This document shows positions 1 through 64,000 of a stretch of 64,000 nt of DNA, piece by piece. The first letter of the stretch is position 1. Each line of letters begins with the position of its first letter. The notes under the pieces are model-generated. The model did no database searches. It had not been told where the DNA came from and saw nothing but the letters and a program-made list of their open reading frames with translations. Position numbers and translations under genes: made by a program. Source of the stretch: Flavobacteriales bacterium (GTDB lineage: Bacteria > Bacteroidota > Bacteroidia > Flavobacteriales_G > JALEGO01); contig JAHDEG010000007.1 of assembly GCA_020628935.1 (NCBI GenBank), positions 111,878 through 175,877 of the forward strand. The letters are read 5' to 3'.

Positions 1-1
1 A

Positions 2-613
2 ATGTTAATCGCCTCTACATCTGAAGTATATGGTGATCCATTAGTACACCCTCAAACTGAAGAATACTGGGGAAATGTAAACCCTATTGGTCCAAGAGGT
101 GTTTATGACGAAGCTAAAAGATTTCAAGAAGCTATAACAATGGCTTACAATAGGTATCACGGAGTAGAAACTCGAATCATTAGAATCTTTAATACCTACG
201 GACCACGAATGAGATTAGATGACGGTAGAGCACTACCTGCTTTCATGAGTCAAGCACTTAAAAACGAACCAATTACAGTTTTTGGAGATGGTTCTCAAAC
301 TCGATCTTTTTGCTATGTTGACGATTTAGTGGAAGGTATTTATCGCTTATTATTAAGTGACTACGACCACCCTGTTAACATTGGTAACCCCAGTGAAATA
401 ACTATAAAGCAATTCGCTGAAGAAGTAGTTGATCTTATTGATAGCAAGAGCACGATTAGCTATCATCCACTTCCAAAAGATGATCCTAAACAAAGAAAAC
501 CTGACATTACCAAGGCCAAAGAAATTCTTAATTGGAAACCTGAAGTAGACAGAAAAGAAGGATTAAAAAGAACATTAGAGCACTTTCAAACATTACCTGA
601 ATTTAAATCCTAA
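2..613 (+). CDS. UDP-glucuronate decarboxylase-like SDR epimerase, 5'-truncated by window edge
   Basis: This is the C-terminal 203 residues of an extended short-chain dehydrogenase acting on a nucleotide sugar. The visible catalytic pair is Tyr35 and Lys39 in GVYDEAKRF, preceded by STSEVYGD and followed by [11 protein letters not shown] and [19 protein letters not shown]. These match the UDP-glucuronate decarboxylase (UXS) branch, which makes UDP-xylose in the cytoplasm. The Rossmann GxxGxxG segment, roughly the first 100 residues of a ~310-residue enzyme, lies before base 1, so the ATG at base 2 is internal. The stop is 6 bp before the acetyltransferase gene, so it belongs to the same polysaccharide operon. 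Substrate is inferred from family; a 4,6-dehydratase is less likely. Confidence 0.85.
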
Positions 614-619
614 CTAAAA

Positions 620-1195
620 ATGGGATATTTCGCACATAGCTCTGCAATAATTGATTCTGACTCTCAAATCGGAGAAGAAACTAAAATATGGCACTTTTCT
701 CATATTATGGCTGATTGTGTAATTGGTAATAGGTGTAATATAGGACAGAATTGTGTTATATCGCCTAATGTTGTTTTAGGGAATAATGTAAAAATTCAAA
801 ACAATGTTTCCGTTTATACAGGAGTAATTTGTGAGGATGATGTTTTCTTAGGCCCTTCAATGGTATTTACAAATGTAATTAACCCCAGAAGTGCTGTTAA
901 TAGAAGAGGCCAATATTCAAAGACACTAGTTAAACAAGGAGCTACAATCGGAGCTAACTCAACTATAGTATGCGGAAATGATATTGGCAGATTTGCCTTT
1001 ATTGGAGCTGGGGCCGTTGTAACAAAAGAAGTAAAAGACTATGCCTTAGTGGTAGGAAATCCTTCCAAACAAATAGGCTGGATGAGTGAATATGGTCACA
1101 AGTTAAAATTTAACGAACAAGGGCTAGCTGTTTGCGAAGAAAGTAATGAAAATTACAAACTCGAAAACGAAAAAGTGACTAAACTAGATAAATGA
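620..1195 (+). CDS. WbpD-like UDP-amino-sugar N-acetyltransferase
   Basis: 191-residue left-handed beta-helix acyltransferase with a run of hexapeptide repeats ([38 protein letters not shown]). The IWHFSHI segment near residue 23 and the overall length fit the WbpD/WlbB family, which acetylates the 3-amino group of UDP-2-acetamido-3-amino-2,3-dideoxy-glucuronate in the cytoplasm. The gene starts 6 bp after the epimerase stop and overlaps the next gene by 4 bp (ATGA), so translation is probably coupled to the WbpB-like dehydrogenase of the same pathway. The aminotransferase that would make its substrate (WbpE type) is not in this window. The function is confident at family level; the exact sugar is inferred. 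Confidence 0.85.
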
Positions 1196-2208
1196 GTAGC
1201 AATAAAATAAAATTTGCAGTTGTTGGATGTGGTCATATAGGTAAACGCCATGCCGAAATGATTAGCAGAAATAATGAATCTGAATTAGTTGGCTTATGCG
1301 ACATAGCTGATAAAGAAAATTTAAACCTCGACCATTTCTCAGCTCCTTTCTTTAATTCAATTGACGAATTACTTAGTTCAAACATTGATATTGATGTAAT
1401 CAACATATGCACCCCAAACGGTTTACACGCAGAACAATGCATTAAAGCATTAGAAGCAAATAAGCATGTAGTGTGTGAAAAACCAATGGGTCTAAATAAA
1501 GAGAATTGCGAAAAAATTATTTACAAATCTCTTAAAGCAAACAAACAGGTGTTTTGTGTAATGCAAAACAGATATTCTCCCCCTTCGGTATGGCTAAAAG
1601 AAGTTACTGATAACAAAATATTAGGTGACATTTACATGGTACAAACCAACTGTTACTGGAACCGTGATGACAGGTATTATAAAAAAGGAGGTTGGAAAGG
1701 AACCAACGATTTAGATGGCGGGACACTCTTCACACAATTTTCCCATTTTATTGACATCATTTACTGGCTGTTTGGAGACATTACTAATATTAAAGCTAGT
1801 TTTAAAGACTTTTCTCATAAAAACTCAACCGAATTTGAAGATACAGGATCTGTTTCTTTTGATTTTACAGAAGGAGGAATGGGTACATTAAACTATTCAA
1901 CATCAGTCTGGAATACAAACTTGGAAAGTAGCTTACTTATAATTGGAGAAAAAGGAAGCATTAAAGTAGGTGGACAATACATGAATAAAGTTGAATATTG
2001 CCATATAGAAAATTACGAAATGCCGGTTCTGCCAGAAGCAAACCCCGCAAATGACTACGGACAGTATAAAGGTTCAGCAGCAAATCACCATTTAGTAATT
2101 AAAAATGTAATTGACACCTTAAAAAATAGAACATCAGCAACTACTAACGCTTTAGAAGGATTAAAAGTAGTTGACATTATAGAACGTATTTATAGCTTGA
2201 AAAAATGA
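1192..2208 (+). CDS. Gfo/Idh/MocA oxidoreductase, WbpB-like UDP-GlcNAc-uronate 3-dehydrogenase
   Basis: 338 residues. The N-terminus has a Rossmann motif ([14 protein letters not shown], residues 9-22), and [12 protein letters not shown] near residue 95 is the EKP cofactor and catalytic motif of the Gfo/Idh/MocA family. The C-terminal alpha/beta domain includes the [11 protein letters not shown] segment expected around the active-site His. In the Wbp pathway this enzyme oxidises C3 of UDP-GlcNAcA before transamination. It overlaps the acetyltransferase upstream and the 6-dehydrogenase downstream by 4 bp each (ATGA), so the three genes are one translationally coupled unit. WbpB-like is inferred mainly from these neighbours, because the family is broad. 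Confidence 0.82.
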
Positions 2209-3497
2209 TTTACGACCAATTAAAAAACAAAGAAGCAAAATTAGCAGTTGTAGGATTAGGTTATGTAGGATTGCCTATCGCACTTGAATTTGCCAGAAAA
2301 GTTAAAGTTTTAGGCTTTGACATTAATGCTGAACGTGTAGAGTTAATGAAAAATAACATTGACCCAAGTAAAGAATTAGATTCATCCGAATTTGAAGGAA
2401 GAGACATCGAATTTTCGGCAGATATAAACGATCTTAAATCAGCTAACTTCTTTGTTGTTGCTGTTCCAACCCCTATTGATGAATACAATACTCCAAACCT
2501 AAGACCACTACTATCTGCCTCTAAAACTGTAGGTCAAGCCCTAAAAAAAGGAGATTATGTTGTTTTTGAATCAACAGTTTATCCTGGTTGTACTGAAGAT
2601 GATTGTGTGCCAATTTTAGAAAAAGAATCTGGCTTAACATTCAGAAAAGATTTTATGGTAGGATACTCACCCGAAAGAATTAATCCGGGCGATAAAGAAC
2701 GCAAAATTGTAGATATCAAAAAAGTTGTTTCAGGATGTTGTGATACTTCACTTGAAGAAATTGCTAAAACATATGAACTAATCATAAAAGCTGGTGTACA
2801 CCGTGCCCCAACAATTAAAGTTGCTGAAGCCGCTAAAATTATAGAAAACACCCAAAGAGATGTAAACATTGCATTAATGAATGAACTTTCTATTATTTTT
2901 AATAGAATGGGAGTTAACACTTATGATGTTTTAGAAGCTGCTGGTACTAAATGGAACTTTTTAGGTTTTAAACCTGGTTTAGTTGGTGGACACTGCATTG
3001 GTGTTGACCCTTATTACTTAACACACAAAGCAGAGCAATTTGGTTATCATGCTAAAATTATAAATTCAGGGCGATTTGTAAACGATAGCATGGGCTTTTA
3101 TGTAGCAAAACAAACTGTCAAAAAAATGCTTGCTTTAGGCAAAGCATTAAGAGACTCTAAAGTATTGGTTATGGGAGCTACATTTAAAGAAGATGTTTCT
3201 GACATAAGAAACTCAAAAGTTGCCGATGTTATAAAAGAACTGCAATCTTACCAAGTAAATGTAGAAGTAGTAGATCCTCACGCTAGCTCAGAAGAATTAC
3301 AACATGAGTATGGTTTTGGACTTGTTGAAAAAGCAGGTACTAATTACGATGCTGTTATTGTAGCTGTTAATCACGAAGAGTACGCTAATAAAGATGAAGC
3401 TTACTTTAAAACCATATTGTCTAGTGATGGTATTTTTGTGGATATTAAAGGAATATTTAAAGGAAAAATTAAAGATTTAACGTATTGGAGCTTATAA
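2205..3497 (+). CDS. UDP-N-acetylhexosamine 6-dehydrogenase, WbpO/TviB type
   Basis: 430-residue UDP-sugar dehydrogenase that oxidises C6 of UDP-GlcNAc or UDP-GalNAc to the uronic acid using two NAD+. It shows the NAD-binding motif VVGLGYVGLP (residues 15-24), ESTVYPGCTED, and the catalytic Cys264 in GGHCIGVDPYYL. The C-terminal UDP-binding domain contains VLVMGATFKEDVSDIRNSK. The KPGLVGGHC context and length resemble WbpO/TviB more than WecC. It overlaps the 3-dehydrogenase by 4 bp and is the last gene of the operon; a ~100-bp gap with a promoter for the OmpA gene follows. It would supply the uronic acid used by the two genes upstream. Confidence 0.88.
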   Translation: MIYDQLKNKEAKLAVVGLGYVGLPIALEFARKVKVLGFDINAERVELMKNNIDPSKELDSSEFEGRDIEFSADINDLKSANFFVVAVPTPIDEYNTPNLRPLLSASKTVGQALKKGDYVVFESTVYPGCTEDDCVPILEKESGLTFRKDFMVGYSPERINPGDKERKIVDIKKVVSGCCDTSLEEIAKTYELIIKAGVHRAPTIKVAEAAKIIENTQRDVNIALMNELSIIFNRMGVNTYDVLEAAGTKWNFLGFKPGLVGGHCIGVDPYYLTHKAEQFGYHAKIINSGRFVNDSMGFYVAKQTVKKMLALGKALRDSKVLVMGATFKEDVSDIRNSKVADVIKELQSYQVNVEVVDPHASSEELQHEYGFGLVEKAGTNYDAVIVAVNHEEYANKDEAYFKTILSSDGIFVDIKGIFKGKIKDLTYWSL

Positions 3498-3570
3498 ACA
3501 TATTAAGTATTCATACTCAATGTCACCAAAATTAAGTTTAAATACGTAATGAATTTTAGCAATTCATATA

Positions 3571-3578
3571 TATTTTTG
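3571..3578 (+). promoter_or_regulatory. Bacteroidota -7 box (TATTTTTG) for the OmpA-family gene
   Basis: TATTTTTG matches the Bacteroidota -7 consensus TAnnTTTG exactly and lies 22 bp before the ATG at 3601. An AT-rich stretch containing TTTTAG sits about 15-20 bp upstream, where a weak -33 element would be. Transcription would begin near 3585, giving a leader of about 16 nt. The match to the consensus is seen; its activity is inferred. Confidence 0.5.
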
Positions 3579-3600
3579 CAACTAAACTAAAAGATAAAAA

Positions 3601-4770
3601 ATGAAAAAAACTTTATTCACTATCGCACTAATTTCTCTTATTACTTTAAGTAAACATTTAAAAAGCCAAAGTAAAGACTATTCAAACGGACTAGGCTTAC
3701 ACTTTGGAACTATGCAATACAAAGGAGACTTAGGTAACGAAATGTTTACAACAGATGATTTACATCCAGCTGTTGGTTTAAGCTATAACCATTATATTAA
3801 CCCTAGTTTAGATGCACATTTACTATTTGCTCACGGACAAATTGATTATACAGGTTCAGCACCAGCAGCAGGACCACTAACTTTACCCGCAGTGTACTCA
3901 TTTAAAACCAAATTGTACGACATTAATCTAATGCTTCGCTACAAATTTAACAATGGTTACATGCTAAAGGAAGACTCAAGAATTGCACCTTTTATTCAAG
4001 GTGGTTTCGGAGACGCTATATCAACGGCTAGCCATTATGCAAATAATAGTCTTATGGATTTTAATTTCCCAATTGGGGCAGGTATTAATTTCGGAGTTAC
4101 AGAAAAATTAAGTGTTGTTGTACAAAGCACTTACAACTTTACGCTGACTGATAATTATGATTCTTATAATGTGTCTCAAACTGGTTTTGACGATTTCTTA
4201 TTTACATCAGTTGGTGTAAACTTTAGTTTTAACACTATTAAAGATGCAGATAGAGATGGTGTAGCAGATGAGTTAGATGCCTGCCCAAATGTAAAAGGAT
4301 CTAAGGATGCAATGGGTTGCCCAGATAATGATGGAGATGGCGTAGCAAATAAAGATGATAAATGCCCTAACTTAAAAGGTATATTAGCGAATAAAGGTTG
4401 CCCAAAAATTGATAAAGATGACATTAAAATTATGAACATGGCTATGAAAGGTCTGTTTTTTGAAACCGGTTCTTCAAAAATAAAAGAATCATCTTACCCA
4501 GTATTAGACCAGGTAGTTGCAGTAATGAATCGTCACAACGAATATGACTTAATGATTGCTGGTCATACTGACAATACAGGTTCAGCAGATGGAAACTTAA
4601 AACTTTCAGCTGAAAGAGCAGCAGCAGCAAAAGAATATATCATAAGCAAAGGTATAGATGGAGCTAGAATCATATCTGAAGGCTTCGGACAAACTAAACC
4701 AGTTGCATCTAACGATACTGATGAAGGCAAAGCTTTAAACAGAAGAGTAGAGTTTAGAATTAAGTTCTAA
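3601..4770 (+). CDS. OmpA-family outer membrane protein with thrombospondin type-3 repeats
   Basis: 389 residues: a signal peptide (about 1-22, ending near LKSQS), an eight-stranded-type beta-barrel to about residue 210, two calcium-binding thrombospondin type-3 repeats (DADRDGVADELDACP and DNDGDGVANKDDKCP) and a C-terminal OmpA domain (about 280-389). The OmpA domain carries the peptidoglycan-contact motif AGHTDNTG and the NRRVEF signature. It anchors the outer membrane to the cell wall. It is monocistronic: its own -7 box lies upstream and a strong intrinsic terminator follows at 4797-4832. This is a very common Bacteroidota architecture and probably an abundant porin-like protein. Confidence 0.92.
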   Translation: MKKTLFTIALISLITLSKHLKSQSKDYSNGLGLHFGTMQYKGDLGNEMFTTDDLHPAVGLSYNHYINPSLDAHLLFAHGQIDYTGSAPAAGPLTLPAVYSFKTKLYDINLMLRYKFNNGYMLKEDSRIAPFIQGGFGDAISTASHYANNSLMDFNFPIGAGINFGVTEKLSVVVQSTYNFTLTDNYDSYNVSQTGFDDFLFTSVGVNFSFNTIKDADRDGVADELDACPNVKGSKDAMGCPDNDGDGVANKDDKCPNLKGILANKGCPKIDKDDIKIMNMAMKGLFFETGSSKIKESSYPVLDQVVAVMNRHNEYDLMIAGHTDNTGSADGNLKLSAERAAAAKEYIISKGIDGARIISEGFGQTKPVASNDTDEGKALNRRVEFRIKF

Positions 4771-4796
4771 ATTTTAAACGAAGAACATCTTATTTA

Positions 4797-4832
4797 AAAG
4801 GGGTTACATTAATTTGTAACCCCTTTTTTTTT
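4797..4832 (+). terminator. Rho-independent terminator after the OmpA gene
   Basis: The 9-bp perfect stem GGGGTTACA (4800-4808) pairs with TGTAACCCC (4815-4823) across the loop TTAATT. It is extended by A-T pairs at the base and followed by a run of nine T. It lies 26 bp after the OmpA stop codon. This is the clearest intrinsic terminator in the window. Confidence 0.93.
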
Positions 4833-4909
4833 GACAAAAAACAAACAACGCCCAACCAAATGAATCACAATTGTGTCTTAGATGTATAAACCAATTAAAT
4901 TCAATTATT

Positions 4910-5380
4910 ATGAAACGAGTAAATCTTAATTATTTAGTATTAACATCAATATTACTGGGAATTTTTACATCTTGTAAAAAAACAGATGACTTATCAGAAA
5001 AAATAGTTGGAACATGGAACTCTACAGAATACTGGGAAGATGGCATGAATTTCAATGATTCTAACTTAACAACTATTTATGACTTTAAAACCTGCACAGG
5101 AAGTGAATGTGAGTTAATTATTACGTATCCTTTATCTGAGGCCGGTGATTTTGATCTAATGTCGAACTCACAAACATTTAACTCAGATTCAACACAAGTA
5201 ATAATGAATTATGAATACTCTATAGATGTCGATAATGAAAAACTAACTATTACCTCGCCTAGTAGTGGTCAATCAGGTACTTTTGATATCACTTCGCTAA
5301 CTAATAACGAGTTAATATTAGTAGATGAAATAGATGGCGAGCAAGGTGATGAGGGATATTATAGATTCGAAAAGCAATAA
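4910..5380 (+). CDS. Small lipoprotein, possibly lipocalin-like
   Basis: 156 residues. I chose the ATG at 4910 because it gives a clean lipoprotein signal, with a lipobox ending LGIFTSC followed by KKTDD; an in-frame ATG at 4871 would add 13 residues before it. The mature part starts with the EKIVGTWNS motif typical of lipocalin-like Bacteroidota lipoproteins (DUF4923/lipocalin_5-type folds) and ends in a beta-rich segment with DEGYYRFEK. It is probably anchored in the periplasm or on the outer membrane. I do not recognise a specific function. A strong terminator hairpin follows at 5392. Confidence 0.72.
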   Translation: MKRVNLNYLVLTSILLGIFTSCKKTDDLSEKIVGTWNSTEYWEDGMNFNDSNLTTIYDFKTCTGSECELIITYPLSEAGDFDLMSNSQTFNSDSTQVIMNYEYSIDVDNEKLTITSPSSGQSGTFDITSLTNNELILVDEIDGEQGDEGYYRFEKQ

Positions 5381-5391
5381 TTTTTAACTTT

Positions 5392-5427
5392 AATCAAGTA
5401 GCCATACCAAAAATGGCTACTTGATTT
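5392..5427 (+). terminator. Hairpin terminator after the lipoprotein gene
   Basis: A perfect 14-bp inverted repeat: AATCAAGTAGCCAT (5392-5405) and ATGGCTACTTGATT (5413-5426), with a 7-nt loop. The T-run is short, so termination may be partial. Its right arm overlaps the first open codons of the sigma-factor frame that follows, so it could also act as an attenuator or structured leader for that gene. Confidence 0.7.
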
Positions 5428-5439
5428 AATACAACTAGC

Positions 5440-6030
5440 ATCAGCCCAGAAGATAAACATATAATCGAGAATTGCATAAACAATGATAGAAAAGCACAAA
5501 ATGCTTTATATCAGAGGTATGCAGGGTTATTGTTTAAAATCTGTTACAGATATGCTAACAACATTGATGAAGCTGAAGATTTATTGTCAGAAGCATTTGT
5601 TATCATTTTCACTAAGCTTAACACCTATAAATTTAAAGGGTCATTTGAAGGATGGATAAAAAGAATAACAGTCAATACCTCGCTAAATAAAATCAGGGCA
5701 CGGAAAAACAATTTCTTAGAAAGAATCGAAGATGATAATCATAATTATTTGGAAGATTTATCGCCTAGCATTCTAGATCAATTTGCTAATGATGACTTGT
5801 TAGAAATAGTAAGACAATTACCCCCATCATACAGAGTTGTTTTTAACCTTTACGCAGTTGAAGGTTATACCCATAAAGAAATATCAGATGAATTAAATAT
5901 TTCGGTTGGAACTTCAAAATCAAATTTGTTTGCTGCCAGAAAAGAACTCAAACTAAGAATTAACGGTTCTATAAAAAAAAAGGAAGTTAAAAAACAATCA
6001 TTCTTAGGTAAAAAGTTAATTACAGTTTAA
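5440..6030 (+). CDS. ECF sigma-70 factor with no canonical start codon in its conserved N-terminus
   Basis: Bacteroidota ECF sigma factor. Region 2 is seen in DRKAQNALYQRYAGLLFKIC and YANNIDEAEDLLSEAF. Region 4 is seen in LPPSYRVVFNLYAVEGYTH followed by the helix-turn-helix KEISDELNISVGTSKSN. The reading frame is open from a TGA at 5422-5424. The family's N-terminal sequence (EDKHIIENCINNDRKAQ) is fully present from about 5449, but there is no ATG, GTG or TTG in frame until a TTG at 5530, which would delete part of region 2. The start at 5440 (ATC) is a placeholder; ATA 5461 and ATC 5464 are alternatives. The next gene, 6 bp downstream, looks like its anti-sigma partner. Confidence 0.78.
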   Translation: MSPEDKHIIENCINNDRKAQNALYQRYAGLLFKICYRYANNIDEAEDLLSEAFVIIFTKLNTYKFKGSFEGWIKRITVNTSLNKIRARKNNFLERIEDDNHNYLEDLSPSILDQFANDDLLEIVRQLPPSYRVVFNLYAVEGYTHKEISDELNISVGTSKSNLFAARKELKLRINGSIKKKEVKKQSFLGKKLITV

Positions 6031-6036
6031 TAAATA

Positions 6037-7644
6037 ATGAATTTAGACGATTACATAAAAGAAAGAATTGAAAATACTGGACCAGAGCCATCTGGAAAAG
6101 TGTGGTCGAACATTCAGTCTAAATTAGATGCTAATCACATTACTCCAAAAAAAAATGAACTGAGTATTTTAAAGTTCATTACAACAAATAAGTTGATAAT
6201 AGTTTTCATTACATTACTCATCTCAACAGCAACGTATTTCCTATTCACTCGCTCAAACCATCAAAAGAAAATTAAGTCTAATGAACAAATAGTAAAACCA
6301 CATGAGAGTTTACATACAAATAATAAAAATGTATCTGGTAAAAAATCGAAATCTAATATAATTTCTCAGAAGAAAGAAATCTCTATAAAGAATAAGCATG
6401 CTTTAGACAAGAGTAAAGAATACTCGGCCAATACAGTACCTTCTAACAAGATTAATTATGGAGTAGTTAACACGACCTCAGATCAAATAAGCCAATTTCA
6501 TAATCTATCTGAAGCTGAAATAAAGAGTAAGAAAATCCTTTTAAATTCTATCAAATCGAAAAAAGGTAATAATAAAACTCTCACCAACTCTGATTTTGGT
6601 ATAACTGAGAAACTTAAGGAATTACCTGAAACGGTGAACCAATTTCATAAGCACGTTAAAACCTCTACTGTTTCTGAATCTGACTTATTAGTGGGCAAAC
6701 AAAATTTTTATACAAACTCAATTGTCGCTAATTCCGCTATTACTGAAAAGCTAACTTATAACGATTTATCTAAACCCATAAATTTTGACAAAAAAAATGA
6801 AATATTTTCAAGCAGCAAAAAAACTAGTTTGTCGCTGGTCAGTATGGAGAAAAAGCATCTAAAATTTCAAAATTATAGCACAATTAATAATATAATATCA
6901 GTAAAAGAGAATATTAAAAACACTAATATTTCAAAGGGTAGAAAAATCAAAGTTTCTCTTAATATCAGAAATATATCAAATCGATTTTCATTTAAGAATT
7001 TAACTCAAATTGAATCTAAGAGAAATGAAAATTTGAATAAAAACAGTATTAAAGCTACTTCAATAAATTGCAGCGCAAACATTGCGATAAATTTGAGCAA
7101 AAAAACTTGGATTGCATTTGGTGCTGAGTATGGAAAAATATCGCTGATTTCCAAAATGAACTATGAGTTATACAACGTTGATGAATATAATGAAGAAGCT
7201 ACCTATAAGTTAATAACACCCCTAGGTTTTTTTACTCTCAACAATAATAACATTAGTAGTTTTGAAGATGAAGCCTACAGAATATCATTGAAGTACATCA
7301 AAATCCCTATTGAAATACAACAATATGTAACATATGGTAGTAATCTTATTAGTTTTAAAGCTGGTTACCAATTAAACTATCTAGTCTCTGATAGAGCTGA
7401 AATAAAATCATTAGAATCTAGCTTCATTACTAATAAGTATCGCGTATTAGGTGTAAACAGGTTGTTTCATTCAATAAGAATTTGCACTAGCATAGAAAGG
7501 CACATAACCTCCAAAATATTAATTGGCGGATATTTCACTGCCGAGAGATCAATTAGTCCCACAACAAGAGAAATTTTTAAAGAAGTAAAAACAAGCTATC
7601 ACAACGTAGGGTTGGGTGTGAGCTTAAATTATCTATTTAAATAG
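6037..7644 (+). CDS. Anti-sigma-like N-terminus fused to an outer-membrane beta-barrel-like C-terminus
   Basis: 535 residues in three parts. Residues 1-45 are a short acidic cytoplasmic segment (MNLDDYIKERIENTG; SGKVWSNIQSKLD) like the anti-sigma N-termini of Bacteroidota. Residues about 46-68 form a single hydrophobic membrane segment. Residues about 70-340 are a long Lys/Ser/Asn-rich linker. The last ~190 residues are strand-rich with aromatic ends (ANIAINLSKKTWIAFGAEYG; finishing VGLGVSLNYLFK), as in the PorT/outer-membrane beta-barrel family. The ATG is 6 bp after the sigma-factor stop, so it is probably that sigma factor's regulator. No enzymatic motif is present. Function is inferred from context and architecture. 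Confidence 0.68.
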   Translation: MNLDDYIKERIENTGPEPSGKVWSNIQSKLDANHITPKKNELSILKFITTNKLIIVFITLLISTATYFLFTRSNHQKKIKSNEQIVKPHESLHTNNKNVSGKKSKSNIISQKKEISIKNKHALDKSKEYSANTVPSNKINYGVVNTTSDQISQFHNLSEAEIKSKKILLNSIKSKKGNNKTLTNSDFGITEKLKELPETVNQFHKHVKTSTVSESDLLVGKQNFYTNSIVANSAITEKLTYNDLSKPINFDKKNEIFSSSKKTSLSLVSMEKKHLKFQNYSTINNIISVKENIKNTNISKGRKIKVSLNIRNISNRFSFKNLTQIESKRNENLNKNSIKATSINCSANIAINLSKKTWIAFGAEYGKISLISKMNYELYNVDEYNEEATYKLITPLGFFTLNNNNISSFEDEAYRISLKYIKIPIEIQQYVTYGSNLISFKAGYQLNYLVSDRAEIKSLESSFITNKYRVLGVNRLFHSIRICTSIERHITSKILIGGYFTAERSISPTTREIFKEVKTSYHNVGLGVSLNYLFK

Positions 7645-7659
7645 TATTGTAAATGCACC

Positions 7660-7968
7660 TTACTTTTGCCCTTCTTTCATATCCTTATAATGCGTGTATA
7701 CTGTATTTACAAAACTCAAAATAATACCTATACCCAATAGTATATAAAATATTGTGAACACTTTTCCTTCGGGAGTTTGTGGAGAGAAATCACCATACCC
7801 AATTGTAGTCAGGGTAATTATACAAAAGTACACACAATCAACCCAGTTCCATCCTTCTAAATAGTGATAAACGGTAGAGCCTATAACTATTATAAATAAA
7901 GTAGTAAATAGCAAATCTCTGTAATCCTTATCCTTCAAAAAGGATATAATCGTTTTAAGAAACAGCAC
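7660..7968 (-). CDS. Two-transmembrane potassium channel
   Basis: 102 residues: TM1 about 19-37, pore helix 43-54, the K+ selectivity filter TTIGYGDF (Thr55-Phe61) and TM2 about 70-90. This is the minimal KcsA-like Ion_trans_2 layout with almost no cytoplasmic regulatory domain. The start is a GTG at 7968. It lies 7 bp after the DUF4249 lipoprotein gene on the same strand, so it is probably the last gene of the TonB-receptor operon, although a functional link to TonB uptake is not established. The K+ channel identity is secure from the filter; ion selectivity is inferred. Confidence 0.9.
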   Translation of the reverse strand: MLFLKTIISFLKDKDYRDLLFTTLFIIVIGSTVYHYLEGWNWVDCVYFCIITLTTIGYGDFSPQTPEGKVFTIFYILLGIGIILSFVNTVYTHYKDMKEGQK

Positions 7969-7975
7969 AAGAAAA

Positions 7976-8818
7976 CTATTGAGGGGTAATTATAGTTTCT
8001 GCACTCGAAACATCTGAAGCTATGAAATAGCCTAAAGCTCCGTTATCAAAATTACTACCAACATTAGCTGCTGGGCCATCAAACAAACCTCCTCTAAATT
8101 CAGATTGTAATAAAACACTTATCAAAAAGTCGTTGTAATCTTCATTAATAGAGAGTACTTCTAATTTAACGGTGTCTCCAACTTCAACCAACTCTGACTC
8201 TATAAAGTATATTGGCACTAAGTTAAACCCTGCAGTATCAAATGACAAGCCATCAATAAATTCATCATCAGCAAAAGAGTATTCACGAACTGTATCGCTC
8301 TCTAACCTATTGTTAATATAATATTTGAACAAGTAATAATCGCCCAAACCCTCAGGCTCGTTAATAACCATTGCAACGGTATAATCAGAATCAACTTCAT
8401 TAACAATAGGAATAGTTTCAAATAATTGTACTGCTATAATCGCCTGCAATTCAGCAACCTCCTTCAAAAATGAGCGAGCAGAATATGTTATTCCCTCATA
8501 ACTAACTTTAAGCGTATAGGTTTTACCTATTTCTCCACTTAAACTATCCGTTTTATAAATTCCTGGTTCCGTTTCTGTAAGAGTAAAATCTGTTGTACCA
8601 TCACTAATAATAACACTGGCATTTTGTACACGCTCATCAGAGTTAGCATCGTAATAATTAGATGTTTTACTGATTTTCACCGAGTGTCGCCTGTTTTCAG
8701 ACGTTATAGATCCATCAATAACAATTTTTGTATTGCCATTGCTCAGATCAAAATCAATTTTTTCTCGGCAAGATGTCACACTTAATATAATTGCAAATAG
8801 GGCTAAATACTCATTCAT
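7976..8818 (-). CDS. DUF4249 lipoprotein, partner of the TonB receptor
   Basis: 280 residues with a lipoprotein signal (Cys17 in SVTSC). The mature protein begins with the pattern IVIDGSITSENRRHSVKIS, typical of DUF4249 proteins, which pair with TonB-dependent receptors in Bacteroidota. It has an Ig-like beta region around residues 60-120 (NASVIISDGTTDFTL). It starts 2 bp after the receptor stop, so the two are co-transcribed and probably form an outer-membrane uptake or surface complex. The ligand is unknown. There is no enzymatic motif. Confidence 0.85.
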   Translation of the reverse strand: MNEYLALFAIILSVTSCREKIDFDLSNGNTKIVIDGSITSENRRHSVKISKTSNYYDANSDERVQNASVIISDGTTDFTLTETEPGIYKTDSLSGEIGKTYTLKVSYEGITYSARSFLKEVAELQAIIAVQLFETIPIVNEVDSDYTVAMVINEPEGLGDYYLFKYYINNRLESDTVREYSFADDEFIDGLSFDTAGFNLVPIYFIESELVEVGDTVKLEVLSINEDYNDFLISVLLQSEFRGGLFDGPAANVGSNFDNGALGYFIASDVSSAETIITPQ

Positions 8819-8820
8819 AA

Positions 8821-11157
8821 TTAAAACTTAAAGTTATATGTTACTGTAGGAATTATAGAAAACAGATACGTTCTAATGGCCTGAGTTTGACCAGGGTTAT
8901 CGTCATCTTCCTCAAAAGTTATTGAGAAAGGGTTTTTTCTTGCATACATATTGTACACAGATAAGTTCCAACTGCTTTTAAACCTTCTTCCTTCATTCTT
9001 TTTAGGGTCTAAGGTTACTGAAAAATCGCTTCTATGGTAGTCAGGTATTCGTGCTCCATTTCGTTCGGAGTACACCGGCACTACTTGACCTTGATATGTA
9101 AACTTACCTGTTGGAGCTGTTAAAGGTAACCCTGTATTATAAACCCAGGTAAAGCCTAAACTCCACTGAGGATTGATGTCATATGCTAAAACAATAGATA
9201 AATTATGAGGCCTATCAAAATTGGCAACATATTCTTTGCCATCGTTAATCTCGTCAATCGTTCTTAAGGTTCTTGATAGAGTATAGCTAATCCAACCGGT
9301 AAATTTACCTTGTTGTTTTCTTGCAAATAGCTCTAAACCATAAGCTCTTGCAGAACCTATTCGTACTTCGCCCTCAAGTTTAGAGTTAAAAATAAGCTGA
9401 GCATTATCTTTAAAATCTATTGCGTTTGTAACTTCCTTATAGTACACTTCAGCTGAGGTCTCTAAGGTGTTAGAATTAAAGTTTCTGAAATAACCCAATG
9501 CTACTTGATCAGCAATTCTTGGCTTAATATTAGAACTTGATGGAAACCAAACATCTAGTGGTGTGCCTCCGGTTGAATTATTCGCTAAATGTAAGTATTG
9601 AAACATTCTGTTGTATGACATCTTTACTGAACTAAATTCATCCAACGTATATTTCATACCTAACCTCGGCTCTAAACCCATGTAAGTATTATAAAACTCT
9701 CCTTTTCCGTAAGTTTTGAAGGGTTCATCCTCCCTTAAATCATAATTTTCATCGTACTGATAAACGGTATCAATACCTATGTTCTGAAAAATAGAAAGTC
9801 GCATTCCATAATCAATTGTAAAGCGAGACCCAATTTTTTGCTCATTACTCAAATATATTCCGCTTTCTAATGCAAACTTTTTAGGCAATTGCAGTGAATT
9901 AAAATTTTCGTTTCCATCAAGAGGTTCGAATGTGGCAGGATTAAAATCTAAGAAGGTAGATTGAAACCCAAAACGAATAGTATTAGACGTATTAGCATAC
10001 AATGTATAATCGTTTTTTATAGAATAATTTATAATATCACTATTCCACGCAAATGCCTGAATACCATCTGGTATACCTAGCTCATAATTGTAATTACTGT
10101 ATATTAAAGATACATTTGAAAATAGTTTTTCAGAAAAAAGGTGATTCCACCTTGTGGTAATTGTTGTATTACCCCAGCCCAGTTTAAAAGCGTCAGCAAT
10201 ATTTAAGATGTCTCTACCAAAATAACCTGAAACAAATAGTCTATCCTTATCACTTAATTTATAATTAAACTTTCCATTTAAATCATAAAAATAAAGAGCA
10301 CTATTTTTTAAATCTTCGTTTTTACTAAGGTTCAAAAACAAATCGGCATAGGTTCTTCTACCTGAAATAATGAATGAACTTTTATCCTTCACAATTGGAG
10401 CTTCAATGGTAAGACGACTAGAAATTAATCCTATCCCGCCTGAAACCGAAAACCGTTTTGAATTCCCCTCCTTCATCCTTACATCTAAAACAGAACTTAA
10501 CCTACCACCATATTTTGCAGGTATGCCACCCTTATAAAGCTTGGCGTCTTTTATAGCATCTTGATTAAAAACCGAGAAAAATCCTAATAAATGTGACGAG
10601 TTAAAAACAGTAGCTTCATCTAACAACACCAAGTTTTGATCTGCTCCTCCTCCTCTAACAAAAAAACCAGTACTCCCCTCTCCTGAACTCTGTACACCAG
10701 GTAGTAATTGTATTGCTCTAATAACATCAACTTCGCCCATTAAAGCAGGTATTTTTTTTATTGTTTCAATATTCATTTCAACAGAGCTCATACTAACAGA
10801 CTCTACATTAGTATTACCCCTTTCGGCTGTAATCTCTACTTCTTGAAGTGTTTGAGAAGAATTACTAATCTCAACACTAATTTGCTGATTTTGATCTAAC
10901 ACAACTCGTTTCTCAATATCAGAATAACCAATAAATGAATAAACAATATCATACTCACCTTTGGCAAGTGTTAATGAATAAAACCCATATATATTAGTAA
11001 CGGCTCCTTCAGTTGTATTCTTTACCCTTACAGTAGCGCCTATCATTTCTTCACCATTGTCTAAATCAGTTACATAACCGCTAATTGTAAACTTATCTTG
11101 ACTAAACAAATTATTCAGTGAGGGTAAAAACAGAAATAAACACAAATAAAACCGCAT
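8821..11157 (-). CDS. TonB-dependent receptor with carboxypeptidase-like regulatory domain
   Basis: 778 residues: signal peptide (about 1-19), a CarboxypepD_reg-like beta-sandwich (about 22-105; YVTDLDNGEEMIGATVRVKN), a plug domain (about 125-230; GVQSSGEGSTGFFVRGGGAD and DEATVFNSSHLLGFFSVFN) and a 22-strand-type barrel ending TVTYNFKF with a terminal Phe. Such receptors import a large ligand across the outer membrane using TonB energy. The DUF4249 lipoprotein follows after 2 bp. A perfect TAnnTTTG box lies 25 bp upstream of the ATG. There is no SusD homologue, so this is not a polysaccharide-utilisation pair. The substrate cannot be told from sequence. Confidence 0.93.
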   Translation of the reverse strand: MRFYLCLFLFLPSLNNLFSQDKFTISGYVTDLDNGEEMIGATVRVKNTTEGAVTNIYGFYSLTLAKGEYDIVYSFIGYSDIEKRVVLDQNQQISVEISNSSQTLQEVEITAERGNTNVESVSMSSVEMNIETIKKIPALMGEVDVIRAIQLLPGVQSSGEGSTGFFVRGGGADQNLVLLDEATVFNSSHLLGFFSVFNQDAIKDAKLYKGGIPAKYGGRLSSVLDVRMKEGNSKRFSVSGGIGLISSRLTIEAPIVKDKSSFIISGRRTYADLFLNLSKNEDLKNSALYFYDLNGKFNYKLSDKDRLFVSGYFGRDILNIADAFKLGWGNTTITTRWNHLFSEKLFSNVSLIYSNYNYELGIPDGIQAFAWNSDIINYSIKNDYTLYANTSNTIRFGFQSTFLDFNPATFEPLDGNENFNSLQLPKKFALESGIYLSNEQKIGSRFTIDYGMRLSIFQNIGIDTVYQYDENYDLREDEPFKTYGKGEFYNTYMGLEPRLGMKYTLDEFSSVKMSYNRMFQYLHLANNSTGGTPLDVWFPSSSNIKPRIADQVALGYFRNFNSNTLETSAEVYYKEVTNAIDFKDNAQLIFNSKLEGEVRIGSARAYGLELFARKQQGKFTGWISYTLSRTLRTIDEINDGKEYVANFDRPHNLSIVLAYDINPQWSLGFTWVYNTGLPLTAPTGKFTYQGQVVPVYSERNGARIPDYHRSDFSVTLDPKKNEGRRFKSSWNLSVYNMYARKNPFSITFEEDDDNPGQTQAIRTYLFSIIPTVTYNFKF

Positions 11158-11181
11158 TGTTTGTTACTTTTAATATTGACG

Positions 11182-11189
11182 CAAATCTA
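11182..11189 (-). promoter_or_regulatory. -7 box (TAGATTTG) for the TonB-receptor operon
   Basis: CAAATCTA on the plus strand reads TAGATTTG on the minus strand, an exact TAnnTTTG match 25 bp upstream of the receptor ATG at 11157. A TTG lies upstream (plus-strand CAA at 11202-11204), but its 12-bp spacing is short for a -33 element. It would give a leader of about 19 nt. Confidence 0.48.
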
Positions 11190-11290
11190 CGTTTTTTAAA
11201 CCAATGTAATTACCTGTTTTAAAGGATAATATTAATGATTCTTACCCTAAGCTTTTTATTAATTTTGAATAAATTAGTATCTTTCAAATA

Positions 11291-12265
11291 ATGAAATTAA
11301 GCTTAACAGCTATACTTGCAATCACCCTTTATACTGCAGGATTATCGCAAAAAACAACTTTGTTTGATAATACAAAGTATAAAGATGATGGATACTTTGA
11401 CGAGTCAGGCAATAAATCAGGTCAGTGGATTGAATATCACACCGACTCGCTCTTACATTTAAATAAAAAGCAACTCGTTATATTTCAAGACTCTGGAAGA
11501 TACCTTGCAAACAAGAAAGACGGCACTTGGAAAAGCTATTACATGCCAAAAAATGACAATACATTTACTTGGCTATTACTTAACGAAACCCCCTACATCG
11601 AAAACCAAGTTGATGGAGTGCAAACAAATTATAACTTAGATAAGTCCTTTTTTACACAGGAGTTTTCTGACGGTAATAAAAATGGTAAGCAAAAACATTA
11701 TCAAAAAAACAATATTCTTAATTTTGAGTTAAATTACAGTAACGGCAAAAAGAGTGGTGATTTAATACAATACTTCGAAAACGGAAATATAAAAACAGTG
11801 ATTCCATTTACAAACGATAAAAAAAATGGAATTACCAAAAAGTACTACCAAAACGGACAATTAGCAGAATCTGGAAACACGAAAGACGGCATGTACACCG
11901 GAGAGTATAAATGGTACTACAATAATGGAGTATTAAGAAAATTAGGAACTTTTACTAACGGAAAAAGATCGGGCGACTGGACAACCTTTTACCCATCAAG
12001 AGAAAGAGAATCTAGCTATTCATATAATGATGGAGAGGTAAACGGAATTTGGAGATACTACCATAAAAATGGCAATTTGTGTAGCGAGATATTGTATTTT
12101 AAAGGTCTTATGTGGGAAGTTCTTGCTAACTTTGATAAAAACGGAAAAGAAAGACCTAAAGGCACTCTTGTGAACGGAACAGGAACCTTAAATTTGTACA
12201 GCACAACAGGAGAATTAACCGAAACATTAACAATTGAAAATGGTATTGAAATTTCAAAAAAATAA
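11291..12265 (+). CDS. MORN-repeat (YwqK-like) exported protein
   Basis: 324 residues with a signal peptide (about 1-19, ending GLSQ) and about eight MORN_2-type repeats, recognisable as YxNGxxKxxxxFxNGKKxG units (for example YYNNGVLRKLGTFTNGKRSG; YHKNGNLCSEILYF). Databases often call such proteins 'YwqK family antitoxin', but there is no toxin gene beside it and an antitoxin role is unsupported. The repeats form beta-hairpins in the periplasm or on the surface. Its end overlaps the S41 protease gene by 26 bp, so the two are probably co-translated. Function unknown. Confidence 0.8.
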   Translation: MKLSLTAILAITLYTAGLSQKTTLFDNTKYKDDGYFDESGNKSGQWIEYHTDSLLHLNKKQLVIFQDSGRYLANKKDGTWKSYYMPKNDNTFTWLLLNETPYIENQVDGVQTNYNLDKSFFTQEFSDGNKNGKQKHYQKNNILNFELNYSNGKKSGDLIQYFENGNIKTVIPFTNDKKNGITKKYYQNGQLAESGNTKDGMYTGEYKWYYNNGVLRKLGTFTNGKRSGDWTTFYPSRERESSYSYNDGEVNGIWRYYHKNGNLCSEILYFKGLMWEVLANFDKNGKERPKGTLVNGTGTLNLYSTTGELTETLTIENGIEISKK

Positions 12266-13868
12266 TTTTTTTAGACTTATAACTTTAATCGTAGTGTTAT
12301 TTATAGCACAAGCACCAAATTTAGAAGCACAATCTTATAATTTCTCGAGTTCATCACAACAGTACTACGATCAAGTAGAAAAACTAAGAACATTGCTAAG
12401 AGATATAAGTATGTATTATGTTGATACAGCTAATATTGAAGAGCTCACAGAAAATATGATTGTGAGAACACTTAAAGACTTAGATCCACATTCGGTTTAC
12501 ATCCCAAAAGACGAGGTTAAAAAAGCAAACGAGCAACTAGAAGGCAAATTTGAAGGAATTGGTATACAATTTAATATTCTAAATGACACTCTGTTAGTTG
12601 TTGCCCCTATTATAGGAGGCCCTTCTGAAAAACTAGGGATTTTATCTGGAGATAAAATTATCAAAATTGAAGATGAAAACGTTGCTGGTATAGGCTTGAA
12701 GAATAGTGATGTTGTAAAAAAACTAAGAGGCGAAAAAGGATCTGTAGTAAATGTTTCAATAAAACGTTTTGGAGAAAAAAAATTGATTGAATACGCGATA
12801 GAGAGAGACAAAATCCCCATTTATAGTGTGGATGCAGCGTACATGGCAGATTCAATAACTGGTTACATTAAGTTAAGTCGGTTTGCACGAACAACCATGA
12901 TTGAATTGCAAGCTGAAATAACAAAATTAAAAAGAGCGGGCATGCAAAGCTTAGTTCTTGACTTAACAGGAAACACGGGAGGATATTTACATATAGCAAA
13001 CCAGTTATCCGATCAGTTTTTACAAGCTGACGAACTTATCGTTTACACAAAAGGAAAATACTTCCCAAAAAGATCCCACTTTGCTACTGCTAAAGGGATG
13101 TTTGAACAAGGAAAACTCGCAATTATGATTGATGCTGGTTCTGCTTCTGCTAGTGAAATTGTTTCTGGAGCTGTTCAAGATTGGGATAGAGGAATAATTG
13201 TTGGAAGAAGATCTTTTGGTAAAGGATTAGTTCAAAAACCATTTGAATTTCCAGACTCATCAGTAATGAGACTAACTATACAAAGATACTACACTCCATC
13301 TGGTAGATGTATTCAAAAACCTTATAAAGACTATAAAGATGAATATACACATAGATATGAGAGTGGGGAACTATTTGAAAGAGACAGTATTAAAGTAGAT
13401 GACTCTCTAATTTACAAAACTGATCATGGAAGAGACGTTTACGGAGCCGGAGGAATTATACCTGACGTATTTGTTCCCCTTGACACAACATTAAGCTCGA
13501 AATATTACAGAGACATTCTTAGAAAAGGCCTTTTATACAGCTACAGTCTTAATTACTTAGATAAAAACCGTAAAAATGTAGAAGAAAAGTACACATCTGT
13601 TCAACTCTTTGACATTGGTTTTAATATTACTGATGAACATTTAGAAGAATTTATTAGTTATGCTGAAGATAAAGGGGTTGAAAGAAATGATGATGATATT
13701 AAAATATCTAACAAAGCTTTAAAACAATACCTGAAGGCTTACATTGCAAGAGGAATGTTTGGTGTAGGAGGGTTTTATTACATCTCAAATCAAATTGACC
13801 CTATATATACCAAGGCATTTGAAAGCCTTAATAACGGTGAATATGAAAAACTTAATTTAAGAAAATAA
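12240..13868 (+). CDS. C-terminal processing peptidase (S41, Prc/CtpA family)
   Basis: 542-residue exported serine protease. A signal peptide (NFFRLITLIVVLFIAQAP) precedes a PDZ domain (about 90-175; GIGIQFNILNDTLLV and GILSGDKIIKIEDENV). The S41 catalytic domain (about 190-370) has the nucleophile in GSASASE near residue 303 and the general-base Lys in RRSFGKGLVQ near 328. This is a Ser-Lys dyad peptidase that trims or degrades periplasmic proteins from their C-termini. I chose ATG 12240; TTG codons at 12234 and 12246 are alternatives. It overlaps the MORN gene by 26 bp and shares the A of TAATG with the next gene. Confidence 0.93.
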   Translation: MVLKFQKNNFFRLITLIVVLFIAQAPNLEAQSYNFSSSSQQYYDQVEKLRTLLRDISMYYVDTANIEELTENMIVRTLKDLDPHSVYIPKDEVKKANEQLEGKFEGIGIQFNILNDTLLVVAPIIGGPSEKLGILSGDKIIKIEDENVAGIGLKNSDVVKKLRGEKGSVVNVSIKRFGEKKLIEYAIERDKIPIYSVDAAYMADSITGYIKLSRFARTTMIELQAEITKLKRAGMQSLVLDLTGNTGGYLHIANQLSDQFLQADELIVYTKGKYFPKRSHFATAKGMFEQGKLAIMIDAGSASASEIVSGAVQDWDRGIIVGRRSFGKGLVQKPFEFPDSSVMRLTIQRYYTPSGRCIQKPYKDYKDEYTHRYESGELFERDSIKVDDSLIYKTDHGRDVYGAGGIIPDVFVPLDTTLSSKYYRDILRKGLLYSYSLNYLDKNRKNVEEKYTSVQLFDIGFNITDEHLEEFISYAEDKGVERNDDDIKISNKALKQYLKAYIARGMFGVGGFYYISNQIDPIYTKAFESLNNGEYEKLNLRK

Positions 13869-14392
13869 TGAAAGAAAATATTAAAATTGGTCTACTTGTC
13901 ATTCTAACAGCTACTGTAGTTTACGCTACATTTATTCAAGATCATAAACATAACAATACTGAAGCTGTAGTGGCAGCAAACAACAACGATCATAGCGGAC
14001 ATAATCATGATGCTGGTAACTCTTCTCCCCTTCAAATAACCCCAGAAAATAACCCTAGTAAACCAGCCTTACCACCCACAACTATAAGCTTTAGTAAAAG
14101 CGAACATGACTTTGGTAAAGTAAATCAAGATACTAAAAACGAATACACATTTGAATTTACAAACACCGGCAATGAGCCTCTTTTAATATCTGATGCTAAA
14201 GGATCTTGCGGATGTACTGTTCCTGATTATCCAAGAGAACCAATTGCACCAGGTGAAACTGGTAAAATTGGAGTTGCTTACTCACCAGGAAAGCAAAAAG
14301 GTAGTCAACAAAAAACAGTTACATTAACTGCAAATACAACCCCTACTACTACACAATTAATAATTAAGGCCGATGTTCAAGAGGTCAAATAA
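13868..14392 (+). CDS. DUF1573 protein with His-rich linker
   Basis: 174 residues. The N-terminus is a membrane or signal segment (about 6-23). A low-complexity linker follows with many His and Asp (DHKHNN; NNNDHSGHNHD, about 26-48). The DUF1573 beta-sandwich occupies about 70-170 with its hallmark GSCGCTVPDYPREPIAPGET. DUF1573 is an ASH-like fold common in exported Bacteroidota proteins, without a known reaction. It starts on the last base of the protease stop (TAATG), so it is translationally coupled to the protease. The His cluster suggests metal binding, but that is inference. Confidence 0.85.
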   Translation: MKENIKIGLLVILTATVVYATFIQDHKHNNTEAVVAANNNDHSGHNHDAGNSSPLQITPENNPSKPALPPTTISFSKSEHDFGKVNQDTKNEYTFEFTNTGNEPLLISDAKGSCGCTVPDYPREPIAPGETGKIGVAYSPGKQKGSQQKTVTLTANTTPTTTQLIIKADVQEVK

Positions 14393-14401
14393 CTTTATAC
14401 T

Positions 14402-15322
14402 TTGAAAAAAATACTTATAACCGGAGGAGCTGGATTTATTGGAAGCGCATTAGCTGAAAAGCTTTGCCAAGATGGGTACGATGTAACTGTTTACGATAAT
14501 TTACTAAGGGGTAACAAGCTAGATACTAAAACAATGGAAAACATCACCTTTGTAAAAGGGGATGTGAGAGATTACAAATTACTAAACAACTCTGCAAAAG
14601 GGTGTGATGCCATATTTCATTTTGCGGCCATACTTGGTGTAGATATCGTTGCTGACAATCCTATAGAAACAATGGATGTTGAAACCATTGGCATGCGTAA
14701 TGTTGCAAATGCCGCTATTGAAAACGGCATTAAAAAAATACTCTATGCTTCTACAAGTGGTATTTATGGACATTCTGCTATGGAACAAGCTGTAGATGAA
14801 GAAATAATTGTAGATCCAAGAACAAGCTATGCAATGGCTAAAAGATATAATGAGATTTATCTTGCAGCTTTACACGAAGAAAAAGGGATACATTCAGTAG
14901 CACTGCGTTTCTTTAATGTTTACGGACCAAAGCAAGATAACAGAATGGTTGTACCACGTTTCTTTGAGCAAGCTAAAGCAAACAAACCTATTACCGTTTT
15001 TGGAACAGGTGAACAAACCAGAGATTTTACATTTATTGATGATACGGTAAAATCATGCATTCTACTAATGGAAAACATGAAAGGTAATGCTATTTACAAT
15101 ATTGCCAATGAGAGTGAAGGATGCATAAAAGACCTTGCAGTTCATATTAAAAATGTAACAAATTCAGATTCTGAAATCACATACATCGAAGCTCCTAAAA
15201 AGAGATATGATTACGAAGTTGAAAGAAGAGTTGGTAGTTCAGAAAAACTAAAGTCTGCTACTGGATATAAACCGGACACAAAACTAGAACAAGGTTTGGA
15301 GAAAATATTTAAGGTAATTTAA
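14402..15322 (+). CDS. NAD-dependent sugar-nucleotide epimerase/dehydratase
   Basis: 306-residue extended SDR. The TTG at 14402 must be the start because the NAD-binding motif ITGGAGFIGSALAEKL begins four residues later and no upstream start is available. The catalytic Tyr and Lys are in SYAMAKRYNEIY (about 140-150), with YASTSGIYGH before and LRFFNVYGPKQDNRMVVPR after. FGTGEQTRDFTFIDDTVKS contacts the sugar nucleotide. It probably acts as a UDP-hexose 4-epimerase or related enzyme in polysaccharide synthesis. It follows the DUF1573 gene by 9 bp and abuts a thioredoxin gene, not glycan genes, so its pathway is unclear. Confidence 0.86.
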   Translation: MKKILITGGAGFIGSALAEKLCQDGYDVTVYDNLLRGNKLDTKTMENITFVKGDVRDYKLLNNSAKGCDAIFHFAAILGVDIVADNPIETMDVETIGMRNVANAAIENGIKKILYASTSGIYGHSAMEQAVDEEIIVDPRTSYAMAKRYNEIYLAALHEEKGIHSVALRFFNVYGPKQDNRMVVPRFFEQAKANKPITVFGTGEQTRDFTFIDDTVKSCILLMENMKGNAIYNIANESEGCIKDLAVHIKNVTNSDSEITYIEAPKKRYDYEVERRVGSSEKLKSATGYKPDTKLEQGLEKIFKVI

Positions 15323-15859
15323 ATGTTTTTACTTCAAATAAATAATTTACAAAAGCTAACATCATTCATGATGTTAGCTTTTGTTTTTTTGAGCTCATGC
15401 TCAAAAAAAAGTGTTTATCCACTAAATGACTTTGAGGCCAAAACATTAAACGGTTCACTTATTAAAACACAAGAGTTAAGAGGAAAAATAATTGTTATAA
15501 GTCTTTGGGCTACTTGGTGCGGACCATGTTTAAAAGAAATACCTCAGCTAAATAAACTAGCCTCTAAATTTGAAAACGATAATGAAGTGGTGTTTTTAGC
15601 TATAACAGATGATAGCAGTGATAAAATAAAAAAATTCCTAACAAAAAGAGTACACAAATACACTCATATTACTGGTGCAAAACAATTATTTAAAGACCTG
15701 CACCAAGGGGTTATCAATACTATACCAACCAATATTATTATTGACAAAAAAGGTAATATACAATACTATTCAGAAGTAGTACCACCTAATATCTCTGAAG
15801 TATTAGCAGATAAAATAAGAAATTTAAAAGAAGAAAAACCGACCATTACTAATAATTAA
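15323..15859 (+). CDS. TlpA/ResA-type thioredoxin lipoprotein
   Basis: 178 residues. A lipoprotein-type signal ends in VFLSSC at about residue 26. A thioredoxin-like domain follows with the redox motif SLWATWCGPCLKEIPQL and the cis-Pro segment INTIPTNIIIDKKG. It is expected to be membrane-tethered on the periplasmic side and to reduce disulfides there, as TlpA and ResA do. The ATG abuts the epimerase TAA with no gap, so both are in one operon. It is the last gene before the convergent toxin-antitoxin pair. Confidence 0.9.
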   Translation: MFLLQINNLQKLTSFMMLAFVFLSSCSKKSVYPLNDFEAKTLNGSLIKTQELRGKIIVISLWATWCGPCLKEIPQLNKLASKFENDNEVVFLAITDDSSDKIKKFLTKRVHKYTHITGAKQLFKDLHQGVINTIPTNIIIDKKGNIQYYSEVVPPNISEVLADKIRNLKEEKPTITNN

Positions 15860-15922
15860 GTTAAATCAGCAGCAAGACATGCTCTTAAAGGTATTGGGTT
15901 TTAGAATTAGATGTAGTTAAAA

Positions 15923-16204
15923 CTACTTAAATAAATCAGAATGTGAGCCAATATTTATTAGTGTTATTTGCTTAGGTTTTTCGATTTGAAACCATATAAT
16001 TAATAAATCTGGCTTTATATGACATTCCCAATTATCTTTGTATTCCCCTTTTAGTTTATGAGGATTCATATGCTTAGGAATGCCTTCAACACCGTTATTT
16101 TGTAAAATAAAAAGAATATCCCTCGTTGAACTAAATTCTCTATTCCGTTTTTTAATTTTCTTCAAGCTTTTTTTAAAAGCAGAGGTATAATGTAGTTGGT
16201 ACAT
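15923..16204 (-). CDS. RelE/ParE-superfamily toxin, YafQ type
   Basis: 93 residues. The positions aligning with the catalytic set of E. coli YafQ are all present: His49 (PHKL), His62 and Asp66 (ECHIKPDLL), His88 and Phe92 (GSHSDLF). YafQ is a ribosome-dependent mRNA endonuclease, so this protein should cleave translated mRNA and stop growth when free of its antitoxin. The start abuts the antitoxin stop exactly (16205/16204), the usual antitoxin-then-toxin order. It looks intact. The family call is strong; activity is inferred. Confidence 0.9.
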   Translation of the reverse strand: MYQLHYTSAFKKSLKKIKKRNREFSSTRDILFILQNNGVEGIPKHMNPHKLKGEYKDNWECHIKPDLLIIWFQIEKPKQITLINIGSHSDLFK

Positions 16205-16429
16205 TTATAATTCCTTTAAAAACGTATCTAGGTCATCAACTTTCTTAATACCTACCCCTTTTTTTGCATCTTCAATAGCTTTTGTTGTTTCCTCATTAGG
16301 TATATCACCTACTTCTTTATACAACAAATACTCTATGTAGTTATTTAAACTTCTTTTTTGAGCTTTAGCTTTTTCTTTAATAAGCTCCAATAACTCTTTA
16401 TCAAATCTTAGGGCTGTTTGTGTTTTCAT
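16205..16429 (-). CDS. Ribbon-helix-helix antitoxin of the YafQ-type toxin
   Basis: 74 residues. The N-terminal half (TQTALRFDKELLELIKEKA, then RSLNNYIEYLL) has the strand-helix-helix pattern of an RHH (Arc/DinJ-like) DNA-binding domain. The C-terminal half (about 45-74) is acidic and probably wraps the toxin. It is the first gene of the pair, with no gap to the toxin. An inverted repeat plus a third half-site lies 32-57 bp upstream and is the likely autoregulatory operator. Confidence 0.88.
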   Translation of the reverse strand: MKTQTALRFDKELLELIKEKAKAQKRSLNNYIEYLLYKEVGDIPNEETTKAIEDAKKGVGIKKVDDLDTFLKEL

Positions 16430-16460
16430 AATGCTATTGCTATTTAGATAAATATATTAA

Positions 16461-16486
16461 ATAACACTGTGTTATACAAGTGTTAT
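16461..16486 (-). promoter_or_regulatory. Operator of the toxin-antitoxin pair: three ATAACAC half-sites
   Basis: The perfect inverted repeat ATAACAC-T-GTGTTAT lies at 16461-16475. A third copy, GTGTTAT, follows at 16480-16486, 11 bp from the start of the second. This is one helical turn, as expected for cooperative RHH dimers on one DNA face. It sits just upstream of the antitoxin ATG (16429) and between it and a TAnnTTTG box at 16500-16507. The repeats are seen; binding is inferred. Confidence 0.75.
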
Positions 16487-16499
16487 TAAAAAGTTTTAG

Positions 16500-16507
16500 C
16501 AAATTTA
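16500..16507 (-). promoter_or_regulatory. Candidate -7 box (TAAATTTG) for the toxin-antitoxin pair
   Basis: CAAATTTA on the plus strand is TAAATTTG on the minus strand, an exact TAnnTTTG match. Transcription would start near 16494, so the three half-sites would lie at about +8 to +33 and repressor could block initiation or clearance. No well-spaced -33 TTG is visible, so confidence is moderate. Confidence 0.4.
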
Positions 16508-16544
16508 TTTGACATACTCAATTTAAACTTCACATTCACCTCCA

Positions 16545-17420
16545 CTATTCCTCCCCAGACAAAGGATACGTGGCCTGCTTCACAAAACTTTTAGGAAATT
16601 TCTCATCTCCATCAAAGCCTAGCTCAATGTTTTTACCACTTTTAGGCACATAAGCTGTTTTAAATAGGTAGTCCCAAAAACTAAAGGTAATTCCATAGTT
16701 CACCCCATACTTATAATCTTTTGGCAAGTCTTTTACATGGTGCCATATATGCATTTTAGGGTTATTAAACACATATTTTAACGGTCCATAATCCCAACCA
16801 AGATTCGCATGGTTTAAATGACCTATTAAAACAGTAAAAATATGAAGAACAAAAAAGTCATCTATACCAAAACCTATCATAGCCAACGGAATATATTGAA
16901 TAGATTTATAAACAATCGTTTCCATCCAATGAAAACGCAGATGTGCCGCAAAACCCATTTCTTTAACAGAATGATGTACTTTATGAAACTCCCACAACCA
17001 TGGCACTCGATGTAATAACCTATGTGTGTTCCACTGAATAAAATCAGCAATAATTAACATAACTAAAAACTGCAACCACTTAGGCAAAGCTTGTATTTCG
17101 AAAGCTATAGTATTTTGAACTCCAAATACGCCCAATAAGTCATTAAACGCATTTACAGCTACATTAGATAAACCGTCATATAAAATTAGTGAGAATAAAA
17201 AGAAATTAAAGAACATATAAAATCCGTCCAACCAAAAATCTTTACGAATCGCCTTTTGATTTTTTCTCCAAGGCAAAACCAATTCTAATAGCCAAACAAA
17301 TACCGAAAGTAAAATGAGCCAATAAAAATAATTATGCCAAGAAGGATTCAGAACCTCAGAGACTAAGTAATTCCAATACCCAAAGTACGAATTAATAAAT
17401 ATGTTCCAATACTTTTCCAC
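16545..17420 (-). CDS. Sterol desaturase/fatty-acid hydroxylase superfamily membrane protein
   Basis: 291 residues with four or five membrane segments and the His-rich di-iron motifs of the family: HRLLH, HKVHH, HLNHA and HIWHH. Such enzymes use O2 to hydroxylate or desaturate lipids at the inner membrane. It starts with GTG at 17420 inside a TAGTG overlap with the rhodanese stop, so translation is coupled. The lipid substrate is unknown; hydroxylation of a fatty acid or carotenoid-type lipid are possible. All four His clusters are present, so it is likely active. Confidence 0.88.
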   Translation of the reverse strand: MEKYWNIFINSYFGYWNYLVSEVLNPSWHNYFYWLILLSVFVWLLELVLPWRKNQKAIRKDFWLDGFYMFFNFFLFSLILYDGLSNVAVNAFNDLLGVFGVQNTIAFEIQALPKWLQFLVMLIIADFIQWNTHRLLHRVPWLWEFHKVHHSVKEMGFAAHLRFHWMETIVYKSIQYIPLAMIGFGIDDFFVLHIFTVLIGHLNHANLGWDYGPLKYVFNNPKMHIWHHVKDLPKDYKYGVNYGITFSFWDYLFKTAYVPKSGKNIELGFDGDEKFPKSFVKQATYPLSGEE

Positions 17421-17929
17421 TATCTATAAACCTTCACGCCCTTTTTCAGCCAAACACCCCAAACTTTATCGTAAGCATGAACGCGTTCGGTTTCTCCTTC
17501 TTCATTATAAACGGGTAAACCTTCATTTTTCCACTCAAAAATACCGCCATACAAATTAGACACATCTGTATAGCCCGAATTTCTTATTCCTTCAGCAATT
17601 TTCTCGCTTCTATATCCTACAGAACAATACACAATTACTTTTTTATCTTTTGGTACTACGTCAGTTACACGTTTAATATCAAAATTGTCATAACCAACCC
17701 AAACCGCATTTTTAATATGACTTACATTATACTCGCTTTTTTCTCGAGCATCGATATAAGCTATTGCGGTGGTATCTTGCATACGCTCAATTTGCATAAC
17801 ACTAACTTCATTTACTGTATGAGATAATAAAGTTTTCAGAGTCGCATTATAAGCCCCACTGCGAACCATTCGCTGAGAAAACGATTGATTAACAATAATA
17901 AATGTAAAAAAAAGAATAAGATATCTCAT
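17420..17929 (-). CDS. Exported rhodanese-like protein
   Basis: 169 residues with a signal peptide (about 1-18, ending NQSFSQ) and one rhodanese domain. The active-site loop is VIVYCSVGYRSEKIA with the catalytic Cys at about residue 101, preceded by YIDAREKSEYNVSHIKNAVWVG, cut here as DAREKSEYN. It may carry sulfane sulfur or sense redox state in the periplasm. It is 33 bp downstream of a glycosyltransferase gene and overlaps the sterol-desaturase gene by one base. The partner reaction is not evident. Confidence 0.88.
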   Translation of the reverse strand: MRYLILFFTFIIVNQSFSQRMVRSGAYNATLKTLLSHTVNEVSVMQIERMQDTTAIAYIDAREKSEYNVSHIKNAVWVGYDNFDIKRVTDVVPKDKKVIVYCSVGYRSEKIAEGIRNSGYTDVSNLYGGIFEWKNEGLPVYNEEGETERVHAYDKVWGVWLKKGVKVYR

Positions 17930-17962
17930 AATTTAATAATTACTAAACAAGCCAAAGGCTAT

Positions 17963-19117
17963 TTAAGTTTTTGCAGATAATTTTTCGAAAGTCAGTTTGC
18001 CAATATCGTGCCAAGAAAATGATTTTATCTTCTTTAAGCTGTTATTTTTTAAAGCATTTAAATCTGAAACTGATAACGTTATTATTTCATCCCTAATAAA
18101 AACAGCTAAATCAGTTATAGGTATTTCTAACAACCAACCGTTTTCTTTATCGACTAGCAATGAATTTGCACCAACATTTGTTGTGAAAACAGCCAATCCG
18201 TTTGCCATTGCCTCCATAATTACATTTGGCATACCTTCCGAAAAACTAGGCGCTAACAGTATATCGCAACTTTGGTATATTTTACTTATTTGCTCATAAT
18301 CAGACATACTGCCATGATAAACAATATGGTTACCATTTACCTGCTTATCAGCCGGTATAGGACCAACAAAATGAAACTCTAAACCTACCACATTTGGTCC
18401 AATTTTATAGAGTGCTTCATTAATTTCTTCTATACCTTTTCTTCGTTCATTCCTACCTACAAATAGTATCTTTATCACATCATCATTTCTCAATTTCACC
18501 TCCGAAACAACGTTGTCAGACTCAAAACCCGCTGGTATCTGAATCACTTTGTTTGAAGTAATCTTCAATGTATTTGTAAGTAATTCGTCAATTTTTCCTC
18601 CATACGAAAACACAAAATCAGCCTTGTTACAATTGTACAACACAGGTTTACGAAGCATTAAATGCTGTAATTTGGTTTTCCAACCATCGCTATACTGAAA
18701 CATTTCGTAGCCATGAAAGTTAACACCAATTTTAGCTGAAATAGTTCTTTTTTGAGAAAGTGTATACCAGCCAGAAAAACCTTTACAATAAATAAAATCA
18801 AAGTTGTTTATCTCAGACTTTAATAAAGTGTAAATAGCTTTAGAATACTCAAAAGATTCCATTAAGTAATGCCCAGGATATCCCATATGCTTAGGAAATT
18901 CTAAGCAGTATGATTTAACACTCACATCACTATTTTCTCCAAACAATTGCTTATTCAGTTCTGCCTCAGTTATTAATTGCTGACCTTTTGCTACGCAATG
19001 CACTAAAGTTACTTCTACACCATGCATAGGCAAAACCTTAGCCAAGTAATAGCTATGCTTTTGCATTCCTCCCATAACATATGGGTAAATACCATCGGTT
19101 AGTAAAAGTAGTTTCAT
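17963..19117 (-). CDS. GT4-type glycosyltransferase
   Basis: 384-residue GT-B fold enzyme. The N-terminal acceptor-binding half begins LLLTDGIYPYVMGGMQKHSY with the glycine-rich loop. The C-terminal donor-binding half has FVGRNERRKGIEEINEA and the E-x7-E motif in APSFSEGMPNVIMEAMANG. It would transfer a sugar from a nucleotide donor to a surface glycan at the cytoplasmic face of the membrane. It overlaps the upstream GT4 gene by 4 bp. Donor and acceptor are unknown. Confidence 0.9.
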   Translation of the reverse strand: MKLLLLTDGIYPYVMGGMQKHSYYLAKVLPMHGVEVTLVHCVAKGQQLITEAELNKQLFGENSDVSVKSYCLEFPKHMGYPGHYLMESFEYSKAIYTLLKSEINNFDFIYCKGFSGWYTLSQKRTISAKIGVNFHGYEMFQYSDGWKTKLQHLMLRKPVLYNCNKADFVFSYGGKIDELLTNTLKITSNKVIQIPAGFESDNVVSEVKLRNDDVIKILFVGRNERRKGIEEINEALYKIGPNVVGLEFHFVGPIPADKQVNGNHIVYHGSMSDYEQISKIYQSCDILLAPSFSEGMPNVIMEAMANGLAVFTTNVGANSLLVDKENGWLLEIPITDLAVFIRDEIITLSVSDLNALKNNSLKKIKSFSWHDIGKLTFEKLSAKT

Positions 19118-20313
19118 TTAATTGTATCTATAAGTATGGCGCACTTGCTTTCCCAAGTATGTTTTTCAATTAAAACGAGTCTTGCATTTTCTCCCAACTC
19201 ATTTGCAAGCTCCAAATTATTATGTAGACGAATAAACGCTTCATTAATTTCACGTGGAGTAGAATTTATTAACAAAGCCTCTTTTTCGTGCTTAAATGTT
19301 TCTGCAATGGGTTCGGTATTAGCTAACACCATTGCTTTGGCCTGCCTGGCGTATTCAAATATTTTAACGGGTGAACCATACCAATTTGATTTCACCATAA
19401 CAGTTACATCCATTAACTCTATTAATGAAGGTACATTTTCAGGTGCCACATTACCAGTAAATATAACTTGTTCATTAATACCTAAATCAATTGCTTTTTG
19501 CTTGTAATAATTTAATTGTTGACCATCGCCTACTACCAGTAATTTAACATCACTTTTATCCTCAGCAAATAATTTAAATCCTTCTAAAAGAGCACCAATT
19601 CCGTGCCAATTAAGTATTGATCCTACAAAACCAATAATTATATTGCCATTTAAACTATGTTTATTTTTAAAATCAGAAACATAGGGACCATTAATTGTCA
19701 CTCCTGTTTTTTCAACAGCATTAGAAACCACCAAACACTTGTTTGTATCCCTTAAAACCGGGTATTTCTTACTAAAATAGTTTTTTAATGCCGTAGAGAC
19801 CACCACTATTAAGTTTGATTTCTCAATCACGTAACGCTCATACTTTTCCGCTCGTTTGAGCAATAAAGACTTGCCCTGAAGCTCAATACGCTCTTCGGTA
19901 TACGGAGCATTAATTTCAGAAATATGTTTAATACCGTATTTTTTAGCAACCTTCACCCCAGAAACCTGCAAATAATTTATGCGGTCATAAATAAGATCAG
20001 GTTTTTCTTTAGCAACCAATTCATCAAGAGTAGCGGCATATTTACGGTCATCTAAAATTAATTTTAGGTCTTTAATAGTTTCCCACATTAATTTAGGCAT
20101 GAACTTTTTAAGTTTCGCCTTAAATGACTTTGGTTGTGATAAACCATCACTTGTAGTTACTTCAGAATACTCGCCTACCCCACCAGCTACACAAGGTATG
20201 ACCTCATGCCCTAATTCTCGCAAACCGTAAATTACACCTCGCATATGCCTACCATAACCAGTTGGTGCATTTAAAGCTAGTGCAGGGTGTGCCGAATAAA
20301 ATATTATTTTCAT
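19114..20313 (-). CDS. GT4-type glycosyltransferase
   Basis: 399-residue GT-B glycosyltransferase. The N-terminus IIFYSAHPALALNAPTGYG carries the Gly-rich acceptor loop. The C-terminal half has IIGFVGSILNWHGIGALLEG and VKSNWYGSPVKIFEYARQAK, a degenerate E-x7-E region with Ser/Pro in place of the first Glu position, common in this branch. It is the first gene of a four-gene minus-strand run (two GT4s, rhodanese, sterol-desaturase-like). Substrate unknown. Confidence 0.88.
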   Translation of the reverse strand: MKIIFYSAHPALALNAPTGYGRHMRGVIYGLRELGHEVIPCVAGGVGEYSEVTTSDGLSQPKSFKAKLKKFMPKLMWETIKDLKLILDDRKYAATLDELVAKEKPDLIYDRINYLQVSGVKVAKKYGIKHISEINAPYTEERIELQGKSLLLKRAEKYERYVIEKSNLIVVVSTALKNYFSKKYPVLRDTNKCLVVSNAVEKTGVTINGPYVSDFKNKHSLNGNIIIGFVGSILNWHGIGALLEGFKLFAEDKSDVKLLVVGDGQQLNYYKQKAIDLGINEQVIFTGNVAPENVPSLIELMDVTVMVKSNWYGSPVKIFEYARQAKAMVLANTEPIAETFKHEKEALLINSTPREINEAFIRLHNNLELANELGENARLVLIEKHTWESKCAILIDTIK

Positions 20314-20398
20314 AAATAGTTAAGCCAAAAACAACTATATTTCTTACCTCAAAGATGTAAATTTAACATGACTTTTTCCACAATCTGAAACCGTTAAA

Positions 20399-20752
20399 AT
20401 GCATATAGACCAAATACGAAATTACTGCCTGAGCTTAAAAGGCGTTACAGAACACCTTCCTTTTGGGCCAGATACGCTTACTTTTAAAGTAATGGATAAA
20501 ATGTTTTGCCTAGTTAATATCGAAAAAAACGAGTTTGTAAACCTAAAATGTGATCCTGAGGAAGCACAAGAGTTAAGAGAACAATATTCAGAAGTTCAAC
20601 CAGGTTACCACATGAGCAAAAAACATTGGAATAGCGTTTATTACAACCAAAGTTTATCGGACGAATTTATTATAGAACTCATCAACCATTCATACCAAAT
20701 TGTGGTATTAGGATTAACAAAAAAACTACAACAACAACTTAAAGAAATGTAA
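20399..20752 (+). CDS. MmcQ/YjbR family protein
   Basis: 117 residues matching the whole MmcQ/YjbR (CyaY-like fold) family. It begins IRNYCLSLKGVTEHLPFG and contains KMFCLVNI, VNLKCDPEEAQELRE and PGYHMSKKHWNSVYY. The family is often labelled DNA-binding, but no reaction is established. It stands alone on the plus strand between the glycosyltransferase operon and a structured intergenic repeat that begins 5 bp after its stop and may serve as its 3' end. Confidence 0.88.
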   Translation: MHIDQIRNYCLSLKGVTEHLPFGPDTLTFKVMDKMFCLVNIEKNEFVNLKCDPEEAQELREQYSEVQPGYHMSKKHWNSVYYNQSLSDEFIIELINHSYQIVVLGLTKKLQQQLKEM

Positions 20753-20757
20753 CTATT

Positions 20758-20912
20758 GGCGTATCCCTTTGGGGCGTGCTCTACGTTAAAGTTTAACTGT
20801 TTTAGCTTAATAAATGTAATCTATTAAACACGAGCTTCGCTTGTCGCTGTGTTTAATAAACATTTATAAAAGCCAAACCAATTAAAGCTACCACTACGAT
20901 CACTTACGCAGG
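20758..20912 (+). repeat. Structured intergenic repeat, family A, copy 1
   Basis: A ~155-bp hairpin element. It starts GGCGTA-CCC-TTT-GGGG-CGTGC and ends AAAGCTACCACTACG..CACTTACGCA, so its termini form a short GCGTA/TACGC inverted repeat. The core stem is ATAAATGT (20810-20817) with ACATTTAT (20860-20867), then ATTAAACAC (20823-20831) with GTGTTTAAT (20849-20857). The apex reads CGAGCTTC-GCT-TGTCGCT (20831-20848). A second copy with the same ends and apex but a different stem lies inverted at 35400-35560. No open frame is present. It may be a REP-like DNA repeat or a structured 3' RNA. Confidence 0.85.
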
Positions 20913-20924
20913 AAATGAAGTATT

Positions 20925-21425
20925 CTATGCCATATTAGTTAACCAACTGTCATAAATGAGTTGTTTCCAATTGTTATTATAATCGGCCAATGTGGAAACG
21001 GAGTTATTATAAATGAGTGTTTCTTGTGGGATATTTTTAGCTTTTAACTGGTTTATTAAATCGTGCATATTATACACTTCAATTATACCATTATTTTCTG
21101 TGGCAACCTGTAAACGATTTGTGAGCGACATAGAAAATGCTTGCTCTAAATGCTTAATTACCTTAACTGAAGCATCGATAGAACAGCCTGTTGCATTGTC
21201 TGCTGCTGCGTTAACACTTAATACTATAAAATGATTTTTAATGATCTGAAAAGCAGATTGCAAAGGAATACCGTGAGCTTGCCAATTGCTTGTAAATGAA
21301 ACTAATTGTTGCTTTGCATACGCCACTTGTTCAGTTGTTAGCTGACTTTCTGCTTGATAAACCCATACTTTTGAAGAGGGGCTAAATGATTCAAATGTGT
21401 TTTGCGTTGTTTTTTGAGCTATCAT
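20925..21425 (-). CDS. Conserved Bacteroidota protein, often mis-labelled 'ABC transporter ATPase'
   Basis: 166 residues. It matches a short Bacteroidota-specific family recognised by SKVWVYQAESQLTTEQ, FTSNWQAHGIPLQSAF and NATGCSIDASVKVIKHLEQ. There is no Walker A or signature motif, so the common ABC-ATPase name is not supported. It overlaps the Fe-S protein gene by 4 bp and ends the four-gene MCE/Fe-S operon, which suggests a role with that Fe-S module. Function unknown; the conserved GCSID Cys is the most likely functional residue. Confidence 0.82.
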   Translation of the reverse strand: MIAQKTTQNTFESFSPSSKVWVYQAESQLTTEQVAYAKQQLVSFTSNWQAHGIPLQSAFQIIKNHFIVLSVNAAADNATGCSIDASVKVIKHLEQAFSMSLTNRLQVATENNGIIEVYNMHDLINQLKAKNIPQETLIYNNSVSTLADYNNNWKQLIYDSWLTNMA

Positions 21426-22210
21426 TTTAAATCTGCTGCTTTAGCAACGAGTTCAGCCAAATCGTACACTTTTACTTTACTCTCTTTTTCGAAGTGTTTT
21501 ACACCATCAGTCATCATTGTATTGCAAAACGGGCAAGCTGCAGCAATAATATCTGGTTGAACTTCTAAAGCTTCTTCGGTTCGCTCAATATTTATTTCTT
21601 TGGCTCCTGGCTCTGCTTCTTTAAACATTTGTGCTCCGCCAGCTCCACAACATAAGCCATTAGCTCTAGAGCGTTTAAGCTCAACCATTTCACTATCCAG
21701 TTTTTCTATAAGCGCTCTTGGTGCTTCATAAATTCCGTTGCCTCTACCAAGGTAACAGGGATCGTGAAATGTGATTTTTTTACCTTTGAAACTTCCTCCT
21801 TCAATAGTTAAACGGCCGTCTTCTAAAATTTGCTGTAAAAACTGAGAATGATGCAATACTTCATATTTGCCTCCTAACTCAGGATATTCATTTTTTAACG
21901 TATTAAAGCAATGTGGACAGGTTGTTACAATTTTTTTTACATCGTACATATTCAATACCTGAATATTAGAGAACGCCTGCATTTGAAATAAAAACTCATT
22001 TCCCGCTCTTTTTGCAGGATCTCCTGTACATGATTCTTCCGTACCCAACACAGCATATTTAACCTCAGCTTTATCTAGTAACTGAGCAAATGCTTTTGTT
22101 ATCTTTTTCGCCCTATCATCAAAGCTTCCGGCACATCCTACCCAAAATAATATCTCAGGACTTTCGCCTTGAGCCTTCATTTCAGCTATTGTTTTTACAT
22201 TAACACTCAT
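21422..22210 (-). CDS. CCG-domain (HdrB-like) Fe-S protein
   Basis: 262-residue soluble protein with two Cys-rich CCG-type domains: CPHCFNTLKNEYPELGG with HDPCYLGRGNGIYEAPR, then NGLCCGAGGAQMF with ACPFCNTMMTDG. These are the cluster ligands of heterodisulfide-reductase subunit B and of GlpC/LutA-like proteins, so it should pass electrons to or from an organic or thiol substrate. It lies 24 bp after the gene for a membrane ferredoxin-like protein, which supplies the HdrC-like part. The physiological acceptor is unknown in this family. Confidence 0.88.
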   Translation of the reverse strand: MSVNVKTIAEMKAQGESPEILFWVGCAGSFDDRAKKITKAFAQLLDKAEVKYAVLGTEESCTGDPAKRAGNEFLFQMQAFSNIQVLNMYDVKKIVTTCPHCFNTLKNEYPELGGKYEVLHHSQFLQQILEDGRLTIEGGSFKGKKITFHDPCYLGRGNGIYEAPRALIEKLDSEMVELKRSRANGLCCGAGGAQMFKEAEPGAKEINIERTEEALEVQPDIIAAACPFCNTMMTDGVKHFEKESKVKVYDLAELVAKAADLK

Positions 22211-22234
22211 TATATATATTGTTTATGTACTTAA

Positions 22235-23560
22235 TTAATCTTCAGTAGCCCACTTTAATCGGTCTGACTGACTAAACTGCCATGGAGCTCCGTTGTTCTC
22301 AATGTTTGTGCTCATCATGTTTAGCTCTTGTGGAGCTGCAGATTCTTCTAATACTAAATATCTTCTTAAATCTATTATTATAGATAGTGGATCAATATTT
22401 ATTGGACAAGCTTCTGTACATGCATTACATGTTGTACATGCCCAAAGTTCTTCTTTACTAATGTAATCATGTACGAGACCTTTTCCATCATCAACAAAAA
22501 CACCTTTGTTAGCATCTATATTTTTACCTACCTCTTCTAATCTATCACGCGTATCCATCATAATAGATCTTGGCGATAATAGCTTTCCTGTTTTGTTAGC
22601 TGGGCATTCATCTGTACATCTACCACATTCTGTACAGGTGTATGCGTTCATTAGTTGTTTCCAATTTAAGTCTTGTACATCTTTTGCTCCAAATCGCTGG
22701 GGTTCAGCATTTGCATCTGGAGCTGGCACTGCATATGGATCTGCATTAGGATCCATCATTAACTCTACTTCCTTTTTAACTGATGCCATATTCGTTAAAG
22801 CACCTTTACTTTTTAAGTTTGAGAAATATGTATTAGGAAAAGCCATTACAATATGAAAGTGTTTGGAATAAGGGAGGTAATTTAAAAATGCCAGAATTCC
22901 CAGTATATGAAACCACCATGCACCTCGCTCAATCATAATTAAAGCACCTTCACTTAAGCCCGACATAAGTGGAGCTACCAACCAACTACTAATAGGGTAA
23001 GAACCTGCTTTTACGTAATGGTCTGCTCCCATGCCTTGTAAAAGATAATCGGCAGCGTTCATTTTTAAAAATGCCCCCATTAACAAAAGCTCAATAATTA
23101 GAATGTAGTTAGCATCAGATTTTGGCCAGGCAGTCATTTCTCTACCAAAAAATCGCTTAATTTTAAGTGTGTTTCTTCTAATAAGAAAAATCACACAGGC
23201 TACAAAAACTAAGAAGGCTAAAATTTCAAACGATCCTATTAAAAAATTATAAACAGGTCCTAAAAAAGCAAATACTCGATGTGTACCAAATAAACCATCA
23301 ATTATAATCTCTAATACTTCTATGTTTATGATTAAAAAACCAGCGTAAACGATAAAGTGTAGTACAGCTGGTATTGGCCTAGCCGACATTTTAGTTTGGC
23401 CAAAGGCAACTTTAAGCATGGTAACCATACGGTCTTTTGGTGTTCCTGTAAATATGAGATCTTTACCTAAAAGAATATTTCGTCTTATTTTGGAAATTGC
23501 TCTTCCAAAAAAATAGATCGCAACTCCTAATGCGATAGCAAATAGTATCTGACTTATCAT
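22235..23560 (-). CDS. Membrane-bound (4Fe-4S) ferredoxin-like oxidoreductase subunit
   Basis: 441 residues. The N-terminal ~250 form five or six membrane helices resembling a cytochrome b-type (NarI/HdrE-like) anchor. The C-terminal part has two four-Cys cluster motifs, CTECGRCTDECP and CTTCNACTEACP, separated by about 60 residues. It fits an HdrE-HdrC fusion that moves electrons between the quinone pool and the cytoplasm. It starts 9 bp after the MCE gene stop and precedes the CCG-domain subunit. Its membrane-intrinsic His ligands for haem cannot be assigned with certainty. Confidence 0.88.
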   Translation of the reverse strand: MISQILFAIALGVAIYFFGRAISKIRRNILLGKDLIFTGTPKDRMVTMLKVAFGQTKMSARPIPAVLHFIVYAGFLIINIEVLEIIIDGLFGTHRVFAFLGPVYNFLIGSFEILAFLVFVACVIFLIRRNTLKIKRFFGREMTAWPKSDANYILIIELLLMGAFLKMNAADYLLQGMGADHYVKAGSYPISSWLVAPLMSGLSEGALIMIERGAWWFHILGILAFLNYLPYSKHFHIVMAFPNTYFSNLKSKGALTNMASVKKEVELMMDPNADPYAVPAPDANAEPQRFGAKDVQDLNWKQLMNAYTCTECGRCTDECPANKTGKLLSPRSIMMDTRDRLEEVGKNIDANKGVFVDDGKGLVHDYISKEELWACTTCNACTEACPINIDPLSIIIDLRRYLVLEESAAPQELNMMSTNIENNGAPWQFSQSDRLKWATED

Positions 23561-23569
23561 ACTGTTGTA

Positions 23570-24547
23570 TTACTTCTTATTTTTATCTTTTTTATCCTTA
23601 CCCCCAAATAAAGAAAAGTGAACATATCTTTTCGGGTTGAGCCTCATATCTTCTAACAACAAATCTAGTTGAAGTGTTGCATCCTCTAAATTATCATATA
23701 GTGTATCGTTATTTAAAAGCTGCCCCAAACTTCCTTCACCACTATTTATTTTCTCTAACAACTCAGATACATCTGTCATTGCAGTATTTACTTTATTAAA
23801 CGTTCCCCCCAAGTCTACTGAAGCCAGAGTATCAGTTATTTGAGATGTATTTTGAATAATATTGGTTAATTCTTCATTACTGTTTTTAAGATTCCCTGAT
23901 ATTGATTGCATATCAGACATAACAACACCAATTTTTTTAGAGTTAGTTGTCATCATAACATCTGTAGTAAGTGCAATGTTTTCTAAAGATTGCATTGTAT
24001 TTGAAAACCGAGTTGTAACTGAGTTTCTGAAGTCTTCATCAAACACCCCTTGCACCATACCTAAGGCAGAATCGAATTGCATTATTAGACCTTCCACCTT
24101 ATTTTTTAGTGGCAAAACCTGTTGGTTAACTTCATCTTTAAGCGATGTTTCTATAGAACTTAAAATGGTATCACCAGGCATATAATAATCTTGCGCATCA
24201 AAATTCATTTGAAGATTAATTCCTTTTGTACCCAAAATATCGAAACTTACAATTTTAGCTGTACTGTTTTTAGGAATCATCATGTTTTCCTCGGTAATTA
24301 CAAACTCAACTATCAAAGAGCCATTTTTGGAAGGATGAAAACCTATACGCTCTACTTTACCAACAACAAAACCATTTACCAATACTCCGTTACTAGGCTG
24401 AAGGCCGTCTACGTTATCGTATACAGCATAGTAATTCATTTGCTTTGAAAAAATATTCGCACCTTTTAAGAAACGAATACCAACGTAGAGCAAAATAATT
24501 GCGAGGACTAAAAACAGCCCAATCATTAATTCTTTTGATTTCTTCAT
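23570..24547 (-). CDS. MlaD/MCE-family lipid-transport protein
   Basis: 325 residues: an N-terminal membrane anchor (about 7-25), one MCE domain (about 35-115; YYAVYDNVDGLQPSNGVLVN and GFVVGKVERIGF) and a long C-terminal helical region (about 150-300). MCE proteins form hexameric rings that carry phospholipid between the membranes. A usual partner permease and ATPase (MlaE/MlaF) is not in this window. A TAnnTTTG box lies 17 bp upstream. It leads a four-gene run with the two Fe-S proteins and the conserved 166-residue protein. Confidence 0.9.
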   Translation of the reverse strand: MKKSKELMIGLFLVLAIILLYVGIRFLKGANIFSKQMNYYAVYDNVDGLQPSNGVLVNGFVVGKVERIGFHPSKNGSLIVEFVITEENMMIPKNSTAKIVSFDILGTKGINLQMNFDAQDYYMPGDTILSSIETSLKDEVNQQVLPLKNKVEGLIMQFDSALGMVQGVFDEDFRNSVTTRFSNTMQSLENIALTTDVMMTTNSKKIGVVMSDMQSISGNLKNSNEELTNIIQNTSQITDTLASVDLGGTFNKVNTAMTDVSELLEKINSGEGSLGQLLNNDTLYDNLEDATLQLDLLLEDMRLNPKRYVHFSLFGGKDKKDKNKK

Positions 24548-24563
24548 AGGTTATATCCTATAT

Positions 24564-24571
24564 CAAATTTA
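24564..24571 (-). promoter_or_regulatory. -7 box (TAAATTTG) for the MCE/Fe-S operon
   Basis: Plus-strand CAAATTTA reads TAAATTTG on the minus strand, an exact TAnnTTTG match 17 bp before the MCE ATG at 24547. It separates the operon from the upstream amidase gene. No clear -33 TTG is visible. Confidence 0.45.
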
Positions 24572-24657
24572 CCATTCTAAAGCAGAATTGCGGACCATAT
24601 ATACTCTAAATATAATAAAATGTTGCATTTATTGTTGTTACTAACTGATAATCAACG

Positions 24658-26070
24658 CTAAATACCTAATAATTTACGGGCGTCTTGAATAGGAATACGC
24701 TTCCCATTTTTGAACGCAACGATAAATGCATCAGAAAATCCTTTTTTTCTTATACTAGTTAATAAATAATTTAACTCTCCGATAGTTGAACTTTCTCCTA
24801 CCGTATATTTATACATACCGTTTTCACTTTGGTACTGCCATACATTTGTTAACCCTGAAAAATTCGTAGCATTAATTTCAATTGGTTTAGAAGAAGATTT
24901 TATTTGTACACGAAACAAAACTTCATCATTGGGGCTAAACTTTACTTCCTCTTTAATAATTTCTTTTGCATTTTCTTTGACCACTTTTAATGTATCGCTT
25001 TTAGTAACAGATATGGTATCTATATTACTTTCTAGAACATCTGGGGTCTTATTATTTTCTGCGACTAACTCAGTTAATACTATATCAGGCAGGTTTTCTT
25101 CTTTAATAACCTCAATAATTGAATCTTTAATGACTACAGGTTTAATAACCTCTTTAACAATAGTAGTACTATCTGTTTTTATGTTGCTCTGTACAACCAC
25201 TTTAATTGTATCTTTTTTAGCTTTTACGGGTTCAGCAGCTGTTGAACTTTTGTTATTGCTAATTTTAATTTTACCGTCAAGCTTTTGTTTATACTTTTTA
25301 AACGCTGTGTAAATATCATTAGCTACCTGATCTTGGTTTTTAGGGTTCATAAGATACCTTTCTTCCTCCCTATTGGTTAAAAACCCGGTTTCAATTAAAA
25401 CACTTGGCATTGATGTTCTGTGCAATACCCAATAAGGCGCCTGCTTTACACCTCTGTTTCTTCGTTCGCGTTTTTTGAAACTCTCTTGAACATAGGCTGC
25501 CATAAGCAGACTGTTATTTAAATAAGCGCTCTGCATAAGCGTTAATGCGATTAGATCTTCGTCAGAATTAGGGTCAAAGCCATTATACTTCATTTTGTAA
25601 TCCTCCTCTAATAACATTACAGCATTTTCTCTTTTCGCTACTTCTAGGTTTTTATTTGATTTATCTAAACCCATAACATAGGTTTCTGTTCCATAAGCGG
25701 AGGCTGAAGCTGCATTAGCATGAATACATATAAATAAATCAGCTTTATTTTTATTCGCAATTACTGCACGCTCTTCGAGTTCTAAAAACACATCAGTAGT
25801 TCTTGTATAAATCACTTTAACATTAGGGTGATTTTCTTCGATGAGTTTACCCAACTTAAGCGAAATTGCCAATGCAACTGTTTTTTCATTTACATCTGCT
25901 CCATGACAGCCCGGATCATGACCTCCGTGACCTGCATCAATAACAATAGTCTTAATTCCATCTAACTGACTTGATGAAATTGTTTCCTGAGAAAACCCTT
26001 GTAAAAAAGTCAACATCATAAAGAGTGTTAAGCTTTTTTTTATTGCTTTATATAAAAATGTTTGATTCAA
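24658..26070 (-). CDS. N-acetylmuramoyl-L-alanine amidase (Amidase_3) with C-terminal SPOR-like domain
   Basis: 470 residues: a signal peptide (about 1-27, ending LQGFSQ), the Amidase_3 domain (about 38-258) and a low-complexity Lys/Thr/Val linker. The amidase has zinc ligands in DAGHGGHDPG and CIHANAA and the catalytic Glu in IETGFLTN. The C-terminal ~80 residues are SPOR-like (FRVQIKSSSKPIE; YKYTVGESSTIGELNYL). It cleaves the amide between MurNAc and the peptide, aiding cell separation. The start is TTG (26070). It is divergent from lptD with only 54 bp between them; both promoters overlap. Confidence 0.9.
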   Translation of the reverse strand: MNQTFLYKAIKKSLTLFMMLTFLQGFSQETISSSQLDGIKTIVIDAGHGGHDPGCHGADVNEKTVALAISLKLGKLIEENHPNVKVIYTRTTDVFLELEERAVIANKNKADLFICIHANAASASAYGTETYVMGLDKSNKNLEVAKRENAVMLLEEDYKMKYNGFDPNSDEDLIALTLMQSAYLNNSLLMAAYVQESFKKRERRNRGVKQAPYWVLHRTSMPSVLIETGFLTNREEERYLMNPKNQDQVANDIYTAFKKYKQKLDGKIKISNNKSSTAAEPVKAKKDTIKVVVQSNIKTDSTTIVKEVIKPVVIKDSIIEVIKEENLPDIVLTELVAENNKTPDVLESNIDTISVTKSDTLKVVKENAKEIIKEEVKFSPNDEVLFRVQIKSSSKPIEINATNFSGLTNVWQYQSENGMYKYTVGESSTIGELNYLLTSIRKKGFSDAFIVAFKNGKRIPIQDARKLLGI

Positions 26071-26088
26071 TAGTAATTATTAGCTTTG
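26061..26088 (+). promoter_or_regulatory. Promoter of lptD: TTTG-N16-TAGCTTTG
   Basis: TTTG at 26061-26064 and TAGCTTTG at 26081-26088 match the -33 and -7 elements, with 16 bp between them, slightly short. Transcription would start near 26095, 30 bp before the TTG start at 26125. The -33 TTTG lies in the first codons of the divergent amidase gene. Confidence 0.6.
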
Positions 26089-26100
26089 TGCGTTCTGAAA

Positions 26101-26134
26101 CAAAAATAGAATAATTCCAAGTATTTGAGCCAAA
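26101..26134 (-). promoter_or_regulatory. Promoter of the amidase gene: TTTG-N22-TATTTTTG (minus strand)
   Basis: On the minus strand TTTG (26134-26131) and TATTTTTG (26108-26101) are separated by 22 bp. Transcription would start near 26095 and reach the amidase TTG start at 26070 after about 25 nt. It overlaps the lptD transcript start region face to face, so the two promoters may interfere. Confidence 0.5.
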
Positions 26135-28716
26135 AAGCCTCTATATACCTTACTTTAATAGTTTTCTCTCTTGGGTTACTCAAAGCCAAAAGTACGTTTT
26201 CACAGTCTGAAAACACACTAAATACTGACTCAATTAACACTTCTGTTTTTACAGACACTATTAAGAAGGATAGTACAATAAGGATTTCTCAAAAAAAAGA
26301 AGCGATTGATGCCCCTATACTTTATAATGCAAAAGACAGTATTGTTATAGACATTGAAAAAAAAGTGATTTATTTATATGGTGACGCACAGTTAGATTAT
26401 AAAACCACGACTTTAAATGGCTATTACATTGAAATTGAGATGGATAAAAAGAACTTATTCGCCAAGGGTAATACAGATAGTGCCGGAACTTATATAAACA
26501 AACCTTATTTTAATGATGGACCACAAGGATTTGGAAGTGATTCAATGCGCTACAATTTTGGTACCGAAAAAGGGAAGATTTACAAGGCTAAAACGCAAGA
26601 AGGTGATGGATATATTCATGCAGAACAAATAAAGAAAGTGGATGAAAAGGTTTTATACCTTAAAAATGGACTGTACACTACATGTAATTTAGATAGCCCT
26701 CATTTTTACATTGCAGCAAACAAAATGAAGCTTATAAAGGAAGATAAAATTATTACCGGACCAGCCAACCTTGTGATAGCTAATGTACCTACACTATTAG
26801 CTGTACCATTTGGGGTTTTTCCTAACCAGAGATCTAGAACTTCGGGTATTGTTATTCCTACCTATGGTCAATCGCCAAACCAAGGTTTATTTTTAAGGAG
26901 GTTAGGCTACTACTGGGCTGCAAGTGAATATTTTGATATTACACTTTCTACTGATGTATACTCTTTAGGTAGTTGGGTGGGATATTTAGATGGAAACTAT
27001 AAAAAAAGATACAAATTTGACGGATCATTAAACTTAGAATATTCTGTTTTTAAGGAAGGGTTTAAAGAACTACCTGATTACTCAGAAAGTAGAAATTTTA
27101 AACTTACCTGGCGGCACACGCAAGATGCCAAAGCAAATCCGAAGCTTCGTTTTAGTGCAGATGTTACTGCTGGTAGCGTAAGTGTATTTAGAAATAATAT
27201 TGCTACTACCACAGACCAACTTTTAACAAACAACTTTATATCTAATATAAGAGCTACAAGAAATTTTAATATTGATTTTTTAAAAACAACAGGTAGTTTA
27301 ACAGCAGCTGCCAGACACGAACAAAATGTAAGAGACAGTTCAATAACAATTAAACTGCCTGACTTAGCTTTTAACGTAAGTAGGTTTTTTCCCTTAAAAA
27401 ACAATAAAAATGTAGGGGATAGATTTTACGAAAAAATTGGTATACAATTAACTTCAAATTTTGTAAACAACCTAAATACTAAGCTAGATTCAAATTTTCT
27501 ATCCTTAAACACTTTAAACAAATTTCAGAAAGCTTTACAGTACAGAGTTCCAATAACGTACACCGGCAAATTCTTAAACTATTTTACATTTAACCCTAGT
27601 GCCACTTACTCCGGAGTAACCGAATTTTCGACCTTTGAACAAAAATGGGATACTACGAGTAACACTATAAGAATTGACACACTAAATGGCCTAAAATCAT
27701 TTCACGATTTAGATTTTTCGTTAGGTGTTACAACCCGAATTTACGGTATGTACACTTTTAAAGAAAAATCGAAGATTAAAGCATTACGTCATACAATCAC
27801 ACCAAATATAGGTCTGAGTTATAAGCCAAATTTGTCAGAAGGTAGAAGCCTAAGAAAAAAATACATATTATATAATAATGAAAATGTGATTATTGACACT
27901 GTTGAATATTCTATTTTCCAAGGCTTATATGGACAGCCGCAAAACAGGGATAACTTTAATATAAACTTTGGCTTTGTTAGCCAAATTGAAGTTAAAGTAA
28001 CCGATAAATCAGACTCTACAGGTAAAAAGCTTAAAAAACTAACACTTATTGATAATCTTAGAATGAGCTCTTCTTATGATGTATTGGCAGACAGTCTAAA
28101 CCTTGCACCAATTTCGTTTAATGGTAGCCTAAAATTATTCAAAAATCTTAACATTAACTTTAACGGGAATTTAGATCCTTACAGAATTGATTTTGATACC
28201 CGAAAAAGAATAAATTTTTTTGAAATTAACAATTTTAAAAATAGTAGCAGAATTGCAAGATTAACAAATGTAAACGCAGCTGTTTCGTTTGCCTTAAGAG
28301 GGAAAAGTGACTCAAAACCGACAAGCAATAATGGCACTCAAGAAGAGCTAGAATTTATAAGAGATAACCCAAATTTATATGTAGATTTTACAGTTCCTTG
28401 GAGTGTTAATGTGGCTTACAACTTCATTTACACAAAACCCCTTTACAACACAAATATTACAAATTCATTAAGTTTTAGAGGAGATATTAGATTAACTCCT
28501 AAATGGAAAATTGAGTTTAATACTTACTATGATTTAGAACAATTAAAATTCGCAATACCAACAATAAATGTATATAGAGACTTACATTGTTGGGATTTAA
28601 AATTTAGAATTATACCAAACGGGTCAAGGCAAAGCTATGAATTTAGTGTTAATGTAAAAGCACCTGTGTTACAAGATTTAAAGCTAACAAGAACATTAGA
28701 ATGGTACGATCAATAA
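26125..28716 (+). CDS. lptD: LptD-like LPS assembly outer-membrane protein (OstA-like)
   Basis: 863 residues with a signal peptide (to about SQSEN), an N-terminal OstA/LptA-like jellyroll region (about 60-210; KDSIVIDIEKKVIYLYGDAQ) and a long LptD barrel. It has the family segment PFGVFPNQRSRTSGIVIPT. Bacteroidota LptD inserts LPS into the outer leaflet. The start is TTG at 26125; the next in-frame Met would remove the signal peptide. It ends with VKAPVLQDLKLTRTLEWYDQ. mreD follows after 34 bp. The length is typical of the family. Confidence 0.9.
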   Translation: MSQKASIYLTLIVFSLGLLKAKSTFSQSENTLNTDSINTSVFTDTIKKDSTIRISQKKEAIDAPILYNAKDSIVIDIEKKVIYLYGDAQLDYKTTTLNGYYIEIEMDKKNLFAKGNTDSAGTYINKPYFNDGPQGFGSDSMRYNFGTEKGKIYKAKTQEGDGYIHAEQIKKVDEKVLYLKNGLYTTCNLDSPHFYIAANKMKLIKEDKIITGPANLVIANVPTLLAVPFGVFPNQRSRTSGIVIPTYGQSPNQGLFLRRLGYYWAASEYFDITLSTDVYSLGSWVGYLDGNYKKRYKFDGSLNLEYSVFKEGFKELPDYSESRNFKLTWRHTQDAKANPKLRFSADVTAGSVSVFRNNIATTTDQLLTNNFISNIRATRNFNIDFLKTTGSLTAAARHEQNVRDSSITIKLPDLAFNVSRFFPLKNNKNVGDRFYEKIGIQLTSNFVNNLNTKLDSNFLSLNTLNKFQKALQYRVPITYTGKFLNYFTFNPSATYSGVTEFSTFEQKWDTTSNTIRIDTLNGLKSFHDLDFSLGVTTRIYGMYTFKEKSKIKALRHTITPNIGLSYKPNLSEGRSLRKKYILYNNENVIIDTVEYSIFQGLYGQPQNRDNFNINFGFVSQIEVKVTDKSDSTGKKLKKLTLIDNLRMSSSYDVLADSLNLAPISFNGSLKLFKNLNINFNGNLDPYRIDFDTRKRINFFEINNFKNSSRIARLTNVNAAVSFALRGKSDSKPTSNNGTQEELEFIRDNPNLYVDFTVPWSVNVAYNFIYTKPLYNTNITNSLSFRGDIRLTPKWKIEFNTYYDLEQLKFAIPTINVYRDLHCWDLKFRIIPNGSRQSYEFSVNVKAPVLQDLKLTRTLEWYDQ

Positions 28717-28750
28717 AAAAAATTAAGTAGCTTTAGTAATAACGTTAGTA

Positions 28751-29266
28751 ATGGGGATAAACTGGATTCAAAAAATATTGCAATTTGTAGGCTTAAGCCT
28801 ATTGCAAATACTTGTATTCAATAATTTTTTTCAGGGAGTCTTTTACAGCCCACAAGTTTACATTCTGTTTTTAATTCTGCTCCCCATAAAATTCCCTAAA
28901 ATTTTATTGCTATTCATTGGTTTTGCTACAGGATTATTAATGGACTTTTTCACCTTCACCATAGGTATGCACGCAGCTGCTTGTGTGTTTTTATGCTTTA
29001 TAAGACCTTATGTTTTAAATTTAATAAACCCTGGCGAAGTTTATGATAATTTATCATTACCAACAATAAGTAGGTATGGCTACATCTGGTTTTTAAAATA
29101 CTCTTTACTATGTACGTTAGGATATAACGTAATACTATTTTACTTAGAAAAATTTTCTTTCGAGGGCTTTTTCAATACCCTTTTTTCAGCGCTTATATGC
29201 ACTATTATTTCAGTGACAATTATATTTTCTTTTGCGCTAATAAATTCGCGTACTCAAAAAAAATAA
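28751..29266 (+). CDS. mreD: Rod shape-determining protein MreD
   Basis: 171 residues with five or six membrane segments and the family features LLFIGFATGLLMDFF and FILL-type hydrophobic helices. MreD is the inner-membrane partner of MreC and MreB in the elongation complex. It lies 3 bp before the penicillin-binding protein 2 gene, the usual order. mreB and mreC are not immediately upstream; lptD is, so the mre cluster is split here. Confidence 0.82.
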   Translation: MGINWIQKILQFVGLSLLQILVFNNFFQGVFYSPQVYILFLILLPIKFPKILLLFIGFATGLLMDFFTFTIGMHAAACVFLCFIRPYVLNLINPGEVYDNLSLPTISRYGYIWFLKYSLLCTLGYNVILFYLEKFSFEGFFNTLFSALICTIISVTIIFSFALINSRTQKK

Positions 29267-29269
29267 CCC

Positions 29270-31075
29270 TTGTTTAAACAGCGAAAAATAATTCTGCTTG
29301 CTCTATTCTTTTCTTTAGGAATAATTTACATAATGCGGCTATTTTTCATACAAGTAGTAGATGATTCTTATATCCTATCAGCCGAAAACCAATCTCTAAG
29401 ATATGTTAAAAAATATGCTCCAAGAGGCCTAGTATTTGATAGAAATAACAAAAAAATTGTTCATAACGAGGCTATATACGACCTCATGGTTACCCCTAGA
29501 CTAGTGCCGAAAGACTTTGACACTACTCGTTTTTGTTACTTATTTGGCATAAGTAAAAAAGAATTTAACAAAAAATTTAAGAAGGCTAAAAAATACTCAA
29601 GATACAAGCCTTCTGTTTTTATAGATCAAATAACAATAGACGAATTTTCTCCACTTCTTGAAAAACTATACTTATTTAAAGGATTTACCATTCAAACACG
29701 TAACAGAAGAAGAATAATAACAAACAACGCTTCTCACGTTATTGGTTATATAGGAGAAGTTAATCAAAAAACTATTGATAACGACTCTACCTATAACCGT
29801 GGTGACTTTAAAGGAGTTAATGGGTTAGAGCGATCTTTTGAGCAGTATTTAAGAGGAAGAAATGGCTACAGTATCTATATTGCCAACAGTAAAAATATTT
29901 TAAAGGAAAAATATAAAGACGGCAGTAAAGATGTAACAGCAATTGAAGGGAAAAACCTAACACTTAGCTTAGATATAGACTTACAATCTTACGGAGAGTA
30001 CTTAATGCGAAACAAAAAAGGGAGCATTGTTGCCATTGAACCTTCAACCGGTGAAATACTGGCACTGGTATCGAGCCCAACGTACAATCCGAATTTATTG
30101 GCCGGAAGAAATCGATCTAAAAACTACAAAGCACTTGTCAATAATGATTCGTTAAGACCGCTTTTTAACAGAGCCTTAATGGCCGAGTATCCTCCAGGAT
30201 CAATTTTCAAGTTAATTCAAGCACTAATAGCTATGAACGACAACGAAATTAACTCTAATACCAGTTACAGATGTAATAAATCTTTAGTAGGATGTCATAA
30301 TCACCCAACAGCATTAAGCGTTTCAGACGGTATTAAGTTCTCGTGTAACCCTTATTTTTACAATGTTTTTAAAGCCATTTTAGATGACGGAAAGGGTAAT
30401 ATATTTAAAACACACGCAAAAAACTTAGATAAATGGAATAACTCTGTTCAAAAATTTGGCCTTGGGAAACCTCTTAATATTGATATTTATGGGGAAAAAT
30501 CAGGACAAATACCTGACGCAAATTTTTATAATAGACTTTACAGAGAGGGAAGCTGGGCATTTTCAACAATATACTCTTTAAGTATTGGGCAAGGAGAAAT
30601 ATTAGTCTCTCCAATTCAAATGGCAAATATTGCTGCTATTATGGCAAACAGAGGCTACTACATAACCCCTCATCTTGTTAAAGCTATTGAAAACGACAGT
30701 ATTGATAGTCGATTTTTAGTAAAACACAATACAGATATTGATCAAAAGCATTTCGAACCCGTAATTGAAGGTATGCAAAGAGTAGTGCAAGAAAGCGGAG
30801 GAACAGCCAGAAGAGCGCGTATTGATAGTATTATTGTTTGTGGCAAAACAGGAACCGCTCAGAACCCACAAGGTGAAGATCACTCCATATTTATTGCTTT
30901 TGCACCAAAAGACAATCCTAAAATAGCTATTTCGGTGTATGTAGAAAATGCAGGATTTGGTGGAACTTGGGCTGCACCAATAGCATCTCTAATGATGGAA
31001 AAATACATTAAAGGAGAAGTGGTAGACAGTGTAAAACAAAAATACATTACAGACAAAAAGTTTTTTGAGGATTGA
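29270..31075 (+). CDS. mrdA: Penicillin-binding protein 2 (class B transpeptidase)
   Basis: 601 residues. It has an N-terminal membrane anchor (about 7-25) and a PBP dimer domain (about 45-220). The transpeptidase domain has SxxK at Ser311-Lys314 (PPGSIFKL), SxN at Ser358-Asn360 (KFSCNPYF) and KTG at Lys526-Gly528 (CGKTGTAQ). It cross-links peptidoglycan for elongation with RodA. The TTG at 29270 is the start, 3 bp after mreD. A CNKSLVGCHNHP segment (about 335-346) resembles the Zn-binding insert of PBP2. rodA, usually next, is at 49.9 kb instead. Confidence 0.93.
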   Translation: MFKQRKIILLALFFSLGIIYIMRLFFIQVVDDSYILSAENQSLRYVKKYAPRGLVFDRNNKKIVHNEAIYDLMVTPRLVPKDFDTTRFCYLFGISKKEFNKKFKKAKKYSRYKPSVFIDQITIDEFSPLLEKLYLFKGFTIQTRNRRRIITNNASHVIGYIGEVNQKTIDNDSTYNRGDFKGVNGLERSFEQYLRGRNGYSIYIANSKNILKEKYKDGSKDVTAIEGKNLTLSLDIDLQSYGEYLMRNKKGSIVAIEPSTGEILALVSSPTYNPNLLAGRNRSKNYKALVNNDSLRPLFNRALMAEYPPGSIFKLIQALIAMNDNEINSNTSYRCNKSLVGCHNHPTALSVSDGIKFSCNPYFYNVFKAILDDGKGNIFKTHAKNLDKWNNSVQKFGLGKPLNIDIYGEKSGQIPDANFYNRLYREGSWAFSTIYSLSIGQGEILVSPIQMANIAAIMANRGYYITPHLVKAIENDSIDSRFLVKHNTDIDQKHFEPVIEGMQRVVQESGGTARRARIDSIIVCGKTGTAQNPQGEDHSIFIAFAPKDNPKIAISVYVENAGFGGTWAAPIASLMMEKYIKGEVVDSVKQKYITDKKFFED

Positions 31076-31084
31076 CAAGGCACC

Positions 31085-31402
31085 TTAAGTTTTACAATCC
31101 TTATAGATGTAATAAACATAATTACCTGTACTCAAGTTCTTCTTGTACTTTTCTTTTGAGCTAATTGATTCTATCTTTTTGTTTTTTTCACTATCTGTTT
31201 CTTTATTACCAAATTCATCCCAAAGAATAAGAGCGGCAACAATTAGCACCAATAAAACCCCAAGCAAATATTTTCTGTTTTTATAGGATGCCCTGCTCTG
31301 CTTTGTTTTTTGATATGCACCAAACACCTTATTAAAGCTTTTATACTTTGCAACCTGTTGTTTATTAGGCAACTCTCTATTTATGTATACTTTTTTTGTC
31401 AT
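31085..31402 (-). CDS. Small single-pass membrane protein beside a sigma factor
   Basis: 105 residues. There is one membrane segment about 46-62 (LLGVLLVLIVAALILW), a basic N-terminal tail (cytoplasmic by the positive-inside rule) and a Lys/Ser/Glu-rich C-terminal part. It begins 10 bp after the sigma-factor stop on the same strand, so it is co-transcribed and is a candidate partner or anti-sigma factor. It is much shorter than FecR or RseA families and no domain is recognisable. It ends 9 bp from the convergent PBP2 stop. Confidence 0.6.
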   Translation of the reverse strand: MTKKVYINRELPNKQQVAKYKSFNKVFGAYQKTKQSRASYKNRKYLLGVLLVLIVAALILWDEFGNKETDSEKNKKIESISSKEKYKKNLSTGNYVYYIYKDCKT

Positions 31403-31412
31403 AGTACTTTTT

Positions 31413-31964
31413 TTATGCGCCTAGCATGTGTTTTTGAAGTTTTTTAACAACTCGGTAAGTTTTTACTTTAGCATGGTTTTCTTTAATACCCATTGCTTCA
31501 GAAACAGCCTTAAACGATAAGCCCTCAAAAAAGCGCAACTCAATAAAATTTAATTCTTCTTCTGTAAGTATGGTTAGGGCTTTTGCTAAATCTTGCAATT
31601 GTTCTTCTTTATCAAAAGGTATTTCAGTTTTCATTTGATCAATACCTCTAGCATCTAAGCTAATTACACGTTCTTTTTTCTGATCTCTAAAATATTGATT
31701 ACTCTCGTTTATGGCAATTCTAAATAACCAAGAAGGTATAGAGTACCCTTTATATGTAAACTTTTTAATGTTTAAAAACGCTTTAACAAAGGTTTTAGAG
31801 GTTATTTCATCAGCTTCTGATTCAGTTTCTACTCGTTTTAATAAAAACAAAAAAATTCTATGATGGTATTTTTCATAAATAGCCCCAAAGTGTTTAGCTG
31901 ATTCTTGAGCCTTTTTAACAAGCTCTTCTTCAGTAACGGGCTCCTGCTTTTTGAATAACTTCAT
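31413..31964 (-). CDS. ECF-family RNA polymerase sigma factor
   Basis: 183 residues. Region 2 has ESAKHFGAIYEKYHHRIFLF and ESEADEITSKTFVKAF. Region 4 has LTEEELNFIELRFFEGLS followed by the helix-turn-helix FKAVSEAMGIKENHAKVKT. The protein is cytoplasmic and directs RNA polymerase to alternative promoters. A possible partner gene follows 10 bp downstream. The target regulon cannot be told. Confidence 0.9.
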   Translation of the reverse strand: MKLFKKQEPVTEEELVKKAQESAKHFGAIYEKYHHRIFLFLLKRVETESEADEITSKTFVKAFLNIKKFTYKGYSIPSWLFRIAINESNQYFRDQKKERVISLDARGIDQMKTEIPFDKEEQLQDLAKALTILTEEELNFIELRFFEGLSFKAVSEAMGIKENHAKVKTYRVVKKLQKHMLGA

Positions 31965-32049
31965 AAATGATTCTTTTATGTGTAATGAAGAATTATGAAA
32001 TTGGTTACAAGAATAATTATTTTGGGGTTAAAACTTACAACAAAAACAT

Positions 32050-32250
32050 TTAACTCAACTCTAAACAACCAATATCAGAAAATTCTGATTTGGTGATAAA
32101 ATCGATGACAGTATTTGTTCTTTCAAATTTCCAAATGGCGATATCAGATTCATTTTCAAGTCCAAGTTCACGAACTTGACCACATGATATTTGAGAATTG
32201 AGCTTACTAACTATACGAAAGAAAATGTTTTGATCAAATAATAGTTTCAT
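32050..32250 (-). pseudogene. Truncated DUF5615 (PIN-like) toxin
   Basis: 66 residues. It starts like DUF5615 PIN-like toxins (MKLLFDQNIFFRIVSKL; QVRELGLENESDIAIWKF) with the acidic Asp6 and the ELGLENESDIAIW segment. It then stops at about two-thirds of the usual ~110 residues, losing the C-terminal segment that completes the PIN fold (normally FPPKIIW... after the DFSDI motif). It overlaps the DUF433 antitoxin gene by 4 bp. It is probably non-functional, though a short form cannot be excluded. Confidence 0.7.
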
Positions 32251-32471
32251 GACGCTATCCTATGCATTTGTTCTCTGTCGGCAGCATAAGCAAGACAAGC
32301 CAAAACATCTTGACTAGTAATCTCAGGGTAATCCAATACTATATCTTCTACCGTCATACCGCTTGACAACCAACTTAGCACATCATATACCGTAATTCGC
32401 ATACCTCGTATACTTGGCTTCCCAAATCTAACGTTAGGGTTTATAGTAATTATTTGCGAATAATGCTTCAT
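32247..32471 (-). CDS. DUF433 antitoxin
   Basis: 74 residues matching the DUF433 family over nearly its full length: ITINPNVRFGKPSIRGMRIT, then VEDIVLDYPEITSQDVLACL. DUF433 proteins contain a winged-helix-like fold and act as antitoxins to DUF5615 PIN-like toxins. It is complete, whereas the toxin downstream is truncated, so an orphaned antitoxin is likely. No clear operator was found in the 60 bp upstream. Confidence 0.87.
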   Translation of the reverse strand: MKHYSQIITINPNVRFGKPSIRGMRITVYDVLSWLSSGMTVEDIVLDYPEITSQDVLACLAYAADREQMHRIAS

Positions 32472-32533
32472 AACAATAAATATAGCTAAAATTGATAAAT
32501 GACTGAAACAACACTGTACAATGTTTCCCCCCT

Positions 32534-32697
32534 AACATCACAGCCCCGATAGCACTGAATAGCTTTTAAAATGAATTACTTTGGTGAAACAAACTTAAAA
32601 CAGCGACTAAAAGAAGCTCGTTTTAGGTTTTGATAAACCTGTAATTCACTTTAAAACTAGAAAGGAATAGCGGGAAACAGCTTCTAATAAAAAACAA
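32534..32697 (-). repeat. Structured intergenic repeat, related family B
   Basis: A long imperfect hairpin: TTTTAAAATGAATTAC (32564-32579) pairs with GTAATTCACTTTAAAA (32641-32656), 15 of 16 positions. It is bordered by AGCCCCGATAG (32542-32552) and GGAATAGCGGG (32664-32674). The apex AGCGAC-TAAAA-GAAGCTCG (32602-32620) matches the reverse complement of the family A apex at 20831-20848 and the plus strand of the copy at 35462-35479. The ACTGAATAGCTTTT flank resembles the family A tail. I assign the minus strand because family A is read from its GC-rich head. It lies between the DUF433 gene and the glyS promoter. No ORF. Confidence 0.75.
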
Positions 32698-32720
32698 GGG
32701 TATTTACATCAATTTATTGC

Positions 32721-32728
32721 TAAATTTG
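32721..32728 (+). promoter_or_regulatory. -7 box (TAAATTTG) for glyS
   Basis: An exact TAnnTTTG match 19 bp before the ATG at 32747. Transcription would start near 32735, so the in-frame TTG at 32717 is upstream of the transcript and cannot be the start. The -33 element is weak (TTTA at 32703). Confidence 0.5.
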
Positions 32729-32746
32729 CAGCAAACAATAGGTATT

Positions 32747-34294
32747 ATGTCGGCCAAAAACGAGGATAGTTTAAAAAATATTATTAGCCATGCGAAAGAG
32801 TACGGTTTTGTGTTTCAATCTAGCGAAATTTATGATGGCCTCAGTGCTGTTTACGATTACGGACAATTAGGCTCTGGCTTAAAAAACAACATTAAAGAGT
32901 ACTGGTGGAAAGCCATGACGCAACTACACGAGAACATTGTAGGTATTGATTCGGCCATTTTCATGCACCCTACAGTTTGGAAAGCATCGGGCCATGTTGA
33001 TGCATTTAGTGACCCACTAATTGATAATAAAGATTCTAAAAAAAGATACAGAGCCGATGTTTTAGTAGAAGATTACATGGCTAAAATTGAAGGAAAAGTT
33101 AATAAAGAAATAAAAAAAGCCGAAAAACGTTTTGGCGATGCATTTAATGAAGCCGAATACCGAAAAACAAACGGAAGAGTTTTGGGCTACCTAGAAAAAA
33201 TAAACACCATTGAAACCGAACTTAAAACCTGTTTAGAGGAAAATGACAATAATCGCTTCAAAAAATTAATTGAAGATTTAGAAATTGCCTGCCCAGTATC
33301 TGGCTCAAGAAACTGGACCGATGTTAGACAATTTAATTTAATGTTTAACACCGAAATGGGTGCAGTTGCAGAAGGCGCTAGCACCGTATATTTAAGACCA
33401 GAAACTGCTCAAGGTATTTTTGTGAATTTTTTAAATGTTTACAAAACAGGGCGAATGAAACTTCCGTTTGGTATTGCCCAAATTGGCAAAGCATTTAGAA
33501 ACGAAATTGTTGCCAGACAGTTTATTTTTAGAATGCGTGAGTTTGAACAAATGGAAATGCAATTTTTTGTAAAACCTGGTGAAGACAAAAAATGGTATGA
33601 TTACTGGAAACAAAACCGTATTAACTGGCATAACGCTTTAGGTTTTAGCGAAAACGACTATCGCTTTCACGATCACATTAAATTAGCCCATTACGCAAAT
33701 GCTGCTTGCGATATTGAATTTAACTTTCCGTTTGGCTTTAAAGAATTAGAAGGCATTCACTCTAGAACCGATTTTGACTTAAAAAGTCATGAAGAACACA
33801 GCGGTAAAAAAATACAGTATTTCGATTCTGAAGAAAACCGTAACTACACCCCTTATGTAGTAGAAACTTCTATCGGTTTAGACCGTATGTTTTTAAGCAT
33901 CCTTTCTAAAAGCTATCAAAACGAAAAATTAGAAGACGGCTCTGAGCGAGTAGTTCTTAAACTTCCTCACTTTTTAGCGCCCATAAAACTAGCCGTTTTA
34001 CCACTTGTTAAAAAAGATGGCTTAGCAGAAAAAGCAAGGGAAATTATGAATAATCTTAAATTCGATTTTACCTGCCAATACGATGCTAAAGACTCTATAG
34101 GCAAACGTTACCGAAGACAAGATGCAATAGGAACTCCCTTTTGCATAACAATTGATCATGATACCTTAAACGACAACCAAGTAACCATACGTAACCGAGA
34201 TACCATGCAACAAGAGCGTATTTCAATTGATGAAATAAACAATGTTGTTAGCAAAGCGGTTGATATTAAAGAAACGCTTAAAAAGCTTAACTAA
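32747..34294 (+). CDS. glyS: Glycyl-tRNA synthetase (single-chain class II)
   Basis: 515 residues. It joins glycine to tRNA-Gly. It is the single-polypeptide, alpha2-dimer type (as in eukaryotes and many bacteria), not the alpha2beta2 type. Class II motifs are visible: GYGFVFQSSEIYDG at the N-terminus, RPETAQGIFVNF (motif 1 region), FRNEIVARQFIFRMREFEQM (motif 2) and ETSIGLDRMFLS (motif 3). The C-terminal anticodon-binding domain begins near LPHFLAPIKLAVLPL. The ATG at 32747 is preferred over TTG 32717, which lies before the promoter. The DUF3108 gene follows 12 bp downstream. Confidence 0.94.
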   Translation: MSAKNEDSLKNIISHAKEYGFVFQSSEIYDGLSAVYDYGQLGSGLKNNIKEYWWKAMTQLHENIVGIDSAIFMHPTVWKASGHVDAFSDPLIDNKDSKKRYRADVLVEDYMAKIEGKVNKEIKKAEKRFGDAFNEAEYRKTNGRVLGYLEKINTIETELKTCLEENDNNRFKKLIEDLEIACPVSGSRNWTDVRQFNLMFNTEMGAVAEGASTVYLRPETAQGIFVNFLNVYKTGRMKLPFGIAQIGKAFRNEIVARQFIFRMREFEQMEMQFFVKPGEDKKWYDYWKQNRINWHNALGFSENDYRFHDHIKLAHYANAACDIEFNFPFGFKELEGIHSRTDFDLKSHEEHSGKKIQYFDSEENRNYTPYVVETSIGLDRMFLSILSKSYQNEKLEDGSERVVLKLPHFLAPIKLAVLPLVKKDGLAEKAREIMNNLKFDFTCQYDAKDSIGKRYRRQDAIGTPFCITIDHDTLNDNQVTIRNRDTMQQERISIDEINNVVSKAVDIKETLKKLN

Positions 34295-34306
34295 TACATT
34301 AATGTA

Positions 34307-35122
34307 TTGCAAAATTGCTTTAAATACTTTTTGCTAGCTACCCTAAGCCTATCTTTTTTAAAAGTTAAGACTCAAAATTGTGAAGCTACTAATACCTTTT
34401 TTAACTCAGGTGAGCGTATTAGCTATGAAGTATTTTATCATTGGGGTTTTATTTGGGTTGAAGCCGGTTCTGCAAGCTTTACAACTGATACAGCTACTTA
34501 TAATGGTGAAAAAGTATTTCATTTAGTAGGAGCGGGAAAAAACTACCCCAAATGGGATTGGATGTACAAAATAAACGACAAATACGAGTCGTTTGCCAAT
34601 TTAAATGACCTTAAACCCTATTATTTTAAGAGAAATATTAATGAAGGAGGTGTAAAGTATTTTGAAGAATACACCTTTAACTCATCGGCACAAACCATTG
34701 AAACCCGACTAAAAAAAGATGGAACTACTAAAACAAACCTGGTCGAATTTTCACCCTGTACATACGACCCAATTTCTTTGGTATATTACGCAAGATGTAT
34801 AGATTTTAGCACATATAGCGAAGATGATAAAATACCCTTAAATATGATTATTGATGGCGAGGTTTATGAGACGTATTTAAGATACCAAGGGAAAGAAACC
34901 ATAGAGGTTAAAAATCAGGGCAAGTATAAAACCCTAAAATTTAGTGCATTACTTATTGAAGGATCTTTGTTTAAAGGCGGAGAAGGAATGACAGTTTGGG
35001 TGAGTGACGATAAAAATAAAATTCCGGTACAAATTGAATCTGAAATTTTGGTAGGATCAGTAAATATAGCTTTAACAAATGCTGAAGGATTAAAACACCC
35101 TGTTACTTCAAAAATAGATTAA
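34307..35122 (+). CDS. DUF3108 periplasmic protein
   Basis: 271 residues with a signal peptide (about 1-25) and a DUF3108 domain from about residue 30: FFNSGERISYEVFYHWGFIWVEA is family-typical (cut here: ERISYEVFYHWGF). The start is TTG at 34307; the nearby ATG at 34302 is out of frame. It is a beta-rich exported protein of unknown function, common in Bacteroidota. It starts 12 bp after glyS and is likely co-transcribed with it. Confidence 0.85.
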   Translation: MQNCFKYFLLATLSLSFLKVKTQNCEATNTFFNSGERISYEVFYHWGFIWVEAGSASFTTDTATYNGEKVFHLVGAGKNYPKWDWMYKINDKYESFANLNDLKPYYFKRNINEGGVKYFEEYTFNSSAQTIETRLKKDGTTKTNLVEFSPCTYDPISLVYYARCIDFSTYSEDDKIPLNMIIDGEVYETYLRYQGKETIEVKNQGKYKTLKFSALLIEGSLFKGGEGMTVWVSDDKNKIPVQIESEILVGSVNIALTNAEGLKHPVTSKID

Positions 35123-35399
35123 GATAAACCAGCCCCCTACTCTAACCAGTAATACGCTTACTACAATAACCCAAAGCGTACTTGGTAAACATTAAGTGCA
35201 GCCAAGTGATTTATTCGCAAAGCTCATAACTTCTTGGTTTTACTAAACGTTTACACTGCGTAAATTATGGGCTATTTTAGAAGGCTATTAGTTAATTTAT
35301 GCATTTAATAATTGCTTTGACTGCCCTAAGATACTTTCTTTAGTGTCATTTTTAAGGATAATTGCTAAACAATCAATCACAATAAACCTATAAATATTT
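35123..35399. other. Non-coding stretch with no clear feature
   Basis: No open frame longer than about 60 codons and no tRNA or rRNA. A weak hairpin (AGCTCATAA with TTATGGGCT, one mismatch) around 35220-35275 is the only structure I see. With the repeat at 35400-35560 it forms a 449-bp gene-free gap, the largest in the window. Confidence 0.5.
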
Positions 35400-35560
35400 A
35401 CGTGAGTAACCGCAGTGATAGCTTTTGCTTATTTAGCCACTATAAATGTATAAGTAGGGCAAGCGACATGAGAAGCTCGCCCTACTTATTTTATATTTTT
35501 TGGCTAAAAAAGTAAACCTTTAACGGAGTGCACGCCCCCATTTTCTGGGGGGCACGCATA
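35400..35560 (-). repeat. Structured intergenic repeat, family A, copy 2 (inverted)
   Basis: The minus strand reads ATGCGTGCC...GGGGGCGTGCACTCCGTTAAAGG at its start and AAAGCTATCACTGCGGTTACTCACGT at its end, matching copy 1 at 20758-20912. The core stem is ATAAGTAGGGCAAGC (35450-35464) with GCTCGCCCTACTTAT (35475-35489), 14 of 15 paired plus a G-U. An outer stem TTTAGCCA/TGGCTAAA is also paired. The apex, on the minus strand, is CGAGCTTC-TCA-TGTCGCT. The stem sequence is unlike copy 1, but both are self-complementary. Confidence 0.87.
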
Positions 35561-35571
35561 TCTTTAAAAAA

Positions 35572-38514
35572 CTATCTTTTTTTAATAAACTGAATATGCT
35601 TGTTTATACTTTCTGAACGTATTTGCAATAGATAATTACCATCGGCCAAAGTACTCGTATTAACGGTATTAAGCTCGCCTACTTGGTTTTTCTTAACGTG
35701 AACCAACTCACCTACTGCATTAAGTATATTATACGTTACGGGCTCAGATGAGGGATAATCTATAAACTGAATATTTAAAATATCTTTGGCAGGATTAGGG
35801 TAAACTGCTATTAAAACCGCATCGTTAATTGAACCAACTGATGATGCTGAACTTACAATTACCTGTGCCTGATCGGTGGCTTGGCATGAACCTGTATAAC
35901 CTGTAAGCTGCACGTTATATAAACCAGGATGCGGGTAAATCTTGGTAGCAAACGGGTTGCTAGAGGTTGTTCCATCACCAAAATCCCACTCATAAGTATC
36001 TGCATTTGAAGTGTATGTAAAATTAACTGGCTGACCTAAGCCCGGGTAAAATGTATTGGCCGAGATAGAAACAAACGGCATTTCATCTACCTGAATATAA
36101 GTAGGTATGCTAGCGCTTGTACAATTGCCTGAGCTCAAAACAACACTTATTGTTTCATCTTGTAGTGGAGCAATAGTAATTTGCTGGGTTGTTGCTCCGT
36201 TTGACCATGCATAATTATAACCAGGATTAGCTGATAAAGTAGTTGTTTCTCCTTCGCATATAAAGGCATCGCCTTCTATAATAACTCCAGTAATTTCGGT
36301 AACTACATCAATCACTGCATTTGCATAACCAATACAACCGGCCACATCTGTAACGGTAAGTGACATAACCATATCTGTTGTTGGGGTTAACGTCATTTCT
36401 TGAGAGGTTTCTCCACTTGCCCATAAATAATCTGTTGCTATATGTGAGGTTAATGTGACCGATTCGCCAGCACATACTTTCACTACTTCAGGACTAATAA
36501 AAGCCGTATCTGGTCTGCTTACATCAATGGTTATACTCGCGTTATCTAAGCAACCGCTTGAGTCACTGGCTACCAAAGTAAATGTAGTTTGACTACTTGG
36601 GCTCACCTGAATACTTTGTCCGTTTTCTCCCGTTGACCATAGATAGTCTTTTGCTGGTGAACCTATTAACGTTACCGATGCTCCATCACAAACGGTAAGG
36701 TTACTAGCTGTAATGTTAGATTCAAATACGTAAGAATCAACAAAAACGGAATCAATTGATGTACAACCTGCAGAATTGGTTAACGAAACATAATAAGTTG
36801 TAGGCGACTGCGGACTAACTTCTATTTCAGAACTTGTTTGACTGGTAGACCACAAGTAATCGCCTGTACCTTGAGCAGATAAATCTATGGCTCCGCCAAC
36901 ACATAAAGCTACTTCTGTTTGATCTAGTGTTAATGTAGGAAATGTGTCTACCTCAATTGGACGATTAAATACCATTTCGCAACCAATAAGTGTATTTACG
37001 GTAAGCTGTAAATCAAATGACGTGTATACCGGAAATGATACGGTAGGAGTTGTTGCGCCTGTATTCCAGCTATAACTTAAACCACCTACTGCTGTAAATG
37101 ATGCTTGCTCTCCATAGCAAAAGGTAGAAGCTGAAGATGTTAAGCTAACATTTGGAGTAGGAAGCTTGATAAATGTTTTAACTATAAGGTTATTAAAAGG
37201 ATTGCCATCTAATATTCCATTATTTAAGTTATTAGTATCAACGTATGCTACAAATGTGTGTAAACCAACTGACAAATTATTTAATGAAATTGATAAAGTA
37301 GTATCTTCATTTGATTGCAATAAACCATTAATTGGTAATGTAGATATTGGGCCGCCATCTAAAGAGTATGTCATAACAGCCGATGTTAAATCTTCTGAGC
37401 CCGCATTTCTTAGTGTTATGTTTACACCTATAGAATCTACACATAAGGTATCTTTTAAACCATCTTGCGAAACTAAAGCATCATATTCTACTGACGGAGA
37501 ACATTTATTACCATCTAACAAACCACTTCTTATAGTTGTTAGTGCAGCTCGCATTCTTTCTATTTGATTAGGAGTAAAATCTGATACACAATTACGGTTA
37601 TTGTAATCCATATAGTTCTCCAAATGTGTATTTGGGCACGGGCCGTTATTACAACCTGTTCCTGTACTGGTAGGAGGTGTATCGCAAACACGATCTCCGT
37701 CCGTTGTACAATCATTTTCACTACACGATTGACCTTGAAATGTATGGAATAAATTAAGGTAATGACCAACTTCGTGCGTTAACACTCTTCCATCATCTGT
37801 GGCAGACCACAGAGAATAACCATTGGCACCTGTTGGGTCGTTTCCGGTTGCACTATATAATTGTACTATACCATCAACATCAGGTCCTGCACCGGGGAAA
37901 TAAGCATATCCTTGAACTCCACCTGTATAGCCACCGCCTAAAGGATCTCCCTGCCCCCTAATTTGTTCTACCACCCATACATTCATGTATTGAGTATTAT
38001 CCCATTTACTTAAAGCTTTGCAAGCTGCATCATTTGCATTTGTAATTCCAGTAGAGCCATACCCCGAAGTTGAGCTGGCATCTACCCTTAGTATACCCGT
38101 AGAAGGGTTTCCTTGAGGATCAACTGACGCTAAACAGAATTCTATTTCTGAGTCAGATCCCATTGGGCCAGACTGCGCTATTCCGCCATCCTCGTTAGTA
38201 TATCTAAAATCTCTATTTAATGCTGCAACTGCAGATAAAACCTGATCGTCTGAAATATTAGAACCAGTACCAACTGCTTGTCCGGTATGAAGGATATGAA
38301 AAACAACAGGAATTGTTAAAACACCGCCTGTAAGCTTGGAATTTAAACCAGCTTGAATTGCTCGCTCATTTGCTGCTATTCTTTTTTGATAGTTTATATC
38401 TGTTTGCATTAAACGATTATGATGCTCATCAAAATCACAAACGGAAGCCGTATTTTGACCATTTGATAGTGCTGAAACACTAATCGCCAAAAAAGTAAAG
38501 TATAGTTTTTTCAT
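35572..38514 (-). CDS. M43-type (cytophagalysin-like) zinc metalloprotease with Ig-like repeats and T9SS type A signal
   Basis: 980 residues. It has a signal peptide (1-20), a pappalysin/cytophagalysin protease domain with HEVGHYLNLFH (His247, Glu248, His251, His257) and a Met-turn in HLENYMDYNN. About five tandem ~80-residue Ig-like repeats follow (each with YLWSTGE-type signature), then a PKD domain (YEWDFGDGTTSSNP), then a type A T9SS C-terminal signal (VYPNPAKDILNIQF ... NKHIQFIKKR). It is secreted and probably attached to the cell surface. I chose the ATG at 38514, which gives the signal peptide, over an in-frame start at 38553. It is downstream of the choice-of-anchor-L gene. Confidence 0.9.
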   Translation of the reverse strand: MKKLYFTFLAISVSALSNGQNTASVCDFDEHHNRLMQTDINYQKRIAANERAIQAGLNSKLTGGVLTIPVVFHILHTGQAVGTGSNISDDQVLSAVAALNRDFRYTNEDGGIAQSGPMGSDSEIEFCLASVDPQGNPSTGILRVDASSTSGYGSTGITNANDAACKALSKWDNTQYMNVWVVEQIRGQGDPLGGGYTGGVQGYAYFPGAGPDVDGIVQLYSATGNDPTGANGYSLWSATDDGRVLTHEVGHYLNLFHTFQGQSCSENDCTTDGDRVCDTPPTSTGTGCNNGPCPNTHLENYMDYNNRNCVSDFTPNQIERMRAALTTIRSGLLDGNKCSPSVEYDALVSQDGLKDTLCVDSIGVNITLRNAGSEDLTSAVMTYSLDGGPISTLPINGLLQSNEDTTLSISLNNLSVGLHTFVAYVDTNNLNNGILDGNPFNNLIVKTFIKLPTPNVSLTSSASTFCYGEQASFTAVGGLSYSWNTGATTPTVSFPVYTSFDLQLTVNTLIGCEMVFNRPIEVDTFPTLTLDQTEVALCVGGAIDLSAQGTGDYLWSTSQTSSEIEVSPQSPTTYYVSLTNSAGCTSIDSVFVDSYVFESNITASNLTVCDGASVTLIGSPAKDYLWSTGENGQSIQVSPSSQTTFTLVASDSSGCLDNASITIDVSRPDTAFISPEVVKVCAGESVTLTSHIATDYLWASGETSQEMTLTPTTDMVMSLTVTDVAGCIGYANAVIDVVTEITGVIIEGDAFICEGETTTLSANPGYNYAWSNGATTQQITIAPLQDETISVVLSSGNCTSASIPTYIQVDEMPFVSISANTFYPGLGQPVNFTYTSNADTYEWDFGDGTTSSNPFATKIYPHPGLYNVQLTGYTGSCQATDQAQVIVSSASSVGSINDAVLIAVYPNPAKDILNIQFIDYPSSEPVTYNILNAVGELVHVKKNQVGELNTVNTSTLADGNYLLQIRSESINKHIQFIKKR

Positions 38515-38553
38515 GTTTATAGATTTAAAAAATGAATAACAATTTGAATACAA

Positions 38554-40857
38554 TTATCTTAGAACAGTTACATGACCGTTAAAGGTATGCAGCGCGTAAT
38601 CTTGTTTTGACCTCACAACCAAACTATACGAGTAAACTCCCTGCTCTACTTGATTCCCTTCTTTAAGACCGTCCCAGCCTTGGTTAATATCTGATGTTGA
38701 AAAAGCAATATCTCCCCACCTAGTAAATATGGTGAACTGATAATCTTCTTCACTTGCTCCAAATACTTTTGGCTTAAAAATTTCATTTAAATTATTATCG
38801 TTAGGTGTAAATGCATTGGGTACATTTACATTAAATACATCGTTAACTTGAATAGTTTCACAGTACTCACTCTTACACCCTAATTTACCAGAAACCGCTT
38901 CTAAACAAACTTCGTAAGCTCCTGGCCCTTCAAAACTATATTTTTGGCTTGTTAATGATGAACTTGTATGAGGATCTCCATTAATTGTCCATGAGTAAAT
39001 ATCTGCATCAACAGAATTATTGTAAAAAAGCACTGAATTTTGAAATACATCAATATCAGTATTAGGCACAAAACTAAAGTCGGCAGTAGGGATTGGAATA
39101 ATTTCAATAAAATTTTCGGCAGTAATTTGGTGTGAACAATCGTTATCAGAAACTACTGTTAATGAAACATCAAACAAGCCATCTTGAGAAAAAAACTGAC
39201 TCACAGACTCTGTACAATCGTTAGTTACTTCAGCTCCACCAATTGACCATAAACAAGTATTTAACTGACCTAAGTTTTGAGAAGAATTTTCAAAGAATAT
39301 TTCTGTGTTTTCACAAGCTTGTAAAACAGATCCAGTAAAGCTAGCTTCAGGAGATAGCTTGATAGCTGTTGTTTTACGAACCTTACACCCATTTTCATCA
39401 GTAACTGTAAGTTGGTATGTTGCATTTGCGGATGCTGTAATTGTTGTTGATGATGTTAAATCTCCTGTACTCCAAGCGTAAGAATAGTTGCCTGTACCAC
39501 CATATGTATTAGAAACAAGTTGTACTTGCTCATTAACAGCGTAACAATTTTCTGGAGTTAAATCCATCAATAATTCTGCAGGCTCTTCAATTACGGCTAA
39601 CTCCACTGCCTTGCAACCATTATTATCTATCAACTCCAACGTATAATAACCAGCTGGCTGACTGGATACAAAAGAGGATCCTGAAGTAATAGACTGTCCA
39701 TTTAACATAAGTGTATACGGAGGATTCCCTTGCAATACGTTTACATTAAGAGCTCCATCAGATTTACCATAACAACTTACGTCATCAGTTAAAACCTCCA
39801 TCTCTAGTTCGTTTTGAGCTGTAATTTCTAATGGGGTATCACCAGTAACAGGGCAACCTGAGCTATCTCTAACTTGTACTTCGTAACTCCCTTCTCCTAA
39901 ATTAAAGAATGAATAATCTGAAGAATAATTTAACCCTCCATCAATGCTATACTCATAAGGCTGAATACCTCCTTGGGCTGAAATTGCAATACTACCCGTC
40001 ACATCACCTGAACAGTTAACTCCTTGTAAACTTGTAGTATATGTAAGAGGATTTGTGCTTGAAAATGCTCCTGATTCTACAAAAACCCCTGAACCGTATA
40101 GTGGGTCTCCTACATCAGCAATAGCTATTTTAATATGATAGGTTTCACCACATTCTACACTTCTATTAATTGTCATTTTTGTAGTCATCCCATCATATTG
40201 TACATAATTATCAGAAGCATTAAAAGGAGCTGAAGTTCCGTTGCCATTATCTACATAATATTGAGCATTTGAAGCAGCATTAATATTATCTATTGTTACC
40301 GGAATATTTGTACCTGGCACCAAAGCAAGGTTAACGGAATTATCAGAAAACGGACCGTTAATACCAGGACCACTTATAAAAAAGCCAAATGCATCATTCA
40401 CATTTGCATTTACGTATTCTAAGTACTCTTCTGATGCAAATACAAATGAAAAACTTATTTCATTTGAATTAGCCACAAAATCAAATTCTAAACTGGCTAC
40501 ATCGTAAATTTGAGCAGTTGTAGTATTAGCAATAGCAGCTAAATCTACATCTCCTACCAAACCACCTAAAACAGCTCCTCCTGCACTACCAGAATTATTT
40601 GGACCAGCTGCTTGTTCAATTGGATGAGTAGAAAGTAATATTCCTTTTTCTATACCAACATTCGCATTGCTAGAATTAAACTGTCCTATTTGCGAAACTG
40701 TTCCGTTATAAGTAATATTTGTTGCATCTGTATTAGTGACTAACTCATTCTGAACTAGAGTCACAACCGGCAAGTTAGTGCTTGTAATAAGCTGAGCTAT
40801 TACTGAAACACTTGAGCACAAGAATACCAGTGAATAAAAAAATAATTTTTTTCCCAT
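38554..40857 (-). CDS. Choice-of-anchor-L surface protein with SprB and PKD repeats, T9SS type B signal
   Basis: 767 residues. It has a signal peptide (1-21) and a choice-of-anchor-L domain (about 60-280; VNLALVPGTNIPVTI and INRSVECGETYHIKIAIADV). Two SprB-type repeats (about 290-420), an Ig-like domain and two PKD-like domains follow (about 510-680). The C-terminus is a gliding-motility-associated (type B) T9SS signal, VNVPNAFTPNDNNLNEIFKP. It is a secreted adhesin-like protein. It lies 39 bp before the M43 protease gene on the same strand. The pair carry different sorting signals, so they would need different outer-membrane partners. Confidence 0.87.
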   Translation of the reverse strand: MGKKLFFYSLVFLCSSVSVIAQLITSTNLPVVTLVQNELVTNTDATNITYNGTVSQIGQFNSSNANVGIEKGILLSTHPIEQAAGPNNSGSAGGAVLGGLVGDVDLAAIANTTTAQIYDVASLEFDFVANSNEISFSFVFASEEYLEYVNANVNDAFGFFISGPGINGPFSDNSVNLALVPGTNIPVTIDNINAASNAQYYVDNGNGTSAPFNASDNYVQYDGMTTKMTINRSVECGETYHIKIAIADVGDPLYGSGVFVESGAFSSTNPLTYTTSLQGVNCSGDVTGSIAISAQGGIQPYEYSIDGGLNYSSDYSFFNLGEGSYEVQVRDSSGCPVTGDTPLEITAQNELEMEVLTDDVSCYGKSDGALNVNVLQGNPPYTLMLNGQSITSGSSFVSSQPAGYYTLELIDNNGCKAVELAVIEEPAELLMDLTPENCYAVNEQVQLVSNTYGGTGNYSYAWSTGDLTSSTTITASANATYQLTVTDENGCKVRKTTAIKLSPEASFTGSVLQACENTEIFFENSSQNLGQLNTCLWSIGGAEVTNDCTESVSQFFSQDGLFDVSLTVVSDNDCSHQITAENFIEIIPIPTADFSFVPNTDIDVFQNSVLFYNNSVDADIYSWTINGDPHTSSSLTSQKYSFEGPGAYEVCLEAVSGKLGCKSEYCETIQVNDVFNVNVPNAFTPNDNNLNEIFKPKVFGASEEDYQFTIFTRWGDIAFSTSDINQGWDGLKEGNQVEQGVYSYSLVVRSKQDYALHTFNGHVTVLR

Positions 40858-41011
40858 TCTTAAATAATTTAGTGTTACTATCGAAATTGAGGTACTCCTT
40901 TATAGACTGAATATCTAGTATGGAGTTTGTTTTGGAAGAACTTGCAAAAATGGTTTTAAAAAAAATGTAGAATATCGCCCTTAAGATACTTTACATGATA
41001 AGAAATGGTTT

Positions 41012-41019
41012 TACTTTTG
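41012..41019 (+). promoter_or_regulatory. Promoter of the MBL-fold gene: TTTA-N18-TACTTTTG
   Basis: TACTTTTG (41012-41019) is an exact TAnnTTTG match, and TTTA at 40990-40993 with 18 bp between them is a reasonable -33. The start of transcription would be near 41027, 22 nt before the ATG at 41049. Confidence 0.55.
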
Positions 41020-41048
41020 CTAAGCCTTTTTATTTAATATAGTAAGAA

Positions 41049-41690
41049 ATGATACACGTTCAAAAGATTATTTGTAACCCTTTTCAAGAAAATACGTATG
41101 TGCTACACGATAAAACCAAAGACTGTGTTATCGTAGACCCAGGCTGTTACTACGATCACGAGAAAAAAGAGCTGCAAAATTTCATTGAAAAAAATGGGTT
41201 AAATCCTACCAAATTACTTTTGACTCATGCTCATATTGATCATGTTTTAGGTAATAAATTCGTATTTGACACTTGGAATTTAAAACCAATAATGCATGAA
41301 TTAGACCTTCCAACCCTCACACAAATGACTCCGAATGCCGCAAGTAAATACGGCATCCCAATGGATGAATCACCACTACCAGAATCATTTATTAAGGAAG
41401 GAGATGAAATTAGTTTTGGAGAAAGTGTACTAAAAGTTATTTTCACACCAGGGCATGCACCGGGGCACGTAGTATTTGTAAACGAAAAACAGAAAATCAT
41501 AATTAATGGTGATGTGCTTTTTAGAGAAAGTATAGGTAGAACTGATTTCCCAAATTGCAATCATAACGACCTAATTTCAAGCATAAAAAATAAACTATTC
41601 GTACTTGACGATGATTATACTGTATATACTGGCCACGGAGAAGAAACCACAATAGGTTACGAGAAGGAAAATAATCCTTTTGTCAGGTAA
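41049..41690 (+). CDS. MBL-fold metallo-hydrolase (glyoxalase II-like)
   Basis: 213 residues with the complete metal-binding signature THAHIDHVLG (His60, His62, Asp64, His65). Further ligands are HAPGHV, NGDVLFRESIGRTDFPNC and YTGHGEET. This is the short GloB-like group, which hydrolyses thioesters such as S-lactoylglutathione analogues, but Bacteroidota often lack glutathione, so the true thioester is unclear. It has its own promoter and ends 3 bp from the convergent PorE-like gene stop. Confidence 0.9.
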   Translation: MIHVQKIICNPFQENTYVLHDKTKDCVIVDPGCYYDHEKKELQNFIEKNGLNPTKLLLTHAHIDHVLGNKFVFDTWNLKPIMHELDLPTLTQMTPNAASKYGIPMDESPLPESFIKEGDEISFGESVLKVIFTPGHAPGHVVFVNEKQKIIINGDVLFRESIGRTDFPNCNHNDLISSIKNKLFVLDDDYTVYTGHGEETTIGYEKENNPFVR

Positions 41691-41693
41691 GTA

Positions 41694-43772
41694 TTACTCT
41701 TTGTAAATAATTTCTTTACCGTCTTTCATTATTCCAATAACTCGGAATTCAGTTCTTCGGTTTCTTTGCCTACCCTCTGGGTTATCGGCTCCGTCAGAGT
41801 AGCTATTAGGTGCAATTGGCTGTCTTTCACCATATCCTTTAGCTCTAAGTTTTTTCTTGTTTATTCCCTTTTTAATTAAATAATCTACAACACTCTCTGC
41901 TCTTTTTTGAGATAACTTGTCGTTATATGAATCTGTACCAAAGTTATCGGTATGCGAGGATAACTCTACAATTAACTTAGGGTTCTCTAGTAAGATTTGG
42001 TAAATAGTTGTGTCAAGCCTATGTTTAGATTCATCTGTTAAGTACCATTCATCAAAAGGATAATATATATTTTTAATGATAATTGGCTCTCTAGTAATTT
42101 CTAATAATCCAATATGCTCTTCCATTCTATCATTAGCTATATTAACCGTTGAAATTTTATGATGTTTGTTAAAGAAACCATCACTTTCAATCACTAATTT
42201 ATAATGTTTGTTTCGTTTTAAATCTAAGGTAAACTCACCGTTATCCTCAGTTATCACTGAATCTATAAGTACGGGTTGCTCGTTACCAAAGTACTGATAT
42301 AACATTACTTTTTGTCTTGCTTTTACATAATTAAGTTCGTTTGAAAGTAAATCTTCTCGGTCTTCATCATCCTGTAAATCTAATATCCTGTCTATTGCTC
42401 CTGAATTATAAAGCTTACCTAAGTAAGAAAATGGACGCTCTACCTTTTTATTAAATTGAAAAATGTCATCACAGCAATTCAAATGTTTAAAAGGAATGGC
42501 TTCATCTCTATTAGAAACCAAGAAACCGCTCAAATTATCTTTATCTGGCGAATAGTAAACATCATCAGTACTCCCATTTAATGGATAACCAATATTCTCT
42601 GGAAGTAACCATTCGCTATCCTGATTTTTTGTTTTAAATACATCAAATCCTCCAAAACCTTCCCAACCATTTGAACTAAAGAAAAGTATGTTTTTTGAAT
42701 CTAAATAATAAGGAGTTATTTCATCTAAGTTTGTATTAACATTCTTTCCCAAGTTTACAACCTCAGAAGCTATATTATTTTCATGGTTATATGTTGATGT
42801 CCAAATATCTTTTCCTCCTACTGAACCTTCTCTATCAGATACAAAATAAATTAAGTCAATAGATTTATCTACAAATTCAATAGCTGGTTGAGTTGCACCT
42901 CCATTATTAATTTCAGCAGGTAACTTCACAGGAGCAGACCAATTACCATCTTCTTTTTTAGAAATATATAAATCACATAAAAATTCACCAGTAGATTTCA
43001 ACTCACATTTAGTGAAGTAAAGCCTTTGTTTATCTTTTGAAATACTTGTATTACCAACGTGTTTCGCTGAATCATTTAAAACTGAATATTCATTGGTGGT
43101 AGACTTATTCCAACTATCGCCAGATTTAGTAGCAGAATATACTTGCCGCTTCTTAACAATGCTGTCAACCCCGCTGTAATACCGGACAGAATCTTCAACA
43201 AAAGAGGAATACATTAAAGTGATCGAATCAAGCAAAATAGGTGATAACTCGATATGCGGACCATTTGCTGATCCTTTTAAATGGTTAACATCAATAAGTT
43301 CATCTGACTTCGCTTTATTCACCTCCAATGCCTGCTTTGAACCTGCAATTTCTATCTCAACTCGATCAAATAACTCTTTGTAGCTATTTTCACTTGCTTC
43401 ATTTTTAAATCTTGTGAAGTGTTCAATAGCTGCTTCGTATTTCCCCAACATTTTTAAACATTGAGCATACTTGTACATTGCCTTAACTTGTTTTTTAGGC
43501 GCAAGTTGATACGTTTTTAAATACCAATTTTTGGCATTACGATAGTCTCTCGAAAAAAAGTACGCATTCGCTAGTTCTAATGTAGAGTTTACATCGTTTG
43601 TCTTAATAGTGTTATACTTCAAAAAGAACTCCGAAGCTGTGTAGTAGTCACCCATCTCCATCGCTTGTTCACCATAAGATTTTAGCTGCACTGGAGGAAG
43701 ATCAGTATCTAACTGCGCTTGCAAGCCTAGGCTTAAAAAAAACATCCAAAAAAGAAGTTTACATTCTTTCAC
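41694..43772 (-). CDS. PorE-like protein: TPR, beta-propeller, CRD and OmpA domains
   Basis: 692 residues in the order described for PorE: signal peptide (about 1-20); TPR helices (about 25-130); PD40/WD40-like propeller (about 170-440; TKCELKSTGEFLCDLYISKK); a carboxypeptidase-like regulatory domain (about 470-560); C-terminal OmpA domain (about 575-690; ELSSHTDNFGTDSYNDKLS and GYGERQPIAPNSYS). PorE is a peptidoglycan-bound periplasmic component of the T9SS. It starts with GTG at 43772, overlapping the PorP/SprF stop by 14 bp, so the two are co-translated. Confidence 0.85.
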   Translation of the reverse strand: MKECKLLFWMFFLSLGLQAQLDTDLPPVQLKSYGEQAMEMGDYYTASEFFLKYNTIKTNDVNSTLELANAYFFSRDYRNAKNWYLKTYQLAPKKQVKAMYKYAQCLKMLGKYEAAIEHFTRFKNEASENSYKELFDRVEIEIAGSKQALEVNKAKSDELIDVNHLKGSANGPHIELSPILLDSITLMYSSFVEDSVRYYSGVDSIVKKRQVYSATKSGDSWNKSTTNEYSVLNDSAKHVGNTSISKDKQRLYFTKCELKSTGEFLCDLYISKKEDGNWSAPVKLPAEINNGGATQPAIEFVDKSIDLIYFVSDREGSVGGKDIWTSTYNHENNIASEVVNLGKNVNTNLDEITPYYLDSKNILFFSSNGWEGFGGFDVFKTKNQDSEWLLPENIGYPLNGSTDDVYYSPDKDNLSGFLVSNRDEAIPFKHLNCCDDIFQFNKKVERPFSYLGKLYNSGAIDRILDLQDDEDREDLLSNELNYVKARQKVMLYQYFGNEQPVLIDSVITEDNGEFTLDLKRNKHYKLVIESDGFFNKHHKISTVNIANDRMEEHIGLLEITREPIIIKNIYYPFDEWYLTDESKHRLDTTIYQILLENPKLIVELSSHTDNFGTDSYNDKLSQKRAESVVDYLIKKGINKKKLRAKGYGERQPIAPNSYSDGADNPEGRQRNRRTEFRVIGIMKDGKEIIYKE

Positions 43773-44784
43773 AAGTTGGGGTTATTTTTGATAATAATTG
43801 ATAAAATTGGGTGTAAATAATAGCTATTTCAAAAGCGCCTCTTCCTCCGGTAGCCGATTTTAAAGAAGACCTGTTTACATCGTAAGCCACACCAATATCA
43901 AAATTATGTATTCTCATTCCTAAATTAGGAATTACAGCATCGGTATTTCTACTAAAACCAGTTCTTACCATTGCTCCAGCGTACACACTTTTTAAATTAG
44001 CAGCATTTTTCTTAAACATATACCCAACATTAGTTCCTATAATTGATGAAGTAGCCCCACGTTGAAATTGATACTGTAATGATGGGTTAATGAAAAAATT
44101 ATTATCAAAATTAAATGTAAAATTAGCTGAAGGGTTTAATCTAACTGGGGTTTGCTCCTTGTTGTTAAAAAACGAAGCTCCAGACTGAGTAATATTAAAA
44201 ACAGAAAAACCTAAATTGCTATTAAATTTAGAGGTTGTATATGACCAAGAAATGCCTGTATTTGCAATAAATGAGCTCTTTTGATTATTGGTAAGGATAT
44301 CGTTAGTTGGTAAATCAGGATTAAAAGTTCCCTGAGAAAAATCGAATTGATTTGGAAGCGATAAATTATTCTGAGAAATAGATTTAATAGTAATACCTGG
44401 TTGCAGACCAAAACTTAATTTATGTTTAGAATTAAAAATAGGTGTTTGGTAGGATGTTGATAAATATATTTCTGCATCTGTATATTGCAAATCACCAGAA
44501 CGATCATAAATTACAGAAACTCCCCCACTTAATTTGGAAATATTCTGATAAATTGATTGATCATACGTTAATGCATTTGTTATAAATGGAGTTGAAATAG
44601 AAGCCCACTGCCTTCTATAAATATTACCTACTCTAAAGGAACCATTAAAATCGCCCGTACTAGCTGGGTTAACAGTTGTAGGGGCTAAATTATTTTGTGA
44701 AAAATGAATATCTTGACTAACGCATTGTTTGATAGTCAGAAACGCCAATCCAAAGCAAAATAAATATGTTTTATAATATCTCAA
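43759..44784 (-). CDS. PorP/SprF-family outer-membrane protein
   Basis: 341 residues with a signal peptide (about 1-23) and the full PorP/SprF family pattern: DIHFSQNNLAPTTVNPAST, RVGNIYRRQWASISTPF and NLGMRIHNFDIGVAYDVNR. SprF-type proteins are needed for a specific type B T9SS substrate to reach the surface. The partner is probably the 1471-residue PKD protein, divergently transcribed 121 bp away. The start is TTG at 44784. Confidence 0.88.
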   Translation of the reverse strand: MRYYKTYLFCFGLAFLTIKQCVSQDIHFSQNNLAPTTVNPASTGDFNGSFRVGNIYRRQWASISTPFITNALTYDQSIYQNISKLSGGVSVIYDRSGDLQYTDAEIYLSTSYQTPIFNSKHKLSFGLQPGITIKSISQNNLSLPNQFDFSQGTFNPDLPTNDILTNNQKSSFIANTGISWSYTTSKFNSNLGFSVFNITQSGASFFNNKEQTPVRLNPSANFTFNFDNNFFINPSLQYQFQRGATSSIIGTNVGYMFKKNAANLKSVYAGAMVRTGFSRNTDAVIPNLGMRIHNFDIGVAYDVNRSSLKSATGGRGAFEIAIIYTQFYQLLSKITPTCERM

Positions 44785-44905
44785 GGTTTTAAAAGTAATA
44801 TTTTTTTTGTTTAAAAAACGAATTGTATTTTTAAATTCAGATCTTTAACCCGAAATTAAAAACCTTATTAACTAAATGCTCTTTTTTTTAAACATGACGA
44901 AGGTA

Positions 44906-47900
44906 ATGAAATTAAGAAATTTACTTCTTATTTTCGTGTTATCTGTAAGCATTAGCTTTTCAAGTTACGCTCAGATTACTGCAAATTTTAGTTCAAATAA
45001 AATTAAAGGTTGCGTTCCGCTTACAAATGTCGTTTTTACAGATTTTTCCACTAGTATTTCTGGGCCCATTACTTCAAGAATTTGGTCTTTAGGTGAAGGC
45101 GCCCCAATCACAGGCAATGACTCTATTTTAACTAAAACATACAGTTCTCCGGGTTGTTATGATGTTAGTTTAATTGTTTCAAACGGCACAGATACCGATA
45201 CACTTTCAATAGAAAATTACATTTGTGTATTTGAACATCCAACACCAGATTTTAGTACCTCATCCAACGAAGGATGCGCACCTTTTACTACCAATTTTTT
45301 AAATGAAAGTATAGAGGCCGATGCCGGAATCTCTTCATTACAATGGTTTTTCGGAAACTCTTTTGACTCCACAACTACAGGAGAAAATATTTTATATACT
45401 TATAATACACCTGGTGACTTTACAGTTTGTCTTACCATTATAGACTCCAACGGATGTGGAGGCCCTTCGGAAGGCACTATCTGCAAAACTGATTATATAA
45501 AAGTACTTGATGTACCAAATGCAATTATTGGTACAACTGGCAACCCAAACTCTTGTGAAACTCCACACACAGTTAATTTTCAAAACAATAGCACGGGCGG
45601 ACCGTTTACGAATTATAATTGGACTTTTGAAAACGGACAATCTTCTAATCTACAGTCTCCATCAATAATTTTTAATGACACAGGATCTTACAACGTCTCA
45701 TTAACAGTAACCAATTCTGCTGGATGTATTGATTCAGTAACAAATATCAATTATGTTAATTTAGGTAATGTAGCTACAGACATTTTTTTTAGTAAAGACA
45801 CCCTATGTAATGGCGAATCATTAAGCTTTTCTGCAATTAATAATGGAGCAACAAACTTTAGTTGGGTGTGGGATTGCTGTGGAACTATAAATGGGGCTAA
45901 CGGACAGATAAATATCCCTGATAGTGCTGAAGGAATTCAATATGTCACACTATTCATTACCGGCACTGGAGGCTGTAATGATACGTTAGTAGATTCAATT
46001 TATGTAGATAAAATTAGTGCTGATTTTATAACTGATCCAGTTTATTCATGTCAATCACCTTTTAGCTTAAACCTCACAGATAATTCAGAAAGCGTTAATA
46101 ATATTGATAGTTGGGATTGGAATTTAAGTAGTGGTGATACATCTAATCTTCAAAACCCAAGTATTTTAGTTGAGCAAGAAGGCTATTTAGACGTATCACT
46201 CACAGTCACTAACGCTATTGGATGTACAGATTTTGTAAGTAAGGATAGCGTGCTATTTATATTTGATTTGAAACCTAGTATTACCAAGTCAGAAACGGGT
46301 GGATGTGCACCACTAACTGTAGATTTCAGTGGAAATGTTTTAGGTAATAATTTAGACTCTGTTGCATCATGGGAATGGAATTTTGATGATCCAAATTCTG
46401 GGGTAAGTAATACTTCTAGCAACCAATCTGAGACACATGTCTTTAACGATTCTGGAATATATTTTGTCACCGTTACTGTTACTGATGTATCTGGATGTAC
46501 ACATGAAGAAGTTACTTCAATTAATGTTGGCATTAAACAAACAGCAGATTTCAGCATTTTTCAAGACTCTGTTTGTGCGGAAGAAAACGTACTATTTCAG
46601 AACTTGAGTACAGATACAAACATAATTGACGACTATTACTGGTTATTTGGTGACGGTACATTTGGGTTATTTTCTAGTCCTGGGCACATGTACGTTGATA
46701 CTGGCTACATGACCGTTTCTTTGTTTATCGGCCACAATGAATGTCGTGATAGTTTAATAATTGACAGTGCTATATACATAATATCCCCAGTTGTAATTCC
46801 AACAACCACTGTAAATTGCGACTCATCAGATAAGAGAACATTTACGTTCACTAATTTAGGAGCTGATTTGTGGTACTGGGATTTTGGTGATGGCTCAGAC
46901 ATTGATTCCTCCCAAAACGAGATTATTACACATACATATCAAACAGGACAGTATACAGCTGCTATTATTGGTGTAGATACGAATACTGGTTGCATTCATG
47001 AAAATGTAATTGGAACTATTGTTTCAAATTTATCGCCTGTTTTTAACGATCCTGACCCTGTTGTATGTTTAGGTCTAACTGAATCGTTTAGTGCTTCATC
47101 TACAACTGGCGCTACAGACTATAGTTGGACTTTTGGGTCTGATACTACAATTTATAAAGGTCCGCAAGCGCAATATCAATTTTTAGACTCTGGAGATTAT
47201 ACTGTACAGCTAATTGTTTCTGATACTAATGGTTGTGCAGATACTAATCAAATGAATATTAATGTAGGCTTTATAGATTCTTTTTTCGGTTATGATCAAG
47301 TAGAAGGATGTGCGGACCTATTAATAAATTTTACTGACTCATCTATTAGTCAAAATGGTATTAGCTCTTATAGCTGGATATATGGAGATGGAGGAACAGA
47401 TACAATTCAAAATCCGACCTACACATTTACTAATGCCGGATCTTATAACCCTGGACTTCTTATAACAGACTCTTTAGGTTGTACGTCATTTTATAGCACT
47501 CCACCGGTTAGAGTTTTTGCAACAATATTTGACTTCGGTCCAGATCATAAAAATATTTGTTTAGGTGATACTGTAACTTTTCAAAATTCATCTTACTCTT
47601 CATCGGGTAATCCTCTATTATTTGAGTGGGATTTTGGTGATGGTAATACATCTGACTTACAGTCTCCATCTCATGTATTTACAGATAGTGGGTTCTACAA
47701 TATTCAACTGGTGTCAATAAACCCAGTTAGGGGATGTATTGATAGCCTTACTGACACAAATGGCGTAATAGTTGAAGTTGCACCCAACGCTGATTTCACG
47801 GCTAGCCCAACATCTACTGGCTGCTACCCAGGCTTTATTCAGTTTACAGATGAGTCACAATCAAACTTTGAAATAAACGATTGGTATTGGGACTTTGGTG

Positions 47901-49321
47901 ATGCCACATTTGCTGACAGCATACAAAACCCTGGTCATGTTTATCCTAACATAGGTAATTATGACGTAAGCCTAATTGCATATACTAAAGGAGGGTGCTC
48001 AGACACTATTAAAAAAATAAACTTGATTAGTATAAATGGCCCTTATGCTGAATTTTCATTTTTCCCTGACACTATTTGTAAAGGAGGAACCATAACTTTT
48101 GTTATTGATTCTTTAGATAATGTATCTAGTTATGATTGGGATTTCGGAAATGGAAAAGGAGCAATTGATGTAACTAGCGATACAATTACCCACATCTATG
48201 ATAATGTTGTGGGAACTGTAATCCCTAATTTAATTTTCAGATCAGATACTGCCTGCGAAAAAGCAATATCAGAAGAATTATTTGTTCACCTGGTATCAGC
48301 AGACTTCGAATTGTCTGATAGCATTCTTTGCTCAGAATCTTCAGTTATTTCTTTATCCACCAACACTACACTAAATGCTGACTCTTACCAATGGTTTTTG
48401 GAGGAAGGAGTTACCGTATTTGATAGCACACAGCTTACTTATGAATTTTCGGAAAACGGCACATACGAAGTTGGGTTATCTATTTCAAATATAGAGACAG
48501 GATGTATAGATACAACGTATAAAAATGTTTATGTAGGAACAATTGCTGGATTAATGGTTTCTCCAGATACTTCTATCTGTTTCGGAGACTCTATTCCTCT
48601 TTCGGCATTTGCGCCAGCTGTTACGGCAGACTCAGTATTTTGGTTTTCTGAAACCGCATATTTATCTGAAAATTCAGGTCTTAGTACCACTAGTTTTAAT
48701 GATAGTAGTTATTCTGTTCAAATTATTGTTAATGATACAAATGGTTGTGAATTTCAAGATTCAATAAACGTTCAAATACTCGGAACTTTTAGCGCACAGT
48801 TTACATCAGAAAGCTTATTTGACACAACCATTATCTTAGGAGAAAGCATTAATTATGATGTACTCGTTTCTCCTAATGTAGGTTACATATATTTATGGAC
48901 TCCAGTAGAAGGTTTAAGCTGTTCTGACTGCCCGAACCCAATCTTAACTCCTTCAGAAGATACAGAGTATACTTTACTGATAACCGACAGCCTAGATTGT
49001 AGTAACACAGAGATTTTTGCCAAAGTAGAAATTATTACAGAAGTAAAAGCAACGACTCCTACTGCATTTACTCCAAACAATGACGGAGAAAACGACATAG
49101 TATACGTGAAGGGATGGGGTATAAAGGAGCTTCTTGAATTTAATATATATAACCGTTGGGGAGAATTGGTTTATAGTAACCCACAAGACTTAAATCAAGG
49201 CTGGGACGGAACCTATAAAGGCAAACCACAAGTGATGGATACTTACGCTGTTACTGTAAAAGCCTTGGGATTCAATAATAAAATTGTGGAATATAAAGGA
49301 AACATTAATTTGATTAAGTAA
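44906..49321 (+). CDS. Large PKD-repeat surface protein with T9SS type B signal
   Basis: About 1471 residues with a signal peptide (MKLRNLLLIFVLSVSISF) and about 15 PKD-type domains of 85-95 residues. Each domain has a Cys after its first strand and the WxFGD-type turn (WDFGDGSDID; WDFGDGNTSD; WDFGDATFAD). The C-terminus is a gliding-motility-associated type B T9SS signal (TPTAFTPNNDGENDIVYVKG ... NRWGELVYSNP). It is probably a long surface fibre. I chose ATG 44906 because it starts the signal peptide; 44876 and 44894 are alternatives. It is divergent from PorP/SprF, and miaE follows after 1 bp. Confidence 0.9.
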   Translation: MKLRNLLLIFVLSVSISFSSYAQITANFSSNKIKGCVPLTNVVFTDFSTSISGPITSRIWSLGEGAPITGNDSILTKTYSSPGCYDVSLIVSNGTDTDTLSIENYICVFEHPTPDFSTSSNEGCAPFTTNFLNESIEADAGISSLQWFFGNSFDSTTTGENILYTYNTPGDFTVCLTIIDSNGCGGPSEGTICKTDYIKVLDVPNAIIGTTGNPNSCETPHTVNFQNNSTGGPFTNYNWTFENGQSSNLQSPSIIFNDTGSYNVSLTVTNSAGCIDSVTNINYVNLGNVATDIFFSKDTLCNGESLSFSAINNGATNFSWVWDCCGTINGANGQINIPDSAEGIQYVTLFITGTGGCNDTLVDSIYVDKISADFITDPVYSCQSPFSLNLTDNSESVNNIDSWDWNLSSGDTSNLQNPSILVEQEGYLDVSLTVTNAIGCTDFVSKDSVLFIFDLKPSITKSETGGCAPLTVDFSGNVLGNNLDSVASWEWNFDDPNSGVSNTSSNQSETHVFNDSGIYFVTVTVTDVSGCTHEEVTSINVGIKQTADFSIFQDSVCAEENVLFQNLSTDTNIIDDYYWLFGDGTFGLFSSPGHMYVDTGYMTVSLFIGHNECRDSLIIDSAIYIISPVVIPTTTVNCDSSDKRTFTFTNLGADLWYWDFGDGSDIDSSQNEIITHTYQTGQYTAAIIGVDTNTGCIHENVIGTIVSNLSPVFNDPDPVVCLGLTESFSASSTTGATDYSWTFGSDTTIYKGPQAQYQFLDSGDYTVQLIVSDTNGCADTNQMNINVGFIDSFFGYDQVEGCADLLINFTDSSISQNGISSYSWIYGDGGTDTIQNPTYTFTNAGSYNPGLLITDSLGCTSFYSTPPVRVFATIFDFGPDHKNICLGDTVTFQNSSYSSSGNPLLFEWDFGDGNTSDLQSPSHVFTDSGFYNIQLVSINPVRGCIDSLTDTNGVIVEVAPNADFTASPTSTGCYPGFIQFTDESQSNFEINDWYWDFGDATFADSIQNPGHVYPNIGNYDVSLIAYTKGGCSDTIKKINLISINGPYAEFSFFPDTICKGGTITFVIDSLDNVSSYDWDFGNGKGAIDVTSDTITHIYDNVVGTVIPNLIFRSDTACEKAISEELFVHLVSADFELSDSILCSESSVISLSTNTTLNADSYQWFLEEGVTVFDSTQLTYEFSENGTYEVGLSISNIETGCIDTTYKNVYVGTIAGLMVSPDTSICFGDSIPLSAFAPAVTADSVFWFSETAYLSENSGLSTTSFNDSSYSVQIIVNDTNGCEFQDSINVQILGTFSAQFTSESLFDTTIILGESINYDVLVSPNVGYIYLWTPVEGLSCSDCPNPILTPSEDTEYTLLITDSLDCSNTEIFAKVEIITEVKATTPTAFTPNNDGENDIVYVKGWGIKELLEFNIYNRWGELVYSNPQDLNQGWDGTYKGKPQVMDTYAVTVKALGFNNKIVEYKGNINLIK

Positions 49322-49322
49322 C

Positions 49323-49907
49323 ATGCTAAATTTAAAACTTCCTACCGATCCAAACTGGGCTAATATTGCAGAAAAAAATTTAGAAGAGATACTTACAGAT
49401 CATGCTTATTGCGAACAAAAAGCAGCTTCTGCAGCAATTTCTTTTATGGTCAGATATCCAGAAAAGGAAGACTTAGTTACTGAAATGATTAAACTTGCTC
49501 AAGAAGAATTAGATCATTTTAAAATGGTTCATGATCATATAAAAGCAAGAGGTTTAAAATTAGGGCCCGAAAGGAGAGATAATTATGTAAACGAGTTAAG
49601 GCAATTTTTTAATACAGGAGCAAACAAAGAAAATATACTTATTTACAAGCTGTTATTATCTGCAATAATTGAAGCAAGAAGTTGTGAACGTTTTAAAATT
49701 CTTTCCGAGAACATTAACGACACTGAACTTTCTGGGTTTTACCGTCAATTAATGATTAGTGAAGCAAATCATTACACTACTTTTCTTGCCTTTGCTAAAA
49801 AATATGGTAAAGACATCATGGACGTTGACAAACTTTGGAACGACTTTTTAGCATTTGAAGCAGAAGTAGTTAAAAACTATGGTAAAAAAGAACACATCCA
49901 CGGTTAA
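49323..49907 (+). CDS. miaE: tRNA-(ms2io6A37) hydroxylase, MiaE-like
   Basis: 194 residues, a ferritin-like di-iron four-helix bundle. Ligand motifs are [34 protein letters not shown] and [11 protein letters not shown]. MiaE hydroxylates the isopentenyl side chain of the A37-modified tRNA with O2. It begins 2 bp after the PKD-protein stop and is followed 8 bp later by rodA. This is an unusual mix of a tRNA enzyme between a surface protein and an elongasome gene. The ferritin-like assignment is secure; MiaE is inferred by family similarity. Confidence 0.85.
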
Positions 49908-49915
49908 ATTTTAGC

Positions 49916-51232
49916 ATGCGGAAAAGACAGGCTCTACTTACAAATTTAAATCCATGGATAATTTCAATTTATCTTATCTTACTTTTTGTAGGTTGGCTAA
50001 ACATATACTCCACAACATATACAGAGGTCGTTGATTTACCAAGTTATTCCAAACAATTAATATGGATAGGAGCTTCGTTTTTACTAGCATTTATAATTTT
50101 AATTGTTGACGTTAATTTCTATAGGTCATTTAGTGTAATAATTTACGGAATATTCATTGGTTGCTTGGCACTGGTTTTAGTAATAGGTTCTGAACATAAA
50201 GGAGCTAGGTCTTGGTTCAATATTGGTCCTTTTGCATTTCAGCCAACAGAATTTGCAAAGTTTGCGACTGCACTATTTGTTTCAAAGTATATTAGTGAAA
50301 ACACAAAAACTATAAATCACTTAAAAACGTTTCTAAAAATTGCAGGCATCATTCTAGCACCAATAGCACTTATTGCAATGCAACCAGATTTAGGTTCAGC
50401 TGTTGTCTTTTTAGCATTTTATTTTGCTTTGTATAGAGAAGGCTTTCCTGGATGGATTTTAGGTATCGGATTCTCAGCTATCTCTTTATTTTTATTAACA
50501 GTATACTTACAAAACTCCGGTTTAAAACTAGACTTTTTTCACCAGACTGTTAGCGAGAAAATAACAGGACTTCATCAATTCTTTGTTTTAATTCCCATCA
50601 TCACATTTCTCATTTTAAAGAGCATCCTACCAAAAAAAACAAATTCGAAAATATTTGTCAAAAATACAATAATATGGTCTACAGTAATAATAACCTTTAT
50701 GGGAGCTGTTAGTTGGGGATTTAATAGTCCATTATTAAAAGACAGACACAGAAACAGAGTTAACGAAATGTTAGGCATAACGAACGATCCTTCAGGGGTT
50801 GGTTACAATGTTCATCAGTCTAAAATAGCCATTGGTTCTGGTGGATTTTTTGGCAAGGGATATTTAAGCGGCACTCAAACTAAATATGACTTTGTACCTG
50901 AGCAAAGAACCGATTTTATTTTCTGCACAATTGGTGAAGAATGGGGCTTCATTGGCACTACGGTACTAATAATTCTTTATTTATTATTAATAACCCTAAT
51001 TATAGAAGCAGCTGAAAAACAAAAGGCGGTATTTTCAAGAATTTATGGGTATTGTGTAGCGAGTCTTTTCTTTTTTCATTTTGCCATTAATGTAGGCATG
51101 ACAATAGGTTTAGTTCCTGTAATAGGAATTCCACTTCCGTTTTTTAGCTATGGAGGATCCTCTCTTTGGGCATTTACCATACTGCTGTTTATTTTTATAA
51201 AGCTAGACTCAGAACGTAAATATATGCTTTGA
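49916..51232 (+). CDS. rodA: RodA SEDS peptidoglycan polymerase
   Basis: 438 residues with about 10 membrane segments and SEDS motifs: [59 protein letters not shown] and [20 protein letters not shown] (glycosyltransferase region). It polymerises lipid II for elongation together with PBP2. The 2-TM-longer insert about 190-260 is typical of Bacteroidota RodA. It lies 8 bp after miaE and converges with tdk, whose stop is 3 bp away. Its usual partner pbp2 is 19 kb upstream. Confidence 0.93.
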
Positions 51233-51234
51233 AT

Positions 51235-51810
51235 TTATTTGACTTTAGAATAGCAACCTCTGCAAAGTGGTTCATATTCGTTTTTCTCACCAAGCAGTAC
51301 AGTTTGTTCACCTTCAGCAATTCTGTAAGAAAATAAAGCCAAGTTACCACACTGCATACAAATTGCATGAACCTTTGTAACTGAGTCTGCAATTGCCATT
51401 AGACTAGGAATTGGACCGAAAGGAATCCCTTTAAAATCCATGTCTAAACCAGCAATAATAACTCTAGACCCCATAAAAGCGAGTTTATTACAAACTTCTG
51501 TTAGTCCATCGTCAAAAAACTGGGCCTCGTCAATTCCTACAACATCAATATTATCTGCTAATAGTAAAATATTTGATGAACTGGTTACTGGTGTTGATGT
51601 AATTGAATTTGCATCGTGAGACACAACATTAGTATCGTGGTAGCGAGTATCATTGCTTGGTTTAAAAATCTCAACAGATTGCTTTGCAATTTTTGCACGT
51701 TTTAATCTGCGTATCAATTCTTCTGTTTTACCAGAAAACATAGAGCCGCAAATCACTTCAATACTTCCCTTACTTTCACGAACGGTTTCGAGGTTGTTCT
51801 CTCTGTACAT
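51235..51810 (-). CDS. tdk: Thymidine kinase
   Basis: 191 residues. The P-loop [15 protein letters not shown] (about 22-36), Walker [11 protein letters not shown] and the zinc-ribbon Cys pairs (CMQCGN and CRGCY) are all visible. TdK phosphorylates thymidine in the salvage pathway. The ATG at 51810 is 60 bp from the divergent 51870 gene. The downstream end lies 3 bp from the rodA stop (convergent). Confidence 0.94.
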
Positions 51811-51869
51811 CTCTAAAATTTATGTAAATTTAGTACAACACAATCGTCTACCCATACAATTTAAACACT

Positions 51870-52607
51870 GTGAATAACGAAAACGAACTTTTAGACCACC
51901 TAAACAACTGTATATCAGAAGTAAATAAGTTTTTAAAAGATTATAAACAATCTAAAAAACTTGAGTTAATACTTAAAGCTAAACAAAGTATTTCAGAGGC
52001 GGCTAACACAATTCAAAGTATAGAATTCAATGTTTTGGTGGATAAAAAAGGTGAAGAGATTTTAAAAAAAGTTAATTCAATTAATATTGAAAAAGTAAAT
52101 CTTGTAAGTGAAGAAAAAGTTGAAAAACAAATTCATGAAAACAATCAAGTAACTGTTGAGCCAGAGTTAGTAGAAACTACCGAAAAAGAATTACCAGTTA
52201 CCAACGAAGAACATCATACAGAACAGATTGAGGAAAAAACAACAAATTCTGAAATAGAAGAACCAATTTCCCCCCAAGAAAAACCTTCCCCCACTGATGT
52301 TAAACGATTAAACTTAAATGAAACTGTTGGAGAGAAAAGTTATACTACTGATTTAAATAACAGTCTTGATAAAAATATTAGCATTAAGCTATTAAGCTTT
52401 GACTTAAATGACAGGTTGTTTTTTCAAAAAGAACTTTTTAATAACGATCCGTACGAGTTTCATGTATCAATGAATCAAATTAAAGAGCACGAAAATTTAG
52501 AAACACTTATGCCATTTATTGAGAACGAATTAAGTAATAAATATAACTGGGACAATAAAAGTGAAGCTAAAGAAAGGTTTATTTCCAACATTAAAAATAA
52601 AGTATAG
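51870..52607 (+). CDS. Conserved Bacteroidota protein of unknown function
   Basis: 245 residues. The N-terminal ~75 are helical, Lys/Glu-rich and probably coiled coil. The middle (about 80-160) is acidic and low in complexity. The C-terminal ~80 (about 165-245) form a small helical domain that I recognise as conserved across Bacteroidota: SLDKNISIKLLSFDLNDRLF, LFNNDPYEFHVSM and KYNWDNKSEAKERFI. Function unknown. GTG at 51870 is the start. It lies 4 bp before the DsbD-like gene, so it is co-transcribed with it. Confidence 0.75.
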   Translation: MNNENELLDHLNNCISEVNKFLKDYKQSKKLELILKAKQSISEAANTIQSIEFNVLVDKKGEEILKKVNSINIEKVNLVSEEKVEKQIHENNQVTVEPELVETTEKELPVTNEEHHTEQIEEKTTNSEIEEPISPQEKPSPTDVKRLNLNETVGEKSYTTDLNNSLDKNISIKLLSFDLNDRLFFQKELFNNDPYEFHVSMNQIKEHENLETLMPFIENELSNKYNWDNKSEAKERFISNIKNKV

Positions 52608-52611
52608 TAGC

Positions 52612-54756
52612 ATGAGAAAACTCATTTTTATATTAATTGCAGTTTTATTTACCCACCAATCCTTTTCTCAAATTTTTGACCCTGTAAAGTGGGAATTTGA
52701 AAAAGTTGAAATTTCAAATAATGAATATGAATTAAAATTTACAGCTACAATTGAAAATGGTTGGCATTTATATTCACAAAACATTGATGAAGGAGGTCCA
52801 ATACCAACAACATTTACATTTACTCCTAACGAAAAAATTAAGTTTAATAACAAAGTAATTGAACCAAGCCCATTAAAAGAATATGACCCAAATTTTGATA
52901 TGGAACTAGGCTGGTTTGAAAACAAAGTTACCTTCAAGCAAAAAATAGAAATCCTAAGCTCCACTGCTCTAGAAGGAGAAGTAGAATTCATGGTTTGTGA
53001 TGAAGAAAAATGCCTTCCTCCAAAATACATTAGCTACAGCTTTGACCTACCATATTCAAAAGCTACAGAGCCTGACACACAAGAAAAACCGCTAAAAGAG
53101 AAAACTCCAGAGAGTTCACCTCCTAATAATGCAATTGATCAAACAGAAGCTAACATTCCTAAGTCAGATAAATTAGCTTTAGAAACTAATTCATTTAGTA
53201 CAACTACTACAAGTGATGATGAAGTTGTACTAAAAGATAGCTCTAAAAATATAATAAATACTGACTCTAAATTTTCATATAAAAGCAAAACAATAGACAT
53301 TAACAACCCTTTAAGCACATGTGATGTTTCAGAAGAAAAAGTAGCAACTAAAAGCAACTTATCTATTTTTATACTAGGTTTTTTAGGTGGATTACTTGCT
53401 TTGTTAACACCCTGTGTGTTCCCAATGATACCACTTACAGTTAGTTTTTTTACTAAAGGCGATAAAAATAACAAAGGAGTTTCAAATGCGATACTTTATG
53501 GTTTTTTCATATTAATGGTATATGTTGTTTTAAGCATTCCGTTTCATGTACTTGATAGTATAGACCCCAATATTTTAAATACAATTTCAACAAACATTTA
53601 CTTAAATCTGGCATTTTTTGTCGTGTTTATTGTATTTGCGATTTCCTTTTTTGGATATTTTGAAATTACTTTACCAAGCAGTATTGCCAATAAAGCTGAT
53701 CAAGCTTCGAGTGCAGGAGGTATAATAGGAATCTTTTTCATGGCATTAACATTAGCGCTTGTTTCTTTTTCATGTACCGGTCCTATTCTTGGTTCTTTAC
53801 TAGCTGGTTCATTAAGTTCTGATGGAGGAGCGATGCAATTAACCTCTGGCATGACAGGATTTGGATTAGCGTTGGCCCTACCGTTTGGCCTATTTGCTGC
53901 TTTCCCTAGCTGGCTAGATAGCTTACCAAAATCTGGAGGATGGCTAACATCAGTAAAAGTGATTTTAGGATTTATTGAGCTTGCACTTGCCTTTAAATTT
54001 TTATCAAATGCCGATTTAGTTTCACATTGGAACCTTATTACCTATGAATTATTTTTAGCGATTTGGATAATTATTTGTGTTTGCGCTGCGCTATATCTCA
54101 TGGGGGTTATTAAATTCCCTCATGACTCACCAATTCGCAAATTCTCTATCTTCAGAATCATACTTATAGGAGCCTTTTTAAGTGGAGCAATTTACCTTTG
54201 TACAGGATTTAAATATAATGAAGACACCCAAACATTCACTCCTTTATCTTTATTAAGTGGATTAGCACCTCCCGCTGGATATAGCTGGATTCATCCCAAT
54301 CACTGTCCGCTCAATTTGAATTGCTTTCACGATTATGAGGAAGGCTTAGCTTACGCAAAAAAGGTAAATAAGCCAATAATGCTTGACTTCACTGGATGGG
54401 CATGTGTAAATTGTCGTAAAATGGAAGAGAACGTCTGGAATAAACCCGAAGTTTTTAAAATCATAAATCAAGACTATGTTTTGATCTCATTATATGTAGA
54501 TGACAGAGAAAAACTAGCCAATTCTGATCAACACATGTTTATTTCTGAAAATGGACAAAAGAAAAAAATCAGAACAATTGGTGATAAATGGGCTACTTTT
54601 CAAACCGAAACATTTGTAAATAATTCACAACCCTACTACGCGTTGTTATCAAAAGACGAAAAACTATTATTAAGCCCGGTAGGTTATACACCTGAAGTAA
54701 CATCCTTCAGAACCTATTTAGAATGTGGCTTGAAAGCAAATAAAATAAATAATTAA
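52612..54756 (+). CDS. DsbD-like thiol:disulfide interchange protein
   Basis: 714 residues: a signal peptide (about 1-20), an N-terminal DsbD-alpha-like domain (about 20-150) with CDEEKCLPP, a Ser/Thr/Lys-rich linker, eight membrane helices (about 265-560) with GFLGGLLALLTPCVFPMIPL and SFSCTGPILGSLL, and a C-terminal thioredoxin-like domain with DFTGWACVNCRKME. It moves electrons from the cytoplasm to the periplasm. The start at 52612 is preferred because upstream in-frame Met codons would extend the signal peptide. It overlaps no gene; efp follows after 11 bp. Confidence 0.92.
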   Translation: MRKLIFILIAVLFTHQSFSQIFDPVKWEFEKVEISNNEYELKFTATIENGWHLYSQNIDEGGPIPTTFTFTPNEKIKFNNKVIEPSPLKEYDPNFDMELGWFENKVTFKQKIEILSSTALEGEVEFMVCDEEKCLPPKYISYSFDLPYSKATEPDTQEKPLKEKTPESSPPNNAIDQTEANIPKSDKLALETNSFSTTTTSDDEVVLKDSSKNIINTDSKFSYKSKTIDINNPLSTCDVSEEKVATKSNLSIFILGFLGGLLALLTPCVFPMIPLTVSFFTKGDKNNKGVSNAILYGFFILMVYVVLSIPFHVLDSIDPNILNTISTNIYLNLAFFVVFIVFAISFFGYFEITLPSSIANKADQASSAGGIIGIFFMALTLALVSFSCTGPILGSLLAGSLSSDGGAMQLTSGMTGFGLALALPFGLFAAFPSWLDSLPKSGGWLTSVKVILGFIELALAFKFLSNADLVSHWNLITYELFLAIWIIICVCAALYLMGVIKFPHDSPIRKFSIFRIILIGAFLSGAIYLCTGFKYNEDTQTFTPLSLLSGLAPPAGYSWIHPNHCPLNLNCFHDYEEGLAYAKKVNKPIMLDFTGWACVNCRKMEENVWNKPEVFKIINQDYVLISLYVDDREKLANSDQHMFISENGQKKKIRTIGDKWATFQTETFVNNSQPYYALLSKDEKLLLSPVGYTPEVTSFRTYLECGLKANKINN

Positions 54757-54767
54757 AAAAAATTAAA

Positions 54768-55334
54768 ATGGCAAACACATCAGACATTAGAAACGGATTA
54801 TGCATTAGATATAATCATGGTATATATTCAATTATCGAGTTCTTGCACGTAAAACCAGGTAAAGGTCCTGCTTTTGTTAGAACAAAGCTTAGAAACTTAA
54901 AAACAGGTAAAGTACTAGACAACACATTTCCTGCAGGATCAAAACTAGATGTAGTTAGAGTGGAAAGGAGAAAATATCAATTTCTTTATAAGGATCAAGA
55001 TACATATCACTTTATGAATACAGATACCTATGAGCAAATTCAAATGGATAAATCGGCCGTTGATGGATGGGAATTTTTAAAAGAGGAAAACTTTGTTGAG
55101 TTACTGTTTGATGTACAAGATGAAGAAATATTAACCTGCGAACTACCTATGCATGTTGAGTTAGACATTACTTATACTGAGCCAGGAATTAAGGGAGACA
55201 CAGCAACTAACGCAATGAAACCCGCTAAACTCGAAACAGGCGCAGAAATAAAAGTACCATTGTTTATTAATATTGGCGATAAAGTTAAAATTGACACCAA
55301 AAACAGCGCCTATATGGAAAGAGTTAAGGCTTAA
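54768..55334 (+). CDS. efp: Elongation factor P
   Basis: 188 residues. The KOW-like N-terminal domain carries the modified-Lys loop PGKGPAF with Lys32 and ends in [13 protein letters not shown] domains follow. It relieves ribosome stalling at polyproline stretches. Lys32 is present, so Lys-based modification is plausible, but no EpmA/EpmB or YmfI homologue is in the window. It has an 11-bp gap from the DsbD-like gene and is followed 4 bp later by the LpxD-like gene. Confidence 0.95.
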
Positions 55335-55338
55335 TAAT

Positions 55339-56256
55339 ATGAAGTTTCTTGAAAAAGTTAAACTATCTCAAATAGTAGAACTTACCTCAGCAGAAATAAT
55401 TAATGGCGATGCAAATGATATTGTAACCGGAATTAACGAAATTCATTTTGTTGAACCTGGAGATCTAGCTTTTGTAGACCATCCAAAATATTATGAAAAA
55501 GCATTAAGCTCCAATGCTAGCTTTATTTTTATTGATAAAAAAGTAGAGAATCATATGGGCAAAACTTTATTGTTTTGTCTTAACCCCTTTTATGCATTTA
55601 ATTCGGTTATTAAGTATTTTAACCCTTTAAATAAACAGGCGAGCTGTATAAATAAAAATTTTATTAAAGAAGAAAATAGTACTATTTTTCCGAATGTATT
55701 TATTGGTAAAAATGTAAAGATAGGATCAAATTGTACCATTCACCCTAATGTGGTTATTTATGAGAACACCACAATAGGTGATAATGTTATTATTCACGCT
55801 AACACAACTATTGGCTCAGATGCATTTTACTATAATAAAAAAGAAGAAAAATTTTCTAAATTTAACTCTTGCGGATCTGTTACAATTGAAAGCGATGTTG
55901 AAATTGGATCTGGTTGCACTATTGATAGAGGAGTAACAAACAACACCTTAATTGGAAAAGGAACTAAAATAGATAACCAAGTACATATTGGACATGACGT
56001 TACTATAGGTGAAAATTGCCTAATTGCTGCACAGTGTGGCATTGCTGGTGTCACTAATATTGGTAACAATAGTATTCTTTGGGGACAAGTTGGTGTTGGA
56101 AGTAATATCAACCTAGGCGATAACACCACTATTTTAGCAAAATCTGGAGTGAGTAAGAGCCTTCAGGGAGACAAAAATTACTTTGGAATTCCTGCGATAG
56201 AATCCTCTAAAAAACTAAGAGAAATGGCGAAAATAAGACAGTTAACTAAAGGCTAA
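55339..56256 (+). CDS. LpxD-like UDP-3-O-acylglucosamine N-acyltransferase paralogue
   Basis: 305 residues. The N-terminal ~100 form the LpxD uridine-binding domain (ADHPKYY region, here [12 protein letters not shown]) and the rest a left-handed beta-helix of hexapeptide repeats ([40 protein letters not shown]). It should transfer an acyl chain to lipid A precursor or a related sugar. I chose ATG 55339; an upstream in-frame ATG at 55273 lies within efp. Being beside efp is a common Bacteroidota arrangement. Whether it is the essential LpxD or a paralogue cannot be told here. Confidence 0.85.
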
Positions 56257-56316
56257 AATACCTTTCTTTCTTATAAAAATAATATTACCTTTTAAGAAAA
56301 TAACACATAAATAAAA

Positions 56317-57564
56317 GTGGATATTAGTAAAGCAGAAAAATTAGATAGAAAAAAATCTAAATCTCGCATCAAAGACTTAAAGTTAAATATGCTTTTAGAA
56401 GTTACTAAAGGGATAAACAATAACGCGTCTTCTGAAAGCCTCTTTGAAATTTTTGAATCTATTCTTAAAACACCATTGGGTATTGGAAGAGCTATTATGT
56501 TTTTGAAAAACTCTAAAAAAAAATGGGAGCAAGTACTTGGCTTTGGGGTAGACGAAAAATTTTTAAATATAGATGTTGAGAAGCAGTTAACATCTATATA
56601 TGAAATTCAATTTATTGAAACATCTACAAAAGCAGATAATATTTCTTCTTTTGATAGTGTAATACCTATTGTTCAAAATTCAGTACCATTAGCTTATATA
56701 TTGCTTGGGGACTTGGATGAACAAGAATTACGAATTAGCCCCATTATTAAACATTTACCCTTTATTCAAACCTTGGGTAATGTTATATCTGTGGCTATCG
56801 AAAACAAAAGATTAGAAAAAGAAAATGTTAACCAAAAATTATTGCAAAAAGAGCTAGAGCTAGCCTCTGAAATGCAAAGCATGTTGTTCCCTACAACATT
56901 GCCCAATAACGACATTTTTGAAGTGCAAGCCGAATATTTACCTCATTCTAAAGTTGGTGGAGATTATTACGACTTTATTAAAATTAACGATGATGAGTCT
57001 GTTTTTTGTGTAGCTGATGTAAGCGGAAAAGGGATGTCTGCCGCTATACTTATGGCCAATTTTCAGGCAAACCTAAGAGCAATGCTCAGGTATTTTAATA
57101 CACTTGAAGAGGTAGTAGAAGAATTAAACTCTAAAGTTATTGAAAGTGCTAATGGCGAACGCTTTGTAACACTATTTTTAGCTGTTTATAATAACAAAAC
57201 GAGAATACTCAAATATATTAATGCAGCTCACTATCCTCCATTATTAATCAATAAAAATAGAGCATACTATCTTGAAGAGGGATGCACTGGTGTAGGAATG
57301 TTAGATGTAATACCACAAATGTCGGCAGGAAGGATAAAACTTGATAAAAATGCTATCTTAATTTGCTATACAGATGGTATTGTTGATTTAGCAAACGAAC
57401 AAGGAGAAGATTTTGATTTAGATAAGATTGAAGTTGTTGCAAGAAAAAACATCAACAAACCAATTTTAGGCCTTAATAAACAAATTTTAAACCAGTTAGA
57501 AAATCACAGAGGTACAATGCCATATGTAGATGATATTGCTTTACTCAGCTGTCGCTTTTTGTAA
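56317..57564 (+). CDS. PP2C-type (SpoIIE/RsbU-like) phosphatase with N-terminal GAF-like sensor
   Basis: 415 residues. The first ~165 form a GAF-like domain, then a short coiled coil (about 165-190) and a PP2C_SpoIIE domain (about 190-412). Metal and catalytic positions are seen in PHSKVGGDYYDF, FCVADVSGKGMSAAILMA and ICYTDGIVD, with a C-terminal VDDIALLSCR. It removes phosphate from Ser/Thr, usually an anti-sigma antagonist, in response to a small-molecule or redox signal. No RsbV or RsbW homologue is in the window. The start is GTG (56317). Its end overlaps the convergent O-antigen ligase by 20 bp. Confidence 0.88.
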   Translation: MDISKAEKLDRKKSKSRIKDLKLNMLLEVTKGINNNASSESLFEIFESILKTPLGIGRAIMFLKNSKKKWEQVLGFGVDEKFLNIDVEKQLTSIYEIQFIETSTKADNISSFDSVIPIVQNSVPLAYILLGDLDEQELRISPIIKHLPFIQTLGNVISVAIENKRLEKENVNQKLLQKELELASEMQSMLFPTTLPNNDIFEVQAEYLPHSKVGGDYYDFIKINDDESVFCVADVSGKGMSAAILMANFQANLRAMLRYFNTLEEVVEELNSKVIESANGERFVTLFLAVYNNKTRILKYINAAHYPPLLINKNRAYYLEEGCTGVGMLDVIPQMSAGRIKLDKNAILICYTDGIVDLANEQGEDFDLDKIEVVARKNINKPILGLNKQILNQLENHRGTMPYVDDIALLSCRFL

Positions 57565-58999
57565 CAGATAATACAGCTTTAGATTCTACTGTTCCGTTTT
57601 TTAATCCTATGTCAACAGCGACAAAGAAAGCTATTGCACCCCAAAAAAGAACAGAAGCTTTATCAGTATCTAAAAAATTATTTAACACTCCGTGAGCAAT
57701 GTAGGTGCTCCAACCTAAAATAACAGTTATAAGCAACCTTTTCAACTGCACATTTTTAATTATGTAATAGTTACGTATAGAAATATAATATGCGTAAGCA
57801 ATTATAGCTATTACCAGCAAAAGCCCTATTAATCCCGTTTCAGATAATGGCCCTAAGTACTCACTGTGAGCACCTCCTCCATCTCCAAAATTTGTACTAA
57901 TTATTGTTAACTGTGAAGAATGCTGAAATGGTGCATACTGAAATGAGTATGTTCCTGGCCCCCAGCCTAAAATTGGTTTTTCTAAAAACATCCTCCAAGC
58001 ACTTCCCCATCTATTTAACCTCTCTAAATTTGATGCGTCAGAAGCAATATTTGAAATAGATTGTACATGCTCAACCAAATCATCAGAAGAATCTTGTTTG
58101 TTTTTTTCAAGCTTTAATAAAATTTGATCCCAATTATTAAAGATCATGCCTAAACATAACATCCCCGTTGTTAATAAAACGTACCACCTCACTCTAAGCA
58201 AAAGTATAAGGTACAACACAAATGCCCCTGCTAAACTAACCCAAGCAGCTCTTGTATAGCTCATAACCAAACCAACAATAAAAGTTATTAGCAAGCTAAT
58301 AATAAATATGTAGGTATTAATATTTTTATGCTTTTTAAAAGATACGTAAACTACGAATGGAGCTAGTATTGCTAAAATAGCACCGTAAATAGTATGGTCC
58401 TTAAAGAAGGGTTGCATCACCCAGTGAGCAGCTTTTTCATCGTATTTAAAAAAAGTATGCCTAATTAAAGTATAAATAATAACTCCCATTAATGGAACTA
58501 AATACAACCACAACGTTCGTTTCATATTTTTTAACGGAGCTCTTTTAAATACTGAAACACCCAAGAAATAAAAACCAAATACAAACCAGAGTTTTGCCAG
58601 AAGAAATTTTAACGAGACGGCCATCATAGAACTAGTAATGGTAGTTACTAATAACCAAAAAAGATAAAACAGAATAAGCTTTGTCATTGGATGACCAAAC
58701 TCAAACTCACCTCTGTTTTTAGCAAACATCATTTTTGCAAGTAAAAACAAAAGTAAGCCAAACATTAAAGGTTCTGTTGGCAGAGTCATGCCTACCCCTC
58801 CTCCAACATTCTCTACGTTTACAGACAAAGGAGTTAAAAAGTAAAGTAAATAAAAAAAAGAGTCTAATTTTAAAAAAAGAGACAGTACTACGAGTAAACC
58901 AGCGCTAATTGCTAAAGCCCAGTATTGTTCAAAAGCTATAAAAACGCTTATTAGAGCAACAAAACCAATTGTAATAGGATAAAATAGTTTATCTCTCAA
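57545..58999 (-). CDS. O-antigen ligase (WaaL/Wzy_C family)
   Basis: 484 residues with about 11 membrane helices and a long periplasmic loop ending in GWGPGTYSFQYAPFQHSSQL, where the Wzy_C/WaaL family has its functional His. It ligates or polymerises glycan on a lipid carrier at the outer face of the inner membrane. The start is TTG (58999). It is the last gene of the pheT-flippase-Wzz-ligase run and overlaps the phosphatase gene by 20 bp at its end. Ligase versus polymerase is uncertain. Confidence 0.82.
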   Translation of the reverse strand: MRDKLFYPITIGFVALISVFIAFEQYWALAISAGLLVVLSLFLKLDSFFYLLYFLTPLSVNVENVGGGVGMTLPTEPLMFGLLLFLLAKMMFAKNRGEFEFGHPMTKLILFYLFWLLVTTITSSMMAVSLKFLLAKLWFVFGFYFLGVSVFKRAPLKNMKRTLWLYLVPLMGVIIYTLIRHTFFKYDEKAAHWVMQPFFKDHTIYGAILAILAPFVVYVSFKKHKNINTYIFIISLLITFIVGLVMSYTRAAWVSLAGAFVLYLILLLRVRWYVLLTTGMLCLGMIFNNWDQILLKLEKNKQDSSDDLVEHVQSISNIASDASNLERLNRWGSAWRMFLEKPILGWGPGTYSFQYAPFQHSSQLTIISTNFGDGGGAHSEYLGPLSETGLIGLLLVIAIIAYAYYISIRNYYIIKNVQLKRLLITVILGWSTYIAHGVLNNFLDTDKASVLFWGAIAFFVAVDIGLKNGTVESKAVLSVTKSDS

Positions 59000-59021
59000 A
59001 GTGATTAAACTGTTTTAAGTT

Positions 59022-60044
59022 TTAAGAAGCAGGAGTTGCTTTTTTATTGTATTCTTCTAAAAATACTAATGTAATTATAGCAAATAATAATGCCGAAAGT
59101 GTAGAAGCCAGTACAATTAACCAACGAACAGGATAAGATTTTTTTTCTGCAGGAACTGCTTTATTTACAATAAATGTTGATGGTAAATGCCTTTCTGCAT
59201 CAACCCTTGCCTCTTCATAAGCTTCTAGCAACCCAATTAAACGCTCACGTTCTAATAGTATTTGCTCAGTTAAAGCTTCTTGCTTTGCACCATATTTAGC
59301 TAACGTATCAAGCTTACTCTGCAACAGTCTTTCAGCATCTTTTCTTCCCGCATTAATTGCTATACCCAATTGCTCACTATATTTTTCAACCTGCACTTCA
59401 AACTCTAAAACCCCTTTTTCTCTATAAAACATCAAATCATCTTCCATACCCTCGATACGAGTTAACAAACGATCGTACTCAAACTTTAGTATTTTAGAAG
59501 CATCTACAGCTCGCTGTTTTTGAATTCTTCTTTTAACAGAATCAATATATGAAGCAATATCATTTGCCATCATTGCAGCTGTATCTGGGTATTCATCTAA
59601 AACATCTATTCTAATAGATTGGTATTCGGTACGCTTAAAACTTACATTATCCTCAAACTCTTGGCCCAGGTTGGTGTATTTATACTCGTCATCACTGTCA
59701 ATATCATAGTGACGCATTAAATTATACTTAGCATTCAATTTTGACAGTATATCGTCAGAATATAAAATCTGCATCATTTGTTCGGCATCTTCTTCCTCAC
59801 CAAACTGCATAACGTCTTTTTTACCCGTAGGATCATCAACAAATAAAGACTTTGATAATGAGTTTGTTTTTGCAGGAAACAAAATAACAGTTGACTTAAA
59901 TTTTGGAGGGATAAGTAAGGAAACTACTGCAGAAAGTATAAAAGCAACTATTGCAACATAAGCCAGCTTTTTATAATTTCTTACTATAAAATCTACCAAA
60001 TCTAATGATTGGAAGAAATCATTTTCTTTATCTGTGTTGCTCAT
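59022..60044 (-). CDS. Wzz-type polysaccharide chain-length regulator
   Basis: 340 residues with two membrane segments (about 32-52 and 311-330) and a coiled-coil periplasmic domain (about 170-300). The N-terminal part has the Wzz/PCP hallmark LIPPKFKSTVILFPAKT. It controls the modal chain length of surface polysaccharide. The ATG at 60044 starts the natural N-terminus; an in-frame GTG at 60062 would add six residues. It is 22 bp upstream of the ligase gene. Confidence 0.86.
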   Translation of the reverse strand: MSNTDKENDFFQSLDLVDFIVRNYKKLAYVAIVAFILSAVVSLLIPPKFKSTVILFPAKTNSLSKSLFVDDPTGKKDVMQFGEEEDAEQMMQILYSDDILSKLNAKYNLMRHYDIDSDDEYKYTNLGQEFEDNVSFKRTEYQSIRIDVLDEYPDTAAMMANDIASYIDSVKRRIQKQRAVDASKILKFEYDRLLTRIEGMEDDLMFYREKGVLEFEVQVEKYSEQLGIAINAGRKDAERLLQSKLDTLAKYGAKQEALTEQILLERERLIGLLEAYEEARVDAERHLPSTFIVNKAVPAEKKSYPVRWLIVLASTLSALLFAIITLVFLEEYNKKATPAS

Positions 60045-60078
60045 CTCTAAAAATTGAAACACAAAAGTATGAAATTAA

Positions 60079-61536
60079 TCAGTTTTTGTGCTTTGAAACT
60101 AGATCTAATGTATTCATATTTAAATCAATTAGCTTTAAAAGCACTAGTAGTAATGCTACTACAACGCTAAATAATAAGTAAAGAAAGTACCATGATAGAT
60201 TAAAAACAATAAAATTACCATTCAAAAAATTAAGAAATACTAAAACTAAAATAGTAAGAAGCCCTTTAATAAAGTAGCCTTTATTAAACGGAATTTGTAT
60301 GATTTTTTTAACACAGTACACATGAAATATTGATGCTAGTAATTGTGTAGAAAGACTCGCTATTGCAGCACCTAACGCTCCATAAACAGGAATTAAAATG
60401 AAATTTAACACAACATTTAATCCTAAACTTACTGCTGAAATTATGTTAAGTAATCGAATATTACCGTTAGCAGTCAAAAAAGTACTAAACGTGTAATAAA
60501 CTCCTACAGGAATTAGTGTAAATAATAATACTGAAAACACTAAAACAGAACTTTGCGGAGCATTAACATAAAGTGCATTTATTATTTCTTTAGCAAAGAA
60601 AAAACTATTTAAAGAAATTACAATAACAAACCATAGGAGTAGTTTACTTGAATCAATAAAAGTTTTTTTCACATTGGCCTTATTTTTAATTTGTTTAGAC
60701 ATTAAAGGCAATAAAATTCCGGCAAACAAATAACCAACTATTGAAATTGCATCAATTAACCTGAATGACTGCGCATAAACACCTGCTTGTTTTTTACCGT
60801 CTTCTAATAACCGTTCAATCATTATAGAATCTGAACGCAAATACATAGAAACCAATAAGGTAAGTAGTGCATAAGGATAACTCTTTTTTAATATTATCAT
60901 TAAAAAGTCTTGTTTAATCGCTAATGCAGGAAAAACACTAATTTGAGAATAGTTATAAAATGCTATAACACATAAAACAACTGTATAACTCACAGACTGT
61001 GTGTATATAAATAGGTCTATTGTTATGTCTTTATAAAAAGAAAAGAACAATATCGGGGTAAGAAACGATATCATCAACAATTTGTCTGCAATAGAAAAAA
61101 TACTATCTGCAGTAAACTTTTGTAAAGCACTTATATTAGATCTAAAATAAAGTATTAGTGAGCTCATACACTGGTTCAAACCTAGTACAAACAAAACACG
61201 AAGTAAAGAACCTTCATATCCCAACAAAAAACCTATTGCCATTAAAATCAATAAATACAACAGGCACAATACCAACTTTGCACTTAGTAAGTGTTTAATA
61301 TACTTTGGTAACAGAAAAGAATACTTAGCTATATTTCTGTTATTGTAATTGGTTATTCCTAAATCAAGAAAAAAACTTAATATTACTGATAATGAAAATA
61401 AAGAAAAATAAGCCCCGTATTCAACTGGCCCTACTATGTTCTGAACAGTGCGGTCTATTGCGAAAATCCACACAGGTTTTACCAGTGCATTTACAACAAT
61501 AACGAAACCTATTTTAGAAATAAGATTATCCCGCAT
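60079..61536 (-). CDS. Wzx-like oligosaccharide flippase
   Basis: 485 residues with about 12-14 membrane segments, the MATE-like/PST repeat-unit transporter fold (FLDLGITNYNNRNIAKYSF early; GALGAAIASLSTQLLASIFH near the C-terminus). It flips lipid-linked repeat units across the inner membrane. It begins 9 bp after the pheT stop and is 34 bp before wzz. It completes a minimal set with Wzz and the ligase. Confidence 0.85.
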   Translation of the reverse strand: MRDNLISKIGFVIVVNALVKPVWIFAIDRTVQNIVGPVEYGAYFSLFSLSVILSFFLDLGITNYNNRNIAKYSFLLPKYIKHLLSAKLVLCLLYLLILMAIGFLLGYEGSLLRVLFVLGLNQCMSSLILYFRSNISALQKFTADSIFSIADKLLMISFLTPILFFSFYKDITIDLFIYTQSVSYTVVLCVIAFYNYSQISVFPALAIKQDFLMIILKKSYPYALLTLLVSMYLRSDSIMIERLLEDGKKQAGVYAQSFRLIDAISIVGYLFAGILLPLMSKQIKNKANVKKTFIDSSKLLLWFVIVISLNSFFFAKEIINALYVNAPQSSVLVFSVLLFTLIPVGVYYTFSTFLTANGNIRLLNIISAVSLGLNVVLNFILIPVYGALGAAIASLSTQLLASIFHVYCVKKIIQIPFNKGYFIKGLLTILVLVFLNFLNGNFIVFNLSWYFLYLLFSVVVALLLVLLKLIDLNMNTLDLVSKHKN

Positions 61537-61545
61537 TAATCTTTA

Positions 61546-63966
61546 CTACCTAATCTCCGCTTTAAAAGCCTTCATTAAACCGTCTTGAATTTTTTTCATA
61601 GAAGCCTCAATTCTTTTATCGGTTAGTGTTTCTTTAACATCTGATAAGGTAAAACGAAGCGCGTAAGACTTTTTACCTTCAGGTAGGTTTTTACCCTTAT
61701 AAACATCAAAAACATCAACTTCTTTTAATAAATTCTGTTCGCATTCTTTTGCTTTCTTCGCAAGATCGTTAAAGCTGATATTCTCTTCAACTAGTAACGC
61801 TAAATCTCTATTTACTAACGGGAATTTAACTATTTGCTTGTATTGTAGGCCAGTGGGCATACTTTTTAAAATCTCATTAAAATGAACATCAGCAAAATAC
61901 ACATCCCTATCAATATCAAATGCTTTCAATAGGTTTTTAGATACTAAACCTATACTTGCTATAGCTTGTTTTTTTATTAAAAACTGAATTCCATGAGATA
62001 TGCGATCATTAGAAAACTCTTTTACTTTTAACCCAGAAGTTGAAAATCCAACTTTATTTAAAATACTTTCTAAGCTCGCTTTTAATACATAAAAGTCTGA
62101 CTTATATTCTGAATCCCACTTTTTTTGTTTTTCTAAGCTTGAAAGTAAACATAGTTTTTCAACCTCTTTAAATCCATTGTCAGAATATGCATCTATTTCA
62201 TATGCTTTGCCAAATTCAAAAAAGGAAAGTGATTCTCTTTTGCGGTTAACATTGTAAGATAAGGTATCTAACAAATTAAAAATTAAATCTGGTCGAAGTA
62301 TATCTAGCTCATTACTCAAGGCGTTTTTTAACCCTATATTTTTTTCAAAGCCAAATTTTTCTGCTTTTGAGGATGACATTAAAGAATTATTTATCACCTC
62401 TTGAAAGCCTTGCCCAACCAACAGATTAGAAACATCCTTACGAACCAATGCTTTTTTATCCCCTAAAGACTTTTTAGCGAAATACACATTACTATTATCG
62501 GTTGTTGCAATGTTATCAAAGCCAACTATTCTAACCAGCTCCTCCACAACATCAATAGGTCGTGTAACATCAACTCTACTAAACGGAACTTTTAAAATTA
62601 ATGTTTCGGAGGAAGTTTTAACAACCTCAAACTCCAATTTCTCTAAAATTTTAACTACTACAGAAACATCAATTGGTTCGCCAATAATTCTAGTATACTC
62701 GTTTAAATTAAATTCAATCTCTACTTTGTTTTTTGGGGAAGGATAAATATCAGATATTCCGCCATCAATTTCTCCGCCTGCCAGCTCAACAATAAGTGCA
62801 GCAGCTCTTTTTAATGATAGTGGCGTTAAACTTATATCAGCACCTCGCTCATAACGGTACGATGCATCTGTGTTTAACTGCTGACGTTTTGCTGTTTTAC
62901 GAATCGATGTGCTATCAAAACAAGCGCTTTCTAAAAATATATTCTTTGTTTCGGTACTTACTCCAGAAGTTAATCCTCCAAAAACCCCTGCTATACACAT
63001 TGGTTCAGAAGCATTGTTTATCATTAAATCATGTTCAGATAGCTTTCTTTTTTCACCATCAAGCGTAACAAATTCTGACCCTTCGGTAGCTTTTTTAATA
63101 ATTACTTTTCCTCCCAAAATCCTATCGGAATCAAAGGCATGCAATGGTAACCCTAGCTCATGCATTACATAATTGGTAACATCAACAATATTATTGATAG
63201 ACCGAATACCAATAGCCAATAATCTATTTTTTAACCATTCAGGTGAATCTTTTACTGTAATATTTTTAATAGAAACACTAGTGTATCGTAAACACGCTTT
63301 TTCATCCTCTATAACAACTTCAATTTTAGGCTTAACCTCAGGTATTTTTAGAGAGGATACATCGGGTGTAGTTATCTTATAACCTTTATCGTAATAAGAC
63401 GCACATAAATCTTTGGCTACACCAAGCTGACTCATAGCATCTGTTCTATTAGGTGTTAAATCAACATCTAAAACGGTATCTGAGTAAATAGGATAGTAAT
63501 CCGTAATTGGTGAACCCGGTATAATATCATCCTTCAGAACCATTATTCCGCTATTATCGGTTCCTAAATTTAACTCAACTTCTGAGCAAAGCATTCCTTC
63601 TGAAAGCTCTCCTCTTAATTTTGATTTTTTAATGGTAAACGATTCTCCGTTAGGCGCATAAATAACTGTACCAATTGTTGCTACAACCACATTTTGCCCT
63701 AAGGCTACATTAGGTGCACCACATACAATACTTAAAGGCTCTGCTGAACCAATATTTATTTTGGTTAATTTTAACTTATCTGCATTCGGGTGTTTTTCAA
63801 TATGCTCAACATGGCCTACTACAAATCCTTTTAAACCACCTTTTATACTTTCAATGGTTTCTTCTCCGCCTATTTCTAAGCCTGTTGACGTTAAACGTGA
63901 AGATATCTCAGATACAGAAGCATCAATATTCACAAAGTCTTTAATCCAATTGAGAGAAACTTTCAT
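61546..63966 (-). CDS. pheT: Phenylalanyl-tRNA synthetase beta subunit
   Basis: 806 residues. The N-terminal tRNA-binding (EMAP-like) domain is seen in FVVGHVEHIEKHPNADKLKL. B3/B4 editing, B5 and the catalytic-like core follow, ending with the FDX-ACB anticodon domain (FPLVNRDLALLVEENISF; YALRFTLSDVKETL). Length is typical. It pairs with an alpha subunit, pheS, not in the window. A TAnnTTTG box lies 18 bp upstream. It starts the minus-strand operon that continues into the glycan genes. Confidence 0.94.
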   Translation of the reverse strand: MKVSLNWIKDFVNIDASVSEISSRLTSTGLEIGGEETIESIKGGLKGFVVGHVEHIEKHPNADKLKLTKINIGSAEPLSIVCGAPNVALGQNVVVATIGTVIYAPNGESFTIKKSKLRGELSEGMLCSEVELNLGTDNSGIMVLKDDIIPGSPITDYYPIYSDTVLDVDLTPNRTDAMSQLGVAKDLCASYYDKGYKITTPDVSSLKIPEVKPKIEVVIEDEKACLRYTSVSIKNITVKDSPEWLKNRLLAIGIRSINNIVDVTNYVMHELGLPLHAFDSDRILGGKVIIKKATEGSEFVTLDGEKRKLSEHDLMINNASEPMCIAGVFGGLTSGVSTETKNIFLESACFDSTSIRKTAKRQQLNTDASYRYERGADISLTPLSLKRAAALIVELAGGEIDGGISDIYPSPKNKVEIEFNLNEYTRIIGEPIDVSVVVKILEKLEFEVVKTSSETLILKVPFSRVDVTRPIDVVEELVRIVGFDNIATTDNSNVYFAKKSLGDKKALVRKDVSNLLVGQGFQEVINNSLMSSSKAEKFGFEKNIGLKNALSNELDILRPDLIFNLLDTLSYNVNRKRESLSFFEFGKAYEIDAYSDNGFKEVEKLCLLSSLEKQKKWDSEYKSDFYVLKASLESILNKVGFSTSGLKVKEFSNDRISHGIQFLIKKQAIASIGLVSKNLLKAFDIDRDVYFADVHFNEILKSMPTGLQYKQIVKFPLVNRDLALLVEENISFNDLAKKAKECEQNLLKEVDVFDVYKGKNLPEGKKSYALRFTLSDVKETLTDKRIEASMKKIQDGLMKAFKAEIR

Positions 63967-63983
63967 GATAGTAAATTTTAAGG

Positions 63984-63991
63984 CAAAAGTA
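63984..63991 (-). promoter_or_regulatory. -7 box (TACTTTTG) for pheT
   Basis: Plus-strand CAAAAGTA is TACTTTTG on the minus strand, an exact TAnnTTTG match 18 bp before the pheT ATG (63966). The -33 element lies at or beyond the window end. Confidence 0.5.
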
Positions 63992-64000
63992 ATCGGATTG

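Follow-up and report, generated by a model that had tools for sequence, protein, structure and literature searches.

Two inverted hairpin repeats of a Flavobacteriales genome as probable members of a REP-like, class-wide family of Bacteroidia that includes Flavo-1

The question raised by this locus is what kind of element recurs, in opposite orientations, between ordinary genes of a Flavobacteriales genome. An earlier note on the 64,000-nucleotide stretch of DNA analysed here (the window) had described two copies of a structured repeat, and direct reading of the sequence places both where they had been reported, with the head, tail and apex given for them. Copy A1 (20758-20912, minus strand) is documented by sequence reading, by the covariance model R1 described below and by a sub-threshold Flavo-1 match; copy A2, the inverted second copy of the earlier note (35400-35560, plus strand), by sequence reading, model R1 and its fold z score. 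They share a head (GCGT..CCC..GGGGCGTGC..CGTTAAAG..TTTTAGC), a tail (AAAGCTAyCACTrCGrTyACTyACG) and the apex CGAGCTTCnnnTGTCGCT, which was located by exact pattern in A1 (AGCGACAAGCGAAGCTCG, 20831-20848, minus) and in A2 (AGCGACATGAGAAGCTCG, 35462-35479, plus). The stems in between differ in sequence between the two copies (ATTAAACAC/GTGTTTAAT versus ATAAGTAGGGC/GCCCTACTTAT) and both pair. The informative strand, picked by Rfam and by the G-T/A-C bias considered below, is the reverse of the one first described and starts with GCGTAAGTGATCG. Both copies are of one type, marked by a long stem, GCGT...ACGC ends and a second hairpin; in A1, the second hairpin and the outer inverted end (GCACGCCCC-aaa-GGGATACGCC) align with model R1 at 20759-20780 (minus), and the fold of A2 contains a long hairpin corresponding to it.

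The repeat is far from limited to these two sites. With the A1 head in its Flavo-1-strand reading (GCGTAAGTGATCGTAGTGG) as a starting point, approximately 20 other copies of 86-98 nt were found in the same genome, and the consensus of 20 own copies reads GCGTnAGGGATTGnARYGGaaAGCCC, apex, GGACTTGtAnYGtAAAGCCYGACC, second hairpin, GGGnACGCCC. Model R1, built from 20 other copies of the genome with A1 and A2 left out, matched 43 sites of the 2.1 Mb genome and recovered both reported copies end to end, A1 at 20909-20759 on the minus strand (30.3 bits, E 2.4e-5) and A2 at 35400-35557 on the plus strand (24.3 bits, E 7.6e-4). Because a model made only from other copies finds both at full length, their resemblance exceeds chance, and A1 and A2 are long-stem members of the R1 family. 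Together with matches of covariance models in other genomes, these further copies also bear out the earlier suggestion that Bacteroidota carry a repeat with GCGT...ACGC ends.

A third copy in the window, F3 (32538-32681, plus strand), lies between divergent genes and was identified by Rfam and by the apex pattern; like many other copies of the genome, it is absent from the earlier note. Its long stem carries the apex of A1 and A2 (AGCGAC-n-GAAGCTCG; exact pattern AGCGACTAAAAGAAGCTCG at 32602-32620, plus), and its ends, AGCCCCGAT ... AGCGGGAAACAGC, are of the Flavo-1 type. An exact pattern search of the 2.13-Mb genome found the apex at just three sites, those of A1, F3 and A2. All three fall inside 15 kb, and copies with a relaxed apex are scattered. 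In the part of the genome searched, the relaxed apex AGCGAY-n-GARGCTC returned three further long-stem copies, which share with an adjoining copy on contig C15 the Flavo-1 ends TAGCCC ... GGAAACAGCTC. On C15, around 232.4-232.6 kb, a pair of Flavo-1 copies in back-to-back arrangement on opposite strands is separated by about 12 bases (L374:9460-9560, minus, and 9572-9715, plus), which resembles a BIME/REPIN pair.

The Flavo-1 RNA was described by Weinberg et al. 2010 (PMC2864571) and is held in Rfam as RF01705, with a gathering score of 42 bits. This cut-off was passed by F3 (45.6 bits), L016 (42.7 bits) and L374 (51.5 and 43.3 bits), where L016 and the 43.3-bit match, L374:9572-9715, are relaxed-apex copies. 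Compact Flavobacterium copies reached 31-35 bits on the same strand. A1 remained below the cut-off (20768-20918, minus, 28.5 bits; E 3.8e-4 for a search of 351 bases), and the whole-window scan lists no RF01705 match at A2. One other Rfam hit in the window, to a Rickettsia sRNA (13119-13234, minus, 31.4 of 60 bits), is sub-threshold, lies inside a reading frame and is probably due to chance.

The kinship with Flavo-1 is also visible in the fold. On the folding strand, GCGTnAGGGATnGnARYGG...ACGCCC, an outer 4-bp helix surrounds an irregular hairpin composed of helices of 2-3 bp at fixed spacing, and copies of the GCGT type add a second short hairpin. For the 20 own copies, RNAalifold gave (((.((...((...(((.(( as compared with <<<-<<---<<---<<<<-- in the Flavo-1 structure line. 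The repeat and Flavo-1 agree in strand, in body and in the spacing of their helices (3 bp, 1, 2 bp, 3, 2 bp, 3, 3-4 bp). A1 and A2 differ from Flavo-1 matches in their GCGT...ACGC ends and second hairpin, both of which those matches lack, and thus appear to unite a Flavo-1-like long stem with the features of the GCGT type. From the alignment and the shared spacing we infer one superfamily with two end-types, of which Flavo-1 would be one. The earlier note could not say whether the repeat had been described; the same superfamily already includes an Rfam entry, although Flavo-1 is filed as an sRNA and the repeat studied here behaves as a dispersed repeat.

Several lines of evidence indicate that the fold is maintained. 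The A2 fold was better than all of its shuffles (z -6.6, 0/200 as good), and that of A1 was weaker (z -1.9, 11/200). Across the 20 own copies, double-sided change was observed in 18 of 22 predicted pairs, and 93.8% of paired cells were pairing, compared with 72.9% after shuffling and 27-46% with the partner slid. Among 58 copies from other genomes the figure rose to 21 of 22 pairs, in an alignment that was fitted to the model and hence favours this result. Six long-stem copies of the genome have 55 of 60 stem cells paired, and the true assortment of arms alone reaches 55 among the 720 possible ones (mean 33). The stems therefore do pair once aligned, as the first description of compensatory change had implied, and that part of the claim, a structure maintained through compensatory change, is supported. 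Covariation alone is no proof of selection on an RNA. At an orthologous Flavobacterium site, L326 keeps the body but carries an apical hairpin that is different throughout, so that both arms can evidently change in one event through replacement of the apical hairpin as a block. If arms are exchangeable in this way, covariation between copies need not reflect stepwise compensation. A tandem G-A motif at the apex was considered as a general feature and rejected, being present in 15 of 20 own copies but in only 15 of 58 others.

The pairs also carry information on the strand that folds. G-T cells outnumber A-C cells by 16 to 2 in the own copies and by 14 to 4 in those of other genomes, an excess which points to a functional fold on one strand, the Flavo-1 strand. 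As structure prediction itself somewhat favours G-T, we regard these counts as supportive and not conclusive. A one-strand fold with strong covariation, together with the RF01705 matches at or above the cut-off (F3, L016 and L374), is what would be seen if the element were a structured RNA, either a Flavo-1-type sRNA or a UTR element, whose folded strand is transcribed and whose covariation records selection on the RNA fold. We consider this unlikely. Flanking genes of 42 own copies are convergent in 18 cases, divergent in nine and co-directional in 15, a mixture that fits no single transcript; no promoter excess was found near A1 and A2; and dozens of copies per genome contrast with zero in sister species. 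In the transcriptome of F. psychrophilum, Flavo-1 matches are sense or antisense indifferently and often lie outside transcribed regions, with no consistent sense in the RNA-seq data (PMC9723704). Among the papers found to mention Flavo-1 by name or accession, one gives expression data. The mixed gene orientation and the inconsistent transcription published (PMC9723704) both argue against a dedicated RNA, and the earlier alternative of a structured RNA or a DNA hairpin now leans towards DNA. Counting against the DNA reading, covariation and tolerance of G-T would be equally expected of an RNA.

The genomic placement of the copies is consistent with a DNA element. Forty-three of 44 own copies are intergenic, often 5-17 bp from a stop codon, and the tail side faces a gene 3' end in 28 of 43. 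A1 lies between convergent neighbours (20399-20752, plus, YjbR family, and 20925-21425, minus), and A2 between a gene at 34307-35122 (plus) and the 3' end of one at 35572-38553 (minus). A bias towards one replication strand was weak (31/44, p 0.0096, for sites that are not independent), and the skew of genome G177 was unusable. Copies situated just past stop codons and between convergent genes might be expected of a bound or structural DNA site that was selected in place and is immobile now, such as a site for gyrase or an IHF-like protein, a chromosome-organising site, a 3'-end stabiliser of mRNA or a two-way terminator. The U32-peptidase/purT interval, which holds a copy conserved in several Flavobacterium species, speaks for such a site as well. 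We judge it improbable nonetheless: no T-run terminator (a G+C-rich stem followed by a T run) was found at A2, A1 has one weak terminator-like match at shuffle level, and copy number ranges from zero to tens among relatives. Presence also differs at individual homologous sites, with a copy in the split metH gene interval of L181 that is missing from the homologous region of L243, and another in an intergenic region of L290 that is missing from its homologue in L329; both comparisons involve distant species, in which the exact junctions and the target are unreadable.

Of 247 genomes sampled across the class, 97 have matches at E<=1e-6, as do 54 of 142 genera, even though just 17 candidates were scored per genome. 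Named carriers include Flavobacterium, Algibacter, Pedobacter, Mucilaginibacter, Niabella, Ohtaekwangia and Adhaeribacter. Copy number is patchy, with six copies versus none in one sister genus, and 13, 10, 3, 2 and many zeros in another. The element is also carried by plasmids of Bacteroidales (69 records from Bacteroides, Phocaeicola and Parabacteroides), 36 of which were typed as conjugative. One Microviridae record has a copy in a short non-coding gap with every model pair intact; this well-paired copy (L405:22-89, MG945641) lies near the expected complementary-strand signals. One of two phage-collection records retrieved with the Flavobacterium consensus contains the same element and the same JAB-domain neighbour as Bacteroides plasmids. 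Conjugative plasmids and the intact Microviridae copy would suit an initiation site on single-stranded DNA, resembling a primosome-assembly site, that serves such replicons and is scattered in chromosomes. This explanation is very unlikely, because the phage evidence consists of a single Microviridae record, the head pattern is shared by just 12 contigs in the whole viral collection, and chromosomal copies are far more numerous and are located at gene 3' ends. The count of 12 viral contigs likewise led us to reject the repeat as a phage element.

Dispersal raises the matter of what moves the repeat. The only Y1_Tnp gene of the genome encodes an IS200-like protein and is situated approximately 470 bp from a copy. 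Despite this proximity, a mobiliser of the Y1 or RAYT type encoded in cis was rejected after the association failed in two sets of 30 loci. None of 30 RAYT loci of the order has a copy within 1.5 kb; most of the best-scoring among them bear the YIH-NP motif, which has been assigned to TnpAY1 subclass 2.6 (PMC6006769). Of 30 Y1 loci taken from 24 genomes rich in copies, only three have a copy within 1.5 kb, and in the examined ones of these three, GACCCC/GGGGTC or ACCCC/GGGGT palindromes surround the transposase gene. Three copy-rich genomes (G176, G049 and G055) contain no Y1_Tnp, and 80 named loci include one Y1 gene, 2.9 kb away. A RAYT or Y1 transposase with its gene next to the copies is thus ruled out as the putative mobiliser. 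As a separate observation, the IS200-like Y1 transposases of L199, L202 and L203 are flanked on both sides by GACCCC/GGGGTC or ACCCC/GGGGT palindromes, arrayed in L199 and L203, and these are candidates for a distinct Bacteroidia REP family that has a transposase of its own.

Among known systems, REP and BIME elements offer a close parallel. They too are imperfect hairpins specific to one strand, dispersed between genes, often placed at the 3' ends of genes and sometimes arranged in inverted pairs. The present repeat differs in its length of about 90-160 nt, in a consensus (GCGTnAGGG ... ACGCCC) that lacks the GT[AG]G foot and, unlike REP/RAYT systems, in having no transposase gene flanked by copies (0/30 RAYT loci). 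It is REP-like and not a canonical REP, with neither a GTAG foot nor an associated Y1/RAYT transposase. TnpAY1 genes of subclass 2.6 in Bacteroidetes have been reported beside 'atypical secondary structures' (PMC6006769), with which the repeat may overlap in other lineages. CGTC-tagged REPs, some of them in Bacteroidetes, are 20-40 bp long and were likewise reported without a dedicated flanking transposase (PMC3733652); our repeat carries no CGTC tag and is larger as an element and as a structure.

Integron attC sites form another point of comparison, with a folded single strand, conserved ends and a variable central stem. Their core boxes are RYYYAAC ... GTTRRRY at the outer ends. Were the repeat an attC, an integrase would use its folded single strand to move gene cassettes, in keeping with the variable apical stem and with some opposite-strand pairs that enclose one gene (genome G263). 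We give this idea hardly any credence, for the ends GCGTTAGGG ... AACGCCC show the reversed box order (terminal GTT...AAC as against AAC...GTT in attC), own copies occur dispersed between ordinary genes and not in cassette arrays, and the neighbours of 80 named copies from many genera show no recurrent gene family. Gene cassettes were rejected on the same grounds for the opposite-strand pairs of G263 and G275, as own copies flank ordinary genes and have no recurring neighbour family. Two of the pairs enclose a single accessory gene between copies in opposite orientation (L186 of G263, 2249-3277, and L187, 2242-3111); one such gene sits between an apparent hpd and an apparent hmgA, and the pairs are possible composite units.

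Taken as a whole, the evidence makes A1 and A2 probable members of a REP-like family whose DNA hairpins are dispersed between genes across the class Bacteroidia and which has Flavo-1 as one branch. The REP-like, single-stranded-DNA reading follows from the dispersal, the intergenic placement, the folding of one strand, the combination of conserved ends with a free apical stem, and the presence on transferable plasmids. Mechanistically, the folded strand may act as single-stranded DNA when exposed in replication or transfer. A putative enzyme would copy or move it in trans, and might recognise the conserved ends and the mismatched helices, with any apical stem accepted as long as it pairs. Spread of this kind and a role in the host need not be opposed, as the two coexist in the REPs of E. 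coli.

A further-reaching proposal, which we put forward tentatively and regard as possible but doubtful, is that Flavo-1 and the GCGT...ACGC repeats are both single-stranded-DNA mobile hairpins spread by a non-Y1 enzyme, and that an entry of an RNA database is really a DNA element. If so, an Rfam 'sRNA' family would become a class-wide DNA repeat, and false RNA annotations could be removed from many Bacteroidota genomes. The fixed helix spacing and the free apical stems would mark the parts needed by the putative reader, and the question would become which factor copies such a hairpin repeat where the genome lacks a Y1 transposase.
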